Made by a program: the position numbers and the translations under genes | NCBI RefSeq assembly: GCF_902833145.1 | Contig: NZ_CADFEN010000004.1 | Span: 186,001-250,000, forward strand | Source: Burkholderia sp. BCC0506 | Lineage (GTDB): Bacteria; Pseudomonadota; Gammaproteobacteria; Burkholderiales; Burkholderiaceae | Length of the DNA: 64,000 bases | Reading direction: 5' to 3' | The notes under the pieces: generated by a model | Databases searched by the model: none | Seen by the model: the letters and a program-made list of their open reading frames with translations, nothing else | What the model was told of the DNA's origin: nothing | In this document: positions 1-64,000 of the stretch, one piece after another | Layout: every line of letters begins with the position of its first letter | Numbering within the stretch: position 1 is the stretch's first letter

Positions 1-1
1 C

Positions 2-151
2 CACAAACAAAGAGAGTGGCTTGCGAAACGAAATTTATGCGATAGAGATGCTGCCTGTATTCTCGAAGTAATGAAGGGGCAACTTATTCAGCTTGATGGC
101 ATGAGTCGAAATTGGAGAAATGTATCTGGGTTGATTGCGGTGGTCTATTAA
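2..151 (+). CDS. LprI-type (DUF1311) protein, C-terminal part, cut by window start
   Basis: The frame is open from base 2 to a TAA at 149-151. The visible residues carry the family's typical ending: a QREWLAKR block, then C-D-x-D-A-A-C spacing, then a segment ending in QLD. Family knowledge: DUF1311/LprI proteins are small exported proteins, some of which inhibit lysozyme. It is followed 58 bp later by a second member of the same family, so this is a tandem pair. Base composition is much lower in GC than the rest of the window, which suggests transfer. The start lies outside the window, so signal peptide and length cannot be judged. Confidence 0.6.
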   Translation, partial: HKQREWLAKRNLCDRDAACILEVMKGQLIQLDGMSRNWRNVSGLIAVVY

Positions 152-209
152 AATGGTTGGGGTAGTTCTGTTTGAGAAGGGTGCGATTTTTGAGTGCTAG
201 GGATGGATC

Positions 210-785
210 GTGACGAAGAATGTTGCTTTTTTTGTGCTGATGCTTATTTCTGGTGCAGCCTTTTCTAGAGTGGTCTGCAATGTTCAAGATAACGCAGGGT
301 TAATCAACTGCACGCAAAAAAATTACGAAGCCGCGGACAGAATATTGAATGGAGGCTACAATGAATTTATAAGAAAGGCTACTCCTCTGGAGAGGAAAAA
401 TATTATCGCAACTCAAAGGGCGTGGATCACATATAAAGAGAAGTATTGTGATGCAGCTTTTGATGCCGTTTCTCCAGGGGCGGAGGCATCTATCGACAAA
501 TGGACTTGTTTGACGTCGGCGACAGAGGTGCGAACAAATGAAATTCGCTACTTAGAATCGTCTATCGGTATGGATGATTTCAGGCGATCACTATCCGTTA
601 TGGCGAATCTTTACGAAAACGGGGATGCCACCAAGGTAATATCGAAGTTGATAAAAAACACACCCGACGGAAACAATCCAAGTTGGATTAAATATGTGGA
701 TCTGAATTGCAAGATGGTCGCCGCAAGGTTACATGAAGAGCGCAACACTTGCACGGCCAGACTTAATTTCTTTAAAAACTGGTGA
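210..785 (+). CDS. LprI-family (DUF1311) exported protein, possible immunity protein
   Basis: 191 residues with a GTG start at 210 and an AGGGATGG stretch just upstream. Residues 1-19 look like a signal peptide (hydrophobic FFVLMLISGAAF, cleavage near AFS). The QRAWITYKEKYC segment (residues about 71-82) is the conserved LprI core, and paired cysteines follow, suggesting a disulfide-bonded periplasmic protein. Family knowledge: LprI proteins can inhibit lysozyme. Lying behind another LprI gene and directly before a PAAR gene, it may be a T6SS immunity protein against a peptidoglycan-cutting effector; that role is inference. GC is low, unlike the housekeeping genes further right. Confidence 0.65.
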   Translation: MTKNVAFFVLMLISGAAFSRVVCNVQDNAGLINCTQKNYEAADRILNGGYNEFIRKATPLERKNIIATQRAWITYKEKYCDAAFDAVSPGAEASIDKWTCLTSATEVRTNEIRYLESSIGMDDFRRSLSVMANLYENGDATKVISKLIKNTPDGNNPSWIKYVDLNCKMVAARLHEERNTCTARLNFFKNW

Positions 786-819
786 CTTTGTCCTTCACTT
801 GGCCTGAACACCTCGACAG

Positions 820-1071
820 ATGATCAATTTGATTCGAATCGGTGATGACACCGACCACGGCGGCAAAGTCGAAACGGGCTCTTCATCGATGAAATTCGAT
901 GGCCGCTATGTTGCCCGCAAAGGCGACCGCGTATCGTGTCCGCAGCATCCCGACGTGTCGCCGAACATCATCGAGGAAGGCGACGAATCGATGAAGGACA
1001 ACGGCATCCCGATTGCGCGGCACGGCCATCGCGCTACGTGCGGCTGTCACCTGATTTCGAGCCTCGTGTAA
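820..1071 (+). CDS. PAAR domain protein, T6SS spike tip
   Basis: 83 residues, a stand-alone PAAR domain with no C-terminal toxin extension. Visible family features are the start INLIRIGDDTDHGGKV, a central GxxVARKGDRVSCPQH block, and a closing GIPIARHGHRATCGCHL; the His and Cys residues are the usual zinc ligands. PAAR proteins cap the VgrG trimer and can carry effectors. It starts 34 bp after the LprI gene and its stop is two bases from the stop of the convergent tssF. With no fused toxin, its cargo would have to be a separate protein, probably encoded left of the window. Confidence 0.85.
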   Translation: MINLIRIGDDTDHGGKVETGSSSMKFDGRYVARKGDRVSCPQHPDVSPNIIEEGDESMKDNGIPIARHGHRATCGCHLISSLV

Positions 1072-1073
1072 CG

Positions 1074-2870
1074 CTACAACAGCGGCGCGGTGCCCGGCCG
1101 CATCGGGCACCGCACGATCAAGGAGCCGTCGTTCTTCGACAGCACGACGAGCTGCGTAAAGCTGTTGGCGGGCGCATACCGCGACAGGTAAAGGTCGAGT
1201 TGAAGGATCAACACGCCGATACTGTTTTCAATGAACGCGCTCTCATCCGCGGCCATCACGATTTCGAAGCCTCTCACAAGGGCCGAATGCGGCTTGATCG
1301 CCAGTAGTCGCTCAACAACGTTTCTCTTGACGAACGAAATCGCCCCGACGTGTTCGGCGCGTCGATCGCTTGGCGCAAGCTGGCGCATGAGCTTCACGAA
1401 ATCAGGCCACGCCTCACGTGTCAATTGCGTCACGTTGGCCGTCGTCAGCGCGAGCACGCGCCACTGCGCTTCCGACTCACGGGACGCGCTATAAGTCAGC
1501 GTCGGTTGTTTCAGCAGCGTAATCCTGCAAGGAACCTGATCGCTTTCGTTTTTCAGATCACCCGTTAGGGAGCCGATCCGCATCCGCGAAGGCCAGTCGC
1601 GATTCGTGCAGGTGAGGTCGGCACTCAATTGCAGCGGCGTTTTCGCCACCGCTGTCCCATCCGCGCGTAGCAGTACGAGCGACGTTTCACGTCCGGGATG
1701 ATGGATTGCCGCGTAGGGATCGTGACGCGTGATCCAGAACCGTTCGTCGGCCCCGACGCCCCATGCATTCAGCGGCGGAATAGCGGTCCCGTCTGACGGA
1801 TCGCGAACTGCATCGACCGAATAGATACCGCGAATGTCTGGCCGGCTCGGCTTTGGCACGACGGGATAATCGGCAACGATTTCGCCGCGCGATGACTTGA
1901 CGCCCATATGCTTGAACAGGTTCACGATTGGCGTACAGAACAGTCCGATGTTGTCCGCCGAGAGTGGCGTGAACGCTTGCGCGATGCGCGAATCGGCGTG
2001 TACGCCTCCAATCGCCAGATGTAGTGTTACGCGACGTGCGCGGTTCATTTGAACGGGTTCAAGACATCGGCGTAATTGAATGTCGACGAAGTCGAACTTG
2101 TCCGGAAATCCGACGTATTCCAGCAGCGGTTGAACCAGCGGCGAATTTTGTGACGGTGGCAACAGCATATCGACCGGGCCGAACCCGACCGGTGTGACCG
2201 GTATCCCCGCAACTGGCATCCACCGCCCGCTGTCGTCCGCTTCCACATATGCGCCCCGGACGCGCAGCAGGACCGTATCCAGCAGCGCGACGACCGTCTG
2301 GCGTTCTCCAGCGAAATGAACGCGCAGCGTGTCGGGCGAAATCGCGCCGAGAGGCGAGGTGGCTACCGTCGACTCAATCGTGATGGAAATGAAGCTGGTT
2401 ATGTTCGGCGGCAAGGTGACTTGTGCCGGTGCGACGGTGCTGCGCGAGAATCGAGCGTTTGCGATGTTGAGCGGCGCAAGCGTTACGTCATAAGCGGTTC
2501 GAAAGCGAACTTCCCCGCCGCGCGACGTGAGTTCCATGCCACGCGGCAAGACGGTCGGCTTGTCCGGTAATTCCTTGACCGGATCGAAGCGAGCGATCGA
2601 ACATGAAGGGAACGGTCGCAAATAGTGCGGATGCAAGACATGAAGCAACGCTTCCGTGAACTTCGGTGCGCCGTCGTCCAGGTTGGCCCGGATTTCGGCT
2701 GCAAGCAACGCGAACGCCTGCATCATCCGCTGGACGTGTGGGTCGTCCGTCTGTCCGCCTGTAAAGCGCAGGCCGGCGGCAATTCGTGGATACTCGTTGG
2801 AGAAGGTTGCGAACTGATTCTCCAGCTTCGTCAGTTCCTGTTCATAGTAGCCGCGCAGCTTGTCGTGCAT
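1074..2870 (-). CDS. tssF: T6SS baseplate subunit TssF (VasA/ImpG family)
   Basis: 598 residues, close to the usual family length. The start chosen is the ATG at 2870, giving MHDKLRGYYEQELTKLE, which matches the conserved TssF N-terminus (LxxYYxxELxxL); 17 further residues could be read upstream to 2921 but do not look like family sequence. The block ALLHVLHPHYLRPFPS and the ending CPMRPGTAPLL are typical. TssF forms the baseplate wedge with TssG, TssE and TssK. None of those genes is visible: the next gene on this side is the convergent PAAR, and upstream is a degenerate stretch. The reading frame itself is intact. Confidence 0.88.
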   Translation of the reverse strand: MHDKLRGYYEQELTKLENQFATFSNEYPRIAAGLRFTGGQTDDPHVQRMMQAFALLAAEIRANLDDGAPKFTEALLHVLHPHYLRPFPSCSIARFDPVKELPDKPTVLPRGMELTSRGGEVRFRTAYDVTLAPLNIANARFSRSTVAPAQVTLPPNITSFISITIESTVATSPLGAISPDTLRVHFAGERQTVVALLDTVLLRVRGAYVEADDSGRWMPVAGIPVTPVGFGPVDMLLPPSQNSPLVQPLLEYVGFPDKFDFVDIQLRRCLEPVQMNRARRVTLHLAIGGVHADSRIAQAFTPLSADNIGLFCTPIVNLFKHMGVKSSRGEIVADYPVVPKPSRPDIRGIYSVDAVRDPSDGTAIPPLNAWGVGADERFWITRHDPYAAIHHPGRETSLVLLRADGTAVAKTPLQLSADLTCTNRDWPSRMRIGSLTGDLKNESDQVPCRITLLKQPTLTYSASRESEAQWRVLALTTANVTQLTREAWPDFVKLMRQLAPSDRRAEHVGAISFVKRNVVERLLAIKPHSALVRGFEIVMAADESAFIENSIGVLILQLDLYLSRYAPANSFTQLVVLSKNDGSLIVRCPMRPGTAPLL

Positions 2871-2949
2871 ATCCAACGTCGTAAGGCCTCTGCAGGTCAC
2901 GACGTGCGTCGTATTGTCCAACGGTCATCGTAGTCGAATCTTCATTCTC

Positions 2950-3310
2950 CGAGTTCCTGCAGCCTAATAGTCCGACGCCAAAAGATGAGTCTGATGCGGT
3001 TACGGCAACTGCACGACGGCGGGAATATGTTTCGCAGTGTGAACTTCGAGGGGCGGCTCGTCGAGATAAGGTCGGGACGGCAGCCACCGACGCGGGACAG
3101 GATCAGTAGGGGAATGTCAGCGAGCGCGCATTTCTCTTCGTATGGACGTTCGGGACCATGAAGCATCCCGGCATGCATGTCGCTGATGAACAGTGCGCGT
3201 TGAAGATAGCGGATCGGACATCGCGTTCTCCAGAGTGACCGGTATGGACGGAAACGCAAAGGGACCGTCCGGAATCGGCGGGGCCTGGGGGAATCCGTGA
3301 CGCTACGATC
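2950..3310 (-). pseudogene. Possible frameshifted gene remnant upstream of tssF
   Basis: The 585 bp between tssF and the MFS gene hold no intact gene. On the minus strand, protein-like pieces appear in successive frames: one running through PIPDGPFAFPSIPVTLENAM, one through MLHGPERPYEEKCALADIP, and one through WLPSRPYLDEPPLEV ending in QLP. Together they look like a coding sequence broken by frameshifts. I cannot name the family. It occupies the place where another T6SS gene would be expected, but a link to T6SS is only positional. Confidence 0.3.
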
Positions 3311-3455
3311 TTGCGCGCACCCGCCGCACGGGCCCGCCGAAGGCGGTCGTGCGCGTGGTTGTCGAAAGGGTGATCGTGGCGTCGTGTATTGATCAATGAT
3401 GCCCGATGCGCGCGCGACGTCAATGACGCTTCGCGCGCCGCACACCGGCCACCGC

Positions 3456-4775
3456 TCAATCCAGCGCCTTCCCGGCCTTCTCGTCCATGCACCGAATCGC
3501 AAGCAGCGTCATCGCACCACACCCGATCGCATACCACGCAGGCGCATTAGGATTCCCGGTCGCCGCGATCAGCCACGTGACGAAGAACTGCGCGAAGCCG
3601 CCGAAGATCGCGACGCCCACGCTATACACCAGCGCACCGCCCGTCGCACGCACCGCCCGCGGAAACAACTCGCCGAGCATCGCGCCGGTGGCCCCGATGT
3701 TGATCGCGTGCACGATCGACAGCGCGGCGATGATCGACAGCAGCGACGCGGCGCCCGGCCAGCGGTTCAGCGCGATGAACGCCGGATAGATCGCGGCCAT
3801 CAGCGCGATGCGCGTCCACCAGACGATCCGGTTGCGGCCGAACACGTCGGACAGCAGGCCGCCGATCGGCGTCACGAGCATCAGGATCGCGCCGGCGACG
3901 CAACCGGCCGTCATCGACAGCCACGTCGGCAGGTGCAGCACCTGCACACCGTAGATCGCCATGTAGAACACGATGATGTAGTGGATCGACGTGCCGCCGA
4001 TCGTCACGCCGAGGCCCGCGAACACGGCCTTGCCGTGATGGCGCAGCACGTCGGCGAGCGGCAGCGATGCGACCGGCTCGTCGTGCGCGGCGGCCGGTGC
4101 GGCGGCGGGCACTTCCTCGACGGTGCGGCGCAGCCAGTAGCCGAGCGGCACGAACAGCGTGCCGATGATGAACGGCACGCGCCAGCCCCAGCTTTCGAGT
4201 TGCGCGGCGGTCAGCGTCGACGTCAGCGCAACGCCGGTCAGCGCGCCCGCGAGCGCGGCGAGCCCCTGGCTCGAGAACTGGAACGACGCATAAAAACCGC
4301 GCCGATGCTGCGGCGCCTGTTCGAGCAGCAGCGTCGTTGATGCGCCGACTTCGCCGCCCGACGCAAAACCCTGCAGCAGCCGCGCGAGCACGAGCAGCAG
4401 CGGCGCGGCGATGCCGATCTGGGCGAAGGTCGGTGCGACCGCGATCGTCGCGGTGCCGAGCGCCATCAGCAGCAGCGTGAGGATCATCGCCTTCTTGCGG
4501 CCGGCGCGGTCCGCATACATGCCGATCACGAGCCCGCCGAGCGGACGCGTGACGAAGCCGACGCCGAAGCTCGCGACCGCGAGCATCAATTGTCCGAACG
4601 ACGAATGCACCGGAAAGAACAGCTTGCCGATCAGGATCGCGAAGAAGCTGTAGACCGTGAAGTCGTAGAATTCGAGCGCGTTGCCGACGGCGGCGGCCGC
4701 GATCAGCCGGCGTTTCTTCGCGGCGGCGCGGGCGTCGACCGGCGTGCCGGCGAACGGAAGGGCGGACGTTTCCAT
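3456..4775 (-). CDS. MFS transporter, metabolite:H+ symporter (MHS) family
   Basis: 439 residues with about 12 membrane segments. The N-terminus AAAVGNALEFYDFTVYSFFA and the loop MYADRAGRKKAM are signatures of the MHS branch (citrate, tricarballylate, proline/betaine or shikimate symporters). It starts 42 bp after the stop of the amidohydrolase gene on the same strand, so the two are probably one operon, with a divergent LysR beyond. The context points to uptake of the amidohydrolase substrate or a related organic acid; the exact substrate cannot be read from sequence. A GGGGGAA stretch precedes the ATG. Confidence 0.8.
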   Translation of the reverse strand: METSALPFAGTPVDARAAAKKRRLIAAAAVGNALEFYDFTVYSFFAILIGKLFFPVHSSFGQLMLAVASFGVGFVTRPLGGLVIGMYADRAGRKKAMILTLLLMALGTATIAVAPTFAQIGIAAPLLLVLARLLQGFASGGEVGASTTLLLEQAPQHRRGFYASFQFSSQGLAALAGALTGVALTSTLTAAQLESWGWRVPFIIGTLFVPLGYWLRRTVEEVPAAAPAAAHDEPVASLPLADVLRHHGKAVFAGLGVTIGGTSIHYIIVFYMAIYGVQVLHLPTWLSMTAGCVAGAILMLVTPIGGLLSDVFGRNRIVWWTRIALMAAIYPAFIALNRWPGAASLLSIIAALSIVHAINIGATGAMLGELFPRAVRATGGALVYSVGVAIFGGFAQFFVTWLIAATGNPNAPAWYAIGCGAMTLLAIRCMDEKAGKALD

Positions 4776-4817
4776 GGGGTTCCCCCGGTTAGCGCGAAAC
4801 TGCGTGGTGAAGGGCCG

Positions 4818-6002
4818 TCAGGCCGCGAGCCAGGCTTCGGCGACGCGAACCCAGTAACTCGCGCCGATCGCGAGGATGTCGTCGTTGAAGTCGTAACCGG
4901 GGTTGTGCACCATGCAGCCGCCCTTGCTGCCGATCCCGTTGCCGATGAACGCGTAGCAGCCGGGGCGTGCTTCGAGCATGAACGCGAAATCCTCGCTGCC
5001 CATCAGCGGCGCGGCGTCGGTTTCGACGCGCTCGGCGCCGAGCATCTGGCGTGCGATGTCGGCCGCGAACGCGGTCGGTTCCGCGTGATTGACGAGCACC
5101 GGATAGCCATAGTCGTAGTCGACTTCCGCGGTGACGCCGAAACTTTCCGCCTGGCCCTTCGCGAGCGCTTCGATACGGCGCGCGAGCAGGGCGCGCACGT
5201 CGGCGTTCAGCGCACGCACCGACAACTTCATCACGACGGTTTCGGGAATGATGTTGAACGTCTCGCCGGCCTGCACGCTGCCGACCGTGATCACGGCCGC
5301 CTGTTGCGCATCGACCTCGCGCGCGACGATGGTCTGCAGTGCGACCATGATGCTGCCCACGGCCGACATCGGATCGCGCGCGAAATGCGGCATCGCGCCG
5401 TGGCCGCCGACACCGCGCAGCGTGATCGTCACGCGGTCGGCGGACGCCATCGCGGCGCCGGTGCGGAACGCCATGTCGCCGGCCGCGCGGCCCGGCATGT
5501 TGTGGATCGCGAAGATCGCGTCGCACGGGAAACGGTCGAACAGGCCGTCGTCCATCATCGCCTTCGCACCGCCGAAGTTCTCCTCGGCCGGCTGGAAGAT
5601 CAGGTTCAGCGTGCCGGAAAACCGGCGCGTCGCCGCCAGGTGGCGCGCCGCGCACAGCAGCATCGCGGTGTGGCCGTCATGGCCACACGCATGCATCTTG
5701 TTCGCATGGCGGCTTGCGTACGGCAGGCTGGTGGTTTCCGCGAGCGGCAGCGCATCCATGTCGGCGCGCAGCCCGACCGTGCGCGTGCCTTGCCCTTCGC
5801 GCAGCACGCCGACCACGCCCGTCTTGCCGATGCCGCGATGCACGTCGTAGCCCCAGCCGGTGAGCAGCTCGGCAACGAGATCGCTCGTGAGCGTCTCCTC
5901 GAATGCGAGTTCGGGATGGGCGTGGATGCGGCGGCGCACCTGGACAAGCTCGGGGGCGATCGCGGCGATGCCGGGGATGACGGGGTTCACGGCTTGCAGC
6001 AT
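4818..6002 (-). CDS. M20 family amidohydrolase (hippurate hydrolase-like)
   Basis: 394 residues from the ATG at 6002, which has a good AGGAGA ribosome site; an open frame continues to 6173 but lacks homologous sequence. Metal-site motifs of the M20D/HipO group are visible: ADMDALPLAE, ACGHDGHTAML and QPAEENFGGAKAM, followed by the dimerisation domain and the C-terminal GSEDFAF motif. Family members cleave N-acyl amino acids such as hippurate, N-acetyl amino acids or IAA conjugates, and are normally cytoplasmic. It is the first gene of an operon with the MHS transporter and is transcribed away from a LysR gene that probably controls it. Confidence 0.85.
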   Translation of the reverse strand: MLQAVNPVIPGIAAIAPELVQVRRRIHAHPELAFEETLTSDLVAELLTGWGYDVHRGIGKTGVVGVLREGQGTRTVGLRADMDALPLAETTSLPYASRHANKMHACGHDGHTAMLLCAARHLAATRRFSGTLNLIFQPAEENFGGAKAMMDDGLFDRFPCDAIFAIHNMPGRAAGDMAFRTGAAMASADRVTITLRGVGGHGAMPHFARDPMSAVGSIMVALQTIVAREVDAQQAAVITVGSVQAGETFNIIPETVVMKLSVRALNADVRALLARRIEALAKGQAESFGVTAEVDYDYGYPVLVNHAEPTAFAADIARQMLGAERVETDAAPLMGSEDFAFMLEARPGCYAFIGNGIGSKGGCMVHNPGYDFNDDILAIGASYWVRVAEAWLAA

Positions 6003-6184
6003 GGGGTCTCCTGTGGGGCAGGTGGAGCGTTTGACGTGCATATGACGGCCAAGCATATAAATTTCTTTTGGGTACCAGAAGCTGCTAAATTGCTTTGGTG
6101 CACACCGTCGGTTGCCGCTCGGGAATACCCTGAGCCACTGCGCCGCGCGGCGCACTGGGTTTCCACGGGTCACGCATTGCCGCC

Positions 6185-7087
6185 ATGAAATACCATCAGC
6201 TGAAAGCGTTCGTCACCGCCGCGGAGGAAGGCAGCATTCGCGCGGCGGCGCGGCGCCTGAACGTGTCGCCGGCCGCGCTGACGAAGGCCGTCAAGGAGCT
6301 GGAGATCGCGCTCGGCGTATCGCTCGTCGTGCGCACCGCGCGCGGCGTGCAGCTCACCGCGTTCGGCCAGCGACTGCAGGTGCGCGCGCGGCTGATCGTC
6401 GCCGAAATGCAGCGCGCCCGCGACGACATCGAGCAGGCGCAGGGCGCGATGACGGGTTCCGTCTCGGCGGCGATCACGCCCGCGGCGGCCGTGACGATTC
6501 TGCCCGACGCGTTTCGTGCGTTCCGGCGCCGCTTTCCGGTGGCGCGCGTCAATCTGGTCGAAGGGTTTCCGGGCGTCGCGCTGCCGCGCCTGCACGACGG
6601 TTCGCTCGATTTCGCGGTGGCCGTCGTCGTCCCCGAGCTGCTGGCGGCCGAGTTCGATCATGCGGAGCTCTACGCGAGCCGCTCGCTGATCGTCGCGCGC
6701 AAAGGCCATCCGCTCGCGTCGGCCACGTCGCTCGCCGATCTCGTCGAGGCCGACTGGCTGATGAATCCGTCGCCGGAAAGCTCCACGCAGGTGCTGTTCA
6801 ACTCGTTCGTCGCATACGGGCTGCCGGTGCCGGCGCGCGTGGTCGAATGCCCGAGCTTCGGTCTCGCGCACAGCCTGATGACCGGTTGCGACCTGATCGC
6901 ATCGATGCCCGAGCAATTGCTGCAGGGCGAGGGGGCGCGCGACCAGCTCGCGGTGCTGCCGATCCGCGAGCGCTTGCCGGGCGTATCGGTGCAGGTCGTC
7001 ACGCGCCGCGACAGCCCGCTGACGCCTGCCGCGGCGATGCTGCTCGATTGCCTGCGCGATTCCGCGCGACGCAAGGGATTGCGGTGA
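6185..7087 (+). CDS. LysR-family transcriptional regulator
   Basis: 300 residues. The N-terminal winged helix (residues about 1-60) starts MKYHQLKAFVTAAEEGSIRA, with the recognition helix around SPAALTKAVKELE; residues 90-295 form the periplasmic-binding-like effector domain. It is divergent from the amidohydrolase/MHS operon with 182 bp between starts. That AT-richer spacer (6040-6110) holds partial dyads and is the likely binding region. By the usual LysR arrangement it would regulate the divergent operon and itself. The N-terminus resembles the TsaR/AbgR-like branch, but the ligand is unknown. Confidence 0.85.
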   Translation: MKYHQLKAFVTAAEEGSIRAAARRLNVSPAALTKAVKELEIALGVSLVVRTARGVQLTAFGQRLQVRARLIVAEMQRARDDIEQAQGAMTGSVSAAITPAAAVTILPDAFRAFRRRFPVARVNLVEGFPGVALPRLHDGSLDFAVAVVVPELLAAEFDHAELYASRSLIVARKGHPLASATSLADLVEADWLMNPSPESSTQVLFNSFVAYGLPVPARVVECPSFGLAHSLMTGCDLIASMPEQLLQGEGARDQLAVLPIRERLPGVSVQVVTRRDSPLTPAAAMLLDCLRDSARRKGLR

Positions 7088-7259
7088 GCGCACGCCCCGC
7101 ACGGATTGCGTAGCGATCCTGACGACCAACCGCCGGCATGTGCTGGTCCGCGTACCATTTCGGCGCACGTCGCGCGAGCCGGTATCATAGCGGCCGGCCC
7201 GTCGCTTCGGCCGGCTTCCAACTTCATCGCCATCCGGCATCCAGCAATCAGAGGCATCC

Positions 7260-7580
7260 ATGACCAGTGCAACCCAATTCGACAACGTATCGGTCGTCAA
7301 GCGCGCGAACGTCTATTTCGACGGCAAGTGCGTGTCGCATACCGTGCTCTCCCCGGACGGCACGCGCAAGACGCTCGGCGTGATCCTGCCGTGCGCGCTC
7401 AACTTCGGCACGGATGCGCCCGAATTGATGGAAGTGCAGGCCGGCAAGTGCCGCGTGAAGCTCGACGGCAGCAGCGAATGGCAGACCTACGGCGCCGGCG
7501 AATCGTTCTCGGTGCCGGGCAAGAGCCGCTTCGACATCGAAGTGCTCGAGACGCTCGACTACGTCTGCAGCTACCTGTAA
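7260..7580 (+). CDS. ppnP: Pyrimidine/purine nucleoside phosphorylase PpnP (DUF1255)
   Basis: 106 residues, the standard PpnP length. The single cupin fold is recognisable from [21 protein letters not shown], the [20 protein letters not shown] strand block and the closing [17 protein letters not shown]. Family knowledge: the E. coli homologue (YaiE) phosphorolyses several nucleosides to the free base and ribose-1-phosphate. It appears to be a single-gene unit; a hairpin at 7610-7629 separates it from the convergent gene. Confidence 0.92.
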
Positions 7581-7601
7581 GCCCTGCGCGCCGCGCGCGG
7601 C

Positions 7602-7629
7602 AAAGAAAAAGCCCCGCCGAAGCGGGGCT
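7602..7629 (-). terminator. Rho-independent terminator of the minus-strand gene
   Basis: An 8-bp perfect stem (7610-7617 with 7622-7629, AGCCCCGC/GCGGGGCT, loop CGAA). On the minus strand it is followed by a TTTTTCTTTG tract (7609-7602 read in reverse), so it ends the small exported-protein gene. The same hairpin without a T run may help stop ppnP transcripts. Confidence 0.85.
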
Positions 7630-7682
7630 CGTCGCAAATGGATGGCGCAATGCCATCCGGCGCGCCTGTTCTCGTTACATCG

Positions 7683-8015
7683 TTACAGGCAGGCGCTGAT
7701 GTCGCCGGCGGCCGCGGCGTCGCCGCGCACGCCGACCCACGTCTTCGCATCCGGCTTCCACGACGGGCGAACCATCGCGGCGGCGCCGTTCGGCGGCTGC
7801 TGGCCCGGTACGTACACGTCGGTCGCGAGGCCGTTGGCCAGCACGTTCTGCGAAATCACCTGTTGTTGCGACTTGTCGGCCCAGGTCTTGGCGATGCACG
7901 CCGAGACGTCGGGAGCCGCTTTCTGGCTTTGTCCCACGTTCTGCACGGCAGGATCGGCTGCATGAGCAGAAATTGCCACGGTCAATGCGATGAGCGGTAA
8001 GTATTTCACGTTCAC
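7683..8015 (-). CDS. Small exported protein of unknown function
   Basis: 110 residues from a GTG at 8015, chosen because GAGGGAGA lies 5 bases upstream and because it places a clean signal peptide (MNVKYLPLIALTVAISAHAA, cleavage after AHA) at the start; an open frame to 8117 would put about 34 non-hydrophobic residues ahead of it. The mature part has two well-spaced cysteines (in SACIAK and the terminal ISACL) that could form a disulfide, and a WKPDAKTWVG segment. I do not recognise a family. It ends at a strong terminator. Confidence 0.65.
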   Translation of the reverse strand: MNVKYLPLIALTVAISAHAADPAVQNVGQSQKAAPDVSACIAKTWADKSQQQVISQNVLANGLATDVYVPGQQPPNGAAAMVRPSWKPDAKTWVGVRGDAAAAGDISACL

Positions 8016-8497
8016 GTTATCTCCCTCGAGTCGTGATTGATTGAGTGGGATGCGCAGCAGTGCTGCGTGCAAGTGAGATCGCATCGCGCATGCACGGTTC
8101 CGGTCATTCCGAAACAAGTTGTTAACGCGCTTGCCAAACGACGGCTCGGATGCTGCGCATGTTGTTGCAGCGCGCCATGTGTCGCGTACGACGCGACGTC
8201 ATGCGTGCCGCGGTCGGTGCGCTGCCCGATCGTGGTGTGGTGGGGTGGCGGTCGCGACGGGCGGCATGTATACGCATGCCGCGCCGCGACTCTTTATTCG
8301 ATGGCGAAGTGGAATGGCTATGGATGGCCCCGTCGCATGAGCACCATGATGACAAACTTTCCTCCGCGGAATTGTTAACCAACTTTAAACGGAGGAACGC
8401 GACGGGGCGAGCTGCGCGCGCAACGGGCGCGCGGCATCGTGGCGTGGGGTGCGGCGGCGAGGCGGTGCGCGACGGCATGCCCCGCACGCGGGCCGTG
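8016..8497. other. Intergenic stretch without recognisable gene
   Basis: About 480 bp between the start of the exported-protein gene and the end of the ClC gene, both on the minus strand. It must contain the promoter of the exported-protein gene. Short frames here have no coding look, and I see no convincing terminator with a T run for the ClC transcript. Confidence 0.4.
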
Positions 8498-10285
8498 TCA
8501 GCCGGCCTTGCGCGAACCGATGTCGCGCAGATTGACCGGGACGACCGGACGGAAGCGCTCGCGCTTGTGTTCGTCGTCGAAGTGCTGGAGCGCCGGCTTG
8601 ATCAGGTCGCTGCGCGACACGAGGCCCGTGATGCGCAGCGATTGCTCGTCGGCGACCACCGGCAGGCGTTCGAGGCCGAGCATCGCGAGGCGCGACGCGA
8701 CGACGCGGCAGGTTTCGTGCGCCAGCGCGACGGCCGGTGCGCGGCCGGCGAATGCGGCCGCGATCGGCGCGTTGGCGCCGGCCTGCGCGCGGTGCGCATC
8801 GAGCGTCGCGCGATCGACGAGGCCGAGCAGGCGGCCGTTCTGCACGACCGGGTAAGCGCGGTGCGTCTGCTTCGCGCCGAAGTATTGCGTCTCGACGGTA
8901 TCGAGCGTTGCGGCACCGTCGATCGCGACGAGCCGATCGGCCGACGTCATCACTTCGCCGACATCGTGCCGCTCGAGCGGATCGACGCCGTATTCGCGAT
9001 AGATGTGGTAGCCACGGCGCGCGATCTTCTCCGTCATGATCGAGCGCTTCATCACGATGGTCGCGAAGCCATGCGCGACGAGCGTCGCCGCGAGCAGCGG
9101 CAGCAGCGCGTTGGCGTCGTGCGTGAGGCCGAACGCGAACACGATCGCGGTGAGCGGTGCGCCGAGGGTTGCGCCGAGCGTGGCGGCCATGCACACGAGC
9201 GGCCATAGCGCCGGATCGCCGCCGGGCAGCACCGGCGACAGCACGGTGCCGAGGCCGGCGCCGAGCATCAGCAGCGGGGCGAGCACCCCGCCCGACGTGC
9301 CCGAGCCGAGCGCGATCACCCACATCACGGCCTTCACGATCAGCAGTGCGAGTGCGATCTTCAGCGCGATGTGCTGGTGCAGCAGGTCGCCGATCACGTC
9401 GTAGCCGACGCCGAGCGCGCGCGGCTCGAGCCAGCCGCCGATGCCGATCACGATCGCGCCGAGCGCGGGCCACCACATCCAGTGCACGGGCAGCTTCGCG
9501 AAGGTGTCTTCGACGCGATAGAGCGCCGCCGACAGGCCGCACGCGAGCATGCCCGACAGCAGGCCCGCGACGATGCACGACAGCAGTGCGACGGGCGTCG
9601 GCGCGGCGGTCGTCAGCGGAAACAGCGGATCGACGCCGAAGAACACCGCGCGTGCGAAGCCTGCCACCGCGCACGCGAGCGCGACAGGCAGGAAACTGCG
9701 CGGACGCCATTCGAACAGCAGCAGTTCGACCGCGAGCAGCACGGCGGCCACCGGCGTGCCGAACACGGCCGTCATGCCGGCGGCCGCCCCGGCGACGAGC
9801 AGCGTCTTGCGCTCGGCGGCGGTCACGTGCACGCATTGCGCGATCAGCGAGCCGAGCGCGCCGCCCGTCATGATGATCGGGCCTTCGGCGCCGAACGGGC
9901 CGCCGCTGCCGATCACGACGCCGGACGACAGCGGCTTGAGGATCGCGACCTTCGGCGACATGCGGCTCTTGCCGAACAGGATCGCCTCGATCGCTTCCGG
10001 AATGCCGTGGCCGCGGATCTTCTCCGAACCGAAACGCGCCATCAAGCCGACGATCAGCCCGCCGATCACCGGGACGGCGATCACCCATGCGCCCAGCGTG
10101 TTGTTCGCGGGAGAATGGTCGGCGAACGAGAACTGCCGGAAGAAGAACAGGTTCGTGAACAGGTGGATCAGGCTCAACAGCACGAATGCGGCAAGCGTGC
10201 TGAGCAGGCCGATTCCGGCGGCAAGCAGCGCGATCCTGGGCAGGCGCTCGTTGATCGAGAAATCGCGTTTGTGTGGGGCGTTCAT
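8498..10285 (-). CDS. ClC-family chloride channel/antiporter with C-terminal CBS domains
   Basis: 595 residues from the ATG at 10285; the frame runs further upstream but that part overlaps marR antisense to nothing family-like. The ClC signature region reads GSGGPFGAEGPIIMTGGALG (residues about 120-140); the glutamate of GAEGP corresponds to the gating glutamate of E. coli ClC-ec1, which favours H+/Cl- exchange. About ten membrane helices are followed by two CBS repeats (roughly 470-590) that usually bind adenosine nucleotides. It starts 14 bp after the marR stop, so the two are an operon, probably controlled by the palindrome at 10749-10767. Confidence 0.85.
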   Translation of the reverse strand: MNAPHKRDFSINERLPRIALLAAGIGLLSTLAAFVLLSLIHLFTNLFFFRQFSFADHSPANNTLGAWVIAVPVIGGLIVGLMARFGSEKIRGHGIPEAIEAILFGKSRMSPKVAILKPLSSGVVIGSGGPFGAEGPIIMTGGALGSLIAQCVHVTAAERKTLLVAGAAAGMTAVFGTPVAAVLLAVELLLFEWRPRSFLPVALACAVAGFARAVFFGVDPLFPLTTAAPTPVALLSCIVAGLLSGMLACGLSAALYRVEDTFAKLPVHWMWWPALGAIVIGIGGWLEPRALGVGYDVIGDLLHQHIALKIALALLIVKAVMWVIALGSGTSGGVLAPLLMLGAGLGTVLSPVLPGGDPALWPLVCMAATLGATLGAPLTAIVFAFGLTHDANALLPLLAATLVAHGFATIVMKRSIMTEKIARRGYHIYREYGVDPLERHDVGEVMTSADRLVAIDGAATLDTVETQYFGAKQTHRAYPVVQNGRLLGLVDRATLDAHRAQAGANAPIAAAFAGRAPAVALAHETCRVVASRLAMLGLERLPVVADEQSLRITGLVSRSDLIKPALQHFDDEHKRERFRPVVPVNLRDIGSRKAG

Positions 10286-10299
10286 CGGAGTGGCAAGGG

Positions 10300-10713
10300 T
10301 CAGTAATCGATCTGGGGAACCTGGAACGTGCCCTTGAGCGACTTCAGCTCGGCACGATGCATGGCCGCGAGGCGGGCGAGCAGCGTTTCGCCGGCCGGCT
10401 CGAGGTGGACTTCGACCTGGCGGCGGTCGGCTTCGCTCGGCTTGCGCCTCACGAGCCCGAGCGCTTCGCAGCGCGTCACCAGCGCCACCACGCCGTGGTG
10501 CTGCGCCTGCAGGCGTTCGGCGAGCTCGCCGATGGTTGCCCATTCGCGATGCGGATAGCCCTTGATGTGCAGCAGCAGCAGGTATTGCAGCGGCGTCACG
10601 CCTTCGCTTTGCGCGGCGCGTTCGGAGAAGCGCTCGAAGCGGCGCATCTGGTAGCGGAATTCGGACAACTGCTGGAAATCGCTTTTCGTCAGTGCGCGTC
10701 GGGTATCGGTCAT
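10300..10713 (-). CDS. MarR-family transcriptional regulator
   Basis: 137 residues with the MarR winged helix: TPLQYLLLLHIKGYP, IGELAERLQAQHHGVVALVTRCEALGLVRR and SEADRRQVEVHL (residues about 40-110). MarR dimers bind imperfect palindromes and are often released by small aromatic ligands. A perfect 19-bp palindrome lies 36-54 bp upstream of its start, so autoregulation is likely. It is the first gene of a marR-clc operon. A related palindrome precedes the HPP-CBS gene that ends 118 bp upstream, suggesting control of both units. Confidence 0.85.
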   Translation of the reverse strand: MTDTRRALTKSDFQQLSEFRYQMRRFERFSERAAQSEGVTPLQYLLLLHIKGYPHREWATIGELAERLQAQHHGVVALVTRCEALGLVRRKPSEADRRQVEVHLEPAGETLLARLAAMHRAELKSLKGTFQVPQIDY

Positions 10714-10748
10714 CGGGGCGGTCGGGCAATCGGTTACGGTGATGAAAA

Positions 10749-10767
10749 TATATCACGACGTGATATA
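10749..10767. promoter_or_regulatory. Perfect 19-bp palindrome, putative MarR operator
   Basis: TATATCACGACGTGATATA: two 9-bp arms around a central A, in the gap between the HPP-CBS gene and marR, upstream of marR. The AT-rich ends could overlap a -10 box. A related element with the same right half plus AAAT lies at 12062-12080. Confidence 0.75.
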
Positions 10768-10831
10768 AATGGCCGAAATATCGAGAAATAGCTGTATTTT
10801 TCCTCAGCAGACGATGACGTCGTGCGCGGCG

Positions 10832-12007
10832 CTACGCGGCCTCGAGCATTTGGGTCTGCTGATAAAGGCCCGTGACGAGATCCGTCTGCGTAATGATGCC
10901 GACGAGCCGGCGCGACGCATCGACGACCGGAATATGGTGATGGCCCGAATGCGTGAACAGCGGCACGAGCGCCGTGATCGGCATCGTTTCCGGCACCGAC
11001 GCGACGTCGCGCGTCATCACGGAGGCGACGCTCGCGGGCTGGCCGCCGAACGATTGCGGCAGCCGCGCGCACAGGCGCTGCCACAGCGGGGCCGGGCGGC
11101 GCAACGGGCACGTGAGGTCGGCGCGCGTGACGATGCCGACGAGCCGGCCTTCGCCGTCGACCACCGGCAACGCCTTCACGCGGTGGCGCTCGAGCAGCGC
11201 GAGCGCGGCCGTGACCGACGTCGACGGCGCCACCTCGATCGCATGCTTCGTCATCAGGTCGGCGCACTTCAACTGGCCGAACGTGCGCGTATAAGCCTGC
11301 ATTTCGGTTTCGCGCAACAGCGTTTCGAGATCGTCCGGATCGACGTCGAGCCATTCGCTGCGGCGCTTCAGCACCGCGTCGAGGTCGGCGCGCGTGAAGC
11401 CGCCGCGCGCCGGTGCGGCGCCGCCGGCCTGCGGTTTCGCTTCGGGGCGCACGCCGCCGTGCGGGTAGCGGTGCCCGGTCAGCGCGTGATAGACGAGTGC
11501 GGCCGACAGCAGGATCGCCGATTGCAGCGCGATCGGCTGCAGGACGAAACCGAAGCCGAGCGAGTGGATCGCCGGGCCGCCGACCACCGCCGTGAGCGCG
11601 ACGGCGCCCGACGGCGGGTGCACGCAGCGCAGCGCGAACATGCCGCCGATCGCGCACGCGATCGCGACCGCGGCGGCCGTGATCGGATCGGCGATCCATT
11701 GCGCGCACGCGACGCCGACCGTCGCCGCGACGAGATTGCCGCCGATGATCGACCAGGGCTGCGCGAGCGGGCTCGCCGGTACCGCGAACAGCAACACGGC
11801 CGACGCGCCCATCGGCGCGACGAGCAGCGGCACGAGGCCCGGCACGCCGGGCAGCAGCCGCATCGTGGCGCCGACCGTCGCAATGCCCACGAGCGCGCCG
11901 GCGCACGAGCGCAGGCGCTCGCGCCAGCCGAGCGTCATCGGATGGGGAATGAAGCTGTGCAGCCATTGCCGCAACGTGCGGCGCGACGGTGAGGAGCCTG
12001 ACGACAT
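10832..12007 (-). CDS. HPP family membrane protein with two CBS domains
   Basis: 391 residues from the ATG at 12007. An N-terminal HPP domain (residues about 20-190, several membrane helices) contains the name-giving HPPSGA motif in ALRCVHPPSGAVALTAVVGG. The C-terminal half (about 240-390) has two CBS repeats, recognisable from DLMTKHAIEVAPSTSVTAAL and DVASVPETMPITALVPLF. Plant and cyanobacterial HPP proteins transport nitrite, but the bacterial HPP-CBS substrate is not established. Transcription runs towards marR and clc. A palindrome resembling the marR operator sits 55 bp upstream of the start, so it is probably in the same regulon. Confidence 0.85.
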   Translation of the reverse strand: MSSGSSPSRRTLRQWLHSFIPHPMTLGWRERLRSCAGALVGIATVGATMRLLPGVPGLVPLLVAPMGASAVLLFAVPASPLAQPWSIIGGNLVAATVGVACAQWIADPITAAAVAIACAIGGMFALRCVHPPSGAVALTAVVGGPAIHSLGFGFVLQPIALQSAILLSAALVYHALTGHRYPHGGVRPEAKPQAGGAAPARGGFTRADLDAVLKRRSEWLDVDPDDLETLLRETEMQAYTRTFGQLKCADLMTKHAIEVAPSTSVTAALALLERHRVKALPVVDGEGRLVGIVTRADLTCPLRRPAPLWQRLCARLPQSFGGQPASVASVMTRDVASVPETMPITALVPLFTHSGHHHIPVVDASRRLVGIITQTDLVTGLYQQTQMLEAA

Positions 12008-12061
12008 GGAACGGTAAGCGGTAAAAATGACAGCGCGAAGGCGCGGCGACGAGCATCGAAG

Positions 12062-12080
12062 TATATCGTGTTGTGATATA
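12062..12080. promoter_or_regulatory. Second MarR-type operator upstream of the HPP-CBS gene
   Basis: TATATCGTGTTGTGATATA followed by AAAT. The outer six bases of each arm match the 10749-10767 palindrome exactly, and the whole right side (GTGATATAAAT) is identical. It lies in the 362-bp gap between the divergent HPP-CBS and LysR genes; the rest of that gap shows no gene. Confidence 0.65.
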
Positions 12081-12369
12081 AATTGCCGCGCTGCATCAGG
12101 CCGTTGCACGCGCGCGACGCGCCAATCTTGCAGAATCCTTTCATTGTGTGGGAGCTTGCGTACGCGTAACCGCGCAAATTTGTCTGCAGCAGCGTACAAT
12201 TCGGCGCACTCGATTCCCCCGTCATCCCAGAACCCCGTACGCGATGCCCGCTCTCCCGCCTTCTCCCCGGCACGGTGATCGATTCGACGTGGTTCGCGAC
12301 GGTGTTCCGTTATCCCTCTGACGCGAGCGCCGCCAACGCCTCCCCACTGACTCTCCCCAAGCCAATTCA

Positions 12370-13338
12370 ATGGACATGCTCGAAAACATGCGCCTGTTCG
12401 TGCGCGTCGTCGAAGCCGGCAGTTTTACCGCGGTCGCGAAGGAAATCGACGCGACCACCGCGCAGGTCTCGCGCGCGGTCTCGAACCTCGAAGCCCACGT
12501 ACAGACGCGCCTGCTGCATCGCACGACCCGTCACCTCGGCCTGACCGAAAGCGGCGAGCGCTATTTCGAGCGCGCGAAATCGATCCTCGCGGAACTCGAC
12601 TACGCGAATGCGGAGGCGCGCAACGCGCTGCTGCGGCCGAGCGGCAAGATGCGCATTCATGCGATGACGGGGCTCGGGCAGAGTCATGTCGTGTCGTCGA
12701 TCGTCCGTTACCAGGAGGACAACCCCGACGTGTCGGTCGACCTGACGCTGGCGCAGCGGATGCCGAATCTGGTCGAAGAGGGCTACGACGTATCGATCGT
12801 GACGGCGTCGCAGTTGCCCGATTCGGGCTATGTCGCGCAGACGTGCGGCACGAGCTGCAGCGTGCTCGTCGCCTCGCGCGAATATCTGGCGCGGCATGGC
12901 ACGCCGCAGACGCCCGACGAGCTGCCGAATCACGTATGCCTGCGCCTCGATACGCCCGCGTCGCCGGCCGGCGAATGGCGGCTCGAGCGCAGCGACGGCG
13001 AGGAAACCGTCTACGAGCTGCAGCCGGCGCCGTTCCAGGTCAACGTGCCGGACGCGCTGTGCGTCGCGGTGCGTGCCGGCCGCGGGATCGCGTGCGTGGC
13101 GCTGTATACGGTGCTCGACGACATCCGCGAAGGGCGCCTGATCCGCGTGCTGCCCGAGTACCGGCTGCAGACGGTGAGTGTCTATGCCGTCTATGCGACG
13201 CGCCGTTATCTCGATGCAAAGATCCGCACCTTCCTCGATCACCTGCGCACGACGCTCACGCCCGCGCTGGAGAACGATCTGCGCGAGCTCGACCGGCTGA
13301 CGACCGAGCAGATGCCGGGCGGCCGCCGGCGCGCGTGA
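12370..13338 (+). CDS. LysR-family transcriptional regulator
   Basis: 322 residues. The N-terminus MDMLENMRLFVRVVEAGSFT with AKEIDATTAQVSRAVSNLE is the winged helix of the AaeR/CrgA-like LysR branch; residues about 95-300 are the effector-binding domain. It is divergent from the HPP-CBS gene (362 bp between starts) and could regulate it or only itself. The C-terminus is extended and basic (GGRRRA). No ligand can be deduced. Confidence 0.85.
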   Translation: MDMLENMRLFVRVVEAGSFTAVAKEIDATTAQVSRAVSNLEAHVQTRLLHRTTRHLGLTESGERYFERAKSILAELDYANAEARNALLRPSGKMRIHAMTGLGQSHVVSSIVRYQEDNPDVSVDLTLAQRMPNLVEEGYDVSIVTASQLPDSGYVAQTCGTSCSVLVASREYLARHGTPQTPDELPNHVCLRLDTPASPAGEWRLERSDGEETVYELQPAPFQVNVPDALCVAVRAGRGIACVALYTVLDDIREGRLIRVLPEYRLQTVSVYAVYATRRYLDAKIRTFLDHLRTTLTPALENDLRELDRLTTEQMPGGRRRA

Positions 13339-13478
13339 CCGCGCATGCGTGTCGCCGCGGCGTTCATCGGCCGGCGGCGCGATGCGGATCCGCTCGAAGC
13401 GATCAGGTGGAACCGAGTATGGAAATCGTATCGATATCAGCCTAACCTCGACGGACTATCGATCGATTCAAGCATTGA

Positions 13479-14387
13479 ATGATTGAACTGCACCAGCTTC
13501 GCTGCTTCGTCGCCGTGGCCGAAGAACTGCATTTCGGTCGTGCGGCCAGACGGCTCTTCATGACCCAGCCGCCGCTCAGCCGGCAAATCCAGTTGCTCGA
13601 GCACGCGCTCGGCATCGCGCTGCTCGCGCGCAGCAGCCGGCAGGTCAGCCTGACCGCGGCCGGCGAACGCTTCCTGCGCGACGCGCGGCACATCCTCGAA
13701 TTCTCCGCGCGCGCCGAGCAGGCCGCGCAGCGCGTCGCGCACGGCCGGGCCGGGCGCATCACGCTCGGCTTCACGGCCGTCAGTGCGTACCGGATGATTC
13801 CGGTGCTGCTCGCGCACGCGGCGCATGCGTTGCCGGACGTCGACGTCGAATTGCGCGAGATGGTGTCGACCGTGCAGATCGACGCGCTCGCATCGCGGAT
13901 GCTCGATGCGGGTTTCGTGCGCCAGCGCGCCGCGCGCCAGCCGCTCGAATACCGGCTCGTGCAGCGCGAACCGATGCTCGTTGCGGTCGCGGCGGGCGCG
14001 CCGCTCGCGGCCTACGAGCAGATCGGCCCCGACGAGCTCGACCGGCAGCCGTTCATCGCGTATTCGCCGAACGAGGGCAAGTATTTCCACGACATGATTT
14101 CGGGAATGTTCGCGAGCGCCGGGCGGCTGCCGAACTACCTGCACTACGTCGGCCAGACGCATACGATCCTCGGCCTCGTGCGAGCGGGGCTCGGCGCGGC
14201 GCTGGTGCCCGCGTCGGCGCGCGAGCTGCATGTCGACGGCGTGGTGTTCCGGCCGCTGGCGGGCGTCAATGTGGCGGCCGAGCTGTATCTCGCGTGGCGA
14301 GCGGACAACGACAATCCCGCGCTGCCGGTGTTCAACGCGATGGTCGAGCGTTTTCTGACCCAGAGCACGGACGACGTGGGCGTCTAG
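13479..14387 (+). CDS. LysR-family transcriptional regulator (BenM/CatM-like)
   Basis: 302 residues. The start MIELHQLRCFVAVAEELHFGRAA and TQPPLSRQIQLLEHALG are very typical of the CatM/BenM/TfdR group that responds to aromatic or muconate-type ligands; the effector domain is at about 90-295. There is no divergent operon: the upstream neighbour is another LysR in the same direction (140 bp gap), and the downstream gene is convergent. Its target may therefore lie elsewhere. Confidence 0.85.
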   Translation: MIELHQLRCFVAVAEELHFGRAARRLFMTQPPLSRQIQLLEHALGIALLARSSRQVSLTAAGERFLRDARHILEFSARAEQAAQRVAHGRAGRITLGFTAVSAYRMIPVLLAHAAHALPDVDVELREMVSTVQIDALASRMLDAGFVRQRAARQPLEYRLVQREPMLVAVAAGAPLAAYEQIGPDELDRQPFIAYSPNEGKYFHDMISGMFASAGRLPNYLHYVGQTHTILGLVRAGLGAALVPASARELHVDGVVFRPLAGVNVAAELYLAWRADNDNPALPVFNAMVERFLTQSTDDVGV

Positions 14388-14524
14388 CGGCGCCTGCTCG
14401 CCCGAAGGGTTGTCGCGCGCTCGGGAAACTCGGAAAAACTCTGTCGTCTGATGCGGGCGACGAGGCGATTGCCCGCGCGATTCCGGTCGACAACGCGGCT
14501 GCGCCCGGTGGGTACCACGCGGAC

Positions 14525-14546
14525 GCGCGGCGCGAAACCGCCGCGC
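14525..14546. terminator. Hairpin between convergent LysR and chaA-type genes
   Basis: An 8-bp GC stem (14525-14532 with 14539-14546, GCGCGGCG/CGCCGCGC) with a 6-base loop. It sits between two converging stop codons. There is no T run on either side, so termination strength is uncertain. Confidence 0.4.
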
Positions 14547-14557
14547 GCAGCAGGACG

Positions 14558-15646
14558 TCAGTGGGTGATCGACAGGAACAGGTAAGCGGCGAACAGCGCG
14601 ACGTGCACGACGCCGTGCAGCACTGTCGTGCGGCCCTGGCTCAGCGTGAGCGTGCTGACCAGCAGCGTGAGCGCCAGCAGGACCGTTTCCATCGCGCCGA
14701 TCCCGAGCGTGAGCGGCTGGCCGACCCAGATGAACACGGCGGCGACGGTCGGAATCGTGAGCCCGATGCTCGCGAGCGCCGAACCGAGCGCGAGGTTCAT
14801 GCTGGTCTGCAGCCGGTTCGCACGCGCGGCGGTGACGGCCGCCAGCCCTTCCGGCAGCAGCACGAGCGCGGCGATCACGATACCGACCGCGGCTTCGGGC
14901 GCGCCCAGCTTCAGCACCGCGTGCTCGACCGCCGGCGACAGCAGCTTCGCGAGCAGCACGACCGCGACGAGGCTCGCGAACAGCAGCACCATGCTGATGA
15001 CCGCGGTGCGGTTGCTCGGTGCGGCCGCGTGCACCGCTTCGTTCGCGCTGTCGTGCTCGGCGAGGAAGTAGTCGCGGTGGCGCACGGTCTGCACGAACAC
15101 GAACGCGCCGTACAGCACGAGCGACGCGACGCCGGCGAACGCGAGTTGCGATTTCGAGAAGAACGGGCCCGGTGCGGCGTTCAGGTAGTTCGGCATCACG
15201 AGCGACAGCACCGACAGCGACGCGAGCACCGCGAGCGCCTTGCTCGCGCCGCGCCCCTGGAAATCCTGTTCGCCGTGCTTCCACGCGCCGACCAGCAGGC
15301 AGATGCCGACGATGCCGTTACAGATGATCATCACGGCGGCGTACACGGTGTCGCGGGCCAGGCCCGATTTCTCGGGGCCCGCGCCGAGCATCACCGATAC
15401 GATCAGCGCGACTTCGATGACGGTCACGGCGACCGCGAGCACCAGCGTGCCGAACGGTTCGCCGACCCGGTGCGCGACGACTTCCGCATGGTGGACGGCG
15501 GCAAACACGGCGCCGGCGAGCGCGGCGGCGAACACCGCGATGACGAGGCCTTCGGCCGGTACGACGCGCGACAGCGCGAGTACCAGGCAGGCGGCAAGCG
15601 GGGCCCAGAGGGTCCAGCGCGGGAGCTGGTTGGACGAGAGCGGCAT
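14558..15646 (-). CDS. chaA: ChaA-type calcium/sodium:proton antiporter
   Basis: 362 residues, about eleven membrane helices. Two inverted CaCA repeats are visible, each with the acidic ion-binding helix: GTLVLAVAVTVIEVALIVSV (about residues 66-85) and the later LVLLPEGLAAVTAARANRLQ (about 262-281). The family (ChaA of E. coli) exchanges Na+, K+ or Ca2+ for H+, mainly at alkaline pH. The loop between the halves is short, as in bacterial members. It is convergent with the LysR gene; the 540-bp stretch beyond its start carries no gene. Confidence 0.85.
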   Translation of the reverse strand: MPLSSNQLPRWTLWAPLAACLVLALSRVVPAEGLVIAVFAAALAGAVFAAVHHAEVVAHRVGEPFGTLVLAVAVTVIEVALIVSVMLGAGPEKSGLARDTVYAAVMIICNGIVGICLLVGAWKHGEQDFQGRGASKALAVLASLSVLSLVMPNYLNAAPGPFFSKSQLAFAGVASLVLYGAFVFVQTVRHRDYFLAEHDSANEAVHAAAPSNRTAVISMVLLFASLVAVVLLAKLLSPAVEHAVLKLGAPEAAVGIVIAALVLLPEGLAAVTAARANRLQTSMNLALGSALASIGLTIPTVAAVFIWVGQPLTLGIGAMETVLLALTLLVSTLTLSQGRTTVLHGVVHVALFAAYLFLSITH

Positions 15647-16130
15647 GGAGGGTTTCCTTATGGTGGTGGCGGCGCGCGGCGCGCCGTCACGGATTGACGA
15701 AGCCCGGCCGTACTATCTGCCGAACAAGGACGATGAAACCGAAGGGGGCCGCGCGCAATGGCGCTGCCCGGGGTTCGCTGCCGCGAGGCGGCGAGGGGCG
15801 GGGCGGGCCGAGGCCCGTCGCGGGATGAAACGATTCGATGCGGTTGCCCGCGGACGGCGAGACGCACGCATGTGCGGCGTGCAGGCCGGAGGCTCGATTC
15901 GACCCCGGAAGGGAGCGATGAACGGCGGTGACGGCGCGACACGCGTTCCCCCTGGAATCCGGCGATTTGTCGAATTTTATCAGGCGTTCGGGGGTCACTA
16001 TCTCATATTCGAGCGCTTACATTGACCTTTCGGTTTGCAAAAAGTGCCCCGATCTTTCGATTTTTTTGTCGTTGCAGTTGCCGTCATGGCGTCTTGCGTG
16101 ACGCATACGGGCTCGCCCTGACATAAATCT
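15647..16130. other. Intergenic stretch between chaA-type gene and paaH
   Basis: About 480 bp with no recognisable gene; short frames have no coding look. The right end is AT-richer and leads into the PaaR-type operator and paaH promoter. The left end must carry the promoter of the ChaA-type gene. Confidence 0.4.
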
Positions 16131-16151
16131 ACCGACCGGTCGGTTTATAAT
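16131..16151 (+). promoter_or_regulatory. PaaR-type operator and -10 box of the paaH operon
   Basis: ACCGACCGGTCGGT (16131-16144) is a perfect 14-bp palindrome. TATAAT at 16146-16151 follows immediately, so a bound repressor would block RNA polymerase. The motif matches what is known for PaaR, the TetR-family repressor released by phenylacetyl-CoA in beta-proteobacteria. The paaH start is 43 bp downstream of the palindrome. Confidence 0.8.
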
Positions 16152-16186
16152 CGCTCGCACTTCCACTTCATGACGGATCGCAAGCG

Positions 16187-17743
16187 ATGGCTGTTTCTTC
16201 TGCACATTCGGTGAACTCGGGCGCGCTGGCGCCGTCGGCCGTCGTCGGCGTGATCGGCGCCGGCGCGATGGGTGCGGGCATTGCACAGGTCGCGGCGGCG
16301 GCCGGCCATACGGTGCTGCTGTACGACCTGAACGAAGCGGCCTGCGACAAGGCGCTGGCCGGCATCCGCGCACAGTTCGCGCGGCTGGCGGAGAAGGGCC
16401 GGCTCGAATCGGCGCAGGCCGACGCTGCCGGCAACCGGATCCGTGCGGTGCGCGCGCTGGCCGATTGCGCGGGCGCCGCGCTTGTCGTCGAGGCGGCGGC
16501 CGAACGGCTCGACGTGAAGCGCGAAATTTTCGCGACCCTCGAACGGCATGTCGACGACACGTGCGTGCTGGCGACCAACACGTCGTCGATCTCGATCACG
16601 TCGATCGCGGCCGGGCTGCGTGTGCCGCAGCGCGTCGCCGGCCTGCATTTCTTCAATCCGGCGCCGCTGATGGCGCTCGTCGAGGTGGTCAGCGGGCTCG
16701 CGACCGCGCCCGAGGTCGCCCGGATGCTGCATGCGACCGCCGCCGCGTGGGGCAAGCAGCCGGTGATGGCGAAATCGACGCCGGGCTTCATCGTGAACCG
16801 CGTCGCGCGGCCGTATTACGCGGAGGCGCTGCGCGTGCTGAACGAGCAGGGCGGCGCGCCGGCTTCGATCGACGCGGTGATGCGCGAAGCCGGCGGGTTC
16901 CGGATGGGGCCGTTCGAGCTGATGGACCTGATCGGCCACGACGTGAACTTCGCGGTCACCGAATCGGTGTTCCGCGCGTACTTCAACGACCCGCGCTACA
17001 CGCCGTCGCTGATCCAGCAGGAACTCGTGAACGCGGGGTTCCTCGGGCGCAAGTCGGGGCGCGGTTTCTATTCGTATGCGGACGGCGCGACGCCGCCCGC
17101 GCCCGATCTCGAACCGCCGTGCGCCGCGCCGGCCGACGTCGTGCTGTTCGCGCAGGACGGTCCGGCCGCCGCGCTGCTCGCACGCTTCGCCGAACGTATC
17201 GAAGGCGCGCGGCGCCACGACACGCATCCGGACGATCGGCTCGCCGTGGCCGGCCGCGCATCGATCGCGCTGACCGACGGCCGGACGGCCACCGCGCGCG
17301 CCGCGCAAACGGGCGTCGCGGATCTCGTGCTCGTCGATCTCGCGCGCGATTACGCGCAGGCCGGCCTCGTCGCGCTGACCCGCGCGCTCCAGTGCAGCGA
17401 CGCGGCGTACGCGGATGCGGTCGGCCTGTTCCAGCAGGCAGGCTTTCGCGTCGTCGGCGTGGCTGACGTGCCGGGGATGGTCGCGATGCGCACCGTCGCG
17501 ATGCTCGCGAACGAAGCGGCCGACACGGTCAACCAGGGCGTGTGCTCGCCGGCCGATCTCGATCTCGCGATGGAGAAGGGCGTGAACTATCCGTGCGGCC
17601 CGCTCGCGTGGGCCGATGCGATCGGCCTCGGCCGCGTGCATCGCGTGCTGTCGAACCTGGCGGCGAGCTACGGCGAGGACCGCTATCGCGTGTCGCCGCG
17701 GCTCGCCGCGCTGCATGCGGCCGGCCGCACGTTCCGGTCGTAG
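16187..17743 (+). CDS. paaH: 3-hydroxyacyl-CoA dehydrogenase PaaH
   Basis: 518 residues, the usual length for PaaH/PaaC. The NAD-binding Rossmann motif VGVIGAGAMGAGIA is at about 20-33; the first C-terminal 3HCDH domain includes STPGFIVNRVARPYYAEALRV, and a second, partly duplicated one is at about 415-505 (VNYPCGPLAWADAIG). The enzyme oxidises 3-hydroxyadipyl-CoA to 3-oxoadipyl-CoA in phenylacetate breakdown. It is first in an operon with paaK and an enoyl-CoA hydratase, directly behind a PaaR-type operator. The ring epoxidase genes paaABCDE are not in the window, so this is a partial or second paa locus. Confidence 0.88.
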   Translation: MAVSSAHSVNSGALAPSAVVGVIGAGAMGAGIAQVAAAAGHTVLLYDLNEAACDKALAGIRAQFARLAEKGRLESAQADAAGNRIRAVRALADCAGAALVVEAAAERLDVKREIFATLERHVDDTCVLATNTSSISITSIAAGLRVPQRVAGLHFFNPAPLMALVEVVSGLATAPEVARMLHATAAAWGKQPVMAKSTPGFIVNRVARPYYAEALRVLNEQGGAPASIDAVMREAGGFRMGPFELMDLIGHDVNFAVTESVFRAYFNDPRYTPSLIQQELVNAGFLGRKSGRGFYSYADGATPPAPDLEPPCAAPADVVLFAQDGPAAALLARFAERIEGARRHDTHPDDRLAVAGRASIALTDGRTATARAAQTGVADLVLVDLARDYAQAGLVALTRALQCSDAAYADAVGLFQQAGFRVVGVADVPGMVAMRTVAMLANEAADTVNQGVCSPADLDLAMEKGVNYPCGPLAWADAIGLGRVHRVLSNLAASYGEDRYRVSPRLAALHAAGRTFRS

Positions 17744-17799
17744 CCGCGGCGCCGTCCTTCGAACACGACAACGACATCACGCCATTGGAGGAGCCCCCG

Positions 17800-19122
17800 A
17801 TGACTCACCCGACGCATCCCGCCGCCGCCCTCGAACCGATCGAGACCGCCAGCCGCGACGAACTGCAGGCGCTGCAGCTCGAACGCCTCAAGTGGTCGCT
17901 GCGCCACGCGTACGACAACGTCCCGCACTATCGGCGCACGTTCGATGCGGCGGGCGTGCATCCGGACGACCTGAAGTCGCTTGCCGATCTCGCGAAATTC
18001 CCGTTCTCGACCAAGAGCGACCTGCGCGACAACTATCCGTTCGGCCTCTTCGCGGTGCCGCGCGAGCAGGTCGTGCGCGTGCATGCATCGAGCGGCACGA
18101 CCGGCAAGCCGACCGTGGTCGGCTACACGGCGCGCGACATCGATACGTGGGCGAACGTGACCGCGCGCTCGATCCGCGCGGCCGGCGGCCGCCCGGGCGA
18201 TACGCTGCACAACGCGTTCGGCTACGGCCTGTTCACCGGCGGCCTCGGGATTCACTACGGTGCGGAGCGACTGGGCTGCATGGTCGTGCCGATGTCCGGC
18301 GGGCAGACCGAGAAGCAGGTGCAATTGATCCGCGATTTCGAGCCGAAGATCATCCTCGTCACGCCGTCGTACATGCTGAACCTGATCGACGAGATGGTGC
18401 GGCAGGGCATGGATCCGGCCGAATCGTCGCTGAAGATCGGCATCTTCGGCGCCGAGCCGTGGACGCAGGCGCTGCGCGACGAAGTCGAGACGCGCGCGGG
18501 CATCGACGCGCTCGACATCTACGGGCTGTCGGAAGTGATGGGCCCGGGCGTCGCGTGCGAATGCGTCGAGACGAAGGACGGCCCGGTGATCTGGGAAGAC
18601 CATTTCTACCCGGAGATCATCGATCCCGTCACCGGCGAAGTGCTGCCCGACGGCAGCCGGGGCGAGCTGGTGTTCACGTCGCTGACGAAGGAGGCGATGC
18701 CGGTGATCCGCTACCGCACGCGCGACCTCACCGCGCTGCTGCCGCCGACCGCGCGCGCGATGCGCCGGCTCGCGAAGATCACGGGCCGCTCCGACGACAT
18801 GCTGATCGTGCGCGGCGTGAACGTGTTCCCGAGCCAGATCGAGGAAATCGTCGTCGCGCTGCCGCAGCTGTCGGGCCAGTTCCAGATCACGCTGTCGCGC
18901 GACGGTCACATGGACCGGCTCGACCTCGCGGTCGAACTGCGTTCCGAGGCGGCGGCGTCGGTCACCGACGGCGACCGCGCGGCCCTCGCGCGCGAGCTGC
19001 AGCACCGGATCAAGACGATGGTCGGCGTGTCGTCCGGCGTGACGGTGCTGGCGGCCGGCGGCATCCCCGCGACCGCGACCGGCAAGGCGCGCCGCGTGAT
19101 CGATCGCCGCCAGGCCGCCTGA
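17800..19122 (+). CDS. paaK: Phenylacetate-CoA ligase PaaK
   Basis: 440 residues from the ATG at 17800, preceded by a strong GGAGGAG site. Adenylate-forming motifs are visible: the P-loop-like HASSGTTGKPTVVGYT (about 95-110), YGLSEVMGPGVACEC (about 240-255), the YRTRDLT hinge region and a mobile C-terminal domain with GRSDDMLIVRGVNVFPSQIE. It converts phenylacetate, ATP and CoA to phenylacetyl-CoA, which is also the inducer that releases PaaR. It lies 56 bp after paaH. From memory, B. cenocepacia has two PaaK paralogues; which this is was not checked. Confidence 0.92.
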   Translation: MTHPTHPAAALEPIETASRDELQALQLERLKWSLRHAYDNVPHYRRTFDAAGVHPDDLKSLADLAKFPFSTKSDLRDNYPFGLFAVPREQVVRVHASSGTTGKPTVVGYTARDIDTWANVTARSIRAAGGRPGDTLHNAFGYGLFTGGLGIHYGAERLGCMVVPMSGGQTEKQVQLIRDFEPKIILVTPSYMLNLIDEMVRQGMDPAESSLKIGIFGAEPWTQALRDEVETRAGIDALDIYGLSEVMGPGVACECVETKDGPVIWEDHFYPEIIDPVTGEVLPDGSRGELVFTSLTKEAMPVIRYRTRDLTALLPPTARAMRRLAKITGRSDDMLIVRGVNVFPSQIEEIVVALPQLSGQFQITLSRDGHMDRLDLAVELRSEAAASVTDGDRAALARELQHRIKTMVGVSSGVTVLAAGGIPATATGKARRVIDRRQAA

Positions 19123-19160
19123 TTTCGATAGCTGGCGTTCTAACCGAGGAAACCTGTTCG

Positions 19161-19961
19161 ATGGATGGATTGAAGACCCTGGCCGTCACGGTCGATGCGC
19201 GCGGCATCGCGACCGTCGCGCTGCAGCGCGGCGACGTGCTGAACGCGTTCGACGAGACGATGATCGCCGAGCTGACCGACACGTTCACGACGCTCGGCCG
19301 CCGCGACGACGTGCGTGCGATCGTGCTGCGTTCGGACGGCCGTGCGTTCTGCGCGGGCGCCGACCTGCAGTGGATGCAGCGCGCGAGCGCGAACGACGCG
19401 GCCGCGAACCTGCGCGATGCGGAGCGGTTCGCCGCGATGATGCGCGCGATCCGGCAATGCCCGAAACCGACGGTCGCGCGCGTGCAGGGCCACGCGTTCG
19501 GCGGCGGCGTGGGCCTGTGCGCGGCGTGCGACATCGTGATCGCGAGCGACCACGCGCGCTTTTCGGTCAGCGAGGCGCGCTTCGGGATCCTGCCGGCCGT
19601 GATCGGCCCGTATCTGGTCGAGGCGGTCGGCCAGCGCCAGGCGCGCCGGCTCGCGCTGACCGCGACGCAGCTCGCGGCCGCCGAAGCCGTCGCGATCGGC
19701 CTGATCCACCAGGCCGTGCCGCTCGATGCGCTCGACGACGCGCTCGAGCGGACGCTCGCGGAACTGGGCCGCAACGGCCCGCACGCGCTGATGGAGATCA
19801 AGCGCTTTTTCGACGCGATCGGCGAGTATCCGCCGTCGGACGAACGCGCGGCGTTTACCGCGCAGACGATTTCCCGCGTGCGGGCGACGCCGGAAGCGAA
19901 GGAAGGCTTCGCGGCCTTCTTCGCGAAGCGTCCGCCGGCGTGGGAGGCGGGCGCCGAATAA
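19161..19961 (+). CDS. Enoyl-CoA hydratase/isomerase in the paa operon
   Basis: 266 residues, a complete crotonase fold. The oxyanion-hole segments are RAFCAGADLQWMQR (about 55-68) and HAFGGGVGLCAACDIV (about 112-127); the second catalytic region EARFGILPAVIGPY contains the glutamate expected for hydratase activity. The ADLxWM motif resembles methylglutaconyl-CoA or geranoyl-type hydratases (LiuC/AtuE) more than classic PaaF, so naming it paaF or paaG would be unsafe. It lies 38 bp after paaK, apparently in the same operon, and would be expected to hydrate an intermediate feeding PaaH. Confidence 0.85.
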   Translation: MDGLKTLAVTVDARGIATVALQRGDVLNAFDETMIAELTDTFTTLGRRDDVRAIVLRSDGRAFCAGADLQWMQRASANDAAANLRDAERFAAMMRAIRQCPKPTVARVQGHAFGGGVGLCAACDIVIASDHARFSVSEARFGILPAVIGPYLVEAVGQRQARRLALTATQLAAAEAVAIGLIHQAVPLDALDDALERTLAELGRNGPHALMEIKRFFDAIGEYPPSDERAAFTAQTISRVRATPEAKEGFAAFFAKRPPAWEAGAE

Positions 19962-20074
19962 GGCGGCACGGCGCCGATCGACGGCGACACAGGGCCGGCC
20001 GCATTTTGCGTCTCGGGCACGAGCGCTTGCACTACAATGCGTGACCCCCGGCGCTGCCGGCCCCGTCCCGACCG

Positions 20075-20758
20075 ATGCTTCGCACGATGATCGTCAACCG
20101 CCTTGTCTCCGAGATCCTGTTCGGCTTTACCGGCCTGATCGGCATCATCAACCCGATCGGCATCGCGTTCCTGTTTCTCGAACGGACCGAGGCGCTCACC
20201 GCGCACGAACGGGATCTGCTCGCGAGGAAGGTCGCGTTCAACGCGTTCGTCGTCCTGATGGTCGCGTTCTTCGCCGGCACGCCGGTGCTGCATTTCTTCG
20301 GGATCTCGATGGAAGCGCTGCGGATCGGCGGCGGCTTCGCGGTTGCCGTGGCCGGCTGGCAGATGCTGAACGAACCCGACGGACCCGGCGGCGGCGATAC
20401 GCCGGTGAAGCCGATCGACGCGAACGCGATCATGACGCGCGCATTCTTCCCGTTGACGGTGCCGCTGACGGTCGGCCCCGGTTCGATCGCGACCGCGATC
20501 GCGCTGAACGCGAACCGCACGCACAAGCTGTCGGAATTCATGCTGTCGAGCATCGTGTCGATCGCCGTGTCCGTGCTCGTCGCGGTCGTGATCTGGCAGG
20601 TGTACAGCCGTTCCGCGCTGCTCGCGCGCTACCTCGGCAGCGAAGGGACCAAGGTCGCGAAGCGCGTGTCGGCGTTCCTGCTGCTGTGCATCGGCGTGCA
20701 GATCATGCTGACCGGTTTCTCCGCGTTTCTGCAGCCGCTCGCCGACCAGGTCAAGTAA
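20075..20758 (+). CDS. MarC family (UPF0056) membrane protein
   Basis: 227 residues with six predicted membrane helices. The opening FTGLIGIINPIGIAFLFL and the later FFPLTVPLTVGPGSIATAI are the two repeated MarC signatures. Despite the name, no role in antibiotic resistance is established for the family and the substrate is unknown. The start could also be the ATG four codons further on; neither has a strong ribosome site. It follows the paa operon by 113 bp and is probably independent. Confidence 0.85.
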   Translation: MLRTMIVNRLVSEILFGFTGLIGIINPIGIAFLFLERTEALTAHERDLLARKVAFNAFVVLMVAFFAGTPVLHFFGISMEALRIGGGFAVAVAGWQMLNEPDGPGGGDTPVKPIDANAIMTRAFFPLTVPLTVGPGSIATAIALNANRTHKLSEFMLSSIVSIAVSVLVAVVIWQVYSRSALLARYLGSEGTKVAKRVSAFLLLCIGVQIMLTGFSAFLQPLADQVK

Positions 20759-20901
20759 TCGGGACGCCCCGGCTCAACCTTTCATGCAGCCTGTACGCGG
20801 CGCGCGGTCATACGCGTTCGCGGCTTGCGGGATACCATGCGACGTCTGGCGGATGCGCGGCGCATCCGGCCGCAATCCCAACTTGAGTGGCGAGGCGTGC
20901 A

Positions 20902-21882
20902 ATGGAATACGTGAAATTCGGGTCGACCGGGCTGGACGTGTCGAAACTGGTGCTGGGCTGCATGACCTTCGGCGAGCCGTTTCGCGGCACGCATCCGTGG
21001 ACGCTGCCGGAGGCGGAAAGCCGCCCGATCATCCAGCGGGCGGTCGAGGCCGGCATCAACTTCTTCGACACCGCGAACATGTATTCGGACGGCACGTCCG
21101 AGGAAATCGTCGGCCGCGCGCTGCGCGATTTCACGAAACGCGACGACGTCGTGATCGCGACCAAGGTGTTCTACCGGATGCGGCCGGGGCCGAACGGCGC
21201 CGGCCTGTCGCGCAAGGCGATCATGACCGACATCGACCAGAGCCTGAAGCGGCTCGGCACCGACTACGTCGACCTCTACCAGATTCACCGCTGGGATGAC
21301 GGCACGCCGATCGAGGAGACGCTCGAGGCGCTGCACGACGTCGTGAAGGCCGGCAAGGCGCGCTATATCGGCGCATCGTCGATGTTCGCGTGGCAGTTCG
21401 CGAAGGCGCTGCACACGTCGAGGCAGAACGGCTGGACGCGCTTCGTCAGCATGCAGAATCACCTGAACCTGCTGTATCGGGAAGAAGAGCGCGAAATGCT
21501 GCCGCTGTGCGCGGACGAAGGCATCGCGGTGATTCCGTGGAGCCCGCTCGCGCGCGGACGCCTGACGCGCAACTGGGACGAAACGTCGGAACGGCAGCAG
21601 AAGGACGAAGTCGGCCAGCGGCTGTACGACGCGACGATCGACTCCGACAAGGCGGTCGTCGAGGCCGTCGCCGCGATCGCCGCCGCACGCAACGTGCCGC
21701 GGGCGCAGGTCGCGCTGGCGTGGGTGGCGCAAAAGCGCGGCGTGACCGCGCCGATCGTCGGTATTTCGAAGCCGCAGCAACTGGACGATGCGCTCGGCGC
21801 GCTCGCGCTGAAGCTGACCGACGACGAAATCGCCACGCTCGAACGCCCGTACGTGCCGCACGCGGTGGCCGGGTTCAACTGA
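20902..21882 (+). CDS. Aldo/keto reductase
   Basis: 326 residues from the ATG at 20902, which has GAGG eight bases upstream; five extra codons could be read before it. The catalytic tetrad is complete: Asp and Tyr in FFDTANMYSDG, Lys in VIATKVFYR, His in DLYQIHRWD. The C-terminal cofactor region IVGISKPQQLDDALGAL indicates NADP(H) use. It resembles the YajO/versiconal-type AKR group that reduces aldehydes and ketones. Substrate unknown; it appears to be a single-gene unit. Confidence 0.85.
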   Translation: MEYVKFGSTGLDVSKLVLGCMTFGEPFRGTHPWTLPEAESRPIIQRAVEAGINFFDTANMYSDGTSEEIVGRALRDFTKRDDVVIATKVFYRMRPGPNGAGLSRKAIMTDIDQSLKRLGTDYVDLYQIHRWDDGTPIEETLEALHDVVKAGKARYIGASSMFAWQFAKALHTSRQNGWTRFVSMQNHLNLLYREEEREMLPLCADEGIAVIPWSPLARGRLTRNWDETSERQQKDEVGQRLYDATIDSDKAVVEAVAAIAAARNVPRAQVALAWVAQKRGVTAPIVGISKPQQLDDALGALALKLTDDEIATLERPYVPHAVAGFN

Positions 21883-21893
21883 GCGGCGGCGCG

Positions 21894-21911
21894 GGCGGCG
21901 CCGGCGCCGCC
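21894..21911. terminator. Hairpin between convergent genes
   Basis: A 7-bp GC stem (GGCGGCG/CGCCGCC) with loop CCGG in the 30 bp between the aldo/keto reductase and CPBP stop codons. No T run follows, so it may act only weakly or as a transcript end protector. Confidence 0.4.
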
Positions 21912-21912
21912 G

Positions 21913-22779
21913 TCAGCGCGCGGCGGCGAGCATCGGGTAGGTGAACAGGCCGAAGTGGACGACGTTCAGCCCCGCGTGCGCGAGCGCGGCGGCGAGCAGC
22001 CCGCCGCGCCGCCACGCGAGGCCATAGCCGACGCCGGCCACCGTGCCGAGCACGATCCATTGCCAGCCGCCCGCCGCGTGCGCGGCGCCGAACAGGACCG
22101 CGCCGGCCGCGAGCGCGACCCACGGGCCCCACGAGCGGGCGCCGAACACGCGGGTCAACCCGCCTTGCACGTAGCCGCGGAACAGCGCTTCCTCGGCAAG
22201 CGTCACCAGCAACAGGTTGTTCACGAGCCACAACCAGCCGGACGGCGGCCATTTGGGCGCCCAGCCGACCATCCCGAACGCGAGCGCGCCGGCCAGGCAC
22301 GCGCCGGCCGTTGCGACGGCCGCCACGACGCCGGTGCGCAGCGCGCGCGACGGCGCGACGTCGGGGGCGACCCACGGCAGCGTCCACAGCAGCCACAGGC
22401 CGACGAGCGGCTTGTCGAAATTCAGGTACATCGTGAACGGGACGGCGTCCGGCGTGAAGCGGGTCGGCCCGATCACGCGCGGATTGTGGAAGCCGGGAAT
22501 CAGGTGCAGGCTCAGCGCGATCGCGAGCGCGGCAAAGACGAGGTGCGCGGCGATGCGCATCGCGAGCGGGCGCCCGGGCAGCACGCCCCAGCCGGCCGCG
22601 ACCAGCAGCGCGAGCGGCGCCAGCGTGATCGGCGCAAGCTGGCCGAACGCCAGCGCGCCCGCATAGCCGAGCGCGGCGAGGCCGATGCTCAGGCCGTGCA
22701 GCGGACGATGCCACGCGAATGCGGCGGCCACGAACAACGCGAGCCAGATCGTGGCACACGGAAGGAGCGAAAGGGACAT
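21913..22779 (-). CDS. CPBP-family intramembrane metalloprotease
   Basis: 288 residues from the ATG at 22779; a start at 22818 adds 13 residues. Multiple hydrophobic helices; the CPBP (Abi/CAAX protease-like) motifs are visible as TLAEEALFRGYVQGGL (EExxxR), the FGAAHAAGG histidine motif and a final LAHAGLNVVHFG histidine motif. Family members cleave within membranes or serve in bacteriocin self-protection; the local substrate is unknown. It is convergent with the aldo/keto reductase, and the VC0807-family gene ends 89 bp upstream in the same direction. Confidence 0.82.
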   Translation of the reverse strand: MSLSLLPCATIWLALFVAAAFAWHRPLHGLSIGLAALGYAGALAFGQLAPITLAPLALLVAAGWGVLPGRPLAMRIAAHLVFAALAIALSLHLIPGFHNPRVIGPTRFTPDAVPFTMYLNFDKPLVGLWLLWTLPWVAPDVAPSRALRTGVVAAVATAGACLAGALAFGMVGWAPKWPPSGWLWLVNNLLLVTLAEEALFRGYVQGGLTRVFGARSWGPWVALAAGAVLFGAAHAAGGWQWIVLGTVAGVGYGLAWRRGGLLAAALAHAGLNVVHFGLFTYPMLAAAR

Positions 22780-22867
22780 GACGGAAAACGGACCGGCGGA
22801 CGAGACGCCGCGCATCATACAGCAGGTGCCGTGACAACATGCGGCCGGACAGCCGCCCGGCCGCGTG

Positions 22868-23539
22868 TCAGCGGCCGGCGGTTTCGGTGACGCCGCTGCG
22901 GCCCGGGATGTCGACGCTGTTGCGCACGCGCATCCGCCGCCGGTACCAGAACGTCCACAGCAGCAGGCAGCCGAACACCGTGTAGCCCATCACCGGCGAC
23001 ACGACGAGCACGCGTTCGACCGGCCAGTTGGCGACCATCCACCAGCGCAGCAGCATCTCGAGCGTCATGATGGCGCCCCACACGAACGTCATCAGCCGCA
23101 GCATCTGCCGCAGGCCCGGTTGGGCGTCCCAGACGGCTTCGAAGTGCGCGGCGCCGCCGTCCATCTCGCGGGCCACGGTCGCGCGGGCCAGATAGTAGAT
23201 CAGCGGGCGTTCGCGCAACAGCGACAGCAGGAACACGATGCCGATCGTGCCCGAGCCGATCGATTCGCGCATCAGCAGCGTGCGCGGACTGCCGCCGAAC
23301 GCCATTCCGACGATCGACAGCGTGATGCCGAGCAGCACGATGGCCGCCACCGCGTCGACGCGGCGCGAGCGGATGAATTCGACGATCGACCAGATGATCG
23401 GCGGAACGGCCGACGCGTACAGCGCGCCGGTTTCGCCGAAATGCGGATGCGCGACCCGATAGGCCACCCAGGGCAGCACGAGGTTGACGAAGAGTTCGAG
23501 AATCAGTCCGGCTCGCGGTTTCACGGTGCGCCATTCCAC
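22868..23539 (-). CDS. VC0807-family membrane protein
   Basis: 223 residues with a GTG start at 23539, about six membrane helices. The N-terminus with LILELFVNLVLPWVAYRVA and the central PPIIWSIVEFIRSRR segment are typical of the VC0807/septation-protein-A-like family. Function is unknown. It may be cotranscribed with the CPBP protease gene that follows on the same strand. Confidence 0.7.
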   Translation of the reverse strand: MEWRTVKPRAGLILELFVNLVLPWVAYRVAHPHFGETGALYASAVPPIIWSIVEFIRSRRVDAVAAIVLLGITLSIVGMAFGGSPRTLLMRESIGSGTIGIVFLLSLLRERPLIYYLARATVAREMDGGAAHFEAVWDAQPGLRQMLRLMTFVWGAIMTLEMLLRWWMVANWPVERVLVVSPVMGYTVFGCLLLWTFWYRRRMRVRNSVDIPGRSGVTETAGR

Positions 23540-23711
23540 GCAGGTCGGGGCGGACGCGCGAAACGCGTGGTTGCCCCCGGTTGTCCCGAATAGGGTTCGG
23601 TTCAGTATATCGAAGAATCGCGCGGGGTTGCGACGTCGCCTGCCGCAATGGGTTCGCGGTGCACGAGCCTGCGCGGCGCGGCGTGCATCGATGCCGCGGC
23701 CGCGCCGGCGG

Positions 23712-24809
23712 TCAGCACACGGCCGGCTGGACGATGATCTTCACGTTGCGGTCCTTGTGGTTGACCAGTTCCTCGAAGCCGTGCGCGACGATGTCGCCGA
23801 GCGCGATGCGCCCGGTGATGAGCGGCTGCACGTCGATGCGGCCGTCCGCGATGAAGCGGATCACGTCCGCGAATTCGCCGTTGTACGCGAGCGAGCCGAT
23901 CACTTCCTTCTCGGTCGACACGATGTCGAAGAAGTTGAACGGCGCCGGTTCCTCGAAGATGCCGACCATCACCGACTTGCCGGCCTTGCGGATCGCGTCG
24001 ATCGCGAGCTTCGCGGTGGCCGTGTGCCCGATGCATTCGAACGACACGTCGGCGCCGCAGCCGCCCGTCAGCGCCCTGACTTCGGCGATCGCGTCGGACG
24101 TTTTCGGGTCGATCACGACGCTCGCACCGACCTCCAGCGCCTTCTGCTTGCGCGCGGCCGACATCTCCAGCGCGATCACGCGCCCGGCGCCCGCGGCCTT
24201 CGCGCACATGATCGTGCACAGGCCGATCGTGCCCGCGCCGACCACGACGACGGTCTGCCCGACGATGTTGCCGGCCTTCTTCACCGCATGCAGCCCGACC
24301 GCGAGCGGTTCGATCAGCGCGCCGGCCTCGGTCGGGAAATCGTCGGGCAGCTTGTACAGCAGTTCGGCCGGCACGTTCACGTATTCCGCGAACGCGCCGT
24401 TGTTCATCAGCCCGGTGAACGCGAGGTTCTCGCAGATGTTGTACAGCCCGTGCCGGCAATACCAGCAGGTGCCGCAATGCTGGCACGCGTCGGCCGTCAC
24501 GCGATCGCCGACCGCGAAGCCCGACACGCCCGCGCCGAGCTCGGCGATCTCGCCGCTGAACTCGTGGCCGAGGATGCACTGGCCCTTCAGGCCGGTCAGC
24601 GGATGCGGCGCGTCGACCGGGATGAACACGGGCCCGGCGACGTATTCGTGCAGGTCGGAGCCGCAGATGCCGCACCAGTGCACGCGAATCGTGACCCAGC
24701 CCGCGGGCGGGCGCGCCGGAACGGGAACCTCTTCGACGCGGATGTCGTGGCGGCCGTGCCAGACGGCGGCCTTCATGCGGGGTGTGATGCTCGGTGCCGA
24801 TGTACTCAC
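23712..24809 (-). CDS. Zinc alcohol dehydrogenase, 2,3-butanediol dehydrogenase-like
   Basis: 365 residues from the GTG at 24809, which has GGAGA upstream; an ATG 11 codons later is the alternative. Catalytic zinc site: WCGICGSDLHEY and GHEFSGEIAELG. The structural zinc site is a cysteine cluster in CQHCGTCWYCRHGLYNIC. NAD-binding fold: VVVVGAGTIGLCTIMCAKAAG. It matches (R,R)-butanediol/acetoin dehydrogenases of the MDR family, interconverting acetoin and butanediol. A dense array of GAGACG half-sites 230-310 bp upstream and a sigma-54-like box at 24892-24907 suggest activation by an enhancer-binding protein. Confidence 0.88.
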   Translation of the reverse strand: MSTSAPSITPRMKAAVWHGRHDIRVEEVPVPARPPAGWVTIRVHWCGICGSDLHEYVAGPVFIPVDAPHPLTGLKGQCILGHEFSGEIAELGAGVSGFAVGDRVTADACQHCGTCWYCRHGLYNICENLAFTGLMNNGAFAEYVNVPAELLYKLPDDFPTEAGALIEPLAVGLHAVKKAGNIVGQTVVVVGAGTIGLCTIMCAKAAGAGRVIALEMSAARKQKALEVGASVVIDPKTSDAIAEVRALTGGCGADVSFECIGHTATAKLAIDAIRKAGKSVMVGIFEEPAPFNFFDIVSTEKEVIGSLAYNGEFADVIRFIADGRIDVQPLITGRIALGDIVAHGFEELVNHKDRNVKIIVQPAVC

Positions 24810-24891
24810 GTTGCTGTCTCCGTCAGGTTGTCGTCGGGCGCGCGGCAACACTGCCGGTGCGCCCGTCGCGCGATTGCGCGATCGACCGGTA

Positions 24892-24907
24892 TGCAGGAAC
24901 GGGGCCA
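24892..24907 (-). promoter_or_regulatory. Sigma-54-like promoter of the butanediol dehydrogenase gene
   Basis: Read on the minus strand the box is TGGCCCCGTTCCTGCA, with the essential GG and GC at the right spacing compared with TGGCAC-N5-TTGCA. It differs at three less strict positions. It would place the transcript start about 70 bp before the GTG. Supported mainly by the enhancer-like array upstream. Confidence 0.45.
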
Positions 24908-25040
24908 GCGTGAATCGGGGTGGTGCGTGGCGGCCGGAAGGGGGCGTTGGATGCATTGCACCATGTCGCCTGGTGCCGACCGGCCAGGATTCGGGAGGAA
25001 TGGCGCGTCGGATTTGCTGCGATAGCGGAACATCGAATCC

Positions 25041-25117
25041 GCTGAGACGCCGGGACGTTCGTCTCAGCGCGATGAGACGAAGCGCGAGACGAACGGTGAC
25101 GAACGGCGACGAACGAT
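25041..25117. repeat. Array of GAGACG inverted and tandem repeats, enhancer-like
   Basis: GCTGAGACG (25041-25049) pairs with CGTCTCAGC (25060-25068); TCGTCTCA (25059-25066) pairs with TGAGACGA (25073-25080); CGTTCGTCTC (25056-25065) pairs with GAGACGAACG (25086-25095). Then three 10-bp units GACGAACGGT, GACGAACGGC, GACGAACGAT follow head to tail (25088-25117). The 10-bp spacing is one helical turn. The array sits between the GNAT stop and the butanediol dehydrogenase promoter; the rest of that 324-bp gap shows no gene. Confidence 0.7.
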
Positions 25118-25133
25118 GCGGCTCGATCCGCGC

Positions 25134-25874
25134 TCAGGCGACGACTTCGTCGACGGCGACGGCCGCGAGCGGCGTGAATCCGGCGGCGCGGTACAGCGGC
25201 TGGCCGGCTTCGCTCGATATCAGCCACACGCGGTGCGCCCCCCGGTCCCGTGCGTGGGCGACGATCGCGGCGAGCAGTTGCGTCGCGAGGCCACGGCGGC
25301 GGTATGCGTCCGCCGTCGCGACGCGATCGACGACGATGTCGCGCGGCGACGCGAAGCCGTAGCGCGCGGTGGCCGCGATCTGCCCGTCGACCCGGTGCGC
25401 GAACAGGAATGCGGCCGGATTCGGGTGGAACGGCGGGAAGGCGCCGCTGGCGTTGAATGCGTCGATCGCGTCCGGCGTGTCGCAGGCGAGCGCTTGCGCG
25501 AGCGCGTCGTCGCCGGATAGCCCGCCGATATCGGCGGCCATGAAGTGCTCGTCGGTCAGCCGGCGCGTCCTGCCTTGCAGCACGGACGGCAGCGGCGCCG
25601 CGCCGTAGCGCGTGATCCACGCACCGACGGCGAACGGGCCGGCGCCGGACCCGGGCGCACCCTCGATCATGAAATGCTCGAATGGCCGGCCCATCGCGTC
25701 GTCGAACTGCACGACATGGCCGTCCGGGCCGTCGTGCAGCGGCGCATCGCGCCGGTCGCGCGCGGCGCAGTACCCGGCGATGAACGCGCGCACGGCGGCC
25801 TTGCGGCGGGGGAAGGCGGACCAGGCTTCGTCGAGCGGGAACAGCGTGGCCGGTGCAGGGGAGGCGGTCGGCAT
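25134..25874 (-). CDS. GNAT family N-acetyltransferase
   Basis: 246 residues. The acetyl-CoA binding motif A is in the C-terminal half, with VDRVATADAYRRRGLATQLL (about 183-202) and the closing YRAAGFTPL strand. The first 120 residues do not resemble a GNAT core and may form a second, degenerate lobe. The substrate is not deducible. It lies divergently from the DUF3331 gene, with a strong palindrome in the spacer. Confidence 0.75.
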   Translation of the reverse strand: MPTASPAPATLFPLDEAWSAFPRRKAAVRAFIAGYCAARDRRDAPLHDGPDGHVVQFDDAMGRPFEHFMIEGAPGSGAGPFAVGAWITRYGAAPLPSVLQGRTRRLTDEHFMAADIGGLSGDDALAQALACDTPDAIDAFNASGAFPPFHPNPAAFLFAHRVDGQIAATARYGFASPRDIVVDRVATADAYRRRGLATQLLAAIVAHARDRGAHRVWLISSEAGQPLYRAAGFTPLAAVAVDEVVA

Positions 25875-25988
25875 GCGGACGGGCGTTGTCGGAGCGAAGC
25901 CGACAGCTTAGCCGAGGATGCCGTCGCTTGCTGCGCCGGCGATTGTCACCCTCGCCGAAACGGATCGTTGCGCACGCTGCCCCTTTAC

Positions 25989-26004
25989 TTGAAGTTAACT
26001 TCAA
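25989..26004. promoter_or_regulatory. Perfect 16-bp palindrome, MerR/SoxR-like operator
   Basis: TTGAAGTTAACTTCAA in the spacer between divergent GNAT and DUF3331 genes. The core AAGTTAACTT is shared with the known E. coli SoxR operator, and MerR-family operators of this length usually sit between -35 and -10. TTTACT lies just left and an AT-rich TTTGTATCAT just right, compatible with a long-spacer promoter on the plus strand. No MerR gene is in the window. Confidence 0.55.
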
Positions 26005-26081
26005 TTTGTATCATGTGCGCCAGTCCGATTGCGCTCGCGCGAGACATCCCGTTGCACGCGGCCGCTTCAACGGAGACGAGG

Positions 26082-26708
26082 ATGACCGAAGCGCGTGGCG
26101 CGGCCGATGCCCAGCTACCGGGCGGGTGTCGCCGGCGCGGCGATCGGCCTGTCCCTGCTGCGCGAACCGATGGGCCGGCGCCGAGCGCGCCGGCGTCGTT
26201 CAACCTGCACGGAAATCCGTCAAGCATGCTCAACTCCATGGAAAGCCCGATCTGCGAAGAAGACCCGTCGTGCGATGTGTCGACGTGCGACGAAGACGAT
26301 GCGCTGCCGTCGCGCGGCGGCGGGGTCGCGTATCCGCTCGTGGCGATCGGCCGCACGCCGGTTCCGGAGCACGCGACGGCCGCCGCATCGCCGTTGCGCC
26401 CGCAACTGTTCGTCACGGTGCTGGAGGCCGGCGAAGACGGGCTGCTGGTGCGCTGGGTCGAGAGCGGCCGGTGCCATTACGGCGAGCAACGCTGGCGCCT
26501 GCGCGTCGCGTTGCAGCCCGGCCGCTGCGCGCTCTCGGGGCAGCCGATCGAGCCGGGCGAGCCGGTGTTCCGGCCGGTGCGGCGGCCCGTGCCGGCCAAC
26601 GGCGACGAGATGATCTGCCCGGCGTCGGTGCCGGGTAGGGCCGGTGCGGCGTGCGATCGCGCGCCGGAGGACGGCGACGCATGCAGTCCGGGCGAGGTTC
26701 ATGGCTGA
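26082..26708 (+). CDS. DUF3331 domain protein
   Basis: 208 residues if started at the ATG at 26082, which has GGAGACGAGG directly upstream; the conserved part begins later, and ATGs at 26226 or 26238 (160 or 156 residues) are possible though with poor ribosome sites. The conserved block LFVTVLEAGEDGLLVRWVES, CHYGEQRWRLRVAL and the C-x-LSGQPIEPGEPVFRPV stretch match DUF3331, a family I know mainly from Burkholderia, of unknown function. The paired-cysteine pattern hints at a metal-binding or nucleic-acid role, but that is a guess. The N-terminal 48 residues have a less biased third codon position. Confidence 0.65.
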   Translation: MTEARGAADAQLPGGCRRRGDRPVPAARTDGPAPSAPASFNLHGNPSSMLNSMESPICEEDPSCDVSTCDEDDALPSRGGGVAYPLVAIGRTPVPEHATAAASPLRPQLFVTVLEAGEDGLLVRWVESGRCHYGEQRWRLRVALQPGRCALSGQPIEPGEPVFRPVRRPVPANGDEMICPASVPGRAGAACDRAPEDGDACSPGEVHG

Positions 26709-26717
26709 ACCTTGCCC
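26690..26717. terminator. Hairpin over the DUF3331 stop codon
   Basis: AGGTTCA (26695-26701) pairs with TGAACCT (26706-26712), loop TGGC, and the outer GGGC/GCCC (26690-26693 with 26714-26717) extends the stem past single-base bulges. It lies between convergent genes and includes the DUF3331 stop codon. There is no T run. Confidence 0.5.
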
Positions 26718-26732
26718 GGCGGCGGCGCGACG

Positions 26733-27977
26733 TTACTTCTTCAGATCGTGCCGGTACTGGATGAAACCGGCATTGTTCGCGAGCTTGTCGTAGAGCGCGC
26801 GCGCGGTCGTGTTGGTCTCGTGCGTGAGCCAGTACACGCGGCTCGCGCCGGCTTCGCGGGCCCGTTCGTACACGGCCTCGATCAGCGCGCCGCCGGCGCC
26901 TTGCCCGCGCGCGTCGGGCGCCGTGTACAGATCCTGCAGGTAGCAGTACGGCCCTTCGGTCCAGCACGAGCGGTGGTAGATCGCATGCACGATCCCGACC
27001 AGCGCGCCCGACGCGTCGAACGCGCCGAGCACGAACATCGGCTCGGCCGGATCCATCAGGCGCGCCCATGTCGTCGCGAACACCGCGTCGCTCAGCGCGG
27101 TGTCGTAGAACTTCTGGTAACCCTGCCACAGCGGGCGCCACGCGGCTTCGTCGGCGGCGACGAGCGGGCGCACCGTGACGCGCGCGGCGTCGTTCGCGCG
27201 GCTGGCCGCATCGCGCGCGCGGGCCTGCGCGTGGCGGATCGCGGTGAGCGACTGGCGCTGATTGCCTTCGGCATCGAAGTTCTCCGGCGCGAGCCATGCT
27301 TCGAATGCGGCGCGGACGTCCGGCCATTCGCCGTCGATGATCGAGAACCACGCGGTGTCGCGATTGCGGCCGCGATAGACGATCGCCTGCCGGAACGTGC
27401 CCTCGTAACGGAAGCCGAGGCGCGCAGCCGCCTTGCGCGACGGTTCGTTCAGGTCGTCGCATTTCCATTCGTAGCGCCGGTAGCCGAGCGTGTCGAACGC
27501 GTACTTCATCAGCAGGAACTGCGCTTCGGTCGATACCGGCGTGCGCTTGAGCAGCGGCGAGAACGTGACGGAACCGACTTCGATCACGCCGTTGGCCGGA
27601 TCGATCCGCATCAGCGCGAGCGTGCCGACCGCGCGGCCCGTGGCGCGATCGATCACCGTGTAGTGCAGCGGATCGGCGCTCGCCTGTGCGCCGCGCGCGT
27701 AGTCGCGGTAGCTGGACGCGTCGGCGTACGGGCCGTGCGCGAGATAGGTCCAGTCGCGGCCGTCGGGCGCCTGCGCGTAGGCGGCGTACAGGTCGGCCGC
27801 GTGGCGCTCGGCGTCGAGCGGTTCGAGCCGGCAGTAGCGGCCTTCGAGCGCGATGCGCTCGGGGCGCGGACGCGCGGACCAGTCGGGAACGGGTTGGCCG
27901 ATGGGCTGCTGGAAAGCGTTGGTGAGCGTGGGCAAGGTCGATCTCGCTTCGGTTGGCGGCCGGCGACATGCCGGCAT
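26733..27977 (-). CDS. Tandem GNAT acetyltransferase (RimJ/RimL-like plus second GNAT)
   Basis: 414 residues containing two acetyltransferase domains. The first (about 40-225) is RimJ/RimL-like with ALEGRYCRLEPLD, TEAQFLLMKYAFDTLGYRR and KAAARLGFRYEG. The second (about 265-414) is a classic GNAT with DLYTAPDARGQGAGGALIEAV and the ending ALYDKLANNAGFIQYRHDL. The true start may be the TTG at 27935 (MPTLTNAFQQ), because the 14 residues before it look non-coding. It is divergent from a MocR regulator that could control it. Substrates unknown; fusion suggests two linked acetylations or one regulatory domain. Confidence 0.8.
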   Translation of the reverse strand: MPACRRPPTEARSTLPTLTNAFQQPIGQPVPDWSARPRPERIALEGRYCRLEPLDAERHAADLYAAYAQAPDGRDWTYLAHGPYADASSYRDYARGAQASADPLHYTVIDRATGRAVGTLALMRIDPANGVIEVGSVTFSPLLKRTPVSTEAQFLLMKYAFDTLGYRRYEWKCDDLNEPSRKAAARLGFRYEGTFRQAIVYRGRNRDTAWFSIIDGEWPDVRAAFEAWLAPENFDAEGNQRQSLTAIRHAQARARDAASRANDAARVTVRPLVAADEAAWRPLWQGYQKFYDTALSDAVFATTWARLMDPAEPMFVLGAFDASGALVGIVHAIYHRSCWTEGPYCYLQDLYTAPDARGQGAGGALIEAVYERAREAGASRVYWLTHETNTTARALYDKLANNAGFIQYRHDLKK

Positions 27978-28000
27978 GCAGACGATCGTAGTCCCGGCGA

Positions 28001-28043
28001 GGTACCATGAGAAGCGCCAGCGAATGGCAAATTTATGGTGCCA
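28001..28043. promoter_or_regulatory. Dyads between the tandem GNAT gene and the mocR-type gene
   Basis: GGTACCAT (28001-28008) pairs imperfectly with ATGGTGCC (28035-28042), and TGGCA (28025-28029) with TGCCA (28039-28043) around an AT-rich centre. MocR proteins usually bind repeats in the divergent spacer, as here. Confidence 0.4.
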
Positions 28044-28109
28044 CGATCCCTGGCCGCCGGCCGTACGCCGTTCACCGTCCGCTCGAGCTTTTCACGCTGC
28101 GATATTCCG

Positions 28110-29588
28110 ATGACGACTGCCGTTCCTCCCGACAACGCGCCGTTGCTGCCGCTCGATGCGCCGCTCGCGCGCACGCCCGGCGCACCGTCGCTGCAGCGCC
28201 AGTTGCTGCGCCGCGTGCGCGACGCGATTCTCGGCGGCGCGATGCCGGCCGGCACGCGGTTGCCCGGCACGCGCGCGCTGGCCGACACGCTCGGCGTGTC
28301 GCGCAATACGACGGCCGCCGTGTACGAGCAACTGGTTGCCGAAGGTTTCCTGCAGTCGGATCGGCGCGGCACGCGGGTCGTCGGGCTGTCGCGGCCGGCG
28401 CCGCCGCGCCGGCGTGCCGCGCCGCCGGCCGTCGCGCAGCGGCTCGGCCGGATTCGCCCGAGCCTCGTCGGCACCGGCGAATCGGCGGGTTTCCGGCCGG
28501 GCGTGCCGGCGCTGTCGCATTTCCCGGTGGACGCGTGGCGGCACGCGATCGACCGCGCGTTGCGCCGCGCCGGGCGCGACCTGCTGGCGTACGGCGATCC
28601 GCTCGGCGAGCCCGCGTTGCGCGAGTCGATCGCGCGCCACCTGGCCGTCACGCGCGGCGTGCGCTGCGATCCCGAGCAGATCGTGATCACCGAAGGTGCG
28701 CAGGGCGCGATCGCGCTGTGCGCGCAATTGCTGACCAATCCGGGCGATACGGTGTGGGTCGAGGAGCCCGGCTACCGCGGCGCGCGCACCGCGATGCAGG
28801 CGGCCGACCTCGACGTCGTGCCGATGCCGGTCGACGCCGAAGGGCTGCGCGCGGAACCGGACGACTGGCGCGAGCGCACGCCGCGCCTCGTCTACACGAC
28901 GCCGTCGAACCAGTTTCCGACCGGCGCCGTGCTGTCGATCTCGCGCCGGCTCGCGCTGATCGATGCGGCACGCCGCCATCGCGCGTGGATCATCGAGGAC
29001 GACTACGACAGCGAATTCCGTCACACCGGCGAGCCGATCGGCGCGATGCAGGGGCTCGCGCCCGATTCGCCGGTCGTCTATCTCGGCTCGTTCAGCAAGA
29101 CGATGTTTCCGGCGCTGCGGATCGGCTTTCTCGTGCTGCCCGACGCGTTGCTGGCCGCCGTGCGGCCGGCGCTGCCGGAGATGCTGCGCGGCGGGACGCG
29201 CCACGTGCAGCTCGCGCTGGCCGATTTCATCGAGACGGGCGAGTACGGCCGGCATCTCGGGCGCATGCGCCGGCTGTACCGCGACCGGCGGCGTTTGCTG
29301 CTCGCCGCGCTCGACAGCAGCCTGAGCGTGCCGCACCAGGTCGAGGGCGGCCCGTGCGGGCTGCATCTGGCGCTGCGGCTGCCGGCGCGTTATCGCGACC
29401 GCGCGATCGTCGAGGCGGCGCGCGCGCATGGCATCGGGCCGTTTCCGCTGTCGGGTTTCGCGATCGACGCGGGGCGCGCCGGCAACGGGCTCGTGCTCGG
29501 TTTCGGCAATACGTCGGCCGACGCGTTCGAGCCGATGTTGCGGTTGGTGTCGGCGATCGCGGAGCGGGTGGGCGCGGGTAACGCGTGA
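28110..29588 (+). CDS. MocR/PdxR-type GntR regulator with aminotransferase domain
   Basis: 492 residues from the ATG at 28110; an open frame to 28035 runs through a probable operator. An N-terminal GntR winged helix (about 25-95, LRRVRDAILGGAMPAGTRLPGTRALADTLGVSRNTT) is joined to a fold-type-I aminotransferase domain. The PLP lysine is visible in YLGSFSKTMFPALRIGF, and the substrate-binding NQFPTG and DDYDSEFR motifs are present. MocR proteins sense PLP or amino-acid adducts and typically control the divergent gene, here the tandem GNAT. Confidence 0.88.
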   Translation: MTTAVPPDNAPLLPLDAPLARTPGAPSLQRQLLRRVRDAILGGAMPAGTRLPGTRALADTLGVSRNTTAAVYEQLVAEGFLQSDRRGTRVVGLSRPAPPRRRAAPPAVAQRLGRIRPSLVGTGESAGFRPGVPALSHFPVDAWRHAIDRALRRAGRDLLAYGDPLGEPALRESIARHLAVTRGVRCDPEQIVITEGAQGAIALCAQLLTNPGDTVWVEEPGYRGARTAMQAADLDVVPMPVDAEGLRAEPDDWRERTPRLVYTTPSNQFPTGAVLSISRRLALIDAARRHRAWIIEDDYDSEFRHTGEPIGAMQGLAPDSPVVYLGSFSKTMFPALRIGFLVLPDALLAAVRPALPEMLRGGTRHVQLALADFIETGEYGRHLGRMRRLYRDRRRLLLAALDSSLSVPHQVEGGPCGLHLALRLPARYRDRAIVEAARAHGIGPFPLSGFAIDAGRAGNGLVLGFGNTSADAFEPMLRLVSAIAERVGAGNA

Positions 29589-30230
29589 CGGTACGGACAC
29601 GCATCGCGTCGTGATCGAGCGCGTGGCGGATCGCGCATTGCGCTCGCGCGCATGGAACGAACCGCATTCGGCCGACCCGAAGCCGGACGCCGAAGTGCGC
29701 GGCGGCACGGAAGCAACGGCCCGTGCGTCGGCACCGACCGGCCGTTCCAGCGCGGCAATATCGTGTACGGGGTATCGGACAGCGCCGTCTGCACGGACGG
29801 CAAGCCGCCGCGCGGCGCTTGCGGGATGGTCTCGGTGACAATCAATAAAGAATTTGCCGCGCGTGACCGGTGCGTCAGGTAACCGGTGCTTTAAAGGCGC
29901 CGAAAGGCTGCATCGGTCGCAAATCATTGAATCTTTTAAAAGCTCGGCCTTTATCTCGATATTGACGTTTCCCGACCACGCGGCCCGGATCGACAGTCTT
30001 ATTCTTTCGATCGTAAAAAATGGTCAATGGCGCTTGTCGCGACGCATGCGATGAGCGACGATCCTTCTCCGTAACAAACGGTTACTTTTCCGCCGTTAAG
30101 AATAGCGGAGCACGAAGGTCGCGTCGGCCCTGTACTCCAATAAATAAAAATGCCGATCGGACGAGATCGGCCGCAGGCATCCGAGCGCGCAATCAGCGCG
30201 TATGCCGTCTGCGAAACCGTATAGAGCAAG
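29589..30230. other. AT-richer intergenic region without recognised gene
   Basis: About 640 bp between the mocR-type gene and the CPBP gene. The right half (29840-30230) is clearly less GC-rich than its surroundings. Several short frames exist but none has a recognisable domain, good ribosome site or typical codon use. It must contain the CPBP promoter. It could hold a small RNA or decayed sequence; I cannot support either. Confidence 0.35.
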
Positions 30231-31070
30231 ATGAAATCCGATTCAAGCCGTTATTGTTTTCCGAATCTGCTGGAAGCGTTTTTTATCGTCGTCGTGCTGA
30301 ACATGGTCGAGTATTTGATGAACTCGATCATCTGGTCGGCCGGCCGCGGCGCCGGGCTTCAGACGATGGCGATCGCGAGCATCGGGCGGGTGCTCGCGAA
30401 CGGGCTCGTATTCACGGTGCTGCTTCACCACAGCCAATTGACCTACCGCAGCTTGCTGCATGACAGCGTCGATTCCTGGCGAACGACGATCGGGCAATTT
30501 CTCGTGCCCGTGTTGCTGATCACGCCGGCATTGCTCGTGACGATGAGCGTGCTCGAAGTCGGTGTCGGGCAGTTTTTCCCGTGGAGCGGAACCCGGGATG
30601 AAGCCCGCGAGGTTTATGTGAATGGCGGGCTCGGCCTGATCGTGTTGACCTGCGTGATTGCGCCGCTACTCGAAGAGATGCTGTTTCGCGGCGTGATGCT
30701 GCGCAGCTTCTTGCGACAGTACCCGGAGGGAACGGCGATCGCCCATTCGGCCGCCGTATTCGGTCTCGCGCATTTGAATGTGTACCAGTTCGCGCTCGCA
30801 TTCGGACTCGGTTTGCTGATCGGAAAACTGTATGCGGCTACTCGATCGCTGCTGCCGGGGATATTGATTCATGCCAGCTACAACACGGCCGTGGTGCTCG
30901 TCGCACTGAAGTCGCCGTTCGTCCTCACGAAGGAGAGCCTGCTCGAGATCTGGCCGACTTCCTGGTGGTTGGGCGCGCTTGCGTTGGGCGGCATCGGTGC
31001 AGGGTGGCTGGTCAAGTCGGTCGATGCGCTGCGCGTGGCGCCGGCGAATACGGCAAACGACGCCGTGTGA
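30231..31070 (+). CDS. CPBP-family intramembrane metalloprotease
   Basis: 279 residues, seven to eight membrane helices. CPBP motifs: APLLEEMLFRGVMLRSFLRQ (EExxxR, about 143-163), FGLAHLNVYQFAL (His motif) and GILIHASYNTAVVL (final His/Asn motif). The N-terminus is longer than usual and hydrophobic. It lies behind an AT-richer intergenic stretch, and the lipoprotein gene follows 48 bp later on the same strand, so they may be cotranscribed. The substrate is unknown; it is not a close copy of the CPBP gene at 22 kb. Confidence 0.82.
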   Translation: MKSDSSRYCFPNLLEAFFIVVVLNMVEYLMNSIIWSAGRGAGLQTMAIASIGRVLANGLVFTVLLHHSQLTYRSLLHDSVDSWRTTIGQFLVPVLLITPALLVTMSVLEVGVGQFFPWSGTRDEAREVYVNGGLGLIVLTCVIAPLLEEMLFRGVMLRSFLRQYPEGTAIAHSAAVFGLAHLNVYQFALAFGLGLLIGKLYAATRSLLPGILIHASYNTAVVLVALKSPFVLTKESLLEIWPTSWWLGALALGGIGAGWLVKSVDALRVAPANTANDAV

Positions 31071-31118
31071 ACCGGGCGCACACGGCGACGGGTTTCAACA
31101 ACGAGAAAGAGGTGAAGC

Positions 31119-32024
31119 ATGCGGGGCAAGCAAGTCTGTCTGGTGGGTCTGGCAAGTACGGTACTGATGTTGACGGCCTGTGGCGGCGGCGATGACGGTG
31201 GCGCCGCCCATACGGGCAGCAGCGCATCGAACAACGATACGGCGGGGACGCCGACGGCCACGTCGCCCGCCACGCCGGCGCCGGGGGCGTCCACTCAGCC
31301 ATCCGTACAAACGGCCTGCCGGCCGAACGGCAACTTCAGCTATTCGGGTGCGGCGTCGCCGGTCGCGGCGAACAACGGCCGGCTGGCGGTGCTCGTGGTG
31401 CCGAACTTGCCGAGCGAGTGGGCGAAGAACCGCAACATGACGGCGGCCGATGTGCCGGCGACGAGCCTGGTTCAGCAGGGCAGCGGCGCATTCACGACGC
31501 TTGCGTCGTCGGCGGCGGCGAGCGATTGCCTCGGGCTCGACCACGGGGCCGTGACCGAGATCCAGGGCGTCGGCACCGATGTGGCGATCGGCCGGTGGAA
31601 TCGCGCGATGGATACCGACGGCAATACCTATAACGATTCGCAAGGCGTTCACTACGCGGTCGGCACGCCGCTGTCGTTGCCCGCCACCGGCGGCCCGCTT
31701 TCGTGTACGCAGGTGATCGCCGACACGGTGGCGAGCAACTACGGCGGCACGAGCGGTGCGCTCGTGTCGAGTTCGGCCACGCTCGATCCGGTCACGCGCA
31801 CGCTCACCACGCTGGACCTGTCGATCAAGCTGGGGAGTGCGCAACAGGCGCTGACGTACACGCAGGTGCCGTTGAACGGTGTGTTGAAGACCACCGGGCC
31901 CGCGACGCTTCAATCGATCGTCGTCGGACATGACGCGGCGCAGCCGCTGGTCGCCGTCGGTTACACGGTTGCGTTGCCGAACACGTCAGGCGTCGGTGGG
32001 GTGGCGGTGCTGTCGTGCCACTGA
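31119..32024 (+). CDS. Putative lipoprotein, unknown function
   Basis: 301 residues. The signal peptide ends in the lipobox LTAC (residues 18-21), followed by a glycine/aspartate-rich, then serine/threonine/proline/alanine-rich linker to about residue 62 that would tether a globular domain to the membrane. Cysteines in TACRPNG, SDCLGL and LSCT and at the very C-terminus (LSCH) could form disulfides. I recognise no domain. A GAAAGAGG site precedes the ATG. Confidence 0.75.
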   Translation: MRGKQVCLVGLASTVLMLTACGGGDDGGAAHTGSSASNNDTAGTPTATSPATPAPGASTQPSVQTACRPNGNFSYSGAASPVAANNGRLAVLVVPNLPSEWAKNRNMTAADVPATSLVQQGSGAFTTLASSAAASDCLGLDHGAVTEIQGVGTDVAIGRWNRAMDTDGNTYNDSQGVHYAVGTPLSLPATGGPLSCTQVIADTVASNYGGTSGALVSSSATLDPVTRTLTTLDLSIKLGSAQQALTYTQVPLNGVLKTTGPATLQSIVVGHDAAQPLVAVGYTVALPNTSGVGGVAVLSCH

Positions 32025-32343
32025 CCGGCCTTTCGCGGTTTGCGTGCCGCACGCTGTCCGTCGCGATGCGCAACAGGCTGACGATTGGCCGCAGACCGCG
32101 ACGACGGCGGTGACCGTGGCGCGCACACCGATGCGTGGTGGATATTCGGATTGACGAACCGCGCACTTTGTTCGAAACGAACGCCGTCGCGGCTCCACCA
32201 ACGCGGGACCTTCCGGCATACGGGTTTCGATTCGTATGTTCCAACCGCGGCGTGGGCTATAAATGGTTGGGTGTACCGGTGCTTGTCGGGCGCCTGCGCG
32301 TCTCGCGCACGGTGGCGTCGCGGCTGCCCGGGGGAGGTGCACC

Positions 32344-33942
32344 GTGGTTTGCCAGACGCTTGCTCGCGCCGTGCTTCGCACTGCGTTGATCGGGGGCGTG
32401 TTCGCCGGAATCCTGCCGCCGCCCGCCGCCGTTGCGGGCACCCTCGCGCCGCCCGCCGCACCGCCCGCGACGAAGGCACGGCCGCCCGCCGTGCCGTACG
32501 CGATGCCGGTCGATTTCCCGGCGATCGTCGAGCGCTACGGCCCGGCGGTCGTGACCATCCTGGCTGCCGCACCCGATCCGCAAACCGGCGGCCCGGCCTT
32601 TGCCATCCTCGATCCCGACGATCCGCTCGCCGCGTTTTTCCGGCACGGCGCACCGCGGCCCGCGCAAGGGCCGCAGGCGCCGGCGCCCGATACGGCGCCG
32701 CGCACGGTATCCGGCAGCGGCTCGGGCTTCATCGTCAGCGCCGACGGGCTGATCCTCACGTCCGCCCATGTGGTCGACGAGGCGACCGACGTAACGGTGC
32801 GGCTCACCGACCGCCGCGAATTCAAGGCGACGGTGCTGGCCGTCGATCCGCAAAGCGATGTCGCCGTGCTGCACGTCGACGCGACGAAGCTGCCGTTCGT
32901 GCGCGTCGGCGATTCGTCGAAAGTCCGCGCGGGCGAACCGGTGATGACGATCGGCGCGCCGGACGGATCGGGCAACACGGTCACGGCCGGCATCGTCAGC
33001 GCGACGGCGCGCCGGCTGCCGGACGGCAATGCGTTTCCGTTCTTCGAGACCGACATCGCACCGAACCCGGACAACTCGGGCGGCCCCGTGTTCAATCGCG
33101 CGGGCGACGTGATCGGCATCGCGGTGCAGGTCTATACGGGCGCCGACCGCTACGCGAGCATGACGTTTGCCATCCCGATCGCATTCGCGGCCAAGGTGCG
33201 CGCCCAGTTGCGCGCGCAACAGCAGGCACAGATGCAGGCGCAGCAGCCTCCGGCACCCGCGCCGGCCGCGCCGTCGGGCAATGCGTTGGGCGTCGACGTG
33301 CAGGACGTCGGCGTCGGTCTGGCCGCGGCGTTCGGGCTGCCGCGCCCGGCGGGCGCGCTCGTCAACGGCGTCGCCCCCGGCTCGCCGGCCGCCGCGGCCG
33401 GCTTGAAACCCGGCGACGTGATCGTGAAGGTGGGCGACAAGGCCATCGGCCGCTCGGCCGAACTGAACGACGTTGCCGCCGCGCTGCCGCCCGGCGGGAA
33501 GGCGCGGCTGCGCGTGATCCGCAATCGCGCGCCGGTGACGCTGACGATCACCGGCGCCGGCGCCGGCGCCGACGACGCGGACGGCGGCGCGGCCGCGACG
33601 GTCGGCATGGCCGCGCCGAAAGCGGGCGCGCGGCCGGGGCCGGGCACCGGCGACAAAGGCGATGCAGCTGATGGCGGCGACCGCCTCGGGCTGACGATGC
33701 ACGCGCTGAGCGACGACGAGCGCCGTTCGACGGGGCTCGCGGTCGGGATGATGGTGGACGCGGTGCACGGCCCGGCCGCGCGCGCGGGTATCCAGCCGGG
33801 CGACGTCGTGCTCGAGCTCAACGACACGCTGCTCGAGACGCCGGACGACGTACCGACGCTCGAAGCGAGCGGCGGCAGCGTGATCGCCGTGCTGATCCAG
33901 CGCAACAACGCGCGGAAGTTCGTGTCGGTGCGCACGCGTTAG
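32344..33942 (+). CDS. HtrA/DegP-like serine protease with altered GNSGG motif
   Basis: 532 residues from the GTG at 32344, which has GGGGGAGG upstream and yields a signal peptide (about 1-32); reading from 32263 would add 27 non-signal residues. The trypsin-like domain has His142 (LTSAHVV), Asp172 (QSDVAVL) and Ser245, but the oxyanion-hole motif is NPDNSGGPV, with Asp243 where HtrA proteases have Gly. Two PDZ domains follow (about 285-395 and 445-530), separated by an alanine/glycine-rich linker. It would act in the periplasm on misfolded proteins. The single G-to-A change may reduce activity or make it chaperone-like. Confidence 0.85.
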   Translation: MVCQTLARAVLRTALIGGVFAGILPPPAAVAGTLAPPAAPPATKARPPAVPYAMPVDFPAIVERYGPAVVTILAAAPDPQTGGPAFAILDPDDPLAAFFRHGAPRPAQGPQAPAPDTAPRTVSGSGSGFIVSADGLILTSAHVVDEATDVTVRLTDRREFKATVLAVDPQSDVAVLHVDATKLPFVRVGDSSKVRAGEPVMTIGAPDGSGNTVTAGIVSATARRLPDGNAFPFFETDIAPNPDNSGGPVFNRAGDVIGIAVQVYTGADRYASMTFAIPIAFAAKVRAQLRAQQQAQMQAQQPPAPAPAAPSGNALGVDVQDVGVGLAAAFGLPRPAGALVNGVAPGSPAAAAGLKPGDVIVKVGDKAIGRSAELNDVAAALPPGGKARLRVIRNRAPVTLTITGAGAGADDADGGAAATVGMAAPKAGARPGPGTGDKGDAADGGDRLGLTMHALSDDERRSTGLAVGMMVDAVHGPAARAGIQPGDVVLELNDTLLETPDDVPTLEASGGSVIAVLIQRNNARKFVSVRTR

Positions 33943-34023
33943 GATGTTGACGCGGCTGTCGTCGTCCGCCTACCATCGTCCGGTATCGCGGGCGGTCCGC
34001 CACGCATTCAGGAGCCATTCGGC

Positions 34024-34077
34024 ATGAAAACGGCTTGCTTCGTCGTAGTAGTAATCCACAGGCGCAGGGTCCGGTAG
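34024..34077 (+). CDS. Leader peptide with valine run
   Basis: An 18-codon reading frame encoding MKTACFVVVVIHRRRVR and a TAG stop. AGGAG lies 9 bases before the ATG. It is followed within 24 bp by an intrinsic terminator and then by the MFS gene start. The stretch of four valines and one isoleucine, then four arginines, is what a transcription-attenuation leader looks like. A second hairpin (34067-34074 with 34088-34096) overlaps its stop codon and could alternate with the terminator. Expression is not shown by sequence; the arrangement is the evidence. Confidence 0.6.
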   Translation: MKTACFVVVVIHRRRVR

Positions 34078-34100
34078 CGGCACCGCGCCGGCACCCATGC

Positions 34101-34129
34101 GCCCCCGACCCGTTCGGGGGCTTTTTTTT
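34101..34129 (+). terminator. Intrinsic terminator/attenuator before the MFS gene
   Basis: GCCCCCGA (34101-34108) pairs with TCGGGGGC (34114-34121), loop CCCGT, followed directly by eight T residues (34122-34129). It lies between the leader peptide and the TTG start of the truncated MFS gene, so it can act as an attenuator; it also ends any read-through from the HtrA gene. Confidence 0.85.
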
Positions 34130-34173
34130 GTGTTGCGCATGGCCGTGCGGCCGGTGCGCGGGAGGGCATCTCC

Positions 34174-34764
34174 TTGCAATCGAACCTGTCGAGCGCTTCC
34201 GGAGCGGCGTCGCCGCGACACGCGACGCTGATCCTGCTGTGTGCGTTGTCGGTGCTGCCGCTGAGCCTGTTCCTGCCGTCGCTGCCGGCGATCGCGCGCG
34301 ACCTGCACGCCGACTATGCGCTCGTCGCGCTGTCGCTCGGCGGATATGCGGCGGTGGCCGCGCGGGTCGCGCGCCGCTACGCGCTGGCCACGACGATCCT
34401 GTGGGGGCGAGTCGTGGCGTGCGCGGGCCCGCTGGTCGGCCTCGCGCTCGTGTTCGGCGGCGCGACGCACGCGCTCGCCTGGTTCGGCCCGTGCGTGCTG
34501 GTGGGCATCGGCAACGGGCTGAGTAACCCCGGCGCCCATGCGGGCGCGGTGTCGGTGCGCCCGGAGCTGGCGGGCAGCGCATCCGGGCTGGCGGGTGCGA
34601 TGACGATCGGCGGCGGCGCCGCGCTGTCGTCGCTGACGGGCGCGTGGCTGACCGCCGGCAACGCGGGCTACCTGACGCTCGCGATGATGCTGCTATCGGC
34701 GGCGATCGCGCTGGCCGCCGCCGTGTGCGTGCGGGCGTTCGACGAGCAGGACGCCGGGCGGTGA
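34174..34764 (+). pseudogene. Bcr/CflA-type MFS drug transporter with internal deletion
   Basis: 196 residues in one open frame, against about 400 for the family. The TTG start has GGGAGG upstream. Residues 1-58 are a normal N-terminus up to the second helix (LSVLPLSLFLPSLPAIARDL, ALVALSLGGYAAVAA); the next residues (RVARRYALATTILWG) belong to the C-terminal half, and helices about 8-12 follow. The middle of the transporter, including the usual GPLSDRxGRR loop, is missing. An in-frame deletion of roughly 600 bp explains this. The product is unlikely to transport. Confidence 0.7.
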
Positions 34765-34890
34765 GCGCGGGTGCGCCCCGGTACCGGCGCGCGGCCGAAT
34801 GACGGACAATCCGCCGCATGCGGGAAGACGGCGCACGATTCGCGCGCCGTGCGTCCCGACGATCGCGACAGCCGACTGGACGAGGATGCG

Positions 34891-35430
34891 ATGAGCGACT
34901 TTTCTGATTTCCAGCGGGACATTGCCGATGCCGCGAGGGCGACCTTCAGGGCGCTGCGGGCGTTGCACCCGGACGAGCATTTCTACGCGTTCGCGTTGTA
35001 CACCGACAGCGGCGCGATGACGGTGGTGCCGGCGGCCAATTCGGTCGAAGGGCTGCGCCGGGCCCGCGCGCGGCTGGCGGTTGCGGACGACGATCCGCGG
35101 GCCGTGTGGAGCGTGTCCGAGTGGGCGTACGCGGCGGCCGAGGCTTCGCCGTTCAACGCGATCTGCGGCAGGCTGGCGGACGAACTGCTGAGCCCGCAGT
35201 TCGTCCGGTCGCGATTCCCCGAATTTTCCCGGCAACTGCATGCCGACATGGTCGCGGCGTTGCGGCTGCTCGATCGCGACGGCGTGTTCGGCACCGGCGA
35301 CGACCGCGCGGCCATCACGCTGTTCGTGTCGATCGGCGACGACGACGCAGCCGAGGCGCTGGAGAACGCATCGGCGAAAGCGCTGAACCCGCCGGCCGTC
35401 GCCGACGCCTTCCTGCGCCGCTACGGCTGA
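34891..35430 (+). CDS. DUF4303 domain protein
   Basis: 179 residues from the ATG at 34891 (GAGGA nearby); an upstream frame to 34771 does not look coding. The sequence pattern FRALRALHPDEHFYAFALYTD and the later WSVSEWAYAAAE plus DRDGVFGTGDDRAAITLFVS fits DUF4303, a SMI1/KNR4-like cytosolic family often found as polymorphic-toxin immunity proteins or in scattered operons. No toxin gene is adjacent, so a role cannot be stated. Confidence 0.75.
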   Translation: MSDFSDFQRDIADAARATFRALRALHPDEHFYAFALYTDSGAMTVVPAANSVEGLRRARARLAVADDDPRAVWSVSEWAYAAAEASPFNAICGRLADELLSPQFVRSRFPEFSRQLHADMVAALRLLDRDGVFGTGDDRAAITLFVSIGDDDAAEALENASAKALNPPAVADAFLRRYG

Positions 35431-35473
35431 CCGGCACCGGGATACCCGCGGGGCGGCTGCCCCGCGCGCTGCG

Positions 35474-36172
35474 TCACGGTTTCGCGCCCACGACGAATTC
35501 GAACGTCGCGACGCCGTCGACGCCGCCCGTCACGCGGTCGCCCGGCTGCAGCGCGCCGACACCGGCCGGCGTGCCGGTGAAGATCAGGTCGCCGGCCTTC
35601 AGCTCGACCGAGCGCGACACGTACGCGATCACGTCGGGCACGGCCCAGATCATGTCGGCGAGGTCGCCTTGCTGGCGCGTGTCGCCGTTGACCGCGAGCC
35701 AGATGCGGCCGGTTGCCGGGTGGCCGGTGGCCGTCGCCGCGCGCAGCGCGGTCACGGGGCCCGACGCGTCGAAACCCTTCGCCCAGTCCCACGGACGGCT
35801 CAGCTTCTTCGCTTCGGCCTGCAGGTCGCGGCGCGTGAGGTCGACGCCGACGCCGTAGCCCCACACGTGCGACAGCGCGTCGGCCGGATCGATCGCCCGG
35901 CCGTCCTTGCCGATCGCGACGACCAGCTCGATTTCGTGATGGAGGTCGTTCGTCAGCGGCGGATACGCGACCGTGCCGCTGGCCGGCACGATCGCGTCGG
36001 CCGGCTTCGTGAAGAAGAACGGCGGTTCGCGCTCGGGGTCGGCGCCCATTTCGCGGGCGTGGTCGGCGTAGTTGCGGCCGACGCAGAATACGCGGCGCAC
36101 CGGAAAGCGCGCGGTCGACTGTTCGACTTCGATGGAAGGACGCTCGGCAGCGTCGATGACGTATGCGGACAT
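35474..36172 (-). CDS. Fumarylacetoacetate hydrolase family protein (fumarylpyruvate hydrolase-like)
   Basis: 232 residues from the ATG at 36172 (GAGG eight bases upstream). FAH-fold motifs: VFCVGRNYADHAREMG, PFFFTKPADAIVPASG, the metal ligands in LHHEIELVVAIG and YGVGVDLTRRD, and the C-terminal DLIFTGTPAGVGAL. Length and motifs fit NagK-type fumarylpyruvate hydrolases of gentisate breakdown, but no other gentisate gene is nearby, so oxaloacetate tautomerase or acylpyruvase activity is equally possible. The upstream gene on the opposite flank is an AraC regulator, same strand. Confidence 0.85.
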   Translation of the reverse strand: MSAYVIDAAERPSIEVEQSTARFPVRRVFCVGRNYADHAREMGADPEREPPFFFTKPADAIVPASGTVAYPPLTNDLHHEIELVVAIGKDGRAIDPADALSHVWGYGVGVDLTRRDLQAEAKKLSRPWDWAKGFDASGPVTALRAATATGHPATGRIWLAVNGDTRQQGDLADMIWAVPDVIAYVSRSVELKAGDLIFTGTPAGVGALQPGDRVTGGVDGVATFEFVVGAKP

Positions 36173-36288
36173 CGGAGGGCCTCGTTCGGTGGGAAGACGG
36201 ATGGCCGGCGCACCGGCCGGCATGCGTGCAACGATACCCGACGCGCGTGCGCCCGGATGCGACGCAACTGCGTTTTACCGGGACAAAA

Positions 36289-37230
36289 CTACGCGTCGGC
36301 GGCAGGCTGCGTGTCGTCGGCCGCGGGCAGCGCGGCGTTCGCGTCGCGGTACGCCTTCGGCGACATGCCCACCCGTGCACGGAAGCGCCGCGCGAAATAG
36401 CCTTCGTCGCGAAAGCCGACCGAGCGTGCGATGTCCGCGATGCGCCGGCTGGTGTGGGCCAGCAGCGATTGCGCGAGCGCGATCCGGCGCTCGGTCACGA
36501 GATCGGTGAAGGTGCTGCCGGTTTCCTTGCGGACCAGGTGCGCGAGGTAGTTCGGCGAAAGAAACGCGGCTTCGGCGGTCGCGGCGAGCGTCAGGTCCTC
36601 GCGCGTCAGGTTCGCCCGCACGTGGCGCAGCACGCGGGCGAGCGCGTCGCGCCGGCCCGCGCGCTGGGCGCCGCGCTGCGCGAGCTTGTCGAGCGCGCCC
36701 GCGTACTGCGTGCAGACGAGCCCGATCAGTTGCAGCAGATAGCCGCGCAGCAACGTGGTCGAGCCGAACGTGCGCACGCGGTCGGCGTCGAGCATGCATA
36801 GCGCGAGGCGGCGCGCCTCGTCGTACGTGTCGCCGGTCAGGATGAAATCGAGATGCTCCTGGAAGCGGAACGGCGTCAGTTCGGGGAAGCGGTGCGCGGG
36901 CACGTCCTCGAGATCGAGCGGATCGACGTCGAGATCGGCGCGCAGGAATGCCTGGCTGAAGTTGATCACGATGAAGTGCGCGCCTTCCGGATGCGGAATC
37001 AGGTGCTCGCGGTGCGGCAGCACGAACGCGAGCGCGCCGCGCGGAAACGGCCGCGTGACGCCGCCGATGCGCTGCTCGGTGTCGCCGCCGAGGTTGAACT
37101 GGATCTGGAAATACGCGTGCCGGTGCGGCTCGGTGATCGCCTGGCGCGACGCCTGGTCGCGGATGTAGAAATCGAGCCGGTCGCTGCGTTCGGGCATCCC
37201 GTACAGGCGCGGCGGGGCGGTGGAGGGCAT
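36289..37230 (-). CDS. AraC-family transcriptional regulator
   Basis: 313 residues. The N-terminal cupin sensor (about 25-110) contains EPHRHAYFQIQFNLGG and HLIPHPEGAHFIVINFS; the C-terminal double helix-turn-helix (about 195-295) includes TLAATAEAAFLSPNYLAHLVRKETG and IADIARSVGFRDEGYFARRFRARVG. It lies upstream of the FAH-family gene in the same orientation (116 bp gap) and may regulate it. The ligand is unknown. Confidence 0.88.
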   Translation of the reverse strand: MPSTAPPRLYGMPERSDRLDFYIRDQASRQAITEPHRHAYFQIQFNLGGDTEQRIGGVTRPFPRGALAFVLPHREHLIPHPEGAHFIVINFSQAFLRADLDVDPLDLEDVPAHRFPELTPFRFQEHLDFILTGDTYDEARRLALCMLDADRVRTFGSTTLLRGYLLQLIGLVCTQYAGALDKLAQRGAQRAGRRDALARVLRHVRANLTREDLTLAATAEAAFLSPNYLAHLVRKETGSTFTDLVTERRIALAQSLLAHTSRRIADIARSVGFRDEGYFARRFRARVGMSPKAYRDANAALPAADDTQPAADA

Positions 37231-37312
37231 GAAGGATTCTGCTGTTCGTGACGCGGTTGAGCCGCGATGGTACAGCGAACCGGGCGTGGCGGCGACGGAT
37301 GCGTTCGCGCGG

Positions 37313-37912
37313 TCAGTCCGTCACGAGCGACGCGACGCGGCGCCGCAGCTCGGGCACGACCTCGGCGTCGAACCACGGATGGTGCTTGAACCATGCCTGG
37401 TTGCGCGGCGACGGATGCGGCAGCGGCAGGATGGCCGCGCCGTAGTCGTGCCAGGCCTGCACGGTGTCGGTCAGCGTCGCCTTGCGCGTGCCGCGCAGGA
37501 AATGCCGCTGCGCGTACTGGCCGATCAGCAGCGTGAGCCGGATCGACGGCAGTTCGGCTACGAGCCGGTCGATCCACAGTCGCGCGCACTCGGGGCGCGG
37601 CGGGTTGTCGCCGCTCGCGCCGCGGCCCGGGTAGCAGAAACCCATCGGTACGATCGCGAAGCGCGTGTCGTCGTAGAAGGTCTCGGCATCGACGCCGAGC
37701 CAGTCGCGCAGCCGCTTGCCGCTCGCGTCGTCCCACGGGATGCCGCTCGCATGGACCTTCGCGCCCGGTGCCTGCCCGACGATCAGGATGCGTGCGTCGC
37801 GATGCGCGCGCACGACCGGACGCGGGCCGAGCGGCAGGTCGGCTTCGCATGCACGGCACGCGCGGATTTCGGTGAGCAGCGCGTCGAGCGGCGCGCGCGT
37901 TCTTTTCGGCAT
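37313..37912 (-). CDS. Uracil-DNA glycosylase family protein
   Basis: 199 residues from the ATG at 37912; the longer frame beyond lacks family sequence. The UDG fold is seen in ILIVGQAPGAKVHASGIPWDD (motif 1) and the C-terminal LPLPHPSPRN (motif 2 with the catalytic-site His). The N-terminal CRACEADLP retains only two of the four cysteines that hold the iron-sulfur cluster in family 4/5 enzymes, so cluster binding is doubtful. Family members remove uracil from DNA; for this branch the exact activity is not established to my knowledge. Confidence 0.8.
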   Translation of the reverse strand: MPKRTRAPLDALLTEIRACRACEADLPLGPRPVVRAHRDARILIVGQAPGAKVHASGIPWDDASGKRLRDWLGVDAETFYDDTRFAIVPMGFCYPGRGASGDNPPRPECARLWIDRLVAELPSIRLTLLIGQYAQRHFLRGTRKATLTDTVQAWHDYGAAILPLPHPSPRNQAWFKHHPWFDAEVVPELRRRVASLVTD

Positions 37913-38024
37913 CGATTCGGAGCGGGGACGGAGTGACGAGGCGGTGTCGTACGAGCGGCGCAGGCGGGCAGCGGCCGGGCGGCGCGGCCCGGTCGCATCC
38001 GCCGGCCGCACCGCGCGGTGCGCG

Positions 38025-39086
38025 TCACGCCCGCGACGGGCCCGCTGCGCCGCCTTCGGCGACCGCAGCATCATACAACGCGGTCTGCGCAATCGCCGCG
38101 GCGATCCCTGCGTCGTCGTGCGAACCGTCGAGCATGCCCCAGCGCCGGTATTGCGACAGGAACCACCGGCCCTCGCGCGGATCGGGCCGGTTCACGGCGC
38201 CGCCGTCGTGAAAGCGGATCGGCAACGGCGGCGTGGCGAACGGCCCCGCGCCGTAGTCGCCGAGCAGGCGCGGCGCGATCAGCCGGGCCGGCACGCCGAG
38301 CGCGTCGGGCGACGCGAGCCAGTCGGCCGCCTCGCGGCGGTGTGCGGCGCTGTCGAGCCACGCGCACGCATCGACGAGCGTGCGGACCAGCGCACGCGCG
38401 GTGGCCGGATACAGCGCGACGAAGTCGCGCCGCGTCGCGAGCACCTTCTCCGGATGATCGGGCCAGATCTCGCTCGTGACGGCGACGGTGCGGCCCGCGC
38501 CGCACGCTTCGGCCACCGCGTGCCACGGCTCGCCCGCGCAGAAGCCGTCGAGCTCGCCGCCCGCGAGCGCGGCGACCATCTCGGGCGGCGGGATCACGAC
38601 GCTGCGCACGTCGTGCAGCGGATCGACGCCGTGCGACGCGAGCCACGCGTTCAGCCACATCGCGTGCGTGCCGGTCGGGAAGGTCTGCGCGAGCAGCGGC
38701 TTGCGGCCGAGTGCCGCGAACGCGGTGCGCACGCTGGCGGTTTCGCGGTACGCGTCGGCGAGGCCGCGCGACAACGTGATCGCCTGGCCGTTGCGGTTCA
38801 GCACCATCAACGCGGCCATGTCGGTCTGCGGGCCGCCGATGCCGAGCTGCAGCCCGCAGACGAGCCCGTACAGCGCATGCGCGGCGTCGAGCTCGCCGCT
38901 GAGCAGCTTGTCGCGCACGGCCGCCCACGACGGCTGGCGGCTCAATTCGAGCGTGAGGCCATGACGCGCGCCGAGGTCCAGGCGCTGCGCGACGATCAGC
39001 GGGGCCGCGTCGCTGAGCGCGACGAACCCCAGGCGAAGATGCGCGCGTTCCGGCGCGGCGGGAGGGGAAGTATTCATGGCACTCAT
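38025..39086 (-). CDS. nasS: Nitrate/nitrite sensor NasS (NrtA-like, cytoplasmic)
   Basis: 353 residues. It is homologous to the periplasmic nitrate-binding proteins NrtA/CmpA (LRLGFVALSDAAPLIVAQRLDL, SGELDAAHALYGLV, GELDGFCAGEPWH), yet has no signal peptide, which identifies it as the cytosolic sensor NasS rather than a transporter subunit. No ABC permease or ATPase lies nearby. Its ATG overlaps the nasT stop (ATGA at 39083-39086), so the two are translated together. In known systems NasS sequesters NasT until nitrate or nitrite binds. Confidence 0.85.
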   Translation of the reverse strand: MSAMNTSPPAAPERAHLRLGFVALSDAAPLIVAQRLDLGARHGLTLELSRQPSWAAVRDKLLSGELDAAHALYGLVCGLQLGIGGPQTDMAALMVLNRNGQAITLSRGLADAYRETASVRTAFAALGRKPLLAQTFPTGTHAMWLNAWLASHGVDPLHDVRSVVIPPPEMVAALAGGELDGFCAGEPWHAVAEACGAGRTVAVTSEIWPDHPEKVLATRRDFVALYPATARALVRTLVDACAWLDSAAHRREAADWLASPDALGVPARLIAPRLLGDYGAGPFATPPLPIRFHDGGAVNRPDPREGRWFLSQYRRWGMLDGSHDDAGIAAAIAQTALYDAAVAEGGAAGPSRA

Positions 39087-39679
39087 GACTGGGGTGACGC
39101 GTCGAGCAATTGTCGCGCGACGTCGACGATGCGCAGGCCCTGATCCATCGCACGCTTGCGCAGCGCGGCATACGCATCGTGTTCGGAGAGCTTGCGCTGG
39201 TCCATCAGCACGCGTTTCGCGCGGTCGATCAGCTTGCGCTCCTCGAGTTCGCGCTCGACGTCGGCCAGCCGGCGGCGCAGCGCGTCGTCGTGGGAGAAGC
39301 GCGCGAGCGCGACTTCGAGAATCGGCGCGAGGCGCTCGGCCGACAACCCTTCGACCAGATACGCGCTGACGCCCGCGCCGACCGCCGCGCGGATCAGTTC
39401 CTGGTCGGCGTCGTGGCTGAACATCAGCACGGGGCGCGGTGCGGTCGCATGCATGACGGCGAGCTGTTCGAGCGTGTCGCGCGACGGCGAATCGGTATCG
39501 ATGATCACGACGTCGGGGCGTTGCTCCTCGACGGCCGCCGGCAGGCGCGCGGGCGTCGCGACGTCGTTCAGCATCTCGTAGCCGAGACGCGCGAGCGCGT
39601 CGCCGAGCTCGCCGATCGGCTTGTCGGTATCGGTGACGAGCAGCACGCGCAGGCGGGCGGGCAGGGCGGACGAACTCAT
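39083..39679 (-). CDS. nasT: ANTAR-domain antiterminator NasT
   Basis: 198 residues from the ATG at 39679. Residues about 10-130 form a receiver-like domain (LRVLLVTDTDKPIGELGDAL, VVIIDTDSPSRDTL) and the C-terminus is an ANTAR RNA-binding domain (ELEERKLIDRAKRVLMDQRKLSEHDAYAALRKRAMDQGLRIVDVARQLL). When released from NasS it prevents leader termination in nitrate-assimilation mRNAs. A suitable leader terminator precedes the nitrate transporter gene on the other side of cobA. Overlaps nasS by four bases. Confidence 0.88.
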   Translation of the reverse strand: MSSSALPARLRVLLVTDTDKPIGELGDALARLGYEMLNDVATPARLPAAVEEQRPDVVIIDTDSPSRDTLEQLAVMHATAPRPVLMFSHDADQELIRAAVGAGVSAYLVEGLSAERLAPILEVALARFSHDDALRRRLADVERELEERKLIDRAKRVLMDQRKLSEHDAYAALRKRAMDQGLRIVDVARQLLDASPQS

Positions 39680-39799
39680 GGGGCGGGCAACAGGGACGGT
39701 GACGCGTCGAGGCACGGGACGAACGATGCATGCAGGCCGCGCGTGCGGCCGGGGGGCAGGGAAACGGGGAGCGGCCGAAGCCGCGCGATGCGGCGCATG

Positions 39800-40561
39800 T
39801 CAGGCGGCCCGCGAAAGCGCCGCGCCGGTTGCCGCGTCCGCGCCCAGCGCGGCCGCTTCGCCGATCGCGCCGCCGACGAGGATCACGGCCGGACTGCCGA
39901 GCCGCGCGGCCCGGATACCGTGCGCGAGCGTGCCGAGCGTGCCGGTCCAGCGGCGTTCGTCGGGCGTGCCGGCCCATTGCACGGCCGCCGCCGGCGTCGA
40001 CGCGGGAAGCGCGGCGAGCAGGCCCGCCGCGATGCTGTCGACGCGGCTCATCCCCATGTAGATCGCGAGCGTCGTGCCGGTTGCCGCGAGCCGTGCCCAG
40101 TCGGGCTCGCCGTGGTCCTGGCGGTGTGCGGTGACGAACGTGACGCCCTGGCAGTGCTCGCGATGCGTGAGCGAGATGCCGAGGCTCGCGGCCGCGGCGA
40201 ATCCCGACGAGATGCCGTTGACGATCTCGACCGGAATCGCGGCCGCGCGCAGCGTCGCGAGTTCCTCGCCGGCGCGCCCGAACAGCAGCGCATCGCCGCC
40301 TTTCACGCGCACCACGTGCGCGCCGCGCAGCGCGTAGCGGCGCATCAGTTTCTCGATGAACGCCTGCGGCGTGGAGCGGCAGCCGCCGCGCTTGCCGACG
40401 CGGATCACGCGCGCCTGCGGCGCGAGTGCGACGATGCCGGGCGCGACGAGATCGTCGAGCAGCAGCACGTCGGCGGCGGCCAGCGCCTTCACCGCTTTCA
40501 GCGTGAGGAGATCGGGGTCGCCGGGCCCGGCGCCCAGCAGCGTGACTTTGCCTGTCGTCAT
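39800..40561 (-). CDS. cobA: Uroporphyrinogen-III C-methyltransferase CobA/SUMT
   Basis: 253 residues with AGGAA before the ATG. SUMT motifs: VTLLGAGPGDPDLLTLKAVKAL, VRVGKRGGCRSTPQ, VVRVKGGDALLFGRAGEE, VNGISSGFAAAASLGISLTHR. It methylates uroporphyrinogen III to precorrin-2, the siroheme precursor. As the first gene of cobA-nasT-nasS, next to nirB, it most likely serves the siroheme-containing nitrite reductase. It is a stand-alone methyltransferase, not the multi-domain CysG. Confidence 0.9.
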   Translation of the reverse strand: MTTGKVTLLGAGPGDPDLLTLKAVKALAAADVLLLDDLVAPGIVALAPQARVIRVGKRGGCRSTPQAFIEKLMRRYALRGAHVVRVKGGDALLFGRAGEELATLRAAAIPVEIVNGISSGFAAAASLGISLTHREHCQGVTFVTAHRQDHGEPDWARLAATGTTLAIYMGMSRVDSIAAGLLAALPASTPAAAVQWAGTPDERRWTGTLGTLAHGIRAARLGSPAVILVGGAIGEAAALGADAATGAALSRAA

Positions 40562-40940
40562 GTCGTGTTCCTGTGCCGCATCGCATTCCTGCGGCGGTCT
40601 GATGTCGCGGTGTTGCGCGGCGGCGGCGGGCGGTCCAAACAAATGCACCGGCATCCGGCCGTGCCGTGCACGGAGGGACGCCGTTGTCCTGACGGGCCCG
40701 CGGTGAATGGCGGGCCGGGTTTGCGGGGACTGCCCACCGGCGCCGTTGCCGGTGTGATCGAGGTTCAGCAATATCCGGGCCAACCGGTGCGACGACTCGG
40801 CCGTCGCGTCGCGCCGCGCACCGCGCGACGGCCGCGAGCATGCACGCGCTCGCCATGCGCGAGCATGCGCCATCCCGCATTGGCGTGCGGCGTGCCCCAA
40901 CGGCGCGCACGGCGCGAGCGCACGGCGACAGTGCTGCAGC

Positions 40941-40955
40941 GCACCACATCTGTGC
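40941..40955. promoter_or_regulatory. NtrC-type binding site
   Basis: GCAC-N7-GTGC, the core of the NtrC consensus, about 100 bp upstream of the sigma-54 box, which is a normal enhancer distance. Only one such site was found by eye. Confidence 0.5.
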
Positions 40956-41056
40956 CTCGCTGCATCGCGATGGAGAGCGCGCAGCGCATCGCGAGCTCGC
41001 GCCGATTGCCCGGCGCGCCTTGTGCGGTGGGGCTCGCGGCGTGATCGACGCTGACA

Positions 41057-41072
41057 TGGCACGTCGCTTGCA
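41057..41072 (+). promoter_or_regulatory. Sigma-54 promoter of the nitrate assimilation operon
   Basis: TGGCACGTCGCTTGCA, an essentially perfect match to TGGCAC-N5-TTGCA. It predicts a transcript start near 41084 and a leader of about 140 bases that contains the 41153-41206 terminator. Sigma-54 dependence implies activation by an enhancer-binding protein, most likely NtrC under nitrogen limitation. Confidence 0.85.
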
Positions 41073-41152
41073 ATAAGTCGTTCGGGCGGGTCAATGGCGA
41101 TCCGTCCGCAGTACCGAATACCGACGCGCCCGGCAACGGGCTTCATGGGCAA

Positions 41153-41206
41153 CGGCGTCCTACGCATCGGGTCTCGACGAGACCGGGTGCGCAGGACGCC
41201 GTTTTT
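41153..41206 (+). terminator. Leader terminator, probable NasT antitermination target
   Basis: CGGCGTCCT (41153-41161) pairs with AGGACGCCG (41193-41201), with further inner pairing ending in GGTCTC/GAGACC, followed by TTTTT. It ends 16 bases before the transporter ATG and inside the predicted leader. That is the position of ANTAR-controlled terminators. I did not confirm the hexaloop hairpins that ANTAR proteins recognise. Confidence 0.75.
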
Positions 41207-41221
41207 CGTTTGGCGGATGAC

Positions 41222-42547
41222 ATGACCGACAAAGCTACCCGTATCGATCTCTTCAGCCTCCGCACCGCGCCGATGCGCGCGTTCCATCTGACGTGGATGG
41301 CGTTCTTCGTATGCTTCTTCGCGTGGTTCGCGTGCGCGCCGCTGATGCCGCTGATCGCGCGCGAATTCCACCTCACGGCCGCGCAGGTCGCGAACATCAA
41401 CATCGCCGCGGTGGCCGCGACGATCGCCGTGCGGCTGCTGGTCGGCCCGCTGTGCGACCGCTTCGGCCCGCGCCGCGTGTATGCCGGGCTGCTGCTGCTC
41501 GGTGCGATCCCCGTGTTCGCCGTGTCGTTCACGCACGATTACCTGTGGTTCCTGATCTGCCGGCTCGGCATCGGCGCGATCGGCGCGGGCTTCGTGATCA
41601 CGCAGTACCACACGTCGGTGATGTTCGCGCCGAACGTGGTCGGCACCGCGAACGCGACGACGGCCGGCTGGGGCAATGCCGGCGCGGGCGCGACGCAGGC
41701 GCTGATGCCGCTGCTCGTCGCCGCCGGCCTGATGCTCGGCTTGGGCGAGGACTCGTCGTGGCGCGTCGCGCTGGTCGTGCCGGGCGTGGCGATGCTCGTG
41801 ATGGCGTGGGCGTACTGGCGCTTCACGCAGGACTGCCCGCAAGGCGATTTCGTCGCGCTGCGCAAGCAGGGTGTGACGATCGACAGCGGCAAGAAGGGCG
41901 GCTGGGCGAGCTTCTTCGCGGCCTGCGCCAACTATCGCGTGTGGATGCTGTTCGTCACGTACGGCGCGTGCTTCGGCGTCGAGGTGTTCATCCACAACAT
42001 CGCCGCGCTGTACTACGTCGATCACTACAAGCTGTCGCTGAAGGACGCCGGCTTCGCGGTCGGGATGTTCGGGCTGCTCGCGCTGTTCGCCCGCGCGCTC
42101 GGCGGCTGGCTGTCCGACAAGATCGCGGCACGCCGCAGCCTCGACGTGCGCGCGACGCTGCTGTGCGCGCTGATCATCGGCGAAGGGCTCGGGCTGATCT
42201 GGTTCTCGCATGCGCAAAGCATCGGCATCGCCCTCGTCGCGATGCTGACCTTCGGCCTTTTCACGCACATGGCGTGCGGCGCGACCTACGCGCTCGTGCC
42301 GTTCATCGACCGCAAGGCGCTCGGCGGCGTCGCGGGAATCGTCGGCGCGGGCGGCAACGTCGGCGCGGTGGCCGCGGCTTTCCTGCTGAAGGGTGTCGGC
42401 GACGTGCAGCAGGCGCTGAGCCTGCTCGGCCTCGCGGTCACCGCGACCGCGCTGTGCGCGATGGCCGTGCGCTTCAGCGAAGAACACAAGGCGCGCGAGG
42501 CGGAGCTGCGCGATCGCGCGCTGGCCGCCGCCAACGCCGCGAACTGA
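41222..42547 (+). CDS. Nitrate/nitrite transporter, NarK/NasA family
   Basis: 441 residues from the ATG at 41222, about twelve membrane helices. The MFS loop RLLVGPLCDRFGPRRVYAGL and the nitrate signatures GWGNAGAGATQALMPLL and GIVGAGGNVGAVAAAFLL are both present. It imports nitrate, probably with protons, for assimilation. First gene of the operon narK-like, nirB, nirD, nasA; nirB starts 21 bp after it. Control by sigma-54/NtrC and by leader antitermination is read from the sequence upstream. Confidence 0.9.
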   Translation: MTDKATRIDLFSLRTAPMRAFHLTWMAFFVCFFAWFACAPLMPLIAREFHLTAAQVANINIAAVAATIAVRLLVGPLCDRFGPRRVYAGLLLLGAIPVFAVSFTHDYLWFLICRLGIGAIGAGFVITQYHTSVMFAPNVVGTANATTAGWGNAGAGATQALMPLLVAAGLMLGLGEDSSWRVALVVPGVAMLVMAWAYWRFTQDCPQGDFVALRKQGVTIDSGKKGGWASFFAACANYRVWMLFVTYGACFGVEVFIHNIAALYYVDHYKLSLKDAGFAVGMFGLLALFARALGGWLSDKIAARRSLDVRATLLCALIIGEGLGLIWFSHAQSIGIALVAMLTFGLFTHMACGATYALVPFIDRKALGGVAGIVGAGGNVGAVAAAFLLKGVGDVQQALSLLGLAVTATALCAMAVRFSEEHKAREAELRDRALAAANAAN

Positions 42548-42568
42548 TCGACCGAGGGAACCGTCATC

Positions 42569-45136
42569 ATGAAACTGATCGTCATCGGCCACGGCATGGT
42601 CGGCCACAAATTCCTCGAATGCATCGCGGCGCAAGCCGGCACGGCCGGCGCGCTGCAGGTCACGGTGCTCGGCGAGGAACCGCGCCCCGCCTACGACCGC
42701 GTGCATCTGTCCGAATTCTTCGCGGGCAAGTCGGCGGACGACCTGTCGCTGGTCGAGCCTGGCTTCTTCGCGCGCCATCCGCAGTTCGACCTGCGCCTGA
42801 ACGCGCCGGTCGCGTCGATCGACCGCGCCGCGCATACGGTCACGCTCGCATCGGGCGACATGCTCGCATACGACAAGCTGGTGCTCGCCACGGGCTCGCG
42901 TCCGTTCGTGCCGCCGGTGCCGGGCCGCGACCGCGCGGGCTGTTTCGTGTACAGGACGATCGAGGACCTGGAAGCGATGCAGGCGGCCGGCGCGCACGCG
43001 AAGCGCGGCGTGGTGGTCGGCGGCGGGCTGCTCGGCCTCGAATGCGCGAAGGCGCTGCGTGACATGGGGCTCGACACGCATGTCGTCGAATTCGCGCCGC
43101 GCCTGATGGCCGTGCAGGTGGACGACGGCGGCGGCCGGATGCTGCGCGCGAAGATCGAGGCGCTCGGCGTGACCGTGCATACCGGCAAGAACACGCTCGA
43201 GATCGTCGACGGCGACGAGGGCATGCACCGGATGGCGTTCGCCGACGGCACGCATCTCGACACCGACATGATCGTGTTCTCGGCCGGCATCCGGCCGCGC
43301 GACGAACTGGCCCGCGCGTGCGGGCTCGACATCGGCCCGCGCGGCGGCGTCGCGATCGACGATACATGCCGCACGAGCGATGCGGACATCTACGCGATCG
43401 GCGAATGCGCGGCGTGGAACGGCATGGTGTACGGCCTCGTCGCGCCCGGCTACGACATGGCGCGCGTGGTCGCGAAACAGATCGGTGGCGACGCGAACGC
43501 CGCCGCCGTGTTCGCGGGCGCCGACATGAGCACGAAGCTGAAGCTGATGGGCGTCGACGTCGCGAGCATCGGCGACGCGCACGGCACGACGGCCGGCAGC
43601 CGTACCTACCAGTACGCGGACGAGCGCCGCCAGGTCTACAAGAAGCTCGTGGTGTCCGACTGCGGCAAGTTCCTGCATGGCGCGGTGATGGTCGGCGATG
43701 CCGCCGAGTACGGCACGCTGCTGCAGATGATGCTGAACCGCATCGAGCTGCCCGAGTCGCCGGAATTCCTCATCCTGCCGTCGTCGGACGGCGCGGCGAA
43801 GCCGGCGATCGGCGTCGACGCGCTGCCGGAAGGCGCGCAGATCTGCTCGTGCAACAACGTGTCGAAGTCGCAGATCTGCGCGGCCGTGGCCGACGGCGCG
43901 ACGAGCCTCGGCGCGCTGAAGACGTGCACGGCCGCCGGCACGTCGTGCGGCGGCTGCGTGCCGCTCGTCACGCAGATCATGAAGGCCGAGATGAAGAAGC
44001 AGGGCCTCGCGGTCAACAACCATCTGTGCGAGCACTTCCCGTATTCGCGCCAGGAGCTGTTCCACCTGATCCGCGTCGAGCGCATCACGACGTTCGACGC
44101 ACTGCTCGCGAAGCACGGCCGCGGGCTCGGCTGCGACGTGTGCAAGCCGGCCGTCGCGGGCATCCTCGCGTCGTGCTTCAACGAGTTCGTGCTGAAGAAG
44201 GAGCACGCGGGGCTGCAGGATTCGAACGACTACTACCTCGCGAACATCCAGCGCGACGGCACGTACTCGGTCGTGCCGCGCATGCCGGGCGGCGAAGTCA
44301 CGCCGGAAGGGCTGATCGCGGTCGGCCAGGTCGCAAAAAAATACGGGCTGTACACGAAGATCACCGGCGGCCAGCGCGTCGACCTGTTCGGTGCGCGCGT
44401 CGAGCAGCTGCCGTCGATCTGGGAGGAGCTGATCGCGGCCGGCTTCGAATCGGGGCACGCGTACGGCAAGGCGCTGCGCACCGTGAAATCGTGCGTCGGG
44501 TCGACGTGGTGCCGCTACGGCGTCGGCGATTCGGTCGGCCTCGCGATCGACCTGGAGAATCGCTACAAGGGGCTGCGCGCGCCGCACAAGATCAAGTTCG
44601 GCGTGTCCGGCTGCACGCGCGAGTGCGCGGAAGCGCAGGGCAAGGACGTCGGCGTCATCGCGACCGAGAAGGGCTGGAACCTGTACGTGTGCGGCAACGG
44701 CGGGATGAAGCCGCGCCACGCGGAACTGCTCGCGTCCGATCTCGATCGCGACACGCTGATCCGCACCATCGACCGCTTCCTGATGTTCTACGTGCGCACG
44801 GCCGACCGGCTGCAGCGCACCAGCGTGTGGCGCGACAACCTCGAAGGCGGACTCGACTACCTGATCGACGTCGTCGTGCACGACAAGCTCGCGATCGCGG
44901 CCGAGCTCGAAGCCGACATGCAGCACGTGATCGACACGTACGAATGCGAGTGGAAGCGGGCCGTCACCGATCCGGAGACGCGCAAGCGCTTCCGCCACTT
45001 CGTGAACAGCGACGCGCCGGACACGACGATCGCATTCGTCGAGACCCGCGGGCAGATCCGTCCCGCGACGCCCGACGAGCGCGGGCGCGGCAAGCCCGTG
45101 GCGATCCCGGTCGTCGCCGAACCCGCAACCGTTTGA
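42569..45136 (+). CDS. nirB: NADH-dependent nitrite reductase, large subunit NirB
   Basis: 855 residues, full length. Order of domains: FAD/NAD oxidoreductase (1 to about 300, KLIVIGHGMVGHKFLE), rubredoxin-reductase C-terminal part, BFD-type [2Fe-2S] domain (about 424-475, CSCNNVSKSQIC with GTSCGGC), then the ferredoxin-like and siroheme/[4Fe-4S] domains with SCVGSTWCRYGVGDS and SGCTRECAEAQGKD. It reduces nitrite to ammonium in the cytoplasm together with NirD. Siroheme for it probably comes through the nearby CobA. Confidence 0.95.
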   Translation: MKLIVIGHGMVGHKFLECIAAQAGTAGALQVTVLGEEPRPAYDRVHLSEFFAGKSADDLSLVEPGFFARHPQFDLRLNAPVASIDRAAHTVTLASGDMLAYDKLVLATGSRPFVPPVPGRDRAGCFVYRTIEDLEAMQAAGAHAKRGVVVGGGLLGLECAKALRDMGLDTHVVEFAPRLMAVQVDDGGGRMLRAKIEALGVTVHTGKNTLEIVDGDEGMHRMAFADGTHLDTDMIVFSAGIRPRDELARACGLDIGPRGGVAIDDTCRTSDADIYAIGECAAWNGMVYGLVAPGYDMARVVAKQIGGDANAAAVFAGADMSTKLKLMGVDVASIGDAHGTTAGSRTYQYADERRQVYKKLVVSDCGKFLHGAVMVGDAAEYGTLLQMMLNRIELPESPEFLILPSSDGAAKPAIGVDALPEGAQICSCNNVSKSQICAAVADGATSLGALKTCTAAGTSCGGCVPLVTQIMKAEMKKQGLAVNNHLCEHFPYSRQELFHLIRVERITTFDALLAKHGRGLGCDVCKPAVAGILASCFNEFVLKKEHAGLQDSNDYYLANIQRDGTYSVVPRMPGGEVTPEGLIAVGQVAKKYGLYTKITGGQRVDLFGARVEQLPSIWEELIAAGFESGHAYGKALRTVKSCVGSTWCRYGVGDSVGLAIDLENRYKGLRAPHKIKFGVSGCTRECAEAQGKDVGVIATEKGWNLYVCGNGGMKPRHAELLASDLDRDTLIRTIDRFLMFYVRTADRLQRTSVWRDNLEGGLDYLIDVVVHDKLAIAAELEADMQHVIDTYECEWKRAVTDPETRKRFRHFVNSDAPDTTIAFVETRGQIRPATPDERGRGKPVAIPVVAEPATV

Positions 45137-45174
45137 CCCTGACCCACCCCAGCGTCTTTTCCAAGGAGCCCATC

Positions 45175-45519
45175 ATGAACGATCGTCTTCCGCTGTCCTG
45201 GACCCGCGTGTGCCCGCTCGACGACATCGTGCCGAACACCGGCGTGTGCGCGCTCGTCAACGGCGAGCAGGTGGCCGTGTTTCACGTCGCGCATCCCGAA
45301 GGCGGCGTGTTCGCGATCGACAACGTCGACCCGGTATCGCAAGCGGCCGTGATGTCGCGCGGGCTGATCGGCAGCCTCGGCGAACGCGTCGTGGTCGCGT
45401 CGCCGCTGTACAAGCAGCATTTCGACCTGCGGACCGGCGAATGCCTGGAAGCGCCCGAGCAGTCGGTGAGCGCGTATCCGTCGCGGGTCGAGGACGGTTT
45501 CGTGTGGGTCGCGGCCTGA
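45175..45519 (+). CDS. nirD: Nitrite reductase small subunit NirD
   Basis: 114 residues from the ATG at 45175 with AAGGAGCC upstream. It has the Rieske-like fold of NirD (WTRVCPLDDIVPNTGVCALV, SPLYKQHFDLRTGECLE) but, as normal for NirD, lacks the Cys-His ligands of a true Rieske cluster. It lies 38 bp after nirB and 16 bp before the nitrate reductase gene. Confidence 0.93.
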   Translation: MNDRLPLSWTRVCPLDDIVPNTGVCALVNGEQVAVFHVAHPEGGVFAIDNVDPVSQAAVMSRGLIGSLGERVVVASPLYKQHFDLRTGECLEAPEQSVSAYPSRVEDGFVWVAA

Positions 45520-45535
45520 GCGCCCCGGAGCACGC

Positions 45536-48500
45536 ATGACCGCCACCCCTGTCAAGAGCGTGTGCCCGTACTGCGGCGTCGGCTGCGGGATGGTGCTGCA
45601 CGTCGAGGAGGGCGAAGTCGTCAAGGTGTCCGGCGACTCGGACCATCCGACCAACTTCGGGCGGCTGTGCACGAAGGGCTCGTCCGCGCACGTCGCGCTG
45701 CGCCGCTCGGGTCGCCTCGACCGCGCATTCGTGCGCCGCGCGCGCGAGGACGACCTCGTGCCGCTGCCGGCGCGCGACGCGATCGCCGAGACCGCGCGCC
45801 GGCTGCGCGCGGTGCTCGATGCGCACGGGCCCGATGCGCTGTCGTTCTACGTGTCCGGGCAGATGTCGATCGAGGCGCAATACCTCGTCAACAAGCTTGC
45901 GAAGGGCTTCGTCGGCACCAACAACGTCGAGTCGAACTCGCGCCTGTGCATGGCGAGCGCGAGCACCGGCTACAAGCAGTCGCTCGGCGCGGACGGTCCG
46001 CCCGGGTCGTACCAGGACTTCGATCGCGCGAACCTGTTCTTCGTGATCGGCGCGAACATGGCCGACTGTCACCCGATCCTGTTCCTGCGGATGATGGATC
46101 GCGTGAAGGCCGGCGCGAAGCTGATCGTCGTCGATCCGCGCCGCACCGGCACGGCCGACAAGGCCGACCTGTTCCTGCAGATCCGGCCGGGCACCGATCT
46201 CGCGCTGCTCAACGGGCTGCTGCACCTGCTGCATGCGAACGGCCGCACCGATGCCGCGTTCATCGACGCGTACACCGAAGGCTGGGACGCGATGCCGGCG
46301 TTCCTCGCCGACTACACGCCCGAGCGCGTCGCCGAAATCACGGGGCTCGCGGAAGCCGACATCCGCACGGCCGCGCAATGGATCGGCGACGCGCAGGAAT
46401 GGACGAGCTGCTGGACGATGGGGCTCAACCAGAGCACGCACGGCGTGTGGAACACCAACGCGATCTGCAACCTGCATCTCGCGACCGGCAAGATCTGCCG
46501 CCCGGGCAGCGGGCCGTTCTCGCTGACCGGCCAGCCGAACGCGATGGGCGGGCGCGAGATGGGCTACATGGGGCCGGGGCTGCCGGGCCAGCGTTCGGTG
46601 CTCTCCGACGATGACCGCCGCTACGTCGAGCACCTGTGGCGCGTGCCGGCCGGCACGCTGCGCAAGGAAACCGGCAGCGGCACGGTCGACCTGTTCGAAC
46701 GGATGGCGGCCGGCGACATCAAGGCGTGCTGGATCGTCTGCACGAACCCGGTCGCGACCGTGCCGAACCGGCAGAACGTGATCGCGGGGCTGCAGGCCGC
46801 GGAACTCGTGATCGCGCAGGACGCATTCCTCGACACCGAGACGAACCGTTACGCGGACATCCTGCTGCCCGGCGCGCTGTGGGCCGAGGGCGACGGCGTG
46901 ATGGTCAATTCCGAGCGCAACATGACGCTGATGCGCGCGGCAATCGCGCCGCCGGGCGATGCGCTGCCCGACTGGCGCATCGTCGCGGAAGTCGCGCGTG
47001 CGATGGGTTTCGGCGATGCGTTCGACTATGCGTCGGCGGCCGACGTGTTCGACGAGATCGTCCGTTTCTCGAATCCGGCGACCGGCTACGACCTGCGCGG
47101 CGCGAGCCACGCGGCGCTGCGCGACGGGCCCGTGCAGTGGCCGGTCGCGCCGGGCACCGCGCGCGAGCGGCACCCGATCCGCTACCTGAACGACGGGGTG
47201 AGCCAGACGCGCCGCCCGGCCGCCGACGGCAGCGACGCCCCGCGCATCGCGTTCCCGACGCCTTCGGGCAAGGCGCGCTTTTTCGCGCGGCCGCATGTCG
47301 CTCCGGCCGAGCTGCCCGACGACACGTTCCCGATCGTGCTGAATACCGGGCGGCTGCAGCATCAGTGGCACACGATGACCAAGACGGGCAAGGTCGCGAT
47401 GCTGAACAAGCTCAACCCGCGCCCGTTCGTCGAACTGCATCCGGACGATGCGAGCGCGCTCGGCATCGCGACGAAAGACAGCGTCGAGATCCGTTCGGCG
47501 CGGGGCCGCGCGGTGCTGCCGGCCGTCGTGACCGAGCGCGTGCGGCGCGGCAACTGCTTCGCGCCGATGCACTGGAACGACGTGTATGGCGAGGATCTGT
47601 GCATCAACGCGGTGACGAACGACGCGATCGACCCGGAATCGCGGCAACCCGAACTGAAATACTGCGCGGTCGCGCTGACGCGCGTCGACACCGATGCGTT
47701 CGCGTCCGTCGACGACGACACCGCGCAACCCGATGCATGCGCCGGCGACGCGCGGCCCGCGCCGGCGATGGTGCAGGCCACTGCTTCACAGGAATCCGAC
47801 ATGGCAGACATCGACACATTCGCGGCCGCGCTCGGCGTCGCCGATCTCGCGCCGCCGCCGCTGACCGACACCGAGCGGCTGTACGTGGCCGGCCTCGTCA
47901 GCGGGCTGAAGGCGAGCGTCGGCCGTCGCGACGGCAGCGTGCCCGTGCTGCCGGCCGGCGCGCCGTTGACGCCGCCCGTGCGGTTCTGGCTCGACGGGAT
48001 GCTCGCGGGGCTGTTCAGCCGCTCGCTGCCCGCGCACGCCGCGGATGGCGCGGCGCCCGCGCTGCCGGCCGACGCCGCCGCGTCCGGCGGCGTACGGATC
48101 GTGCGCGCGCGCCCGAAGGTCACGTTGTTGTGGGCGTCGCAGACGGGCAACATCGAATCGCTGACCGAGGATTACGCGACGAAGCTGATGAACGCGGGCT
48201 TCGAGATCCGCACCGCGTGCATGTCCGACTATCCGGTCGCGTCGCTCGCCGGCGCGCAATACGTGCTGCTGATGACGAGCACGTTCGGCGACGGCGATGC
48301 GCCCGACAACGGCAGCGAGTTCTGGGACGCGCTGCAGGCCGGCAGCGCCGCACGTCTCGACGGCGTGCACTTCGCGGTGCTCGCGTTCGGCGACCGCAAC
48401 TACGACCGTTTCTGCGGCCACGGCCGGCGGCTCGATGCGCGGCTCGCGGAGCTCGGCGCGGCGCGGCTGTGCGCACGCGTCGATTGCGACGTCGAGTTCC

Positions 48501-49723
48501 AGCACGATGCCGATCAGTGGCTCGAACGCGTCGTCGCGCGCATCAAGGAGGCCGATGCCGCGCTTCACGCGGTGCCGTCCGGCGGGATGAGCCCGTCGGG
48601 GCTGGTGCCGACGAAGGCGCATCCGGCGCCGTCGAAGCTCGTCGCGAACCTGCGCCTGAACCGGCCGGGCGCCGCGAAGGACACACGCTACGTGTCGCTG
48701 TCGGCCGAGGGCGCGAACCTCGAATACGAAACCGGCGACGCGCTCGGCGTGTGGCCGACCAACTGCCCGGAGCTGGTCGACGAACTGCTGTCCGTCACCG
48801 CGCTGAAGGCCGATGCGCCCGTGTCGGTACCGGGCGTCGGGGAGGTCCGGCTCGGCGATGCGCTCGCGCGCCACTTCGACATCACGCGCCCGCATCCGGA
48901 TACGCTGGCCTTCATCGCGTCGCGCAGCGCGAACGGCGCGCTGAAGTCGCTGCTCGGCGAAGATCGCAAGGGCGACCTCAAGCAATGGCTGTGGGGGCAG
49001 CAACTCGCGGACGTGCTGCACGAATACCCGGTCGAACTGTCGGGCGCGGAGCTGGTCGGCATGCTCAAGCGCCTGCAGCCGCGCCTCTATTCGATCGCGT
49101 CGAGCCCGAGCGCGCACGAGGGCGAGATTCACCTGACCGTGTCGGCCGTGCGCTATCACAACGGCCGGCGCGCCCGCAAAGGCGTCGCGTCGACGTTTCT
49201 CGCCGATCGCGCGGACGACGGCCGCGTACCCGTGTTCGTGCAGAAGTCCGCGCATTTCCGGCCGCCGGTAAACGGCGACGTGCCGATCGTGATGGTCGGC
49301 CCGGGCACCGGCGTCGCGCCGTTCCGCGGCTTCCTGCACGAGCGGCGGGCGCGCGGCGCGCGCGGACGCAACTGGCTGTTCTTCGGCGAGCAGCATGCGC
49401 AGACCGACTTTTACTACGGCGACGAACTGAGCGAGATGCACGAAAGCGGCTTCCTGACGCGGCTCGATCTCGCGTTCTCGCGCGATCAGGCCGACAAGGT
49501 GTACGTACAGGACCGGATGCGCGAGCAGGGCGCCGAGCTGTTCGCATGGCTGGAGGAGGGCGCGCACTTCTACGTGTGCGGCGACGCCGCGCGGATGGCC
49601 AAGGACGTCGACACCGCGCTGAAGGCGGTCGTCGCCAGGCACGGCGGCATGTCGGACGAAGCCGCGAACGACTACGTCGCGCGGCTTGCGAAGGCACGGC
49701 GCTACATGCGCGACGTGTATTGA
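45536..49723 (+). CDS. nasA: Assimilatory nitrate reductase fused to a CysJ-like flavoprotein
   Basis: 1395 residues. Residues 1 to about 720 form a molybdopterin nitrate reductase: [4Fe-4S] ligands Cys10, Cys13, Cys17 and Cys45, then motifs such as NSRLCMASASTGYKQSLG, GLNQSTHGVWNTNAICNLH and the C-terminal dinucleotide-binding domain. After a linker, about 860-1000 is flavodoxin-like (WASQTGNIESLTEDYATKL, STFGDGDAPDNG), and about 1027-1395 is the FAD/NADPH-binding reductase (LYSIASSPSAHEGEIHLTV, VGPGTGVAPFRGFLHERR). One polypeptide could carry electrons from NADPH through FAD and FMN to molybdenum. Fusions of this kind are known in some proteobacteria. Confidence 0.92.
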   Translation: MTATPVKSVCPYCGVGCGMVLHVEEGEVVKVSGDSDHPTNFGRLCTKGSSAHVALRRSGRLDRAFVRRAREDDLVPLPARDAIAETARRLRAVLDAHGPDALSFYVSGQMSIEAQYLVNKLAKGFVGTNNVESNSRLCMASASTGYKQSLGADGPPGSYQDFDRANLFFVIGANMADCHPILFLRMMDRVKAGAKLIVVDPRRTGTADKADLFLQIRPGTDLALLNGLLHLLHANGRTDAAFIDAYTEGWDAMPAFLADYTPERVAEITGLAEADIRTAAQWIGDAQEWTSCWTMGLNQSTHGVWNTNAICNLHLATGKICRPGSGPFSLTGQPNAMGGREMGYMGPGLPGQRSVLSDDDRRYVEHLWRVPAGTLRKETGSGTVDLFERMAAGDIKACWIVCTNPVATVPNRQNVIAGLQAAELVIAQDAFLDTETNRYADILLPGALWAEGDGVMVNSERNMTLMRAAIAPPGDALPDWRIVAEVARAMGFGDAFDYASAADVFDEIVRFSNPATGYDLRGASHAALRDGPVQWPVAPGTARERHPIRYLNDGVSQTRRPAADGSDAPRIAFPTPSGKARFFARPHVAPAELPDDTFPIVLNTGRLQHQWHTMTKTGKVAMLNKLNPRPFVELHPDDASALGIATKDSVEIRSARGRAVLPAVVTERVRRGNCFAPMHWNDVYGEDLCINAVTNDAIDPESRQPELKYCAVALTRVDTDAFASVDDDTAQPDACAGDARPAPAMVQATASQESDMADIDTFAAALGVADLAPPPLTDTERLYVAGLVSGLKASVGRRDGSVPVLPAGAPLTPPVRFWLDGMLAGLFSRSLPAHAADGAAPALPADAAASGGVRIVRARPKVTLLWASQTGNIESLTEDYATKLMNAGFEIRTACMSDYPVASLAGAQYVLLMTSTFGDGDAPDNGSEFWDALQAGSAARLDGVHFAVLAFGDRNYDRFCGHGRRLDARLAELGAARLCARVDCDVEFQHDADQWLERVVARIKEADAALHAVPSGGMSPSGLVPTKAHPAPSKLVANLRLNRPGAAKDTRYVSLSAEGANLEYETGDALGVWPTNCPELVDELLSVTALKADAPVSVPGVGEVRLGDALARHFDITRPHPDTLAFIASRSANGALKSLLGEDRKGDLKQWLWGQQLADVLHEYPVELSGAELVGMLKRLQPRLYSIASSPSAHEGEIHLTVSAVRYHNGRRARKGVASTFLADRADDGRVPVFVQKSAHFRPPVNGDVPIVMVGPGTGVAPFRGFLHERRARGARGRNWLFFGEQHAQTDFYYGDELSEMHESGFLTRLDLAFSRDQADKVYVQDRMREQGAELFAWLEEGAHFYVCGDAARMAKDVDTALKAVVARHGGMSDEAANDYVARLAKARRYMRDVY

Positions 49724-49735
49724 TCGCGTGAGCGG

Positions 49736-50011
49736 CGGACGGCCGTCCGCGTCGCGACGGCCGGCAACTTCACGCGGGCCGCCGCCGCGCTGGGCCTGAC
49801 GCCGGCGGCCGTCAGCCTGGCGATCGGGCAGCTGGAAGGCCAGCTCGGCGTGAAGCTCTTCAACCGCAGCACGCTCGTCGAGGTGCTGCCCGGCGCGTGC
49901 CGGACGCTGCTGCCGATGTGGCTGTATTACGTGAACCGCAAGCACGTGCCGGCCAAGCTGCGCGCGTTCATCGACGTGCTGCGCGAGCGGAAAGGCGCGG
50001 GCGTGGCGTAA
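49736..50011 (+). pseudogene. LysR regulator remnant with internal deletion
   Basis: A 91-codon frame without a start codon. The first part (VATAGNFTRAAAALGLTPA and LEGQLGVKLFNRST) is an unmistakable LysR helix-turn-helix; it jumps directly to a LysR C-terminal end (LPMWLYYVNRKHVPAKLRAF) before TAA at 50009-50011. About 200 residues of effector domain and the first few N-terminal residues are gone. It lies 12 bp after nasA. It is a decayed gene left by one deletion. Confidence 0.7.
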
Positions 50012-50087
50012 TCGAGGGCGCTCGCTGCAGCAATCGATTCGGCGGGGCATGATGGCGGCTCCAGCCACGAAGCCACGGAGTCGCGTC

Positions 50088-50528
50088 ATGACGGCATTCC
50101 CGTATTTCCCGATTCGAACCCTTTTGATGGCCACGGCGCTGGGCGCTGTCGCGCTCGCTGGCGTGCCTGCCATCGGCCAGACGTCGACGTCGACCGTACC
50201 GGTCGGCTCGGCCGCCGCGACCCCCGACAATGCGGTCCTGCTGACGGTTTTCCTGAAACACGACCAGTCCCGCCCGCTCGCCGAATTGAATGCGCAACTC
50301 GCGAAGCAGGGTTTCTACAAGGCGTTTCCGCCGCCGGGCGTCGAAGTCGTGAGCTGGACCGTGACGATGGGGATCGGGCAGATCGTCGTGCTGCGGCTGC
50401 CGGCGTCGAGGCTGCGCGAGGTCAATCGCGTGCTCGAGGATACGGCCTGGGGCGCGTACCGGACGGAGTTCTATCCGACTTACGACTACAAGGCGATCGG
50501 GTTGGGGGAGCACGAGCGGGCGAAGTGA
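50088..50528 (+). CDS. Small exported protein, unknown function
   Basis: 146 residues from the ATG at 50088 with GGAG upstream. Residues 1-31 are a probable signal peptide (IRTLLMATALGAVALAGVPAIGQ). The mature part has no cysteines and contains a muconolactone-isomerase-like or small ferredoxin-like pattern at most (LLTVFLKHDQSRPLAELNAQ, FPPPGVEVVSWTVTMGIGQIVVLRLPA); I cannot assign a family. Conserved-looking codon use supports a real gene. Confidence 0.65.
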   Translation: MTAFPYFPIRTLLMATALGAVALAGVPAIGQTSTSTVPVGSAAATPDNAVLLTVFLKHDQSRPLAELNAQLAKQGFYKAFPPPGVEVVSWTVTMGIGQIVVLRLPASRLREVNRVLEDTAWGAYRTEFYPTYDYKAIGLGEHERAK

Positions 50529-50679
50529 CGAGCGAGTCGTGCCGTCGTGCATCGCACTGCACGAGCACTGGTCGCGGCCGATGGGGGCGGCGCGCCGGTC
50601 ATCCTGACCGGCGTCCGGATGATCACTCGGCCTACGCGATTCAGGGCATCCGGCCCGCGAAGCCAGGGTATCGGTCGAG

Positions 50680-51615
50680 TCACGACGCCGCGCGCAGCTC
50701 GGCCGGATCGAGGAAAAAGTCGCGGTTGTCCGCCATGCGCTCGACCATGAAGTCGATGAACGTCCGCACGCGCTGCGGCTGTTCCGTTCGATGCCTGTAG
50801 TAGATGTAGATCATCCCGTATTCGGACACATGTTGCGTCAGCAACGGAACGAGCCGGCCGCTGCGGATATGCGGCGCCGCGTTGAAGCTGCCCAACTGCC
50901 CGATGCCGAGCCCCGACAGCACCGCCTGCGTTTCCATTTCGGTGTCGTTCACGCAGATCGCGGCGGGGACGTCGCGATAGACGATCTCGTCGCCGAGACG
51001 GAACTGCCATTGCGCGAGCTTGCCGGTGTTCGCGCGCCGGTAGCCGGTGCAGCGATGCCCGGCCAGCTCGTCGATAGTCCGCGGCGCGCCGTTGCGCTCG
51101 ATATAGTCCGGCGATGCGCACACGATCAGTTGAATCGGCAGCAGCCGGCGTGCGATCGAGCCGCCGGAAGGCGGATGGCCGCCGCGGAATCCGACGTCGG
51201 ACCGGTCGGCGACGAGGTCGGTGAACTGATCGTCGAGCTGCACCTCGAGCTGCACGTTCGGATAGCGCTTCTGGAATGCCTCGAAATGCGGCCACAGGAC
51301 CGGGAGGCCGAGCGCGCGCGGCGCGCTCACGCGCAGCACGCCGCCGAGGTCCTCCGTCGAGCGCCGCGCGTCGTCGAGCGCGGACGACAGCATCTCCAGC
51401 GCCGGCTTCACGTTGTCGAGCAGGCGCTGGCCTTCCTCGGTCAGGCTCAGCTTGCGGGTCGTGCGGTGAAAGAGCCGAACGCCCAGCTCCTTCTCCAGCT
51501 GCATCACCGCATGGCTCGCGGCCTGCGGCGAGATGCGCTGGTCGACCGCCGCGCTACGCAGGCTGCCGAGCGTGGCAGCGCGGACGAACGTCGTGATCGC
51601 GCGGATTCCGTTCAT
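50680..51615 (-). CDS. LysR-family transcriptional regulator
   Basis: 311 residues from the ATG at 51615. Winged helix: MNGIRAITTFVRAATLGSLRS and SPQAASHAVMQLEKELGVRLFHRTTRKLSLT; effector domain about 90-300. It belongs to the CrgA/DsdC-like branch typical of regulators divergent from oxidoreductases. The SDR gene starts 117 bp away on the opposite strand and is its likely target. Confidence 0.87.
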   Translation of the reverse strand: MNGIRAITTFVRAATLGSLRSAAVDQRISPQAASHAVMQLEKELGVRLFHRTTRKLSLTEEGQRLLDNVKPALEMLSSALDDARRSTEDLGGVLRVSAPRALGLPVLWPHFEAFQKRYPNVQLEVQLDDQFTDLVADRSDVGFRGGHPPSGGSIARRLLPIQLIVCASPDYIERNGAPRTIDELAGHRCTGYRRANTGKLAQWQFRLGDEIVYRDVPAAICVNDTEMETQAVLSGLGIGQLGSFNAAPHIRSGRLVPLLTQHVSEYGMIYIYYRHRTEQPQRVRTFIDFMVERMADNRDFFLDPAELRAAS

Positions 51616-51732
51616 TGCCGTGCTCCGTATTCGCAAATAAAAGTTGATTATCACGCAAGGATAAGGCATCTAGTTCGTGTCAATCGTCGCGCCTACCATG
51701 GACTCACCTCATCACACACGTGGAGAAACATC

Positions 51733-52590
51733 ATGGAAGGCAATCGGCAAGGCGGTTTCAAGCGCGTCTGGTTCATCACCGGCGCGTCGCGCGGGATCGG
51801 CGCATTGATCGCGCAGGCGGCGCTCGAGGACGGCAACGCGGTCGTGGCCGCGGGGCGCAACGTAGCGGCGATCGTCGAGCGGCTCGGCGAGCGGGCGGCA
51901 TTGCTGCCGGTTCAACTGGACGTGACGAACGAGGCCCATGCGCGGGCGGCCGTGCAGGCGGCGATCGACACGTTCGGCCGCATCGACGTCCTGGTCAACA
52001 ACGCCGGCTTCGGCCTGCTGGGTGCGGTGGAAGAGTCGGCCGACGCGGACGTGCGCCGGATGTACGACACGAACGTGTTCGGCTTGCTGAACGTCACGCG
52101 TGCCGTCCTGCCCGCGATGCGCGCGCATCGCTCGGGGCACGTGATCAACATTTCGTCGATCGGCGGCTATCGGGCCGCGCCCGGCTTCGGCGTGTACTCG
52201 TCGACGAAGTTCGCGGTCGAAGGGATCACGGAGGCGCTGCACGCGGAATTGAAGCCGCTGGGCATTCACGCGACGGTCGTCGAGCCCGGCTACTTCCGGA
52301 CGGACTTCCTCGATGCATCTTCGCTGCTGGTCGCGCCGCACGTCATCGACGATTACGACGCAACCTCGGGCGCGGTGCGTCGCCGGGCCGCGGACCTGAA
52401 TCACAACCAGCCGGGCGACCCGACGAAGCTCGCGGCCGCGATGATCGCGCTGGTCGACGCGACGGACCCGCCGTTGCGCCTTCCGCTCGGCACCGACACG
52501 CTGGCGGCGATTGCGGCGAAAAACGCGTACGTGACGCAGGAAACGGAAACGTGGCGGGCGCTGTCGAGTTCGACCGACTTCGCGGCCTGA
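51733..52590 (+). CDS. Short-chain dehydrogenase/reductase
   Basis: 285 residues with GGAGAAA before the ATG. Classical SDR: NAD(P)-binding FITGASRGIGALIAQ (about 14-28), NNAGFG, catalytic Ser in INISSIGG and the YSSTK motif (Tyr and Lys), then VEPGYFRTDF. The Arg in GASRG favours NADP(H). The substrate is unknown. Divergent from the LysR gene that probably regulates it. Confidence 0.87.
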   Translation: MEGNRQGGFKRVWFITGASRGIGALIAQAALEDGNAVVAAGRNVAAIVERLGERAALLPVQLDVTNEAHARAAVQAAIDTFGRIDVLVNNAGFGLLGAVEESADADVRRMYDTNVFGLLNVTRAVLPAMRAHRSGHVINISSIGGYRAAPGFGVYSSTKFAVEGITEALHAELKPLGIHATVVEPGYFRTDFLDASSLLVAPHVIDDYDATSGAVRRRAADLNHNQPGDPTKLAAAMIALVDATDPPLRLPLGTDTLAAIAAKNAYVTQETETWRALSSSTDFAA

Positions 52591-53057
52591 TGACGAAGCA
52601 GGCGGCTCGGCACCTGCCCGGTGCCGGGCGGCCCGGACGATCGGCCGGGCCGGGCCAGGCCGCCTCGCGCGTGCGACCGCCGGCGTTTCGTCCCCATTCC
52701 CGCAAACCGCGCCTGCTCGCGGTTTTGCGCTCGCTCGCGTCGGCCGGCCGGGAGAATTTTTCCCGAATCAGCGATTCACCCTTCGTCCGATGAAAAAATG
52801 GCACCGGTTCCCGGTATCATGCGCACCTTGCGTTGGTAGACGCATTTGTTTCTTTATGCGTTTTTGATGTGCGAGATCCCACAAATCCGCACAAAGCCGA
52901 CGTGAAAGATTCTGTAATATAAATTCCGTATACTCGTAAGTTCTGATCCAGGCGCCACGAGACCGTCTTCGGCCGGCCGCCCACGCAGAACAACCAGACA
53001 GGTCGCCGCCGGGCCAACCCGCGCCGCGACACGCTATGCACCACCACTGAACACGTT
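52591..53057. other. Intergenic region upstream of mprF
   Basis: About 470 bp without a gene. A GGGAGAATTTTTCCC dyad near 52750 may end the SDR transcript. The part from 52840 to 52960 is AT-rich (TTCTGTAATATAAATTCCG) and is the likely mprF promoter. No regulator site is recognised. Confidence 0.4.
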
Positions 53058-55652
53058 ATGTCTTCCCGCCACTCTGGTTCGCCCGGCCGCGCCGAGGCGG
53101 TGATCGCCCGTGCCCGGGCGCTGATCCGCAACGAGCGCGTGCTGTCGCCGCTGCTCGCGCTCGGCATCGGCCTGCTGCTGATCGTGGTTTTCCAGCATCT
53201 GTCGGAATCCGTCGACTACCGGTCGGTGATCCGCCAGTTGCGTCACATGTCCATCGCCGAGTGGGGCGCGTCGCTCGCCGCGACGGCCCTCAGCTATCTC
53301 GCGCTCGTCGCCCGCGATGCGGTTGGCCTGCGCTACGTCGCCGCCAAAGTACCGCGTGTCGCGCTGTGGATCGGCGCGATTGCCGGTTCCGCGCTCGGCA
53401 ATGCGACCGGCTTCGGCGCGCTGACCGGCGGCGCGGTGCGCGCCCGCGTGTACGGCGTGTCGGGCGTCACGCCCGCCCAGATCGGCCGGATGACGGTGTT
53501 TACGAGCGGCACGCTGGCGCTGGCGATGGTGTTGATGACGGCGGTCGGCATGGTCTGCGTGCCGGAGGCGCTCGCCGCGATGCTGCACGTCGCGCCCGGC
53601 GTGCTCGTGTGGACGGGCGCCGCGTTGCTCGTCGTGCTCGCCGCGCTGGTCATGCTGTGCGGCAGCACCGCGCGCCCGGTCGTCACGCGCTTCAAATGGC
53701 TGTCGTTCGACGTGCCGGCGCGGCGCGATCTCGTCGCGCAGGTCGTCTACGCGGTGCTCGACGTCATCGCCGCGGGCCTGACGCTGTGGGTGTTGCTGCC
53801 GGCCGCGCCGGTCGGCTTCCCGACCTTCATCACCGTCTACGCGGCCGCGTTGCTGCTCGGGATGATCGGCCATACGCCGGGCGGGATCGGCGTGTTCGAA
53901 GCGGCGATGGTCTTCACGCTCGGCCGCGAAGTGCCCGCGCACGCGATGGTTGCCGCGCTGATCGCGTATCGCGCGATCTATTTCGGCGTGCCGCTCGTGC
54001 TGTCGGCCGGCCTGCTGGCCGGTTTCGAGGGCCGCGCGCTGCGGCGCCGGCTCGTGACGCGGCAGGCCGTGCGCGTGTCGCAGCTCGCGCCGGTGTTCCT
54101 GAGCCTCGTGACGTTCGCGGTCGGCGGGATGCTCGTGATTTCGAGCGCGACGCCCGCGTTCTGGCACCGGATCGCGATCCTGCGCCACATCGTGCCGCTG
54201 TGGGTGCTCGAAGGTTCGCAGGTGATCTGCAGCGTGCTCGGCGTCGCGCTGCTGTTCGTCGCGCGCGGGCTGCTGCGCCGGCTCGACGGCGCGTGGTGGA
54301 TGACCTTCGCCTTGACGCTCGCGAGCCTCGCGCTGTCGCTCGCCAAGGGCCTCGCGTTCGTCGAGGCCGGCGTGCTCGGGACGCTGCTCGTGCTGCTGCT
54401 CGTCAGCCGCCGCCGCTTCAACCGTCATTCGTCGCTGCTCGCCGAGCGCTTCACGGTGAGCTGGTTCGTGTCGGTCGCGATGGTGCTGATGCTGGCCGTG
54501 TGGGTGCTGTTCTTCGCGTTCCGCGACGTGCCTTACACGCGCGAACTGTGGTCGCATTTCTCGTTCGATGCGCGCGCGCCGCGGGCGCTGCGCGCGACGC
54601 TCGCCGCCGGCGTGTTCGTCGCGCTGTTCGCGCTGTGGCAATTGCTGCGCCCGGCGCCCGGGCGTTTCGTGAAGCCCGCCGAGCAGGACCTGATCGACGC
54701 GGAGCAGATCATCCGCGCGCAGGAATGCAGCGACGCGGGCCTCGCGCTGATGGGCGACAAGTCGTTCCTGTTCTCGGAGTCGCGTCGCGCGTTCCTGATG
54801 TACGCGAAGAACGGCCGCACGTGGGCCGCGCTGCACGACCCGGTCGGGCCGCGCGAAGAGTGGCCGGGCCTGATCAGCAAGTTCATTGCGCTCGCGCATG
54901 CGCACAGCGGCCGCGCGGCGTTCTACCAGGTGCGCGCGAACGCGCTGCCGCTGTATCTCGACGCGGGGCTCACGCTGATGAAGCTGGGCGAGGAAGCGCA
55001 TATCGCGCTCGACCAGTTCGACCTCAAGGGATCGAACCGTTCGCACCTGCGCTACGCGCTGCGCCGCGGCGACAAGGATGCGCTGACGGTCGAGGTGATC
55101 GCGCCGGCCGACGTGCCGGCCGCGCTGCCGGCGCTGCGCGACATCTCCGACGGCTGGCTCGACAGCCGCGATGCGCGCGAGAAGAGCTTTTCGGTGGCCG
55201 CATTTCACGACGGCTATCTCGCGACGCAGTCGGTGATGCTGGTGCGGCAGGCCGACAAGCCGATCGCGTTCGTCACGTTCATGACGACCGACCTCAACAC
55301 CGAGGCGACGGTCGGCGTGATGCGCCATCTGCCGGACGCTTCGCCGTACGCGATGGAGTACCTGTTTACGCAGCTCGCGCTGCATCTGAAGGAAGCGGGG
55401 TTCCGCAAGCTCAGCCTGGGTATCGCGCCGTTCTCGGGGATGGGGGCGGCGAAGATGCCGTCGCCGTTCCACCGGCTCGGCCTGATGGTCTGGCGCTTCG
55501 GCGGCCGCTTCTACAACTTCCGCGGCTTGCGCGCTTTCAAGAGCAAGTTCGAACCGCACTGGGAGCCGCGTTATCTCGCGGCCTCGGGCTCGGTCGGCGT
55601 GTTCGTCACGCTTGCGGATCTGTCATTGCTGGCTGGAGGTCGGCGTTCATGA
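53058..55652 (+). CDS. mprF: Bifunctional lysylphosphatidylglycerol flippase/synthetase MprF
   Basis: 864 residues. The N-terminal two thirds are hydrophobic with 12-14 helices (flippase; e.g. IGAIAGSALGNATGFGALTGGAVRARVYG, GMIGHTPGGIGVFEAAMVF), and about 570-864 is the cytosolic DUF2156 synthase domain (DKSFLFSESRRAFLMYAKNGRTW, FRKLSLGIAPFSGMG, FYNFRGLRAFKSKFEP). It transfers an amino acid from aminoacyl-tRNA to phosphatidylglycerol and flips the product, lowering surface charge and raising tolerance to cationic peptides. Its TGA overlaps the ATG of acvB. Confidence 0.93.
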   Translation: MSSRHSGSPGRAEAVIARARALIRNERVLSPLLALGIGLLLIVVFQHLSESVDYRSVIRQLRHMSIAEWGASLAATALSYLALVARDAVGLRYVAAKVPRVALWIGAIAGSALGNATGFGALTGGAVRARVYGVSGVTPAQIGRMTVFTSGTLALAMVLMTAVGMVCVPEALAAMLHVAPGVLVWTGAALLVVLAALVMLCGSTARPVVTRFKWLSFDVPARRDLVAQVVYAVLDVIAAGLTLWVLLPAAPVGFPTFITVYAAALLLGMIGHTPGGIGVFEAAMVFTLGREVPAHAMVAALIAYRAIYFGVPLVLSAGLLAGFEGRALRRRLVTRQAVRVSQLAPVFLSLVTFAVGGMLVISSATPAFWHRIAILRHIVPLWVLEGSQVICSVLGVALLFVARGLLRRLDGAWWMTFALTLASLALSLAKGLAFVEAGVLGTLLVLLLVSRRRFNRHSSLLAERFTVSWFVSVAMVLMLAVWVLFFAFRDVPYTRELWSHFSFDARAPRALRATLAAGVFVALFALWQLLRPAPGRFVKPAEQDLIDAEQIIRAQECSDAGLALMGDKSFLFSESRRAFLMYAKNGRTWAALHDPVGPREEWPGLISKFIALAHAHSGRAAFYQVRANALPLYLDAGLTLMKLGEEAHIALDQFDLKGSNRSHLRYALRRGDKDALTVEVIAPADVPAALPALRDISDGWLDSRDAREKSFSVAAFHDGYLATQSVMLVRQADKPIAFVTFMTTDLNTEATVGVMRHLPDASPYAMEYLFTQLALHLKEAGFRKLSLGIAPFSGMGAAKMPSPFHRLGLMVWRFGGRFYNFRGLRAFKSKFEPHWEPRYLAASGSVGVFVTLADLSLLAGGRRS

Positions 55653-56929
55653 TGTCGAAGAAGGGAATCGCGCGGGCGGCAGCCGCCTGCGCGGGAATGA
55701 TGCTGGCCGCCGCCGCGTGCGCCGCGCAGCCGGCCGCGGTGAAAGCCGAAACCGTGTCCGGCGGCCGCTACGGGCCCGTGACCGTGACCAAGCCGAGCGG
55801 GCCGCTGCGCGGTTTCGTCGTGCTGTTCTCGCGCGAGGCCGGCTGGAGCGCCGCCGATCAGCAAGCGGCCGACGCGCTCGCGAAAGCCGGTGCGATGACG
55901 GTCGGCGTCGATTCCGAGCGTTACGCGGCGACGCTCGCCGCGAAGCAGGAGGCCTGCCACCACCTCGACGGCGACGCCGAGGCGGTCAGCCATCAGCTCG
56001 AACGTCTCGCGCAGTCGTCGCGCTATTTCACGCCGATCGTCGCGGGTGTAGGCCAGGGCGGCGCGATCGCGAAGCAGATCCTGTCGATGGCGCCGGAGAA
56101 CACGATCGCCGGCGTCGTCGCGGTCGGCCCGGCCGCGAAGCTCGATCCGCGCTTCAAGCCGTGCCCGCCCGATCCGACGATCGTGCGCCGCGCGATGCCG
56201 GGCTTCGTCGACACGGCTGCCGCGGGCGACACCGCGAAGCTCGTATCGCTCGTCACGTCGCACCTGCGCGACACCAGCAGCAGCGACGAGCTCGACGTGT
56301 CGGATCTGCCGCTCGTCGAGCTGCCGGCCAAGGGCGGCAGCGACCGGCTCGCGATCGTGATCTCGGGCGACGGCGGCTGGCGCGATCTCGACAAGACGAT
56401 CGCCGAGGCGCTGCAGCGCGACGGCGTGTCGGTGGTCGGCATCGACAGCCTGCGTTATTTCTGGAGCGAGAAGCCGCCGGCCCAGGTGAGCCGCGATCTC
56501 GCCCGCGTGATGCGCACCTACATGGCGCGCTGGCATGCGAGCCGCGTGGCGCTGGTCGGCTATTCGTTCGGCGCCGACGTGATGCCGTTCGCGTACAACC
56601 GGCTGCCGGCCGACCTGCGCGACAAGGTGGCGGTGATGTCGCTGCTCGGTTTCGCGCCGTCGGCCGATTTCCAGATCCGCGTGACGGGCTGGCTCGGCAT
56701 GCCCGCGAGCGACAAGGCGCTGAAGGTCGCGCCGGAAATCGCGAAGGTGCCGCCGACGCTCGTGCAGTGCTTCTACGGCGCGGAAGAGAAGGACACGATG
56801 TGCCCGGCGCTCGCGAACACGGGCGCCGACGTGATCAAGACGCAAGGCGATCACCACTTCGGCCGCGACTACATCGCGCTCGAGAAGAAGATCCTCGGCG
56901 CGTTCGGCAAGCCGGCCGCGGCGCGCTGA
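55649..56929 (+). CDS. acvB: AcvB/VirJ-family protein, probable aminoacyl-PG hydrolase
   Basis: 426 residues starting at the ATG that overlaps the mprF stop (ATGA, 55649-55652). A signal peptide (about 1-26) is followed by two alpha/beta-hydrolase-like halves. The second half has a nucleophile elbow VALVGYSFGADVMPF and a terminal His in GDHHFGRDY; the first half has a degenerate elbow (VAGVGQGGAIAKQ). In Agrobacterium AcvB is reported to remove lysine from lysyl-PG in the periplasm, opposing the MprF homologue LpiA. The coupling here suggests the same pair. Confidence 0.87.
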   Translation: MMSKKGIARAAAACAGMMLAAAACAAQPAAVKAETVSGGRYGPVTVTKPSGPLRGFVVLFSREAGWSAADQQAADALAKAGAMTVGVDSERYAATLAAKQEACHHLDGDAEAVSHQLERLAQSSRYFTPIVAGVGQGGAIAKQILSMAPENTIAGVVAVGPAAKLDPRFKPCPPDPTIVRRAMPGFVDTAAAGDTAKLVSLVTSHLRDTSSSDELDVSDLPLVELPAKGGSDRLAIVISGDGGWRDLDKTIAEALQRDGVSVVGIDSLRYFWSEKPPAQVSRDLARVMRTYMARWHASRVALVGYSFGADVMPFAYNRLPADLRDKVAVMSLLGFAPSADFQIRVTGWLGMPASDKALKVAPEIAKVPPTLVQCFYGAEEKDTMCPALANTGADVIKTQGDHHFGRDYIALEKKILGAFGKPAAAR

Positions 56930-56987
56930 ACGCCGGCGGCGGCCGCGGGACGGCGGGCGCCGGCCGGTTTGCTTCCGGTTCATCGTG

Positions 56988-57017
56988 CGGGCGGCCAGCG
57001 AGCCGCCCGTTTCATTT
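56988..57017 (+). terminator. Terminator of the mprF-acvB operon
   Basis: CGGGCGGC (56988-56995) pairs with GCCGCCCG (57002-57009) with a 6-base loop, followed by TTTCATTTT. It sits 59 bp after the acvB stop. Confidence 0.8.
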
Positions 57018-57064
57018 TCCTGCCCGCGCTGCCGTGTCCCGCGGCGAGATGACCGTGGGCGCCG

Positions 57065-57454
57065 TCATGCGTCGACGACGAGCACCGGATCGAGCGCGCG
57101 GATGCGCTGGTCGATGAAGTAGCCGCCGCCTTCCTGGTAGCGCAGGAACAGGCGGCCGCACGTGCGGCAGCGGCTGACGTTGCAGCGGTTGTACGGGAAA
57201 TGACGCAGCGCGATCGGCGCGTCGTCCGACGCATAGCGCGTGCCGGCCGGATGATATTCCGCGTAGGTCGGCTCGGCCTCGCCCGGCGGCGCGAGCGTGG
57301 CCACTTCGATCAGTTGCGTGTCCGGCAGCGACAGCGGCAGGGTCGTCCAGCCGGCGAGCGAGGTCTTCGTGCACGTGCACGGCTGCGTGGCATGCGCCGC
57401 TTCGGCCGTCAGTTTCAGCAGCGCATCGTGATCGAGGTAAGGCAGTGGGCTCAT
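57065..57454 (-). CDS. Hypothetical protein with paired cysteines
   Basis: 129 residues. The C-terminal half contains CNVSRCRTCGRLFLRYQEGGGYF, a C-x4-C-x2-C pattern resembling a small zinc-binding knuckle; CTCTK near residue 27 adds further cysteines. I do not know a named family. No good ribosome site is seen, but codon use is typical. It is convergent with acvB across the terminator. Confidence 0.65.
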   Translation of the reverse strand: MSPLPYLDHDALLKLTAEAAHATQPCTCTKTSLAGWTTLPLSLPDTQLIEVATLAPPGEAEPTYAEYHPAGTRYASDDAPIALRHFPYNRCNVSRCRTCGRLFLRYQEGGGYFIDQRIRALDPVLVVDA

Positions 57455-57787
57455 GGGCGATCGGGAAAGGGCGGCAAGACCTGCAATGTAACCCGCGCGC
57501 GGCTCGGCTCGGGTATTGACGTGCGGCGGTCGATGCCGCGCGGCACGTGGCGTGCGAGGTGCCGCACGGCGCGGGACCGACCGAGACGCCGTGCGCGCGG
57601 GCGGGTCGACGCGGCCGTCGCGGCGCTCGCGGCGATCATGGTGCGCGACGCGAGCCCACGGAATTGCGTCGCATTCAGCTGCGCGGGCGAGTGAATACGT
57701 GCCGTGTGCGGGTTGTTCGGATTGCGTGACCAAGCGTTTTATGGTCTCGTTGCGGGATATCGCATCGACTCGAAAAAGGACAGTCGA
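57455..57787. other. Divergent intergenic region
   Basis: About 330 bp between the minus-strand hypothetical gene and the binding-protein gene. No gene is recognised. It should contain both promoters; the AT-richer part at 57690-57785 is the likely promoter of the binding protein/GGDEF pair. Confidence 0.4.
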
Positions 57788-58918
57788 ATGCAGCCGGGCG
57801 ATTCACGCGGGGTCCGATTGATCAGGGGAATCGGCATACGCACACGCGTCCGTGGCGTCGTGCGCACGCTGCTTATCATACTGACGTTTGGCTTACTTGC
57901 GCCCGTTCCGCCGGCCTTCGCCGCCTCTCCCGAAACCGTCAACGACAACGTGCTGCGCGTGCTGGCCTGGCCCGGTTATGCGGATAGCGATATCGTCAGC
58001 GCATTCGAGGCGCAGTTTCATGTGCGCGTCGAGGTGACGCTGGTCGATTCCGACGAAGCGCTGTGGACGCGCATGCACAGCGCATCGCCGCCGCCGTACG
58101 ACGTGCTGGCCGCGAACACGGCCGAGATCCAGCGCTATGTGCATGAACGCCTGCTCGCGCCGATCGACCTGTCGCGCATCCCGAACCGGCGGCGGCAATT
58201 GGCGAGTTTCCAGCAGCTCGCGACGATCGGCGGGCTCGTGCAGGACGGCGCGTCCTATGCGATTCCGTTCACGTATTCGTCGATGGGGCTGATCTACGAC
58301 CGCAAGCAGGTGCCGGGCGCGCCGCACTCGATGCGCGAGCTGTGGAATCCGCGCTATCGCGGCAAGGTGCTCGACTTCAACAGCGCGCAGCACAATTTCT
58401 CGTTCACGGCGCTGGCGCTCGGCTATCCCGATCCGTTCCGCCTTTCGCCCGCGCAGACGCTTGCCGTCGCGCGCAAGCTGATCGACCTGCGCCGCAACCT
58501 GCTGACGTACTACACGCTTCCTGAAGAGGCGACCGCGCTGTTCGTCCAGCATCGCGCGGCGCTGATGTTCGGCAACTACGGCACGCAGCAGGTCGAGCAG
58601 TTGCGGCGCGCCGGCGCGGACGTCGGCTACGTGATCCCGGATGAAGGCGCGCTCGCGTGGCTCGACTGCTGGGCCGTCACGCGCGGCGCGCCACGTCCCG
58701 AGCTCGCGTTCGCGTGGATCGACTACATGCTCGAACCGGCGATCGGCACGCTGCTGACCGAGCGTCAGGGGCTGGCGAACACGCTCGAGCCGCCGCGCGG
58801 CCTGGATGCCGGGCGCCAGCATCTCGTATGGATTCAGCCCGTGGAGGACATCGCGCGCCGCGAGTCGCTGTGGAGCCGCATCGTGTCGGGCGATCGCCCG
58901 GAGCGGTTCGGAAAATGA
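57788..58918 (+). CDS. Polyamine-type periplasmic binding protein (PotD/NspS-like)
   Basis: 376 residues from the ATG at 57788 (AAGGAC upstream). A long N-terminal region ends in a signal segment (LLIILTFGLLAPVPPAFA). The PotD-type fold is seen in VLRVLAWPGYADSDIVSAFEAQF, YDVLAANTAEIQRYV, YAIPFTYSSMGLIYDR, MRELWNPRYRGKVLDFN and AWLDCWAVTRGA. There is no ABC transporter nearby; the next gene, overlapping by ATGA, is a sensor diguanylate cyclase. By analogy with Vibrio NspS-MbaA, it may sense rather than import a polyamine or similar ligand. Confidence 0.85.
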   Translation: MQPGDSRGVRLIRGIGIRTRVRGVVRTLLIILTFGLLAPVPPAFAASPETVNDNVLRVLAWPGYADSDIVSAFEAQFHVRVEVTLVDSDEALWTRMHSASPPPYDVLAANTAEIQRYVHERLLAPIDLSRIPNRRRQLASFQQLATIGGLVQDGASYAIPFTYSSMGLIYDRKQVPGAPHSMRELWNPRYRGKVLDFNSAQHNFSFTALALGYPDPFRLSPAQTLAVARKLIDLRRNLLTYYTLPEEATALFVQHRAALMFGNYGTQQVEQLRRAGADVGYVIPDEGALAWLDCWAVTRGAPRPELAFAWIDYMLEPAIGTLLTERQGLANTLEPPRGLDAGRQHLVWIQPVEDIARRESLWSRIVSGDRPERFGK

Positions 58919-60687
58919 TCCGGCTCGGGCTCACGTCGAAGCTGTCGGTCCTGTTCGCGTGCATCGGCGTGATCGCGTCCGGCACGACCGGTTACTACGC
59001 GTATCGCGCCAACCGCGCGATGCTCGTGCAGGAAGCGCAGCACAGTCTGCTGATGTCGACGCAACTGCTCGGGCAGCGCTTCACGACCGCACTGGCCGAC
59101 GTTGCCGACGATGCGCTCGTGCTCGCGCAGTTGCCGTCGTCCGCGTTCGTCGCGGGTGGCGACAAGCCGGACGACGCGCGCCGCAGGCGGCTCGAGCAGG
59201 TGTATTACAGCTTCATGCGCAATCACGCCGAATACCTGCAGATCCGCCTGATCGCGAGCGGTCATTTCGGACTCGAACGCATTCGCCTCGATCGCGATGC
59301 GCGCGGCATCGTCGTGCTGCCCGACAGCGCGCTGCAGGAAAAAGGGCAGTTTTCCTACGTATTCGACACGCTCGCGATGGCGCCCGGCCACATCTATCTG
59401 TCGCCGATCGTGATCAATCACGAGACGGGATCGCACGCGGCGGAAGGGCAGCCGATCCTGCGCGTCGGGACGCCGGTGGTCGACGCGGCGGGCCGGACGG
59501 TCGGCGCGCTCGTCGTCGATGTCGAGCTGTCGCGCGTGTTCGACCGGCTCGAACGCGATCTGCCGGACGACTATGCGGTCTATCTCGCGAACGAGTGGGG
59601 CGATTTTCTCGTGCATCCCGACCCGGAACAGACGTTCGGGTTCGATCGCGGCCGGCGCGTGCTGATGCAGGACCGCTTCGCCGTCACGCGCGCGCTGTTC
59701 GACAGCGGGCGCACGAACGTGACGCTCAATGGTCTCGCGCAGCCCGACGAGGCGCCGGGCCAGATGTTCGCGTTCGTGCGCACGCCGTTCGGGCACGACG
59801 AGGGCAACCGCTTCGTCGTGCTCGGGATGGCCCGCCCGCTGGCCGATGTGCTCGCGCCGGCCGGCACGCTGGGCGGACGGATCGTCAGGATGGTGCTCGT
59901 ATCGAGCGTGCTGGCGGTGATTCTCGCGATCCTGTTCGCACGCGCGATCACGCGGCCGTTGCAGACGCTCGCGCGCGCCGCGACGCACGTGTTCGACGAC
60001 CCGGCCGCCGAACGGTTGCCGGTCGCGCGGGCCGACGAGATCGGCGTGCTCGCGCGCTGTTTCGACAGCATGCGCGTCGAGATCCGCACGCAGGTGGCGA
60101 TGCTGCGCGCGAAGCAGCAGGAGCTCACGCACCTCGCCGGCCACGATCCGCTGACCGGCCTGCCGAACCGCCTGCTGTTCATGGAGCATCTCGATGCCGC
60201 GATCCGGCATGCGGCCGCCGTGAGCGAAGGGTTGGCCGTGATGTTCGTCGACCTCGACCGCTTCAAGCAGATCAACGACCGGCACGGGCATTCGGCCGGC
60301 GATCGCACGCTCGTCGCGGTCGCGAAGCGGTTGAGCCACGTGCTGCGCAGCGGCGACATGGTGGCACGGCTCGGCGGCGACGAATTCGTCGTGCTGATCT
60401 CGGACGTGCGTTCGCCGGCGGTAATCGGCGATGTGGCGTCGCGCATCCAGATCGTGATGGCCGAGGAGCTCGAGTTCGACGAAGGGCGCATGGCCGTCGG
60501 CGCGAGCATCGGCGTCAGCGAGTTTCCGGCGGATGGCGCGTCGGCCGAGGAATTGCTCGTCAAGGCCGACGCGGCGATGTACGCGGCGAAGGCGTCCGCG
60601 CAGTGCGTGTGCGTGCGCTATCAGGATCTGGTTCGCGGCGGCACGCCTGACGAGACCGGCCGTGTCGCGTCCGGCGGCAGCCGCTGA
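58915..60687 (+). CDS. Membrane sensor diguanylate cyclase
   Basis: 590 residues starting within the stop of the binding-protein gene. One membrane helix (about 10-30), a large periplasmic Cache-type sensor (about 35-315), a second helix (about 322-345), a HAMP-like linker, then a GGDEF domain (about 420-575). RLGGDEFVVLISD is the intact active site, and RSGD five residues before it is the inhibitory I-site, so it should make c-di-GMP with product feedback. No EAL domain. It probably takes its signal through the upstream binding protein. Confidence 0.9.
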   Translation: MIRLGLTSKLSVLFACIGVIASGTTGYYAYRANRAMLVQEAQHSLLMSTQLLGQRFTTALADVADDALVLAQLPSSAFVAGGDKPDDARRRRLEQVYYSFMRNHAEYLQIRLIASGHFGLERIRLDRDARGIVVLPDSALQEKGQFSYVFDTLAMAPGHIYLSPIVINHETGSHAAEGQPILRVGTPVVDAAGRTVGALVVDVELSRVFDRLERDLPDDYAVYLANEWGDFLVHPDPEQTFGFDRGRRVLMQDRFAVTRALFDSGRTNVTLNGLAQPDEAPGQMFAFVRTPFGHDEGNRFVVLGMARPLADVLAPAGTLGGRIVRMVLVSSVLAVILAILFARAITRPLQTLARAATHVFDDPAAERLPVARADEIGVLARCFDSMRVEIRTQVAMLRAKQQELTHLAGHDPLTGLPNRLLFMEHLDAAIRHAAAVSEGLAVMFVDLDRFKQINDRHGHSAGDRTLVAVAKRLSHVLRSGDMVARLGGDEFVVLISDVRSPAVIGDVASRIQIVMAEELEFDEGRMAVGASIGVSEFPADGASAEELLVKADAAMYAAKASAQCVCVRYQDLVRGGTPDETGRVASGGSR

Positions 60688-60701
60688 CGCACGCCGGAAA
60701 C

Positions 60702-60733
60702 GCGACGAGCCCGTCGCCGGACGGGCTCGTCGC
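60702..60733. terminator. Bidirectional hairpin between GGDEF and DUF4148 genes
   Basis: A 14-bp perfect stem (60702-60715 with 60720-60733) and loop GCCG between convergent genes. No T run follows on either strand, but stem strength suggests a transcript end for both. Confidence 0.6.
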
Positions 60734-60771
60734 AGGTGCGAACTGCGCGCGCGGGGCGCGCAGCGGCACGC

Positions 60772-61071
60772 TTAGTGGCCGAAGTAGACCGAGTCGCGCG
60801 CGGTCTGCGCCCGGAGGGCCGGCGCGCCGCTCTCGACGGTCGCGGCCGGTTGCGAACCGTAACCGCTGTTGTCGATGCCGTGCACGCGGGCTTGCGCGGC
60901 CTGGATGTCGGCCGGGTAATACGGGCTCGACTGGCTGGGCTTGTAGCCGGCGTTTTCGAGCTGGACCAGTTCATTGCGCACCTGCGCGCGGGTCACGGTG
61001 CTTTGTGCGAATGCGCCGAACGACGCGGACAGGGCGACGGCGGCGGCGACTGCGGAAACGAGCGATTTCAT
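60772..61071 (-). CDS. DUF4148 exported protein
   Basis: 99 residues. A clear signal peptide (MKSLVSAVAAAVALSASFGAFAQ) is followed by VTRAQVRNELVQLENAGYKPSQSSPYYPADIQAAQARV, the hallmark of DUF4148, a small periplasmic family abundant in Burkholderia and of unknown function. Single-gene unit ending at the shared hairpin. Confidence 0.88.
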   Translation of the reverse strand: MKSLVSAVAAAVALSASFGAFAQSTVTRAQVRNELVQLENAGYKPSQSSPYYPADIQAAQARVHGIDNSGYGSQPAATVESGAPALRAQTARDSVYFGH

Positions 61072-61349
61072 GATGACCTCCGATGTTTGTTTGGCTTTCC
61101 GCGTTCGACACCACGTCGTAAGCGGTTGATCACATCGTAGGCGTCGCTCGACCTAGGGTAAACGTGAGTTTGAGTGAAAGATCGTTGCGTTGAAGGTAAT
61201 AATTTCGAGACAAACGTCTTCTGTCCCCATGCGGTATTGCGGGGATCGCGGGCAATGGCGGGAGGCGGGATGTTACGCGCGGCCACGCGCCCGGCGGCAC
61301 AAGGCCGGTGAAGGTGGCGCGGCGGACGGGCGGGCTGCGGACGGGCGGA

Positions 61350-61607
61350 TCAGACCCCGTCGTCGTCGATTTCCTTGCGCTCGCGGCGCTCCTCGTTGCC
61401 GCGACGCGCGCGCAGACGCTGGCGCGACAGGACGGCGATCACCTGCTGGGTCGGCGCGCCGGACGGCAGCTCGTTGCGGATGCGATCGGGCACCATCGGC
61501 AGGCCCGCGCGCTGCCGGCGCAGCGCCTTGGCGATCGCCCGACGGCATTCGTCGCCGTGGCAATCCCATTCATCGCGGATTCTCTGGCAATAACGGCATT
61601 GTTCCAT
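61350..61607 (-). CDS. Small cysteine-containing hypothetical protein
   Basis: 85 residues. It begins MEQCRYCQRIRDEWDCHGDECRRA, four cysteines spaced like a zinc-binding site, followed by a strongly basic, arginine-rich remainder. No family recognised. The cysteine pattern and codon use suggest a real gene, but overlapping frames are also open here. Confidence 0.45.
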   Translation of the reverse strand: MEQCRYCQRIRDEWDCHGDECRRAIAKALRRQRAGLPMVPDRIRNELPSGAPTQQVIAVLSRQRLRARRGNEERRERKEIDDDGV

Positions 61608-61925
61608 CCGAGTAGTCTAACGCGTCTTCGGGAATGGAGCAGGGCGCGGCGCCGGAAGGGTGCGACGGCTGCAGGTGCAGACTCGGGTCGTTGAATCGGA
61701 ATGCGAACCAACCGAGCCGGCGTCGCTCTCTCGCACTACAGTTCCGTTCCCCGTCCTTGTCCCTACGGATTCCTCGCACGGGGACGGGGCCGGCACGCGT
61801 TGTCGGTGCGACCGGAATCTTGTCTGCGCGCATGCCGGGTGCATGACCGCCGCATCGGGTTCAATATAATTCAAGAAGATCGGTTGCATCATGCGCAACA
61901 TACATACCCTGAACGAGGAAACCCG

Positions 61926-62822
61926 ATGACTCTTGCCCAGTTGCAGGCCCTGGCTGCCGTGGTCGAACTCGGCTCGCTGACGGCCGCGGCGGACCGGCTC
62001 AGCCGCAGTCAATCCGCGATCAGCCACGCGCTGACGGAGCTGGAGGACATCACCCAGGTCAAACTGCTCTGGCGCGACCGGCAGCCGGTCGTCCTGACGG
62101 CTGCCGGCGAACGTCTGTGGCCGTATGTCCAGAGCGTGGTACGGGAAGCACAGATGCTGCGCCAGCAGTTCAGCCTGTCGCGCGGCAAGCTCGAAGGGAA
62201 GCTGGTGGTCGCGTCGCTGCCGAGCGTGTCGCTCGCGTTCGTCGTTCCCGCGCTCGAGGCGTTGAAGGAGATGCACCCGGGCGTGTCGGCGGTGCTGCTC
62301 GAGGGCACGGACAGCGAAGTCGAAGGGTGGATCGACGACGGGACGGCCGACGTCGGCGTGGTGGCCGGTACGAAAACGTTCGCGCACAACCTGCCGCTGC
62401 TCGACGAGGACTTCGTCGCCGTGGCGGCCGACGACATGTTCGCCGGCCGCAAGAGCATATCGGCCAGACAGTTGGCCGCGGCGCCGTTCATCTTCTCGAA
62501 GGCGGGGTGCGGGCCGGTGATCGCGGATTACTTCGCGCGCGGCGGCGTACCGCTTCGGGCCGCATTCAACGTGGTCGAGATGCGCACGATCCTGTCGATG
62601 GCGGAGGCCGGCATGGGCGTATCGATCGTGCCGCGCATCACGCTCACGTACACGCCGTTCGGCGGCCGCGTGCTGGCCTTGTCGCCGCGGCTGCATCGCT
62701 CCGTGCGGCTGGCATGGAATACCGCCGGCAACGCGGTCACCGACGCGTTCGTGCGGCTCGTCGACGCGCAACGTCCGAAGGCGGAAAAGACGGCCCGGAT
62801 GCGCGCGAAAAAGGGCAAGTAG
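61926..62822 (+). CDS. LysR-family transcriptional regulator
   Basis: 298 residues from the ATG at 61926 (GAGGAA upstream). Winged helix: MTLAQLQALAAVVELGSLTAAADRLSRSQSAISHALTELE; effector domain about 90-290. It is followed 118 bp later by a LysE-type exporter on the same strand. The 318-bp gap before it holds an AT-rich TTCAATATAATTCAAG element near 61860 that is a likely promoter. Confidence 0.87.
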   Translation: MTLAQLQALAAVVELGSLTAAADRLSRSQSAISHALTELEDITQVKLLWRDRQPVVLTAAGERLWPYVQSVVREAQMLRQQFSLSRGKLEGKLVVASLPSVSLAFVVPALEALKEMHPGVSAVLLEGTDSEVEGWIDDGTADVGVVAGTKTFAHNLPLLDEDFVAVAADDMFAGRKSISARQLAAAPFIFSKAGCGPVIADYFARGGVPLRAAFNVVEMRTILSMAEAGMGVSIVPRITLTYTPFGGRVLALSPRLHRSVRLAWNTAGNAVTDAFVRLVDAQRPKAEKTARMRAKKGK

Positions 62823-62940
62823 CGACCGACGGGCACGATGAGCGGCGCTCATGATGGGCTTGCAGTTTATTCATGACGATGACGGCCGAGATGCAATACA
62901 TTGTTCGGACCTCGTCGTCGTTTTACTGAAGGAGCGTGCC

Positions 62941-63573
62941 GTGCCGGCCTTGCCCACCTTGTTTGCGTTCGGACTCGTGTCGCTCGGCATGGTGCTGACG
63001 CCCGGCCCCAACATGATCTATCTGGTGTCGCGCTCGATCTGCCAGGGACGCCGTGCCGGGCTGGTGTCGCTCGCCGGTGTCGCGCTGGGCTTCGTGTTCT
63101 ACATGGTGTGCGCGGCAGCGGGCATCACCGCGCTGGTGATGACCGTGCCGTATGCATACGATGCGCTGCGCGTTGCCGGTGCGCTGTATCTGGCGTACCT
63201 GGCGTGGCAGGCGCTGAAGCCGGGCGGGCGCTCCGCGTTCCAGGTCCGGCAGTTGCCGCACGACAGCCGCGCCAGGCTGTTTACGATGGGCTTCGTCACG
63301 AATCTCGCGAACCCGAAGATCGCGGTGATGTATCTGTCGTTGCTGCCGCAGTTCATTGTCCCGGGGCACGGTAGCGTGCTCGCGCAATCGCTGGCGCTCG
63401 GCTGCGTGCAGATCGCGGTGAGCGTCAGCGTCAATGCGCTGATCGCGTGCGCGGCCGGTTCGATCGCGGGCTTCCTCGCGGGGCGGCCGCTGTGGGCGGC
63501 GGTTCAGCGCTGGCTGATGGGGACGGTGCTGGCCGGGTTGGCCGTGCGAATCGCACTGGAATCGCGAAGTTGA
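62941..63573 (+). CDS. LysE/RhtB-family amino acid exporter
   Basis: 210 residues from the GTG at 62941, which has AAGGAG upstream. Six membrane helices; the family signatures are the N-terminal SLGMVLTPGPNMIYLVSRSI and the central FTMGFVTNLANPKIAVMYLSLLPQFI. It exports amino acids or homoserine lactone-like compounds; the exact substrate is unknown. The LysR gene immediately upstream may control it. Confidence 0.88.
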   Translation: MPALPTLFAFGLVSLGMVLTPGPNMIYLVSRSICQGRRAGLVSLAGVALGFVFYMVCAAAGITALVMTVPYAYDALRVAGALYLAYLAWQALKPGGRSAFQVRQLPHDSRARLFTMGFVTNLANPKIAVMYLSLLPQFIVPGHGSVLAQSLALGCVQIAVSVSVNALIACAAGSIAGFLAGRPLWAAVQRWLMGTVLAGLAVRIALESRS

Positions 63574-63591
63574 CGACGGCACCGGGCATCG

Positions 63592-64000
63592 TCACCCGTG
63601 GCAACCACCCTCGGCCTCCTTGGCGATCCGCACGGGCTTGGCCTTGTCGCGGCGGCCGCGCGTCGCGAGCCAGCACAGGATCGAGCCGCCGCATACCATC
63701 GACGCGCCTTGCCAGAATTCGGCCGACAGCGGCGCATGCAGCAGCGTGGCGGCGAGGGCGGCGGCGAGCACCGGCGTGAAGTACGATGCGCCGACGATGA
63801 CCGTCACGTTGCCGTGCATGATGCCGGTGTTCCAGGCCGCATAGCCGAAGCCGAGCGCCGACGCCGCCAGCACGAGACACACGACCGCGTGAAAACTGAA
63901 CGTCATGCCGCCGCCGCCTTCGAGCGCGAACTTGATCCAGAGCACCGCGGCGACCAGCATGAAGAACGGCGTGACGCCGTTCTTGCCGTCGGCGATGCGC
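63592..64000 (-). CDS. DMT/EamA transporter, YddG-like, C-terminal part
   Basis: The gene starts beyond the right edge; 135 residues of its C-terminus are visible. LGFGYAAWNTGIMHGNVTVIVGASYFTPVLAAALAATLL is typical of the second EamA repeat and close to the aromatic amino acid exporter YddG. It converges on the LysE-type gene with only 18 bp between stops. The basic tail (RGRRDKAKPVRIAKE) is probably cytoplasmic. Confidence 0.8.
   Translation of the reverse strand, partial: RIADGKNGVTPFFMLVAAVLWIKFALEGGGGMTFSFHAVVCLVLAASALGFGYAAWNTGIMHGNVTVIVGASYFTPVLAAALAATLLHAPLSAEFWQGASMVCGGSILCWLATRGRRDKAKPVRIAKEAEGGCHG

Follow-up and report, generated by a model that had tools for sequence, protein, structure and literature searches.

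A conserved valine-rich leader and putative transcription attenuator upstream of a Bcr/CflA-like transporter gene in Burkholderia

Introduction

Attenuators of the trp, ilv and leu type, found at amino-acid operons, combine a leader peptide with control codons and alternative RNA structures. What might a similar arrangement do in front of a transporter gene annotated as efflux? The question is raised by a leader unit located between an HtrA-like protease gene and an MFS gene in a Burkholderia genome, within a window of 64 kb (the whole stretch of DNA analysed here). We favour, at a probability of about 0.68, the interpretation that this unit is a leader-peptide transcription attenuator with valine and isoleucine control codons, that it governs the Bcr/CflA-like MFS transporter, and that its signal is likely a shortage of charged Val-tRNA.

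Results

Organization of the leader locus

The components of the locus are listed in Table 1. The sigma-70-like site is the only one found (shuffle mean 0.0), and relatives aligned with it conserve its TTGAC and second hexamer. The leader peptide, MKTACFVVVVIHRRRVR, has 17 residues with four valines followed by isoleucine, and the sequence of 34010–34077 bears out the frame, the AGGAG site and the valine run described in the initial annotation. The hairpin that it placed over the stop codon is also present; this hairpin (P1) is one long helix that starts in codon 13, with the final codons and the stop inside it, and the 34052–34107 segment folds at -32.1 kcal/mol (z -4.3), with 0 of 200 shuffled sequences as low. 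The terminator with eight Ts was likewise recovered, and is the sole terminator-like site in 33400–35000, for which the shuffle mean is 0.5. The outer three base pairs of P1 and of the terminator use the same bases, 34101–34103, in the terminator 5' arm, an overlap that the initial annotation did not mention. A search of the window with Rfam at gathering cut-offs gave no match, RF02502 included, and blastn against phages gave none.

Table 1. Features of the leader locus and its neighbouring genes, in window coordinates.
Feature	Position	Strand	Basis or remark
HtrA-like protease gene	32263–33942	same strand as leader unit	NCBIfam degP_htrA_DO; leader unit lies 3' of it
Sigma-70-like promoter (putative) of leader transcript, TTGACG-N18-TACCAT	33947–33976	+	motif scan; relatives' alignment
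AGGAG ribosome-binding site of leader ORF	34010–34014	+	kept in most relatives
Leader ORF, 17 codons plus TAG	34024–34077	+	ATG at 34024, TAG at 34075–34077; frame conserved
Codon 9, GTA	34048–34050	+	A-site codon where the model switches, 8 codons ahead of last sense codon
P1 hairpin over last codons and stop, proposed antiterminator	34061–34103	+	folding; beats synonymous recodings
Intrinsic terminator, 8-bp stem (34101–34121) and T8 (34122–34129)	34101–34129	+	terminator scan; relatives
Bcr/CflA-like MFS transporter gene remnant	34174–34764	+	TTG start, 196 aa; about 207 codons missing in frame
Gene for DUF4303 protein of unknown function	34891–35430		next gene downstream

An MFS reading frame does follow directly, as the initial annotation stated, but the gene is internally deleted. 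Orthologues of the MFS protein have 403 aa, and the window copy is without about 207 internal codons; its first 61 residues align by eye with the start of the orthologue and its last 135 correspond to residues 269–403 at 93% identity. The attenuator looks intact while the MFS gene carries this in-frame deletion, and because of the deletion the attenuator in the window genome probably governs a dead or altered transporter. The best-scoring models are those of Bcr/CflA efflux MFS proteins (TIGR00710), yet an intact orthologue reaches 187.6 bits against a curated cut-off of 200.9; the window remnant, at 28.5 bits, is under the same cut-off, and an orthologue at locus L118 passes it with 220.5 bits.

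Conservation of the leader and its reading frame

We searched for relatives of the leader with blastn, using 33940–34175 as the query, which gave matches in 38 of the 65 genus genomes. A covariance model (R1), built from an alignment (A1) of 31 leader copies, also matched 38 of the 65, of which 37 were kept after one weak match had been read. Among 398 genomes of the family R1 matched 41, made up of 36 from the genus, one (G398) from another genus, and four weak matches; in the genus of G398, which we took as Paraburkholderia, five of 144 genomes matched and four of these were true. Weak R1 matches in genera g11 and g12, and in G036 and G454, were dropped because reading the sequences revealed no comparable ORF. 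The leader set thus comprises 41 distinct copies, 37 from the genus and four from the second genus.

The initial annotation had named loss of the peptide frame in relatives as evidence that would overturn it; we examined this, and the frame is open in all 41 copies, with lengths of 51 nt (34 copies), 54 nt (3), 60 nt (2) and 75 nt (2), two start codons having been set by hand. Among the 34 copies with a 51-nt frame, codons 2–11 have a diversity of 0.29, 0.18 and 0.37 at codon positions 1, 2 and 3 respectively, a coding signature; we infer that the leader ORF is translated. Third positions in codons 12–16 of the same copies are nearly fixed (diversity 0.011), as expected of RNA under constraint. 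The locus has, upstream of the gene, a short translatable ORF with its own ribosome-binding site, as supported by the conserved frame and coding signature, and an intrinsic terminator separates this ORF from the gene. Both hairpin and terminator occur in the 41 copies, two of which are visibly decayed. Since the frame is open throughout and both RNA elements are present, the leader unit is more than a product of chance. In L028 the conserved unit lies amid different flanking DNA. The L067 and L068 peptides have no valine run (NRIARPVARRRKVR). A macrolide R-x-R stalling motif was considered for the peptides and dropped, the third-from-last residue being Met in seven, Lys in three and Gly in one of the 41.

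The leader travels with the transporter gene

The leader directly adjoins the MFS gene in 37 of the 41 copies. Of the 65 genomes of the genus, leader and MFS match (E up to 1e-60) occur together in 36, the MFS match alone in five, the leader alone in one and neither in 23 (Fisher p 9e-12, with the relatedness of the genomes ignored). Judged by their coordinates, leader and MFS match are neighbours in 33 of the 37 genomes with a leader. In the other four, leader and MFS match are about 1.4 kb (G061) or about 9 kb (G034) apart, lie on different contigs (G048), or the MFS match is absent (G052). DNA 3' of the terminator differs from that of relatives at the G061 and G034 loci (L088 and L089). At another locus (L069:2171-2294) a group II intron-like sequence directly follows the terminator T-run, with a weak match to Rfam group-II-D1D4-3 (30.3 vs 32 bits), and the MFS match in that genome is at the start of another contig. 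The four genomes of the second genus that have the leader are also the four that encode an MFS protein of 69–70% identity; a further genome, G435, has an MFS protein at 56% identity and no such leader.

The leader was not found in five genomes of the genus with an MFS match. In one of these, G033, a single deletion (locus L086) that starts directly behind the first promoter hexamer has removed the leader along with the 5' portion of the MFS gene. Another, G017, has an MFS protein of only 58% identity, which may be a paralogue.

P1 is constrained at the RNA level

The last five codons of each of the 41 leader ORFs were randomly recoded 200 times with the peptide kept. In 30 copies no more than two of the 200 synonymous recodings equalled native P1, and in nine more 4–25 did. 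The two least distinct copies are L030 (121/200), from G034 with its MFS gene about 9 kb away, and L065 (33/200), from G052 with no MFS match; P1 is thus weakest in units uncoupled from the MFS gene. L025, from G061 with its MFS gene about 1.4 kb away, keeps a strong P1 (1/200) and is an exception that may be recent. The stretch from P1 to the terminator is nearly invariant in the Burkholderia alignment A1, and pair counts revealed no countable covariation there, since there is hardly any sequence variation. Copies from the second genus keep the outer P1 helix and have other inner pairs.

A modelled switch at a rare valine codon

To relate ribosome position to RNA structure, we computed the equilibrium folding of each leader, placing an assumed ribosome footprint at each codon in turn and barring its bases from pairing. 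The full terminator forms with a mean probability of 0.31 while the P site is 12 to 9 codons short of the final sense codon, and of 0.98 when it is eight codons or fewer away; with no ribosome the mean is 0.43, and 26 of the 41 copies are under 0.5. Defining a clear switch as a terminator probability under 0.5 and then over 0.9, we find one in 32 of the 41 copies, for which the alternative structure is exclusive with the terminator and is set in the model by ribosome position. Nine copies are without it: L008, L016, L066 and L080 are intermediate, L066 being irregular, and in L019, L030, L065, L067 and L068 the terminator is favoured at all ribosome positions, with L019, L067 and L068 lacking the switch though their MFS gene is in place. 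Varying the 3' edge of the footprint from +12 to +17 moves the switch by no more than one codon either way.

Of the 41 copies, 34 have GTA as the A-site codon at the switch and 37 have a codon ending in A, the three other A-ending codons encoding proline or leucine; overall, valine or leucine is at the stall position in 39 copies and proline in two. GTA is a rare valine codon, accounting for 3 of 57 valine codons in the neighbouring HtrA-like ORF, 21 of 473 in 19 MFS orthologues, and 22 of 789 in long window ORFs, the last a biased choice picked for high GC3. The initial annotation's proposal of a ribosome-mediated attenuation layout is supported by the conserved frame, hairpin, terminator and promoter-like site, and gains further support from the shared bases, the modelled valine-codon switch and the homology to leaders of acetolactate synthase genes described below.

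Related leaders precede acetolactate synthase genes

Searching named genomes with six aligned MFS proteins yielded 48 loci, many of them alphaproteobacterial. A related leader is present upstream of the MFS gene at 37 of these, 35 found by R1 (E up to 1; weakest accepted 0.29) and two more by RF02502, with peptides that include MNTAFIIVVGSWRVVR, VTFKFNIVVRNRRVER and MNTASVMVVVGRRMGRMV. RF02502 (Atu_C8) is filed in Rfam as 'Gene; sRNA', a Rhizobiales sRNA, and 11 of 20 of the 48 loci scanned with Rfam pass its cut-off. Across 398 genomes of the phylum it is over the cut-off at 22 places in 18 genomes; 18 of these places precede acetolactate synthase and four this MFS gene. The acetolactate synthase loci (L144–L147, L149–L154, L156–L161, L174 and L176) have a short ORF rich in valine, isoleucine and leucine, with peptides such as MKIATALIVVGKRMGRMV and MKTALILVGRRVGKAV; three of the synthases were checked by NCBIfam and the others by reading the translation, one by motif alone. 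In G593, G736 and G755 one RF02502 copy precedes acetolactate synthase and one precedes the MFS gene. The survey of proteobacterial attenuators by Vitreschak et al. from 2004 may already include the acetolactate synthase leader.

The window unit is below the RF02502 gathering cut-off, and its near relatives reach 26–29 against 50 bits. When RF02502 was run on ten loci of the overlap type, four matched at 26–29 bits (E 0.05–0.4), at the place of the leader and on its strand. In the alphaproteobacterial leaders of the RF02502 type, hairpin and terminator have no bases in common, and the same folding model gives almost no switch in 32 alphaproteobacterial leaders (the RF02502 type plus L133, L128, L129, L130 and L142), with at best a partial change in, for example, L133, L129, L130, L127 and L119. 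Homology of the two leader types in sequence is therefore supported by the available comparisons and a common mechanism is not; with no shared bases and almost no switch, we do not carry the detailed mechanism over to the RF02502-type leaders.

The unit in the window precedes an MFS gene rather than a gene of branched-chain amino acid synthesis, and upstream of the acetolactate synthase gene of its own genome we saw no similar leader by eye or in a short-ORF scan. The initial annotation had contrasted an efflux gene with an amino-acid operon; the MFS gene is indeed the one that follows, but the contrast is softened because related leaders serve both kinds of gene. At two loci a TPP riboswitch lies directly upstream of the orthologous MFS gene and replaces the valine leader (L118:1300-1416 and L120:1323-1440, from Mesorhizobium tianshanense and Rhizobium metallidurans). 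Leader types cluster in a tree of 35 MFS proteins, where the two orthologues with a TPP riboswitch are nested within the leader-bearing set.

Discussion

A model for ribosome-dependent attenuation

We propose that transcription begins near 33983. If the ribosome moved through the 17-codon ORF without pausing, it would cover the P1 5' arm (34061–34069) and block P1, such that the full 8-bp terminator would form and transcription would stop after the T-run. A ribosome held at the isoleucine/valine block, its A site awaiting the rare GTA, would leave the P1 5' arm free; P1 would then form and take the three outer bases of the terminator stem, and the terminator, shortened and moved off the T-run, would be weakened enough for transcription to continue into the transporter gene. 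The natural signal would be a shortage of charged Val-tRNA, as under branched-chain amino acid limitation. This is the most likely signal in our analysis, and is favoured because homologous leaders precede acetolactate synthase in Rhizobiales; sensing of branched-chain amino acids is favoured by the RF02502 kinship, the paired copies and the MFS tree. Our evidence, all of it computational, consists of conservation, the shared bases, the position of the switch in the folding model and the kinship with RF02502; we infer that the switch is functional in vivo and that it answers to valine.

Alternative interpretations

Could ribosome-targeting antibiotics be the signal instead, slowing or arresting the leader ribosome so that P1 forms and an exporter is made, as with BmrB? 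The downstream protein does score best with Bcr/CflA efflux models, though below the curated cut-off, any slowing at the valine block leads to read-through in the folding model, and the IVVV block resembles the IFVI and IAVV stalling motifs of Erm leaders. BmrB also provides a precedent both for drug sensing and for rare codons playing a part (PMC4191407). Similar leaders nonetheless precede acetolactate synthase (18 of the 22 RF02502 places), the replacement of the leader by a TPP riboswitch at L118 and L120 points to metabolic control, and L067 and L068 are without the valine run; we therefore regard control by drugs as unlikely, and as less likely than attenuation by branched-chain amino acids. 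The initial annotation had left the signal between ribosome-targeting drugs and charged tRNA, and of these the ilv-type kinship favours charged tRNA (Val/Ile). It is less probable still that the leader reports translation speed in general, with rare A-ending codons before P1 slowing the ribosome and the amino acid being irrelevant. This would accommodate the A-ending switch codons of 37 copies, three of them proline or leucine, and the lean of untranslated RNA to read-through (mean terminator probability 0.43, 26 of 41 under 0.5), but almost every copy encodes valine, isoleucine or leucine in the block, for which the ilv kinship offers a specific reason.

The terminated leader RNA might act mainly in trans as an sRNA, as the name Atu_C8 and the filing of RF02502 suggest, with read-through incidental. 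Near-invariance of the P1-terminator stretch would be compatible with such a role, and peTrpL and rnTrpL are attenuator products reported to be active in trans (PMC7298713). The co-occurrence of leader unit and MFS gene, and the weakest P1 in units uncoupled from that gene (G034 and G052), argue against this and make it a very improbable main function. That the unit is merely the terminator of the upstream HtrA-like gene, beside a meaningless short frame, would fit its position 3' of that gene on the same strand; given its own promoter-like site, conserved frame and RNA constraint over 41 copies, and relatives such as L028 with different flanking DNA, we attach next to no probability to this explanation.

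Implications for the transporter and for RF02502

If attenuation by charged Val-tRNA is correct, a transporter family annotated for drug efflux is tied to amino-acid starvation, which provides a lead to its substrate. RF02502, filed as an orphan sRNA, would be the terminated product of a leader-peptide attenuator that precedes both acetolactate synthase and this transporter, and its annotation could be partly rewritten. The switch at a rare GTA codon is a sharp, testable prediction. A tentative extension, which we consider doubtful, is that the transporter is part of branched-chain amino acid and thiamine-diphosphate metabolism rather than a general drug pump. Acetolactate synthase needs TPP, and on this reading an ilv-type attenuator and a TPP riboswitch would both induce the transporter when the enzyme fails; the transporter might bring in a metabolite by which the pathway recovers, or remove a natural inhibitor from the cell.

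Comparison with known systems

A search of the open-licence PMC literature found no description of the window leader, which subscription papers or supplements may hold; it may also be among the 82 short 5'UTRs of the B. cenocepacia start-site and sRNA papers (PMC4603805, PMC5688073).

Like the trp, ilv and leu attenuators, the unit has a leader peptide with a run of control codons and alternative antiterminating and terminating structures, although its gene encodes a transporter annotated as efflux. A separate 1:2 protector hairpin was not seen in the window leader, and its untranslated RNA is for that reason predicted to read through rather than to terminate. RF02502 Atu_C8 shares with it a short ORF ending in VV-G-R-R-M-G-R or similar, a long hairpin over the stop and a terminator, and also precedes this MFS family in alphaproteobacteria. 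Its terminator is set off from the hairpin by a linker, whereas those of the window unit share three base pairs.

Two leaders linked to transporters also bear comparison. PA5471.1, upstream of armZ in Pseudomonas aeruginosa, is described as a proposed case of leader-peptide attenuation linked to efflux (MexXY), which acts via the anti-repressor ArmZ and answers ribosome drugs (PMC12057347). The leader of bmrCD in Bacillus subtilis, BmrB, has 53 codons and precedes an ABC transporter, with a drug as the signal and a contribution of rare codons (PMC4191407). Abolishing its translation lowered expression there, and our model predicts the opposite for the window leader; yet with ribosome-mediated transcription attenuation before a transporter and the involvement of rare codons, BmrB is the nearest experimental parallel (PMC4191407).
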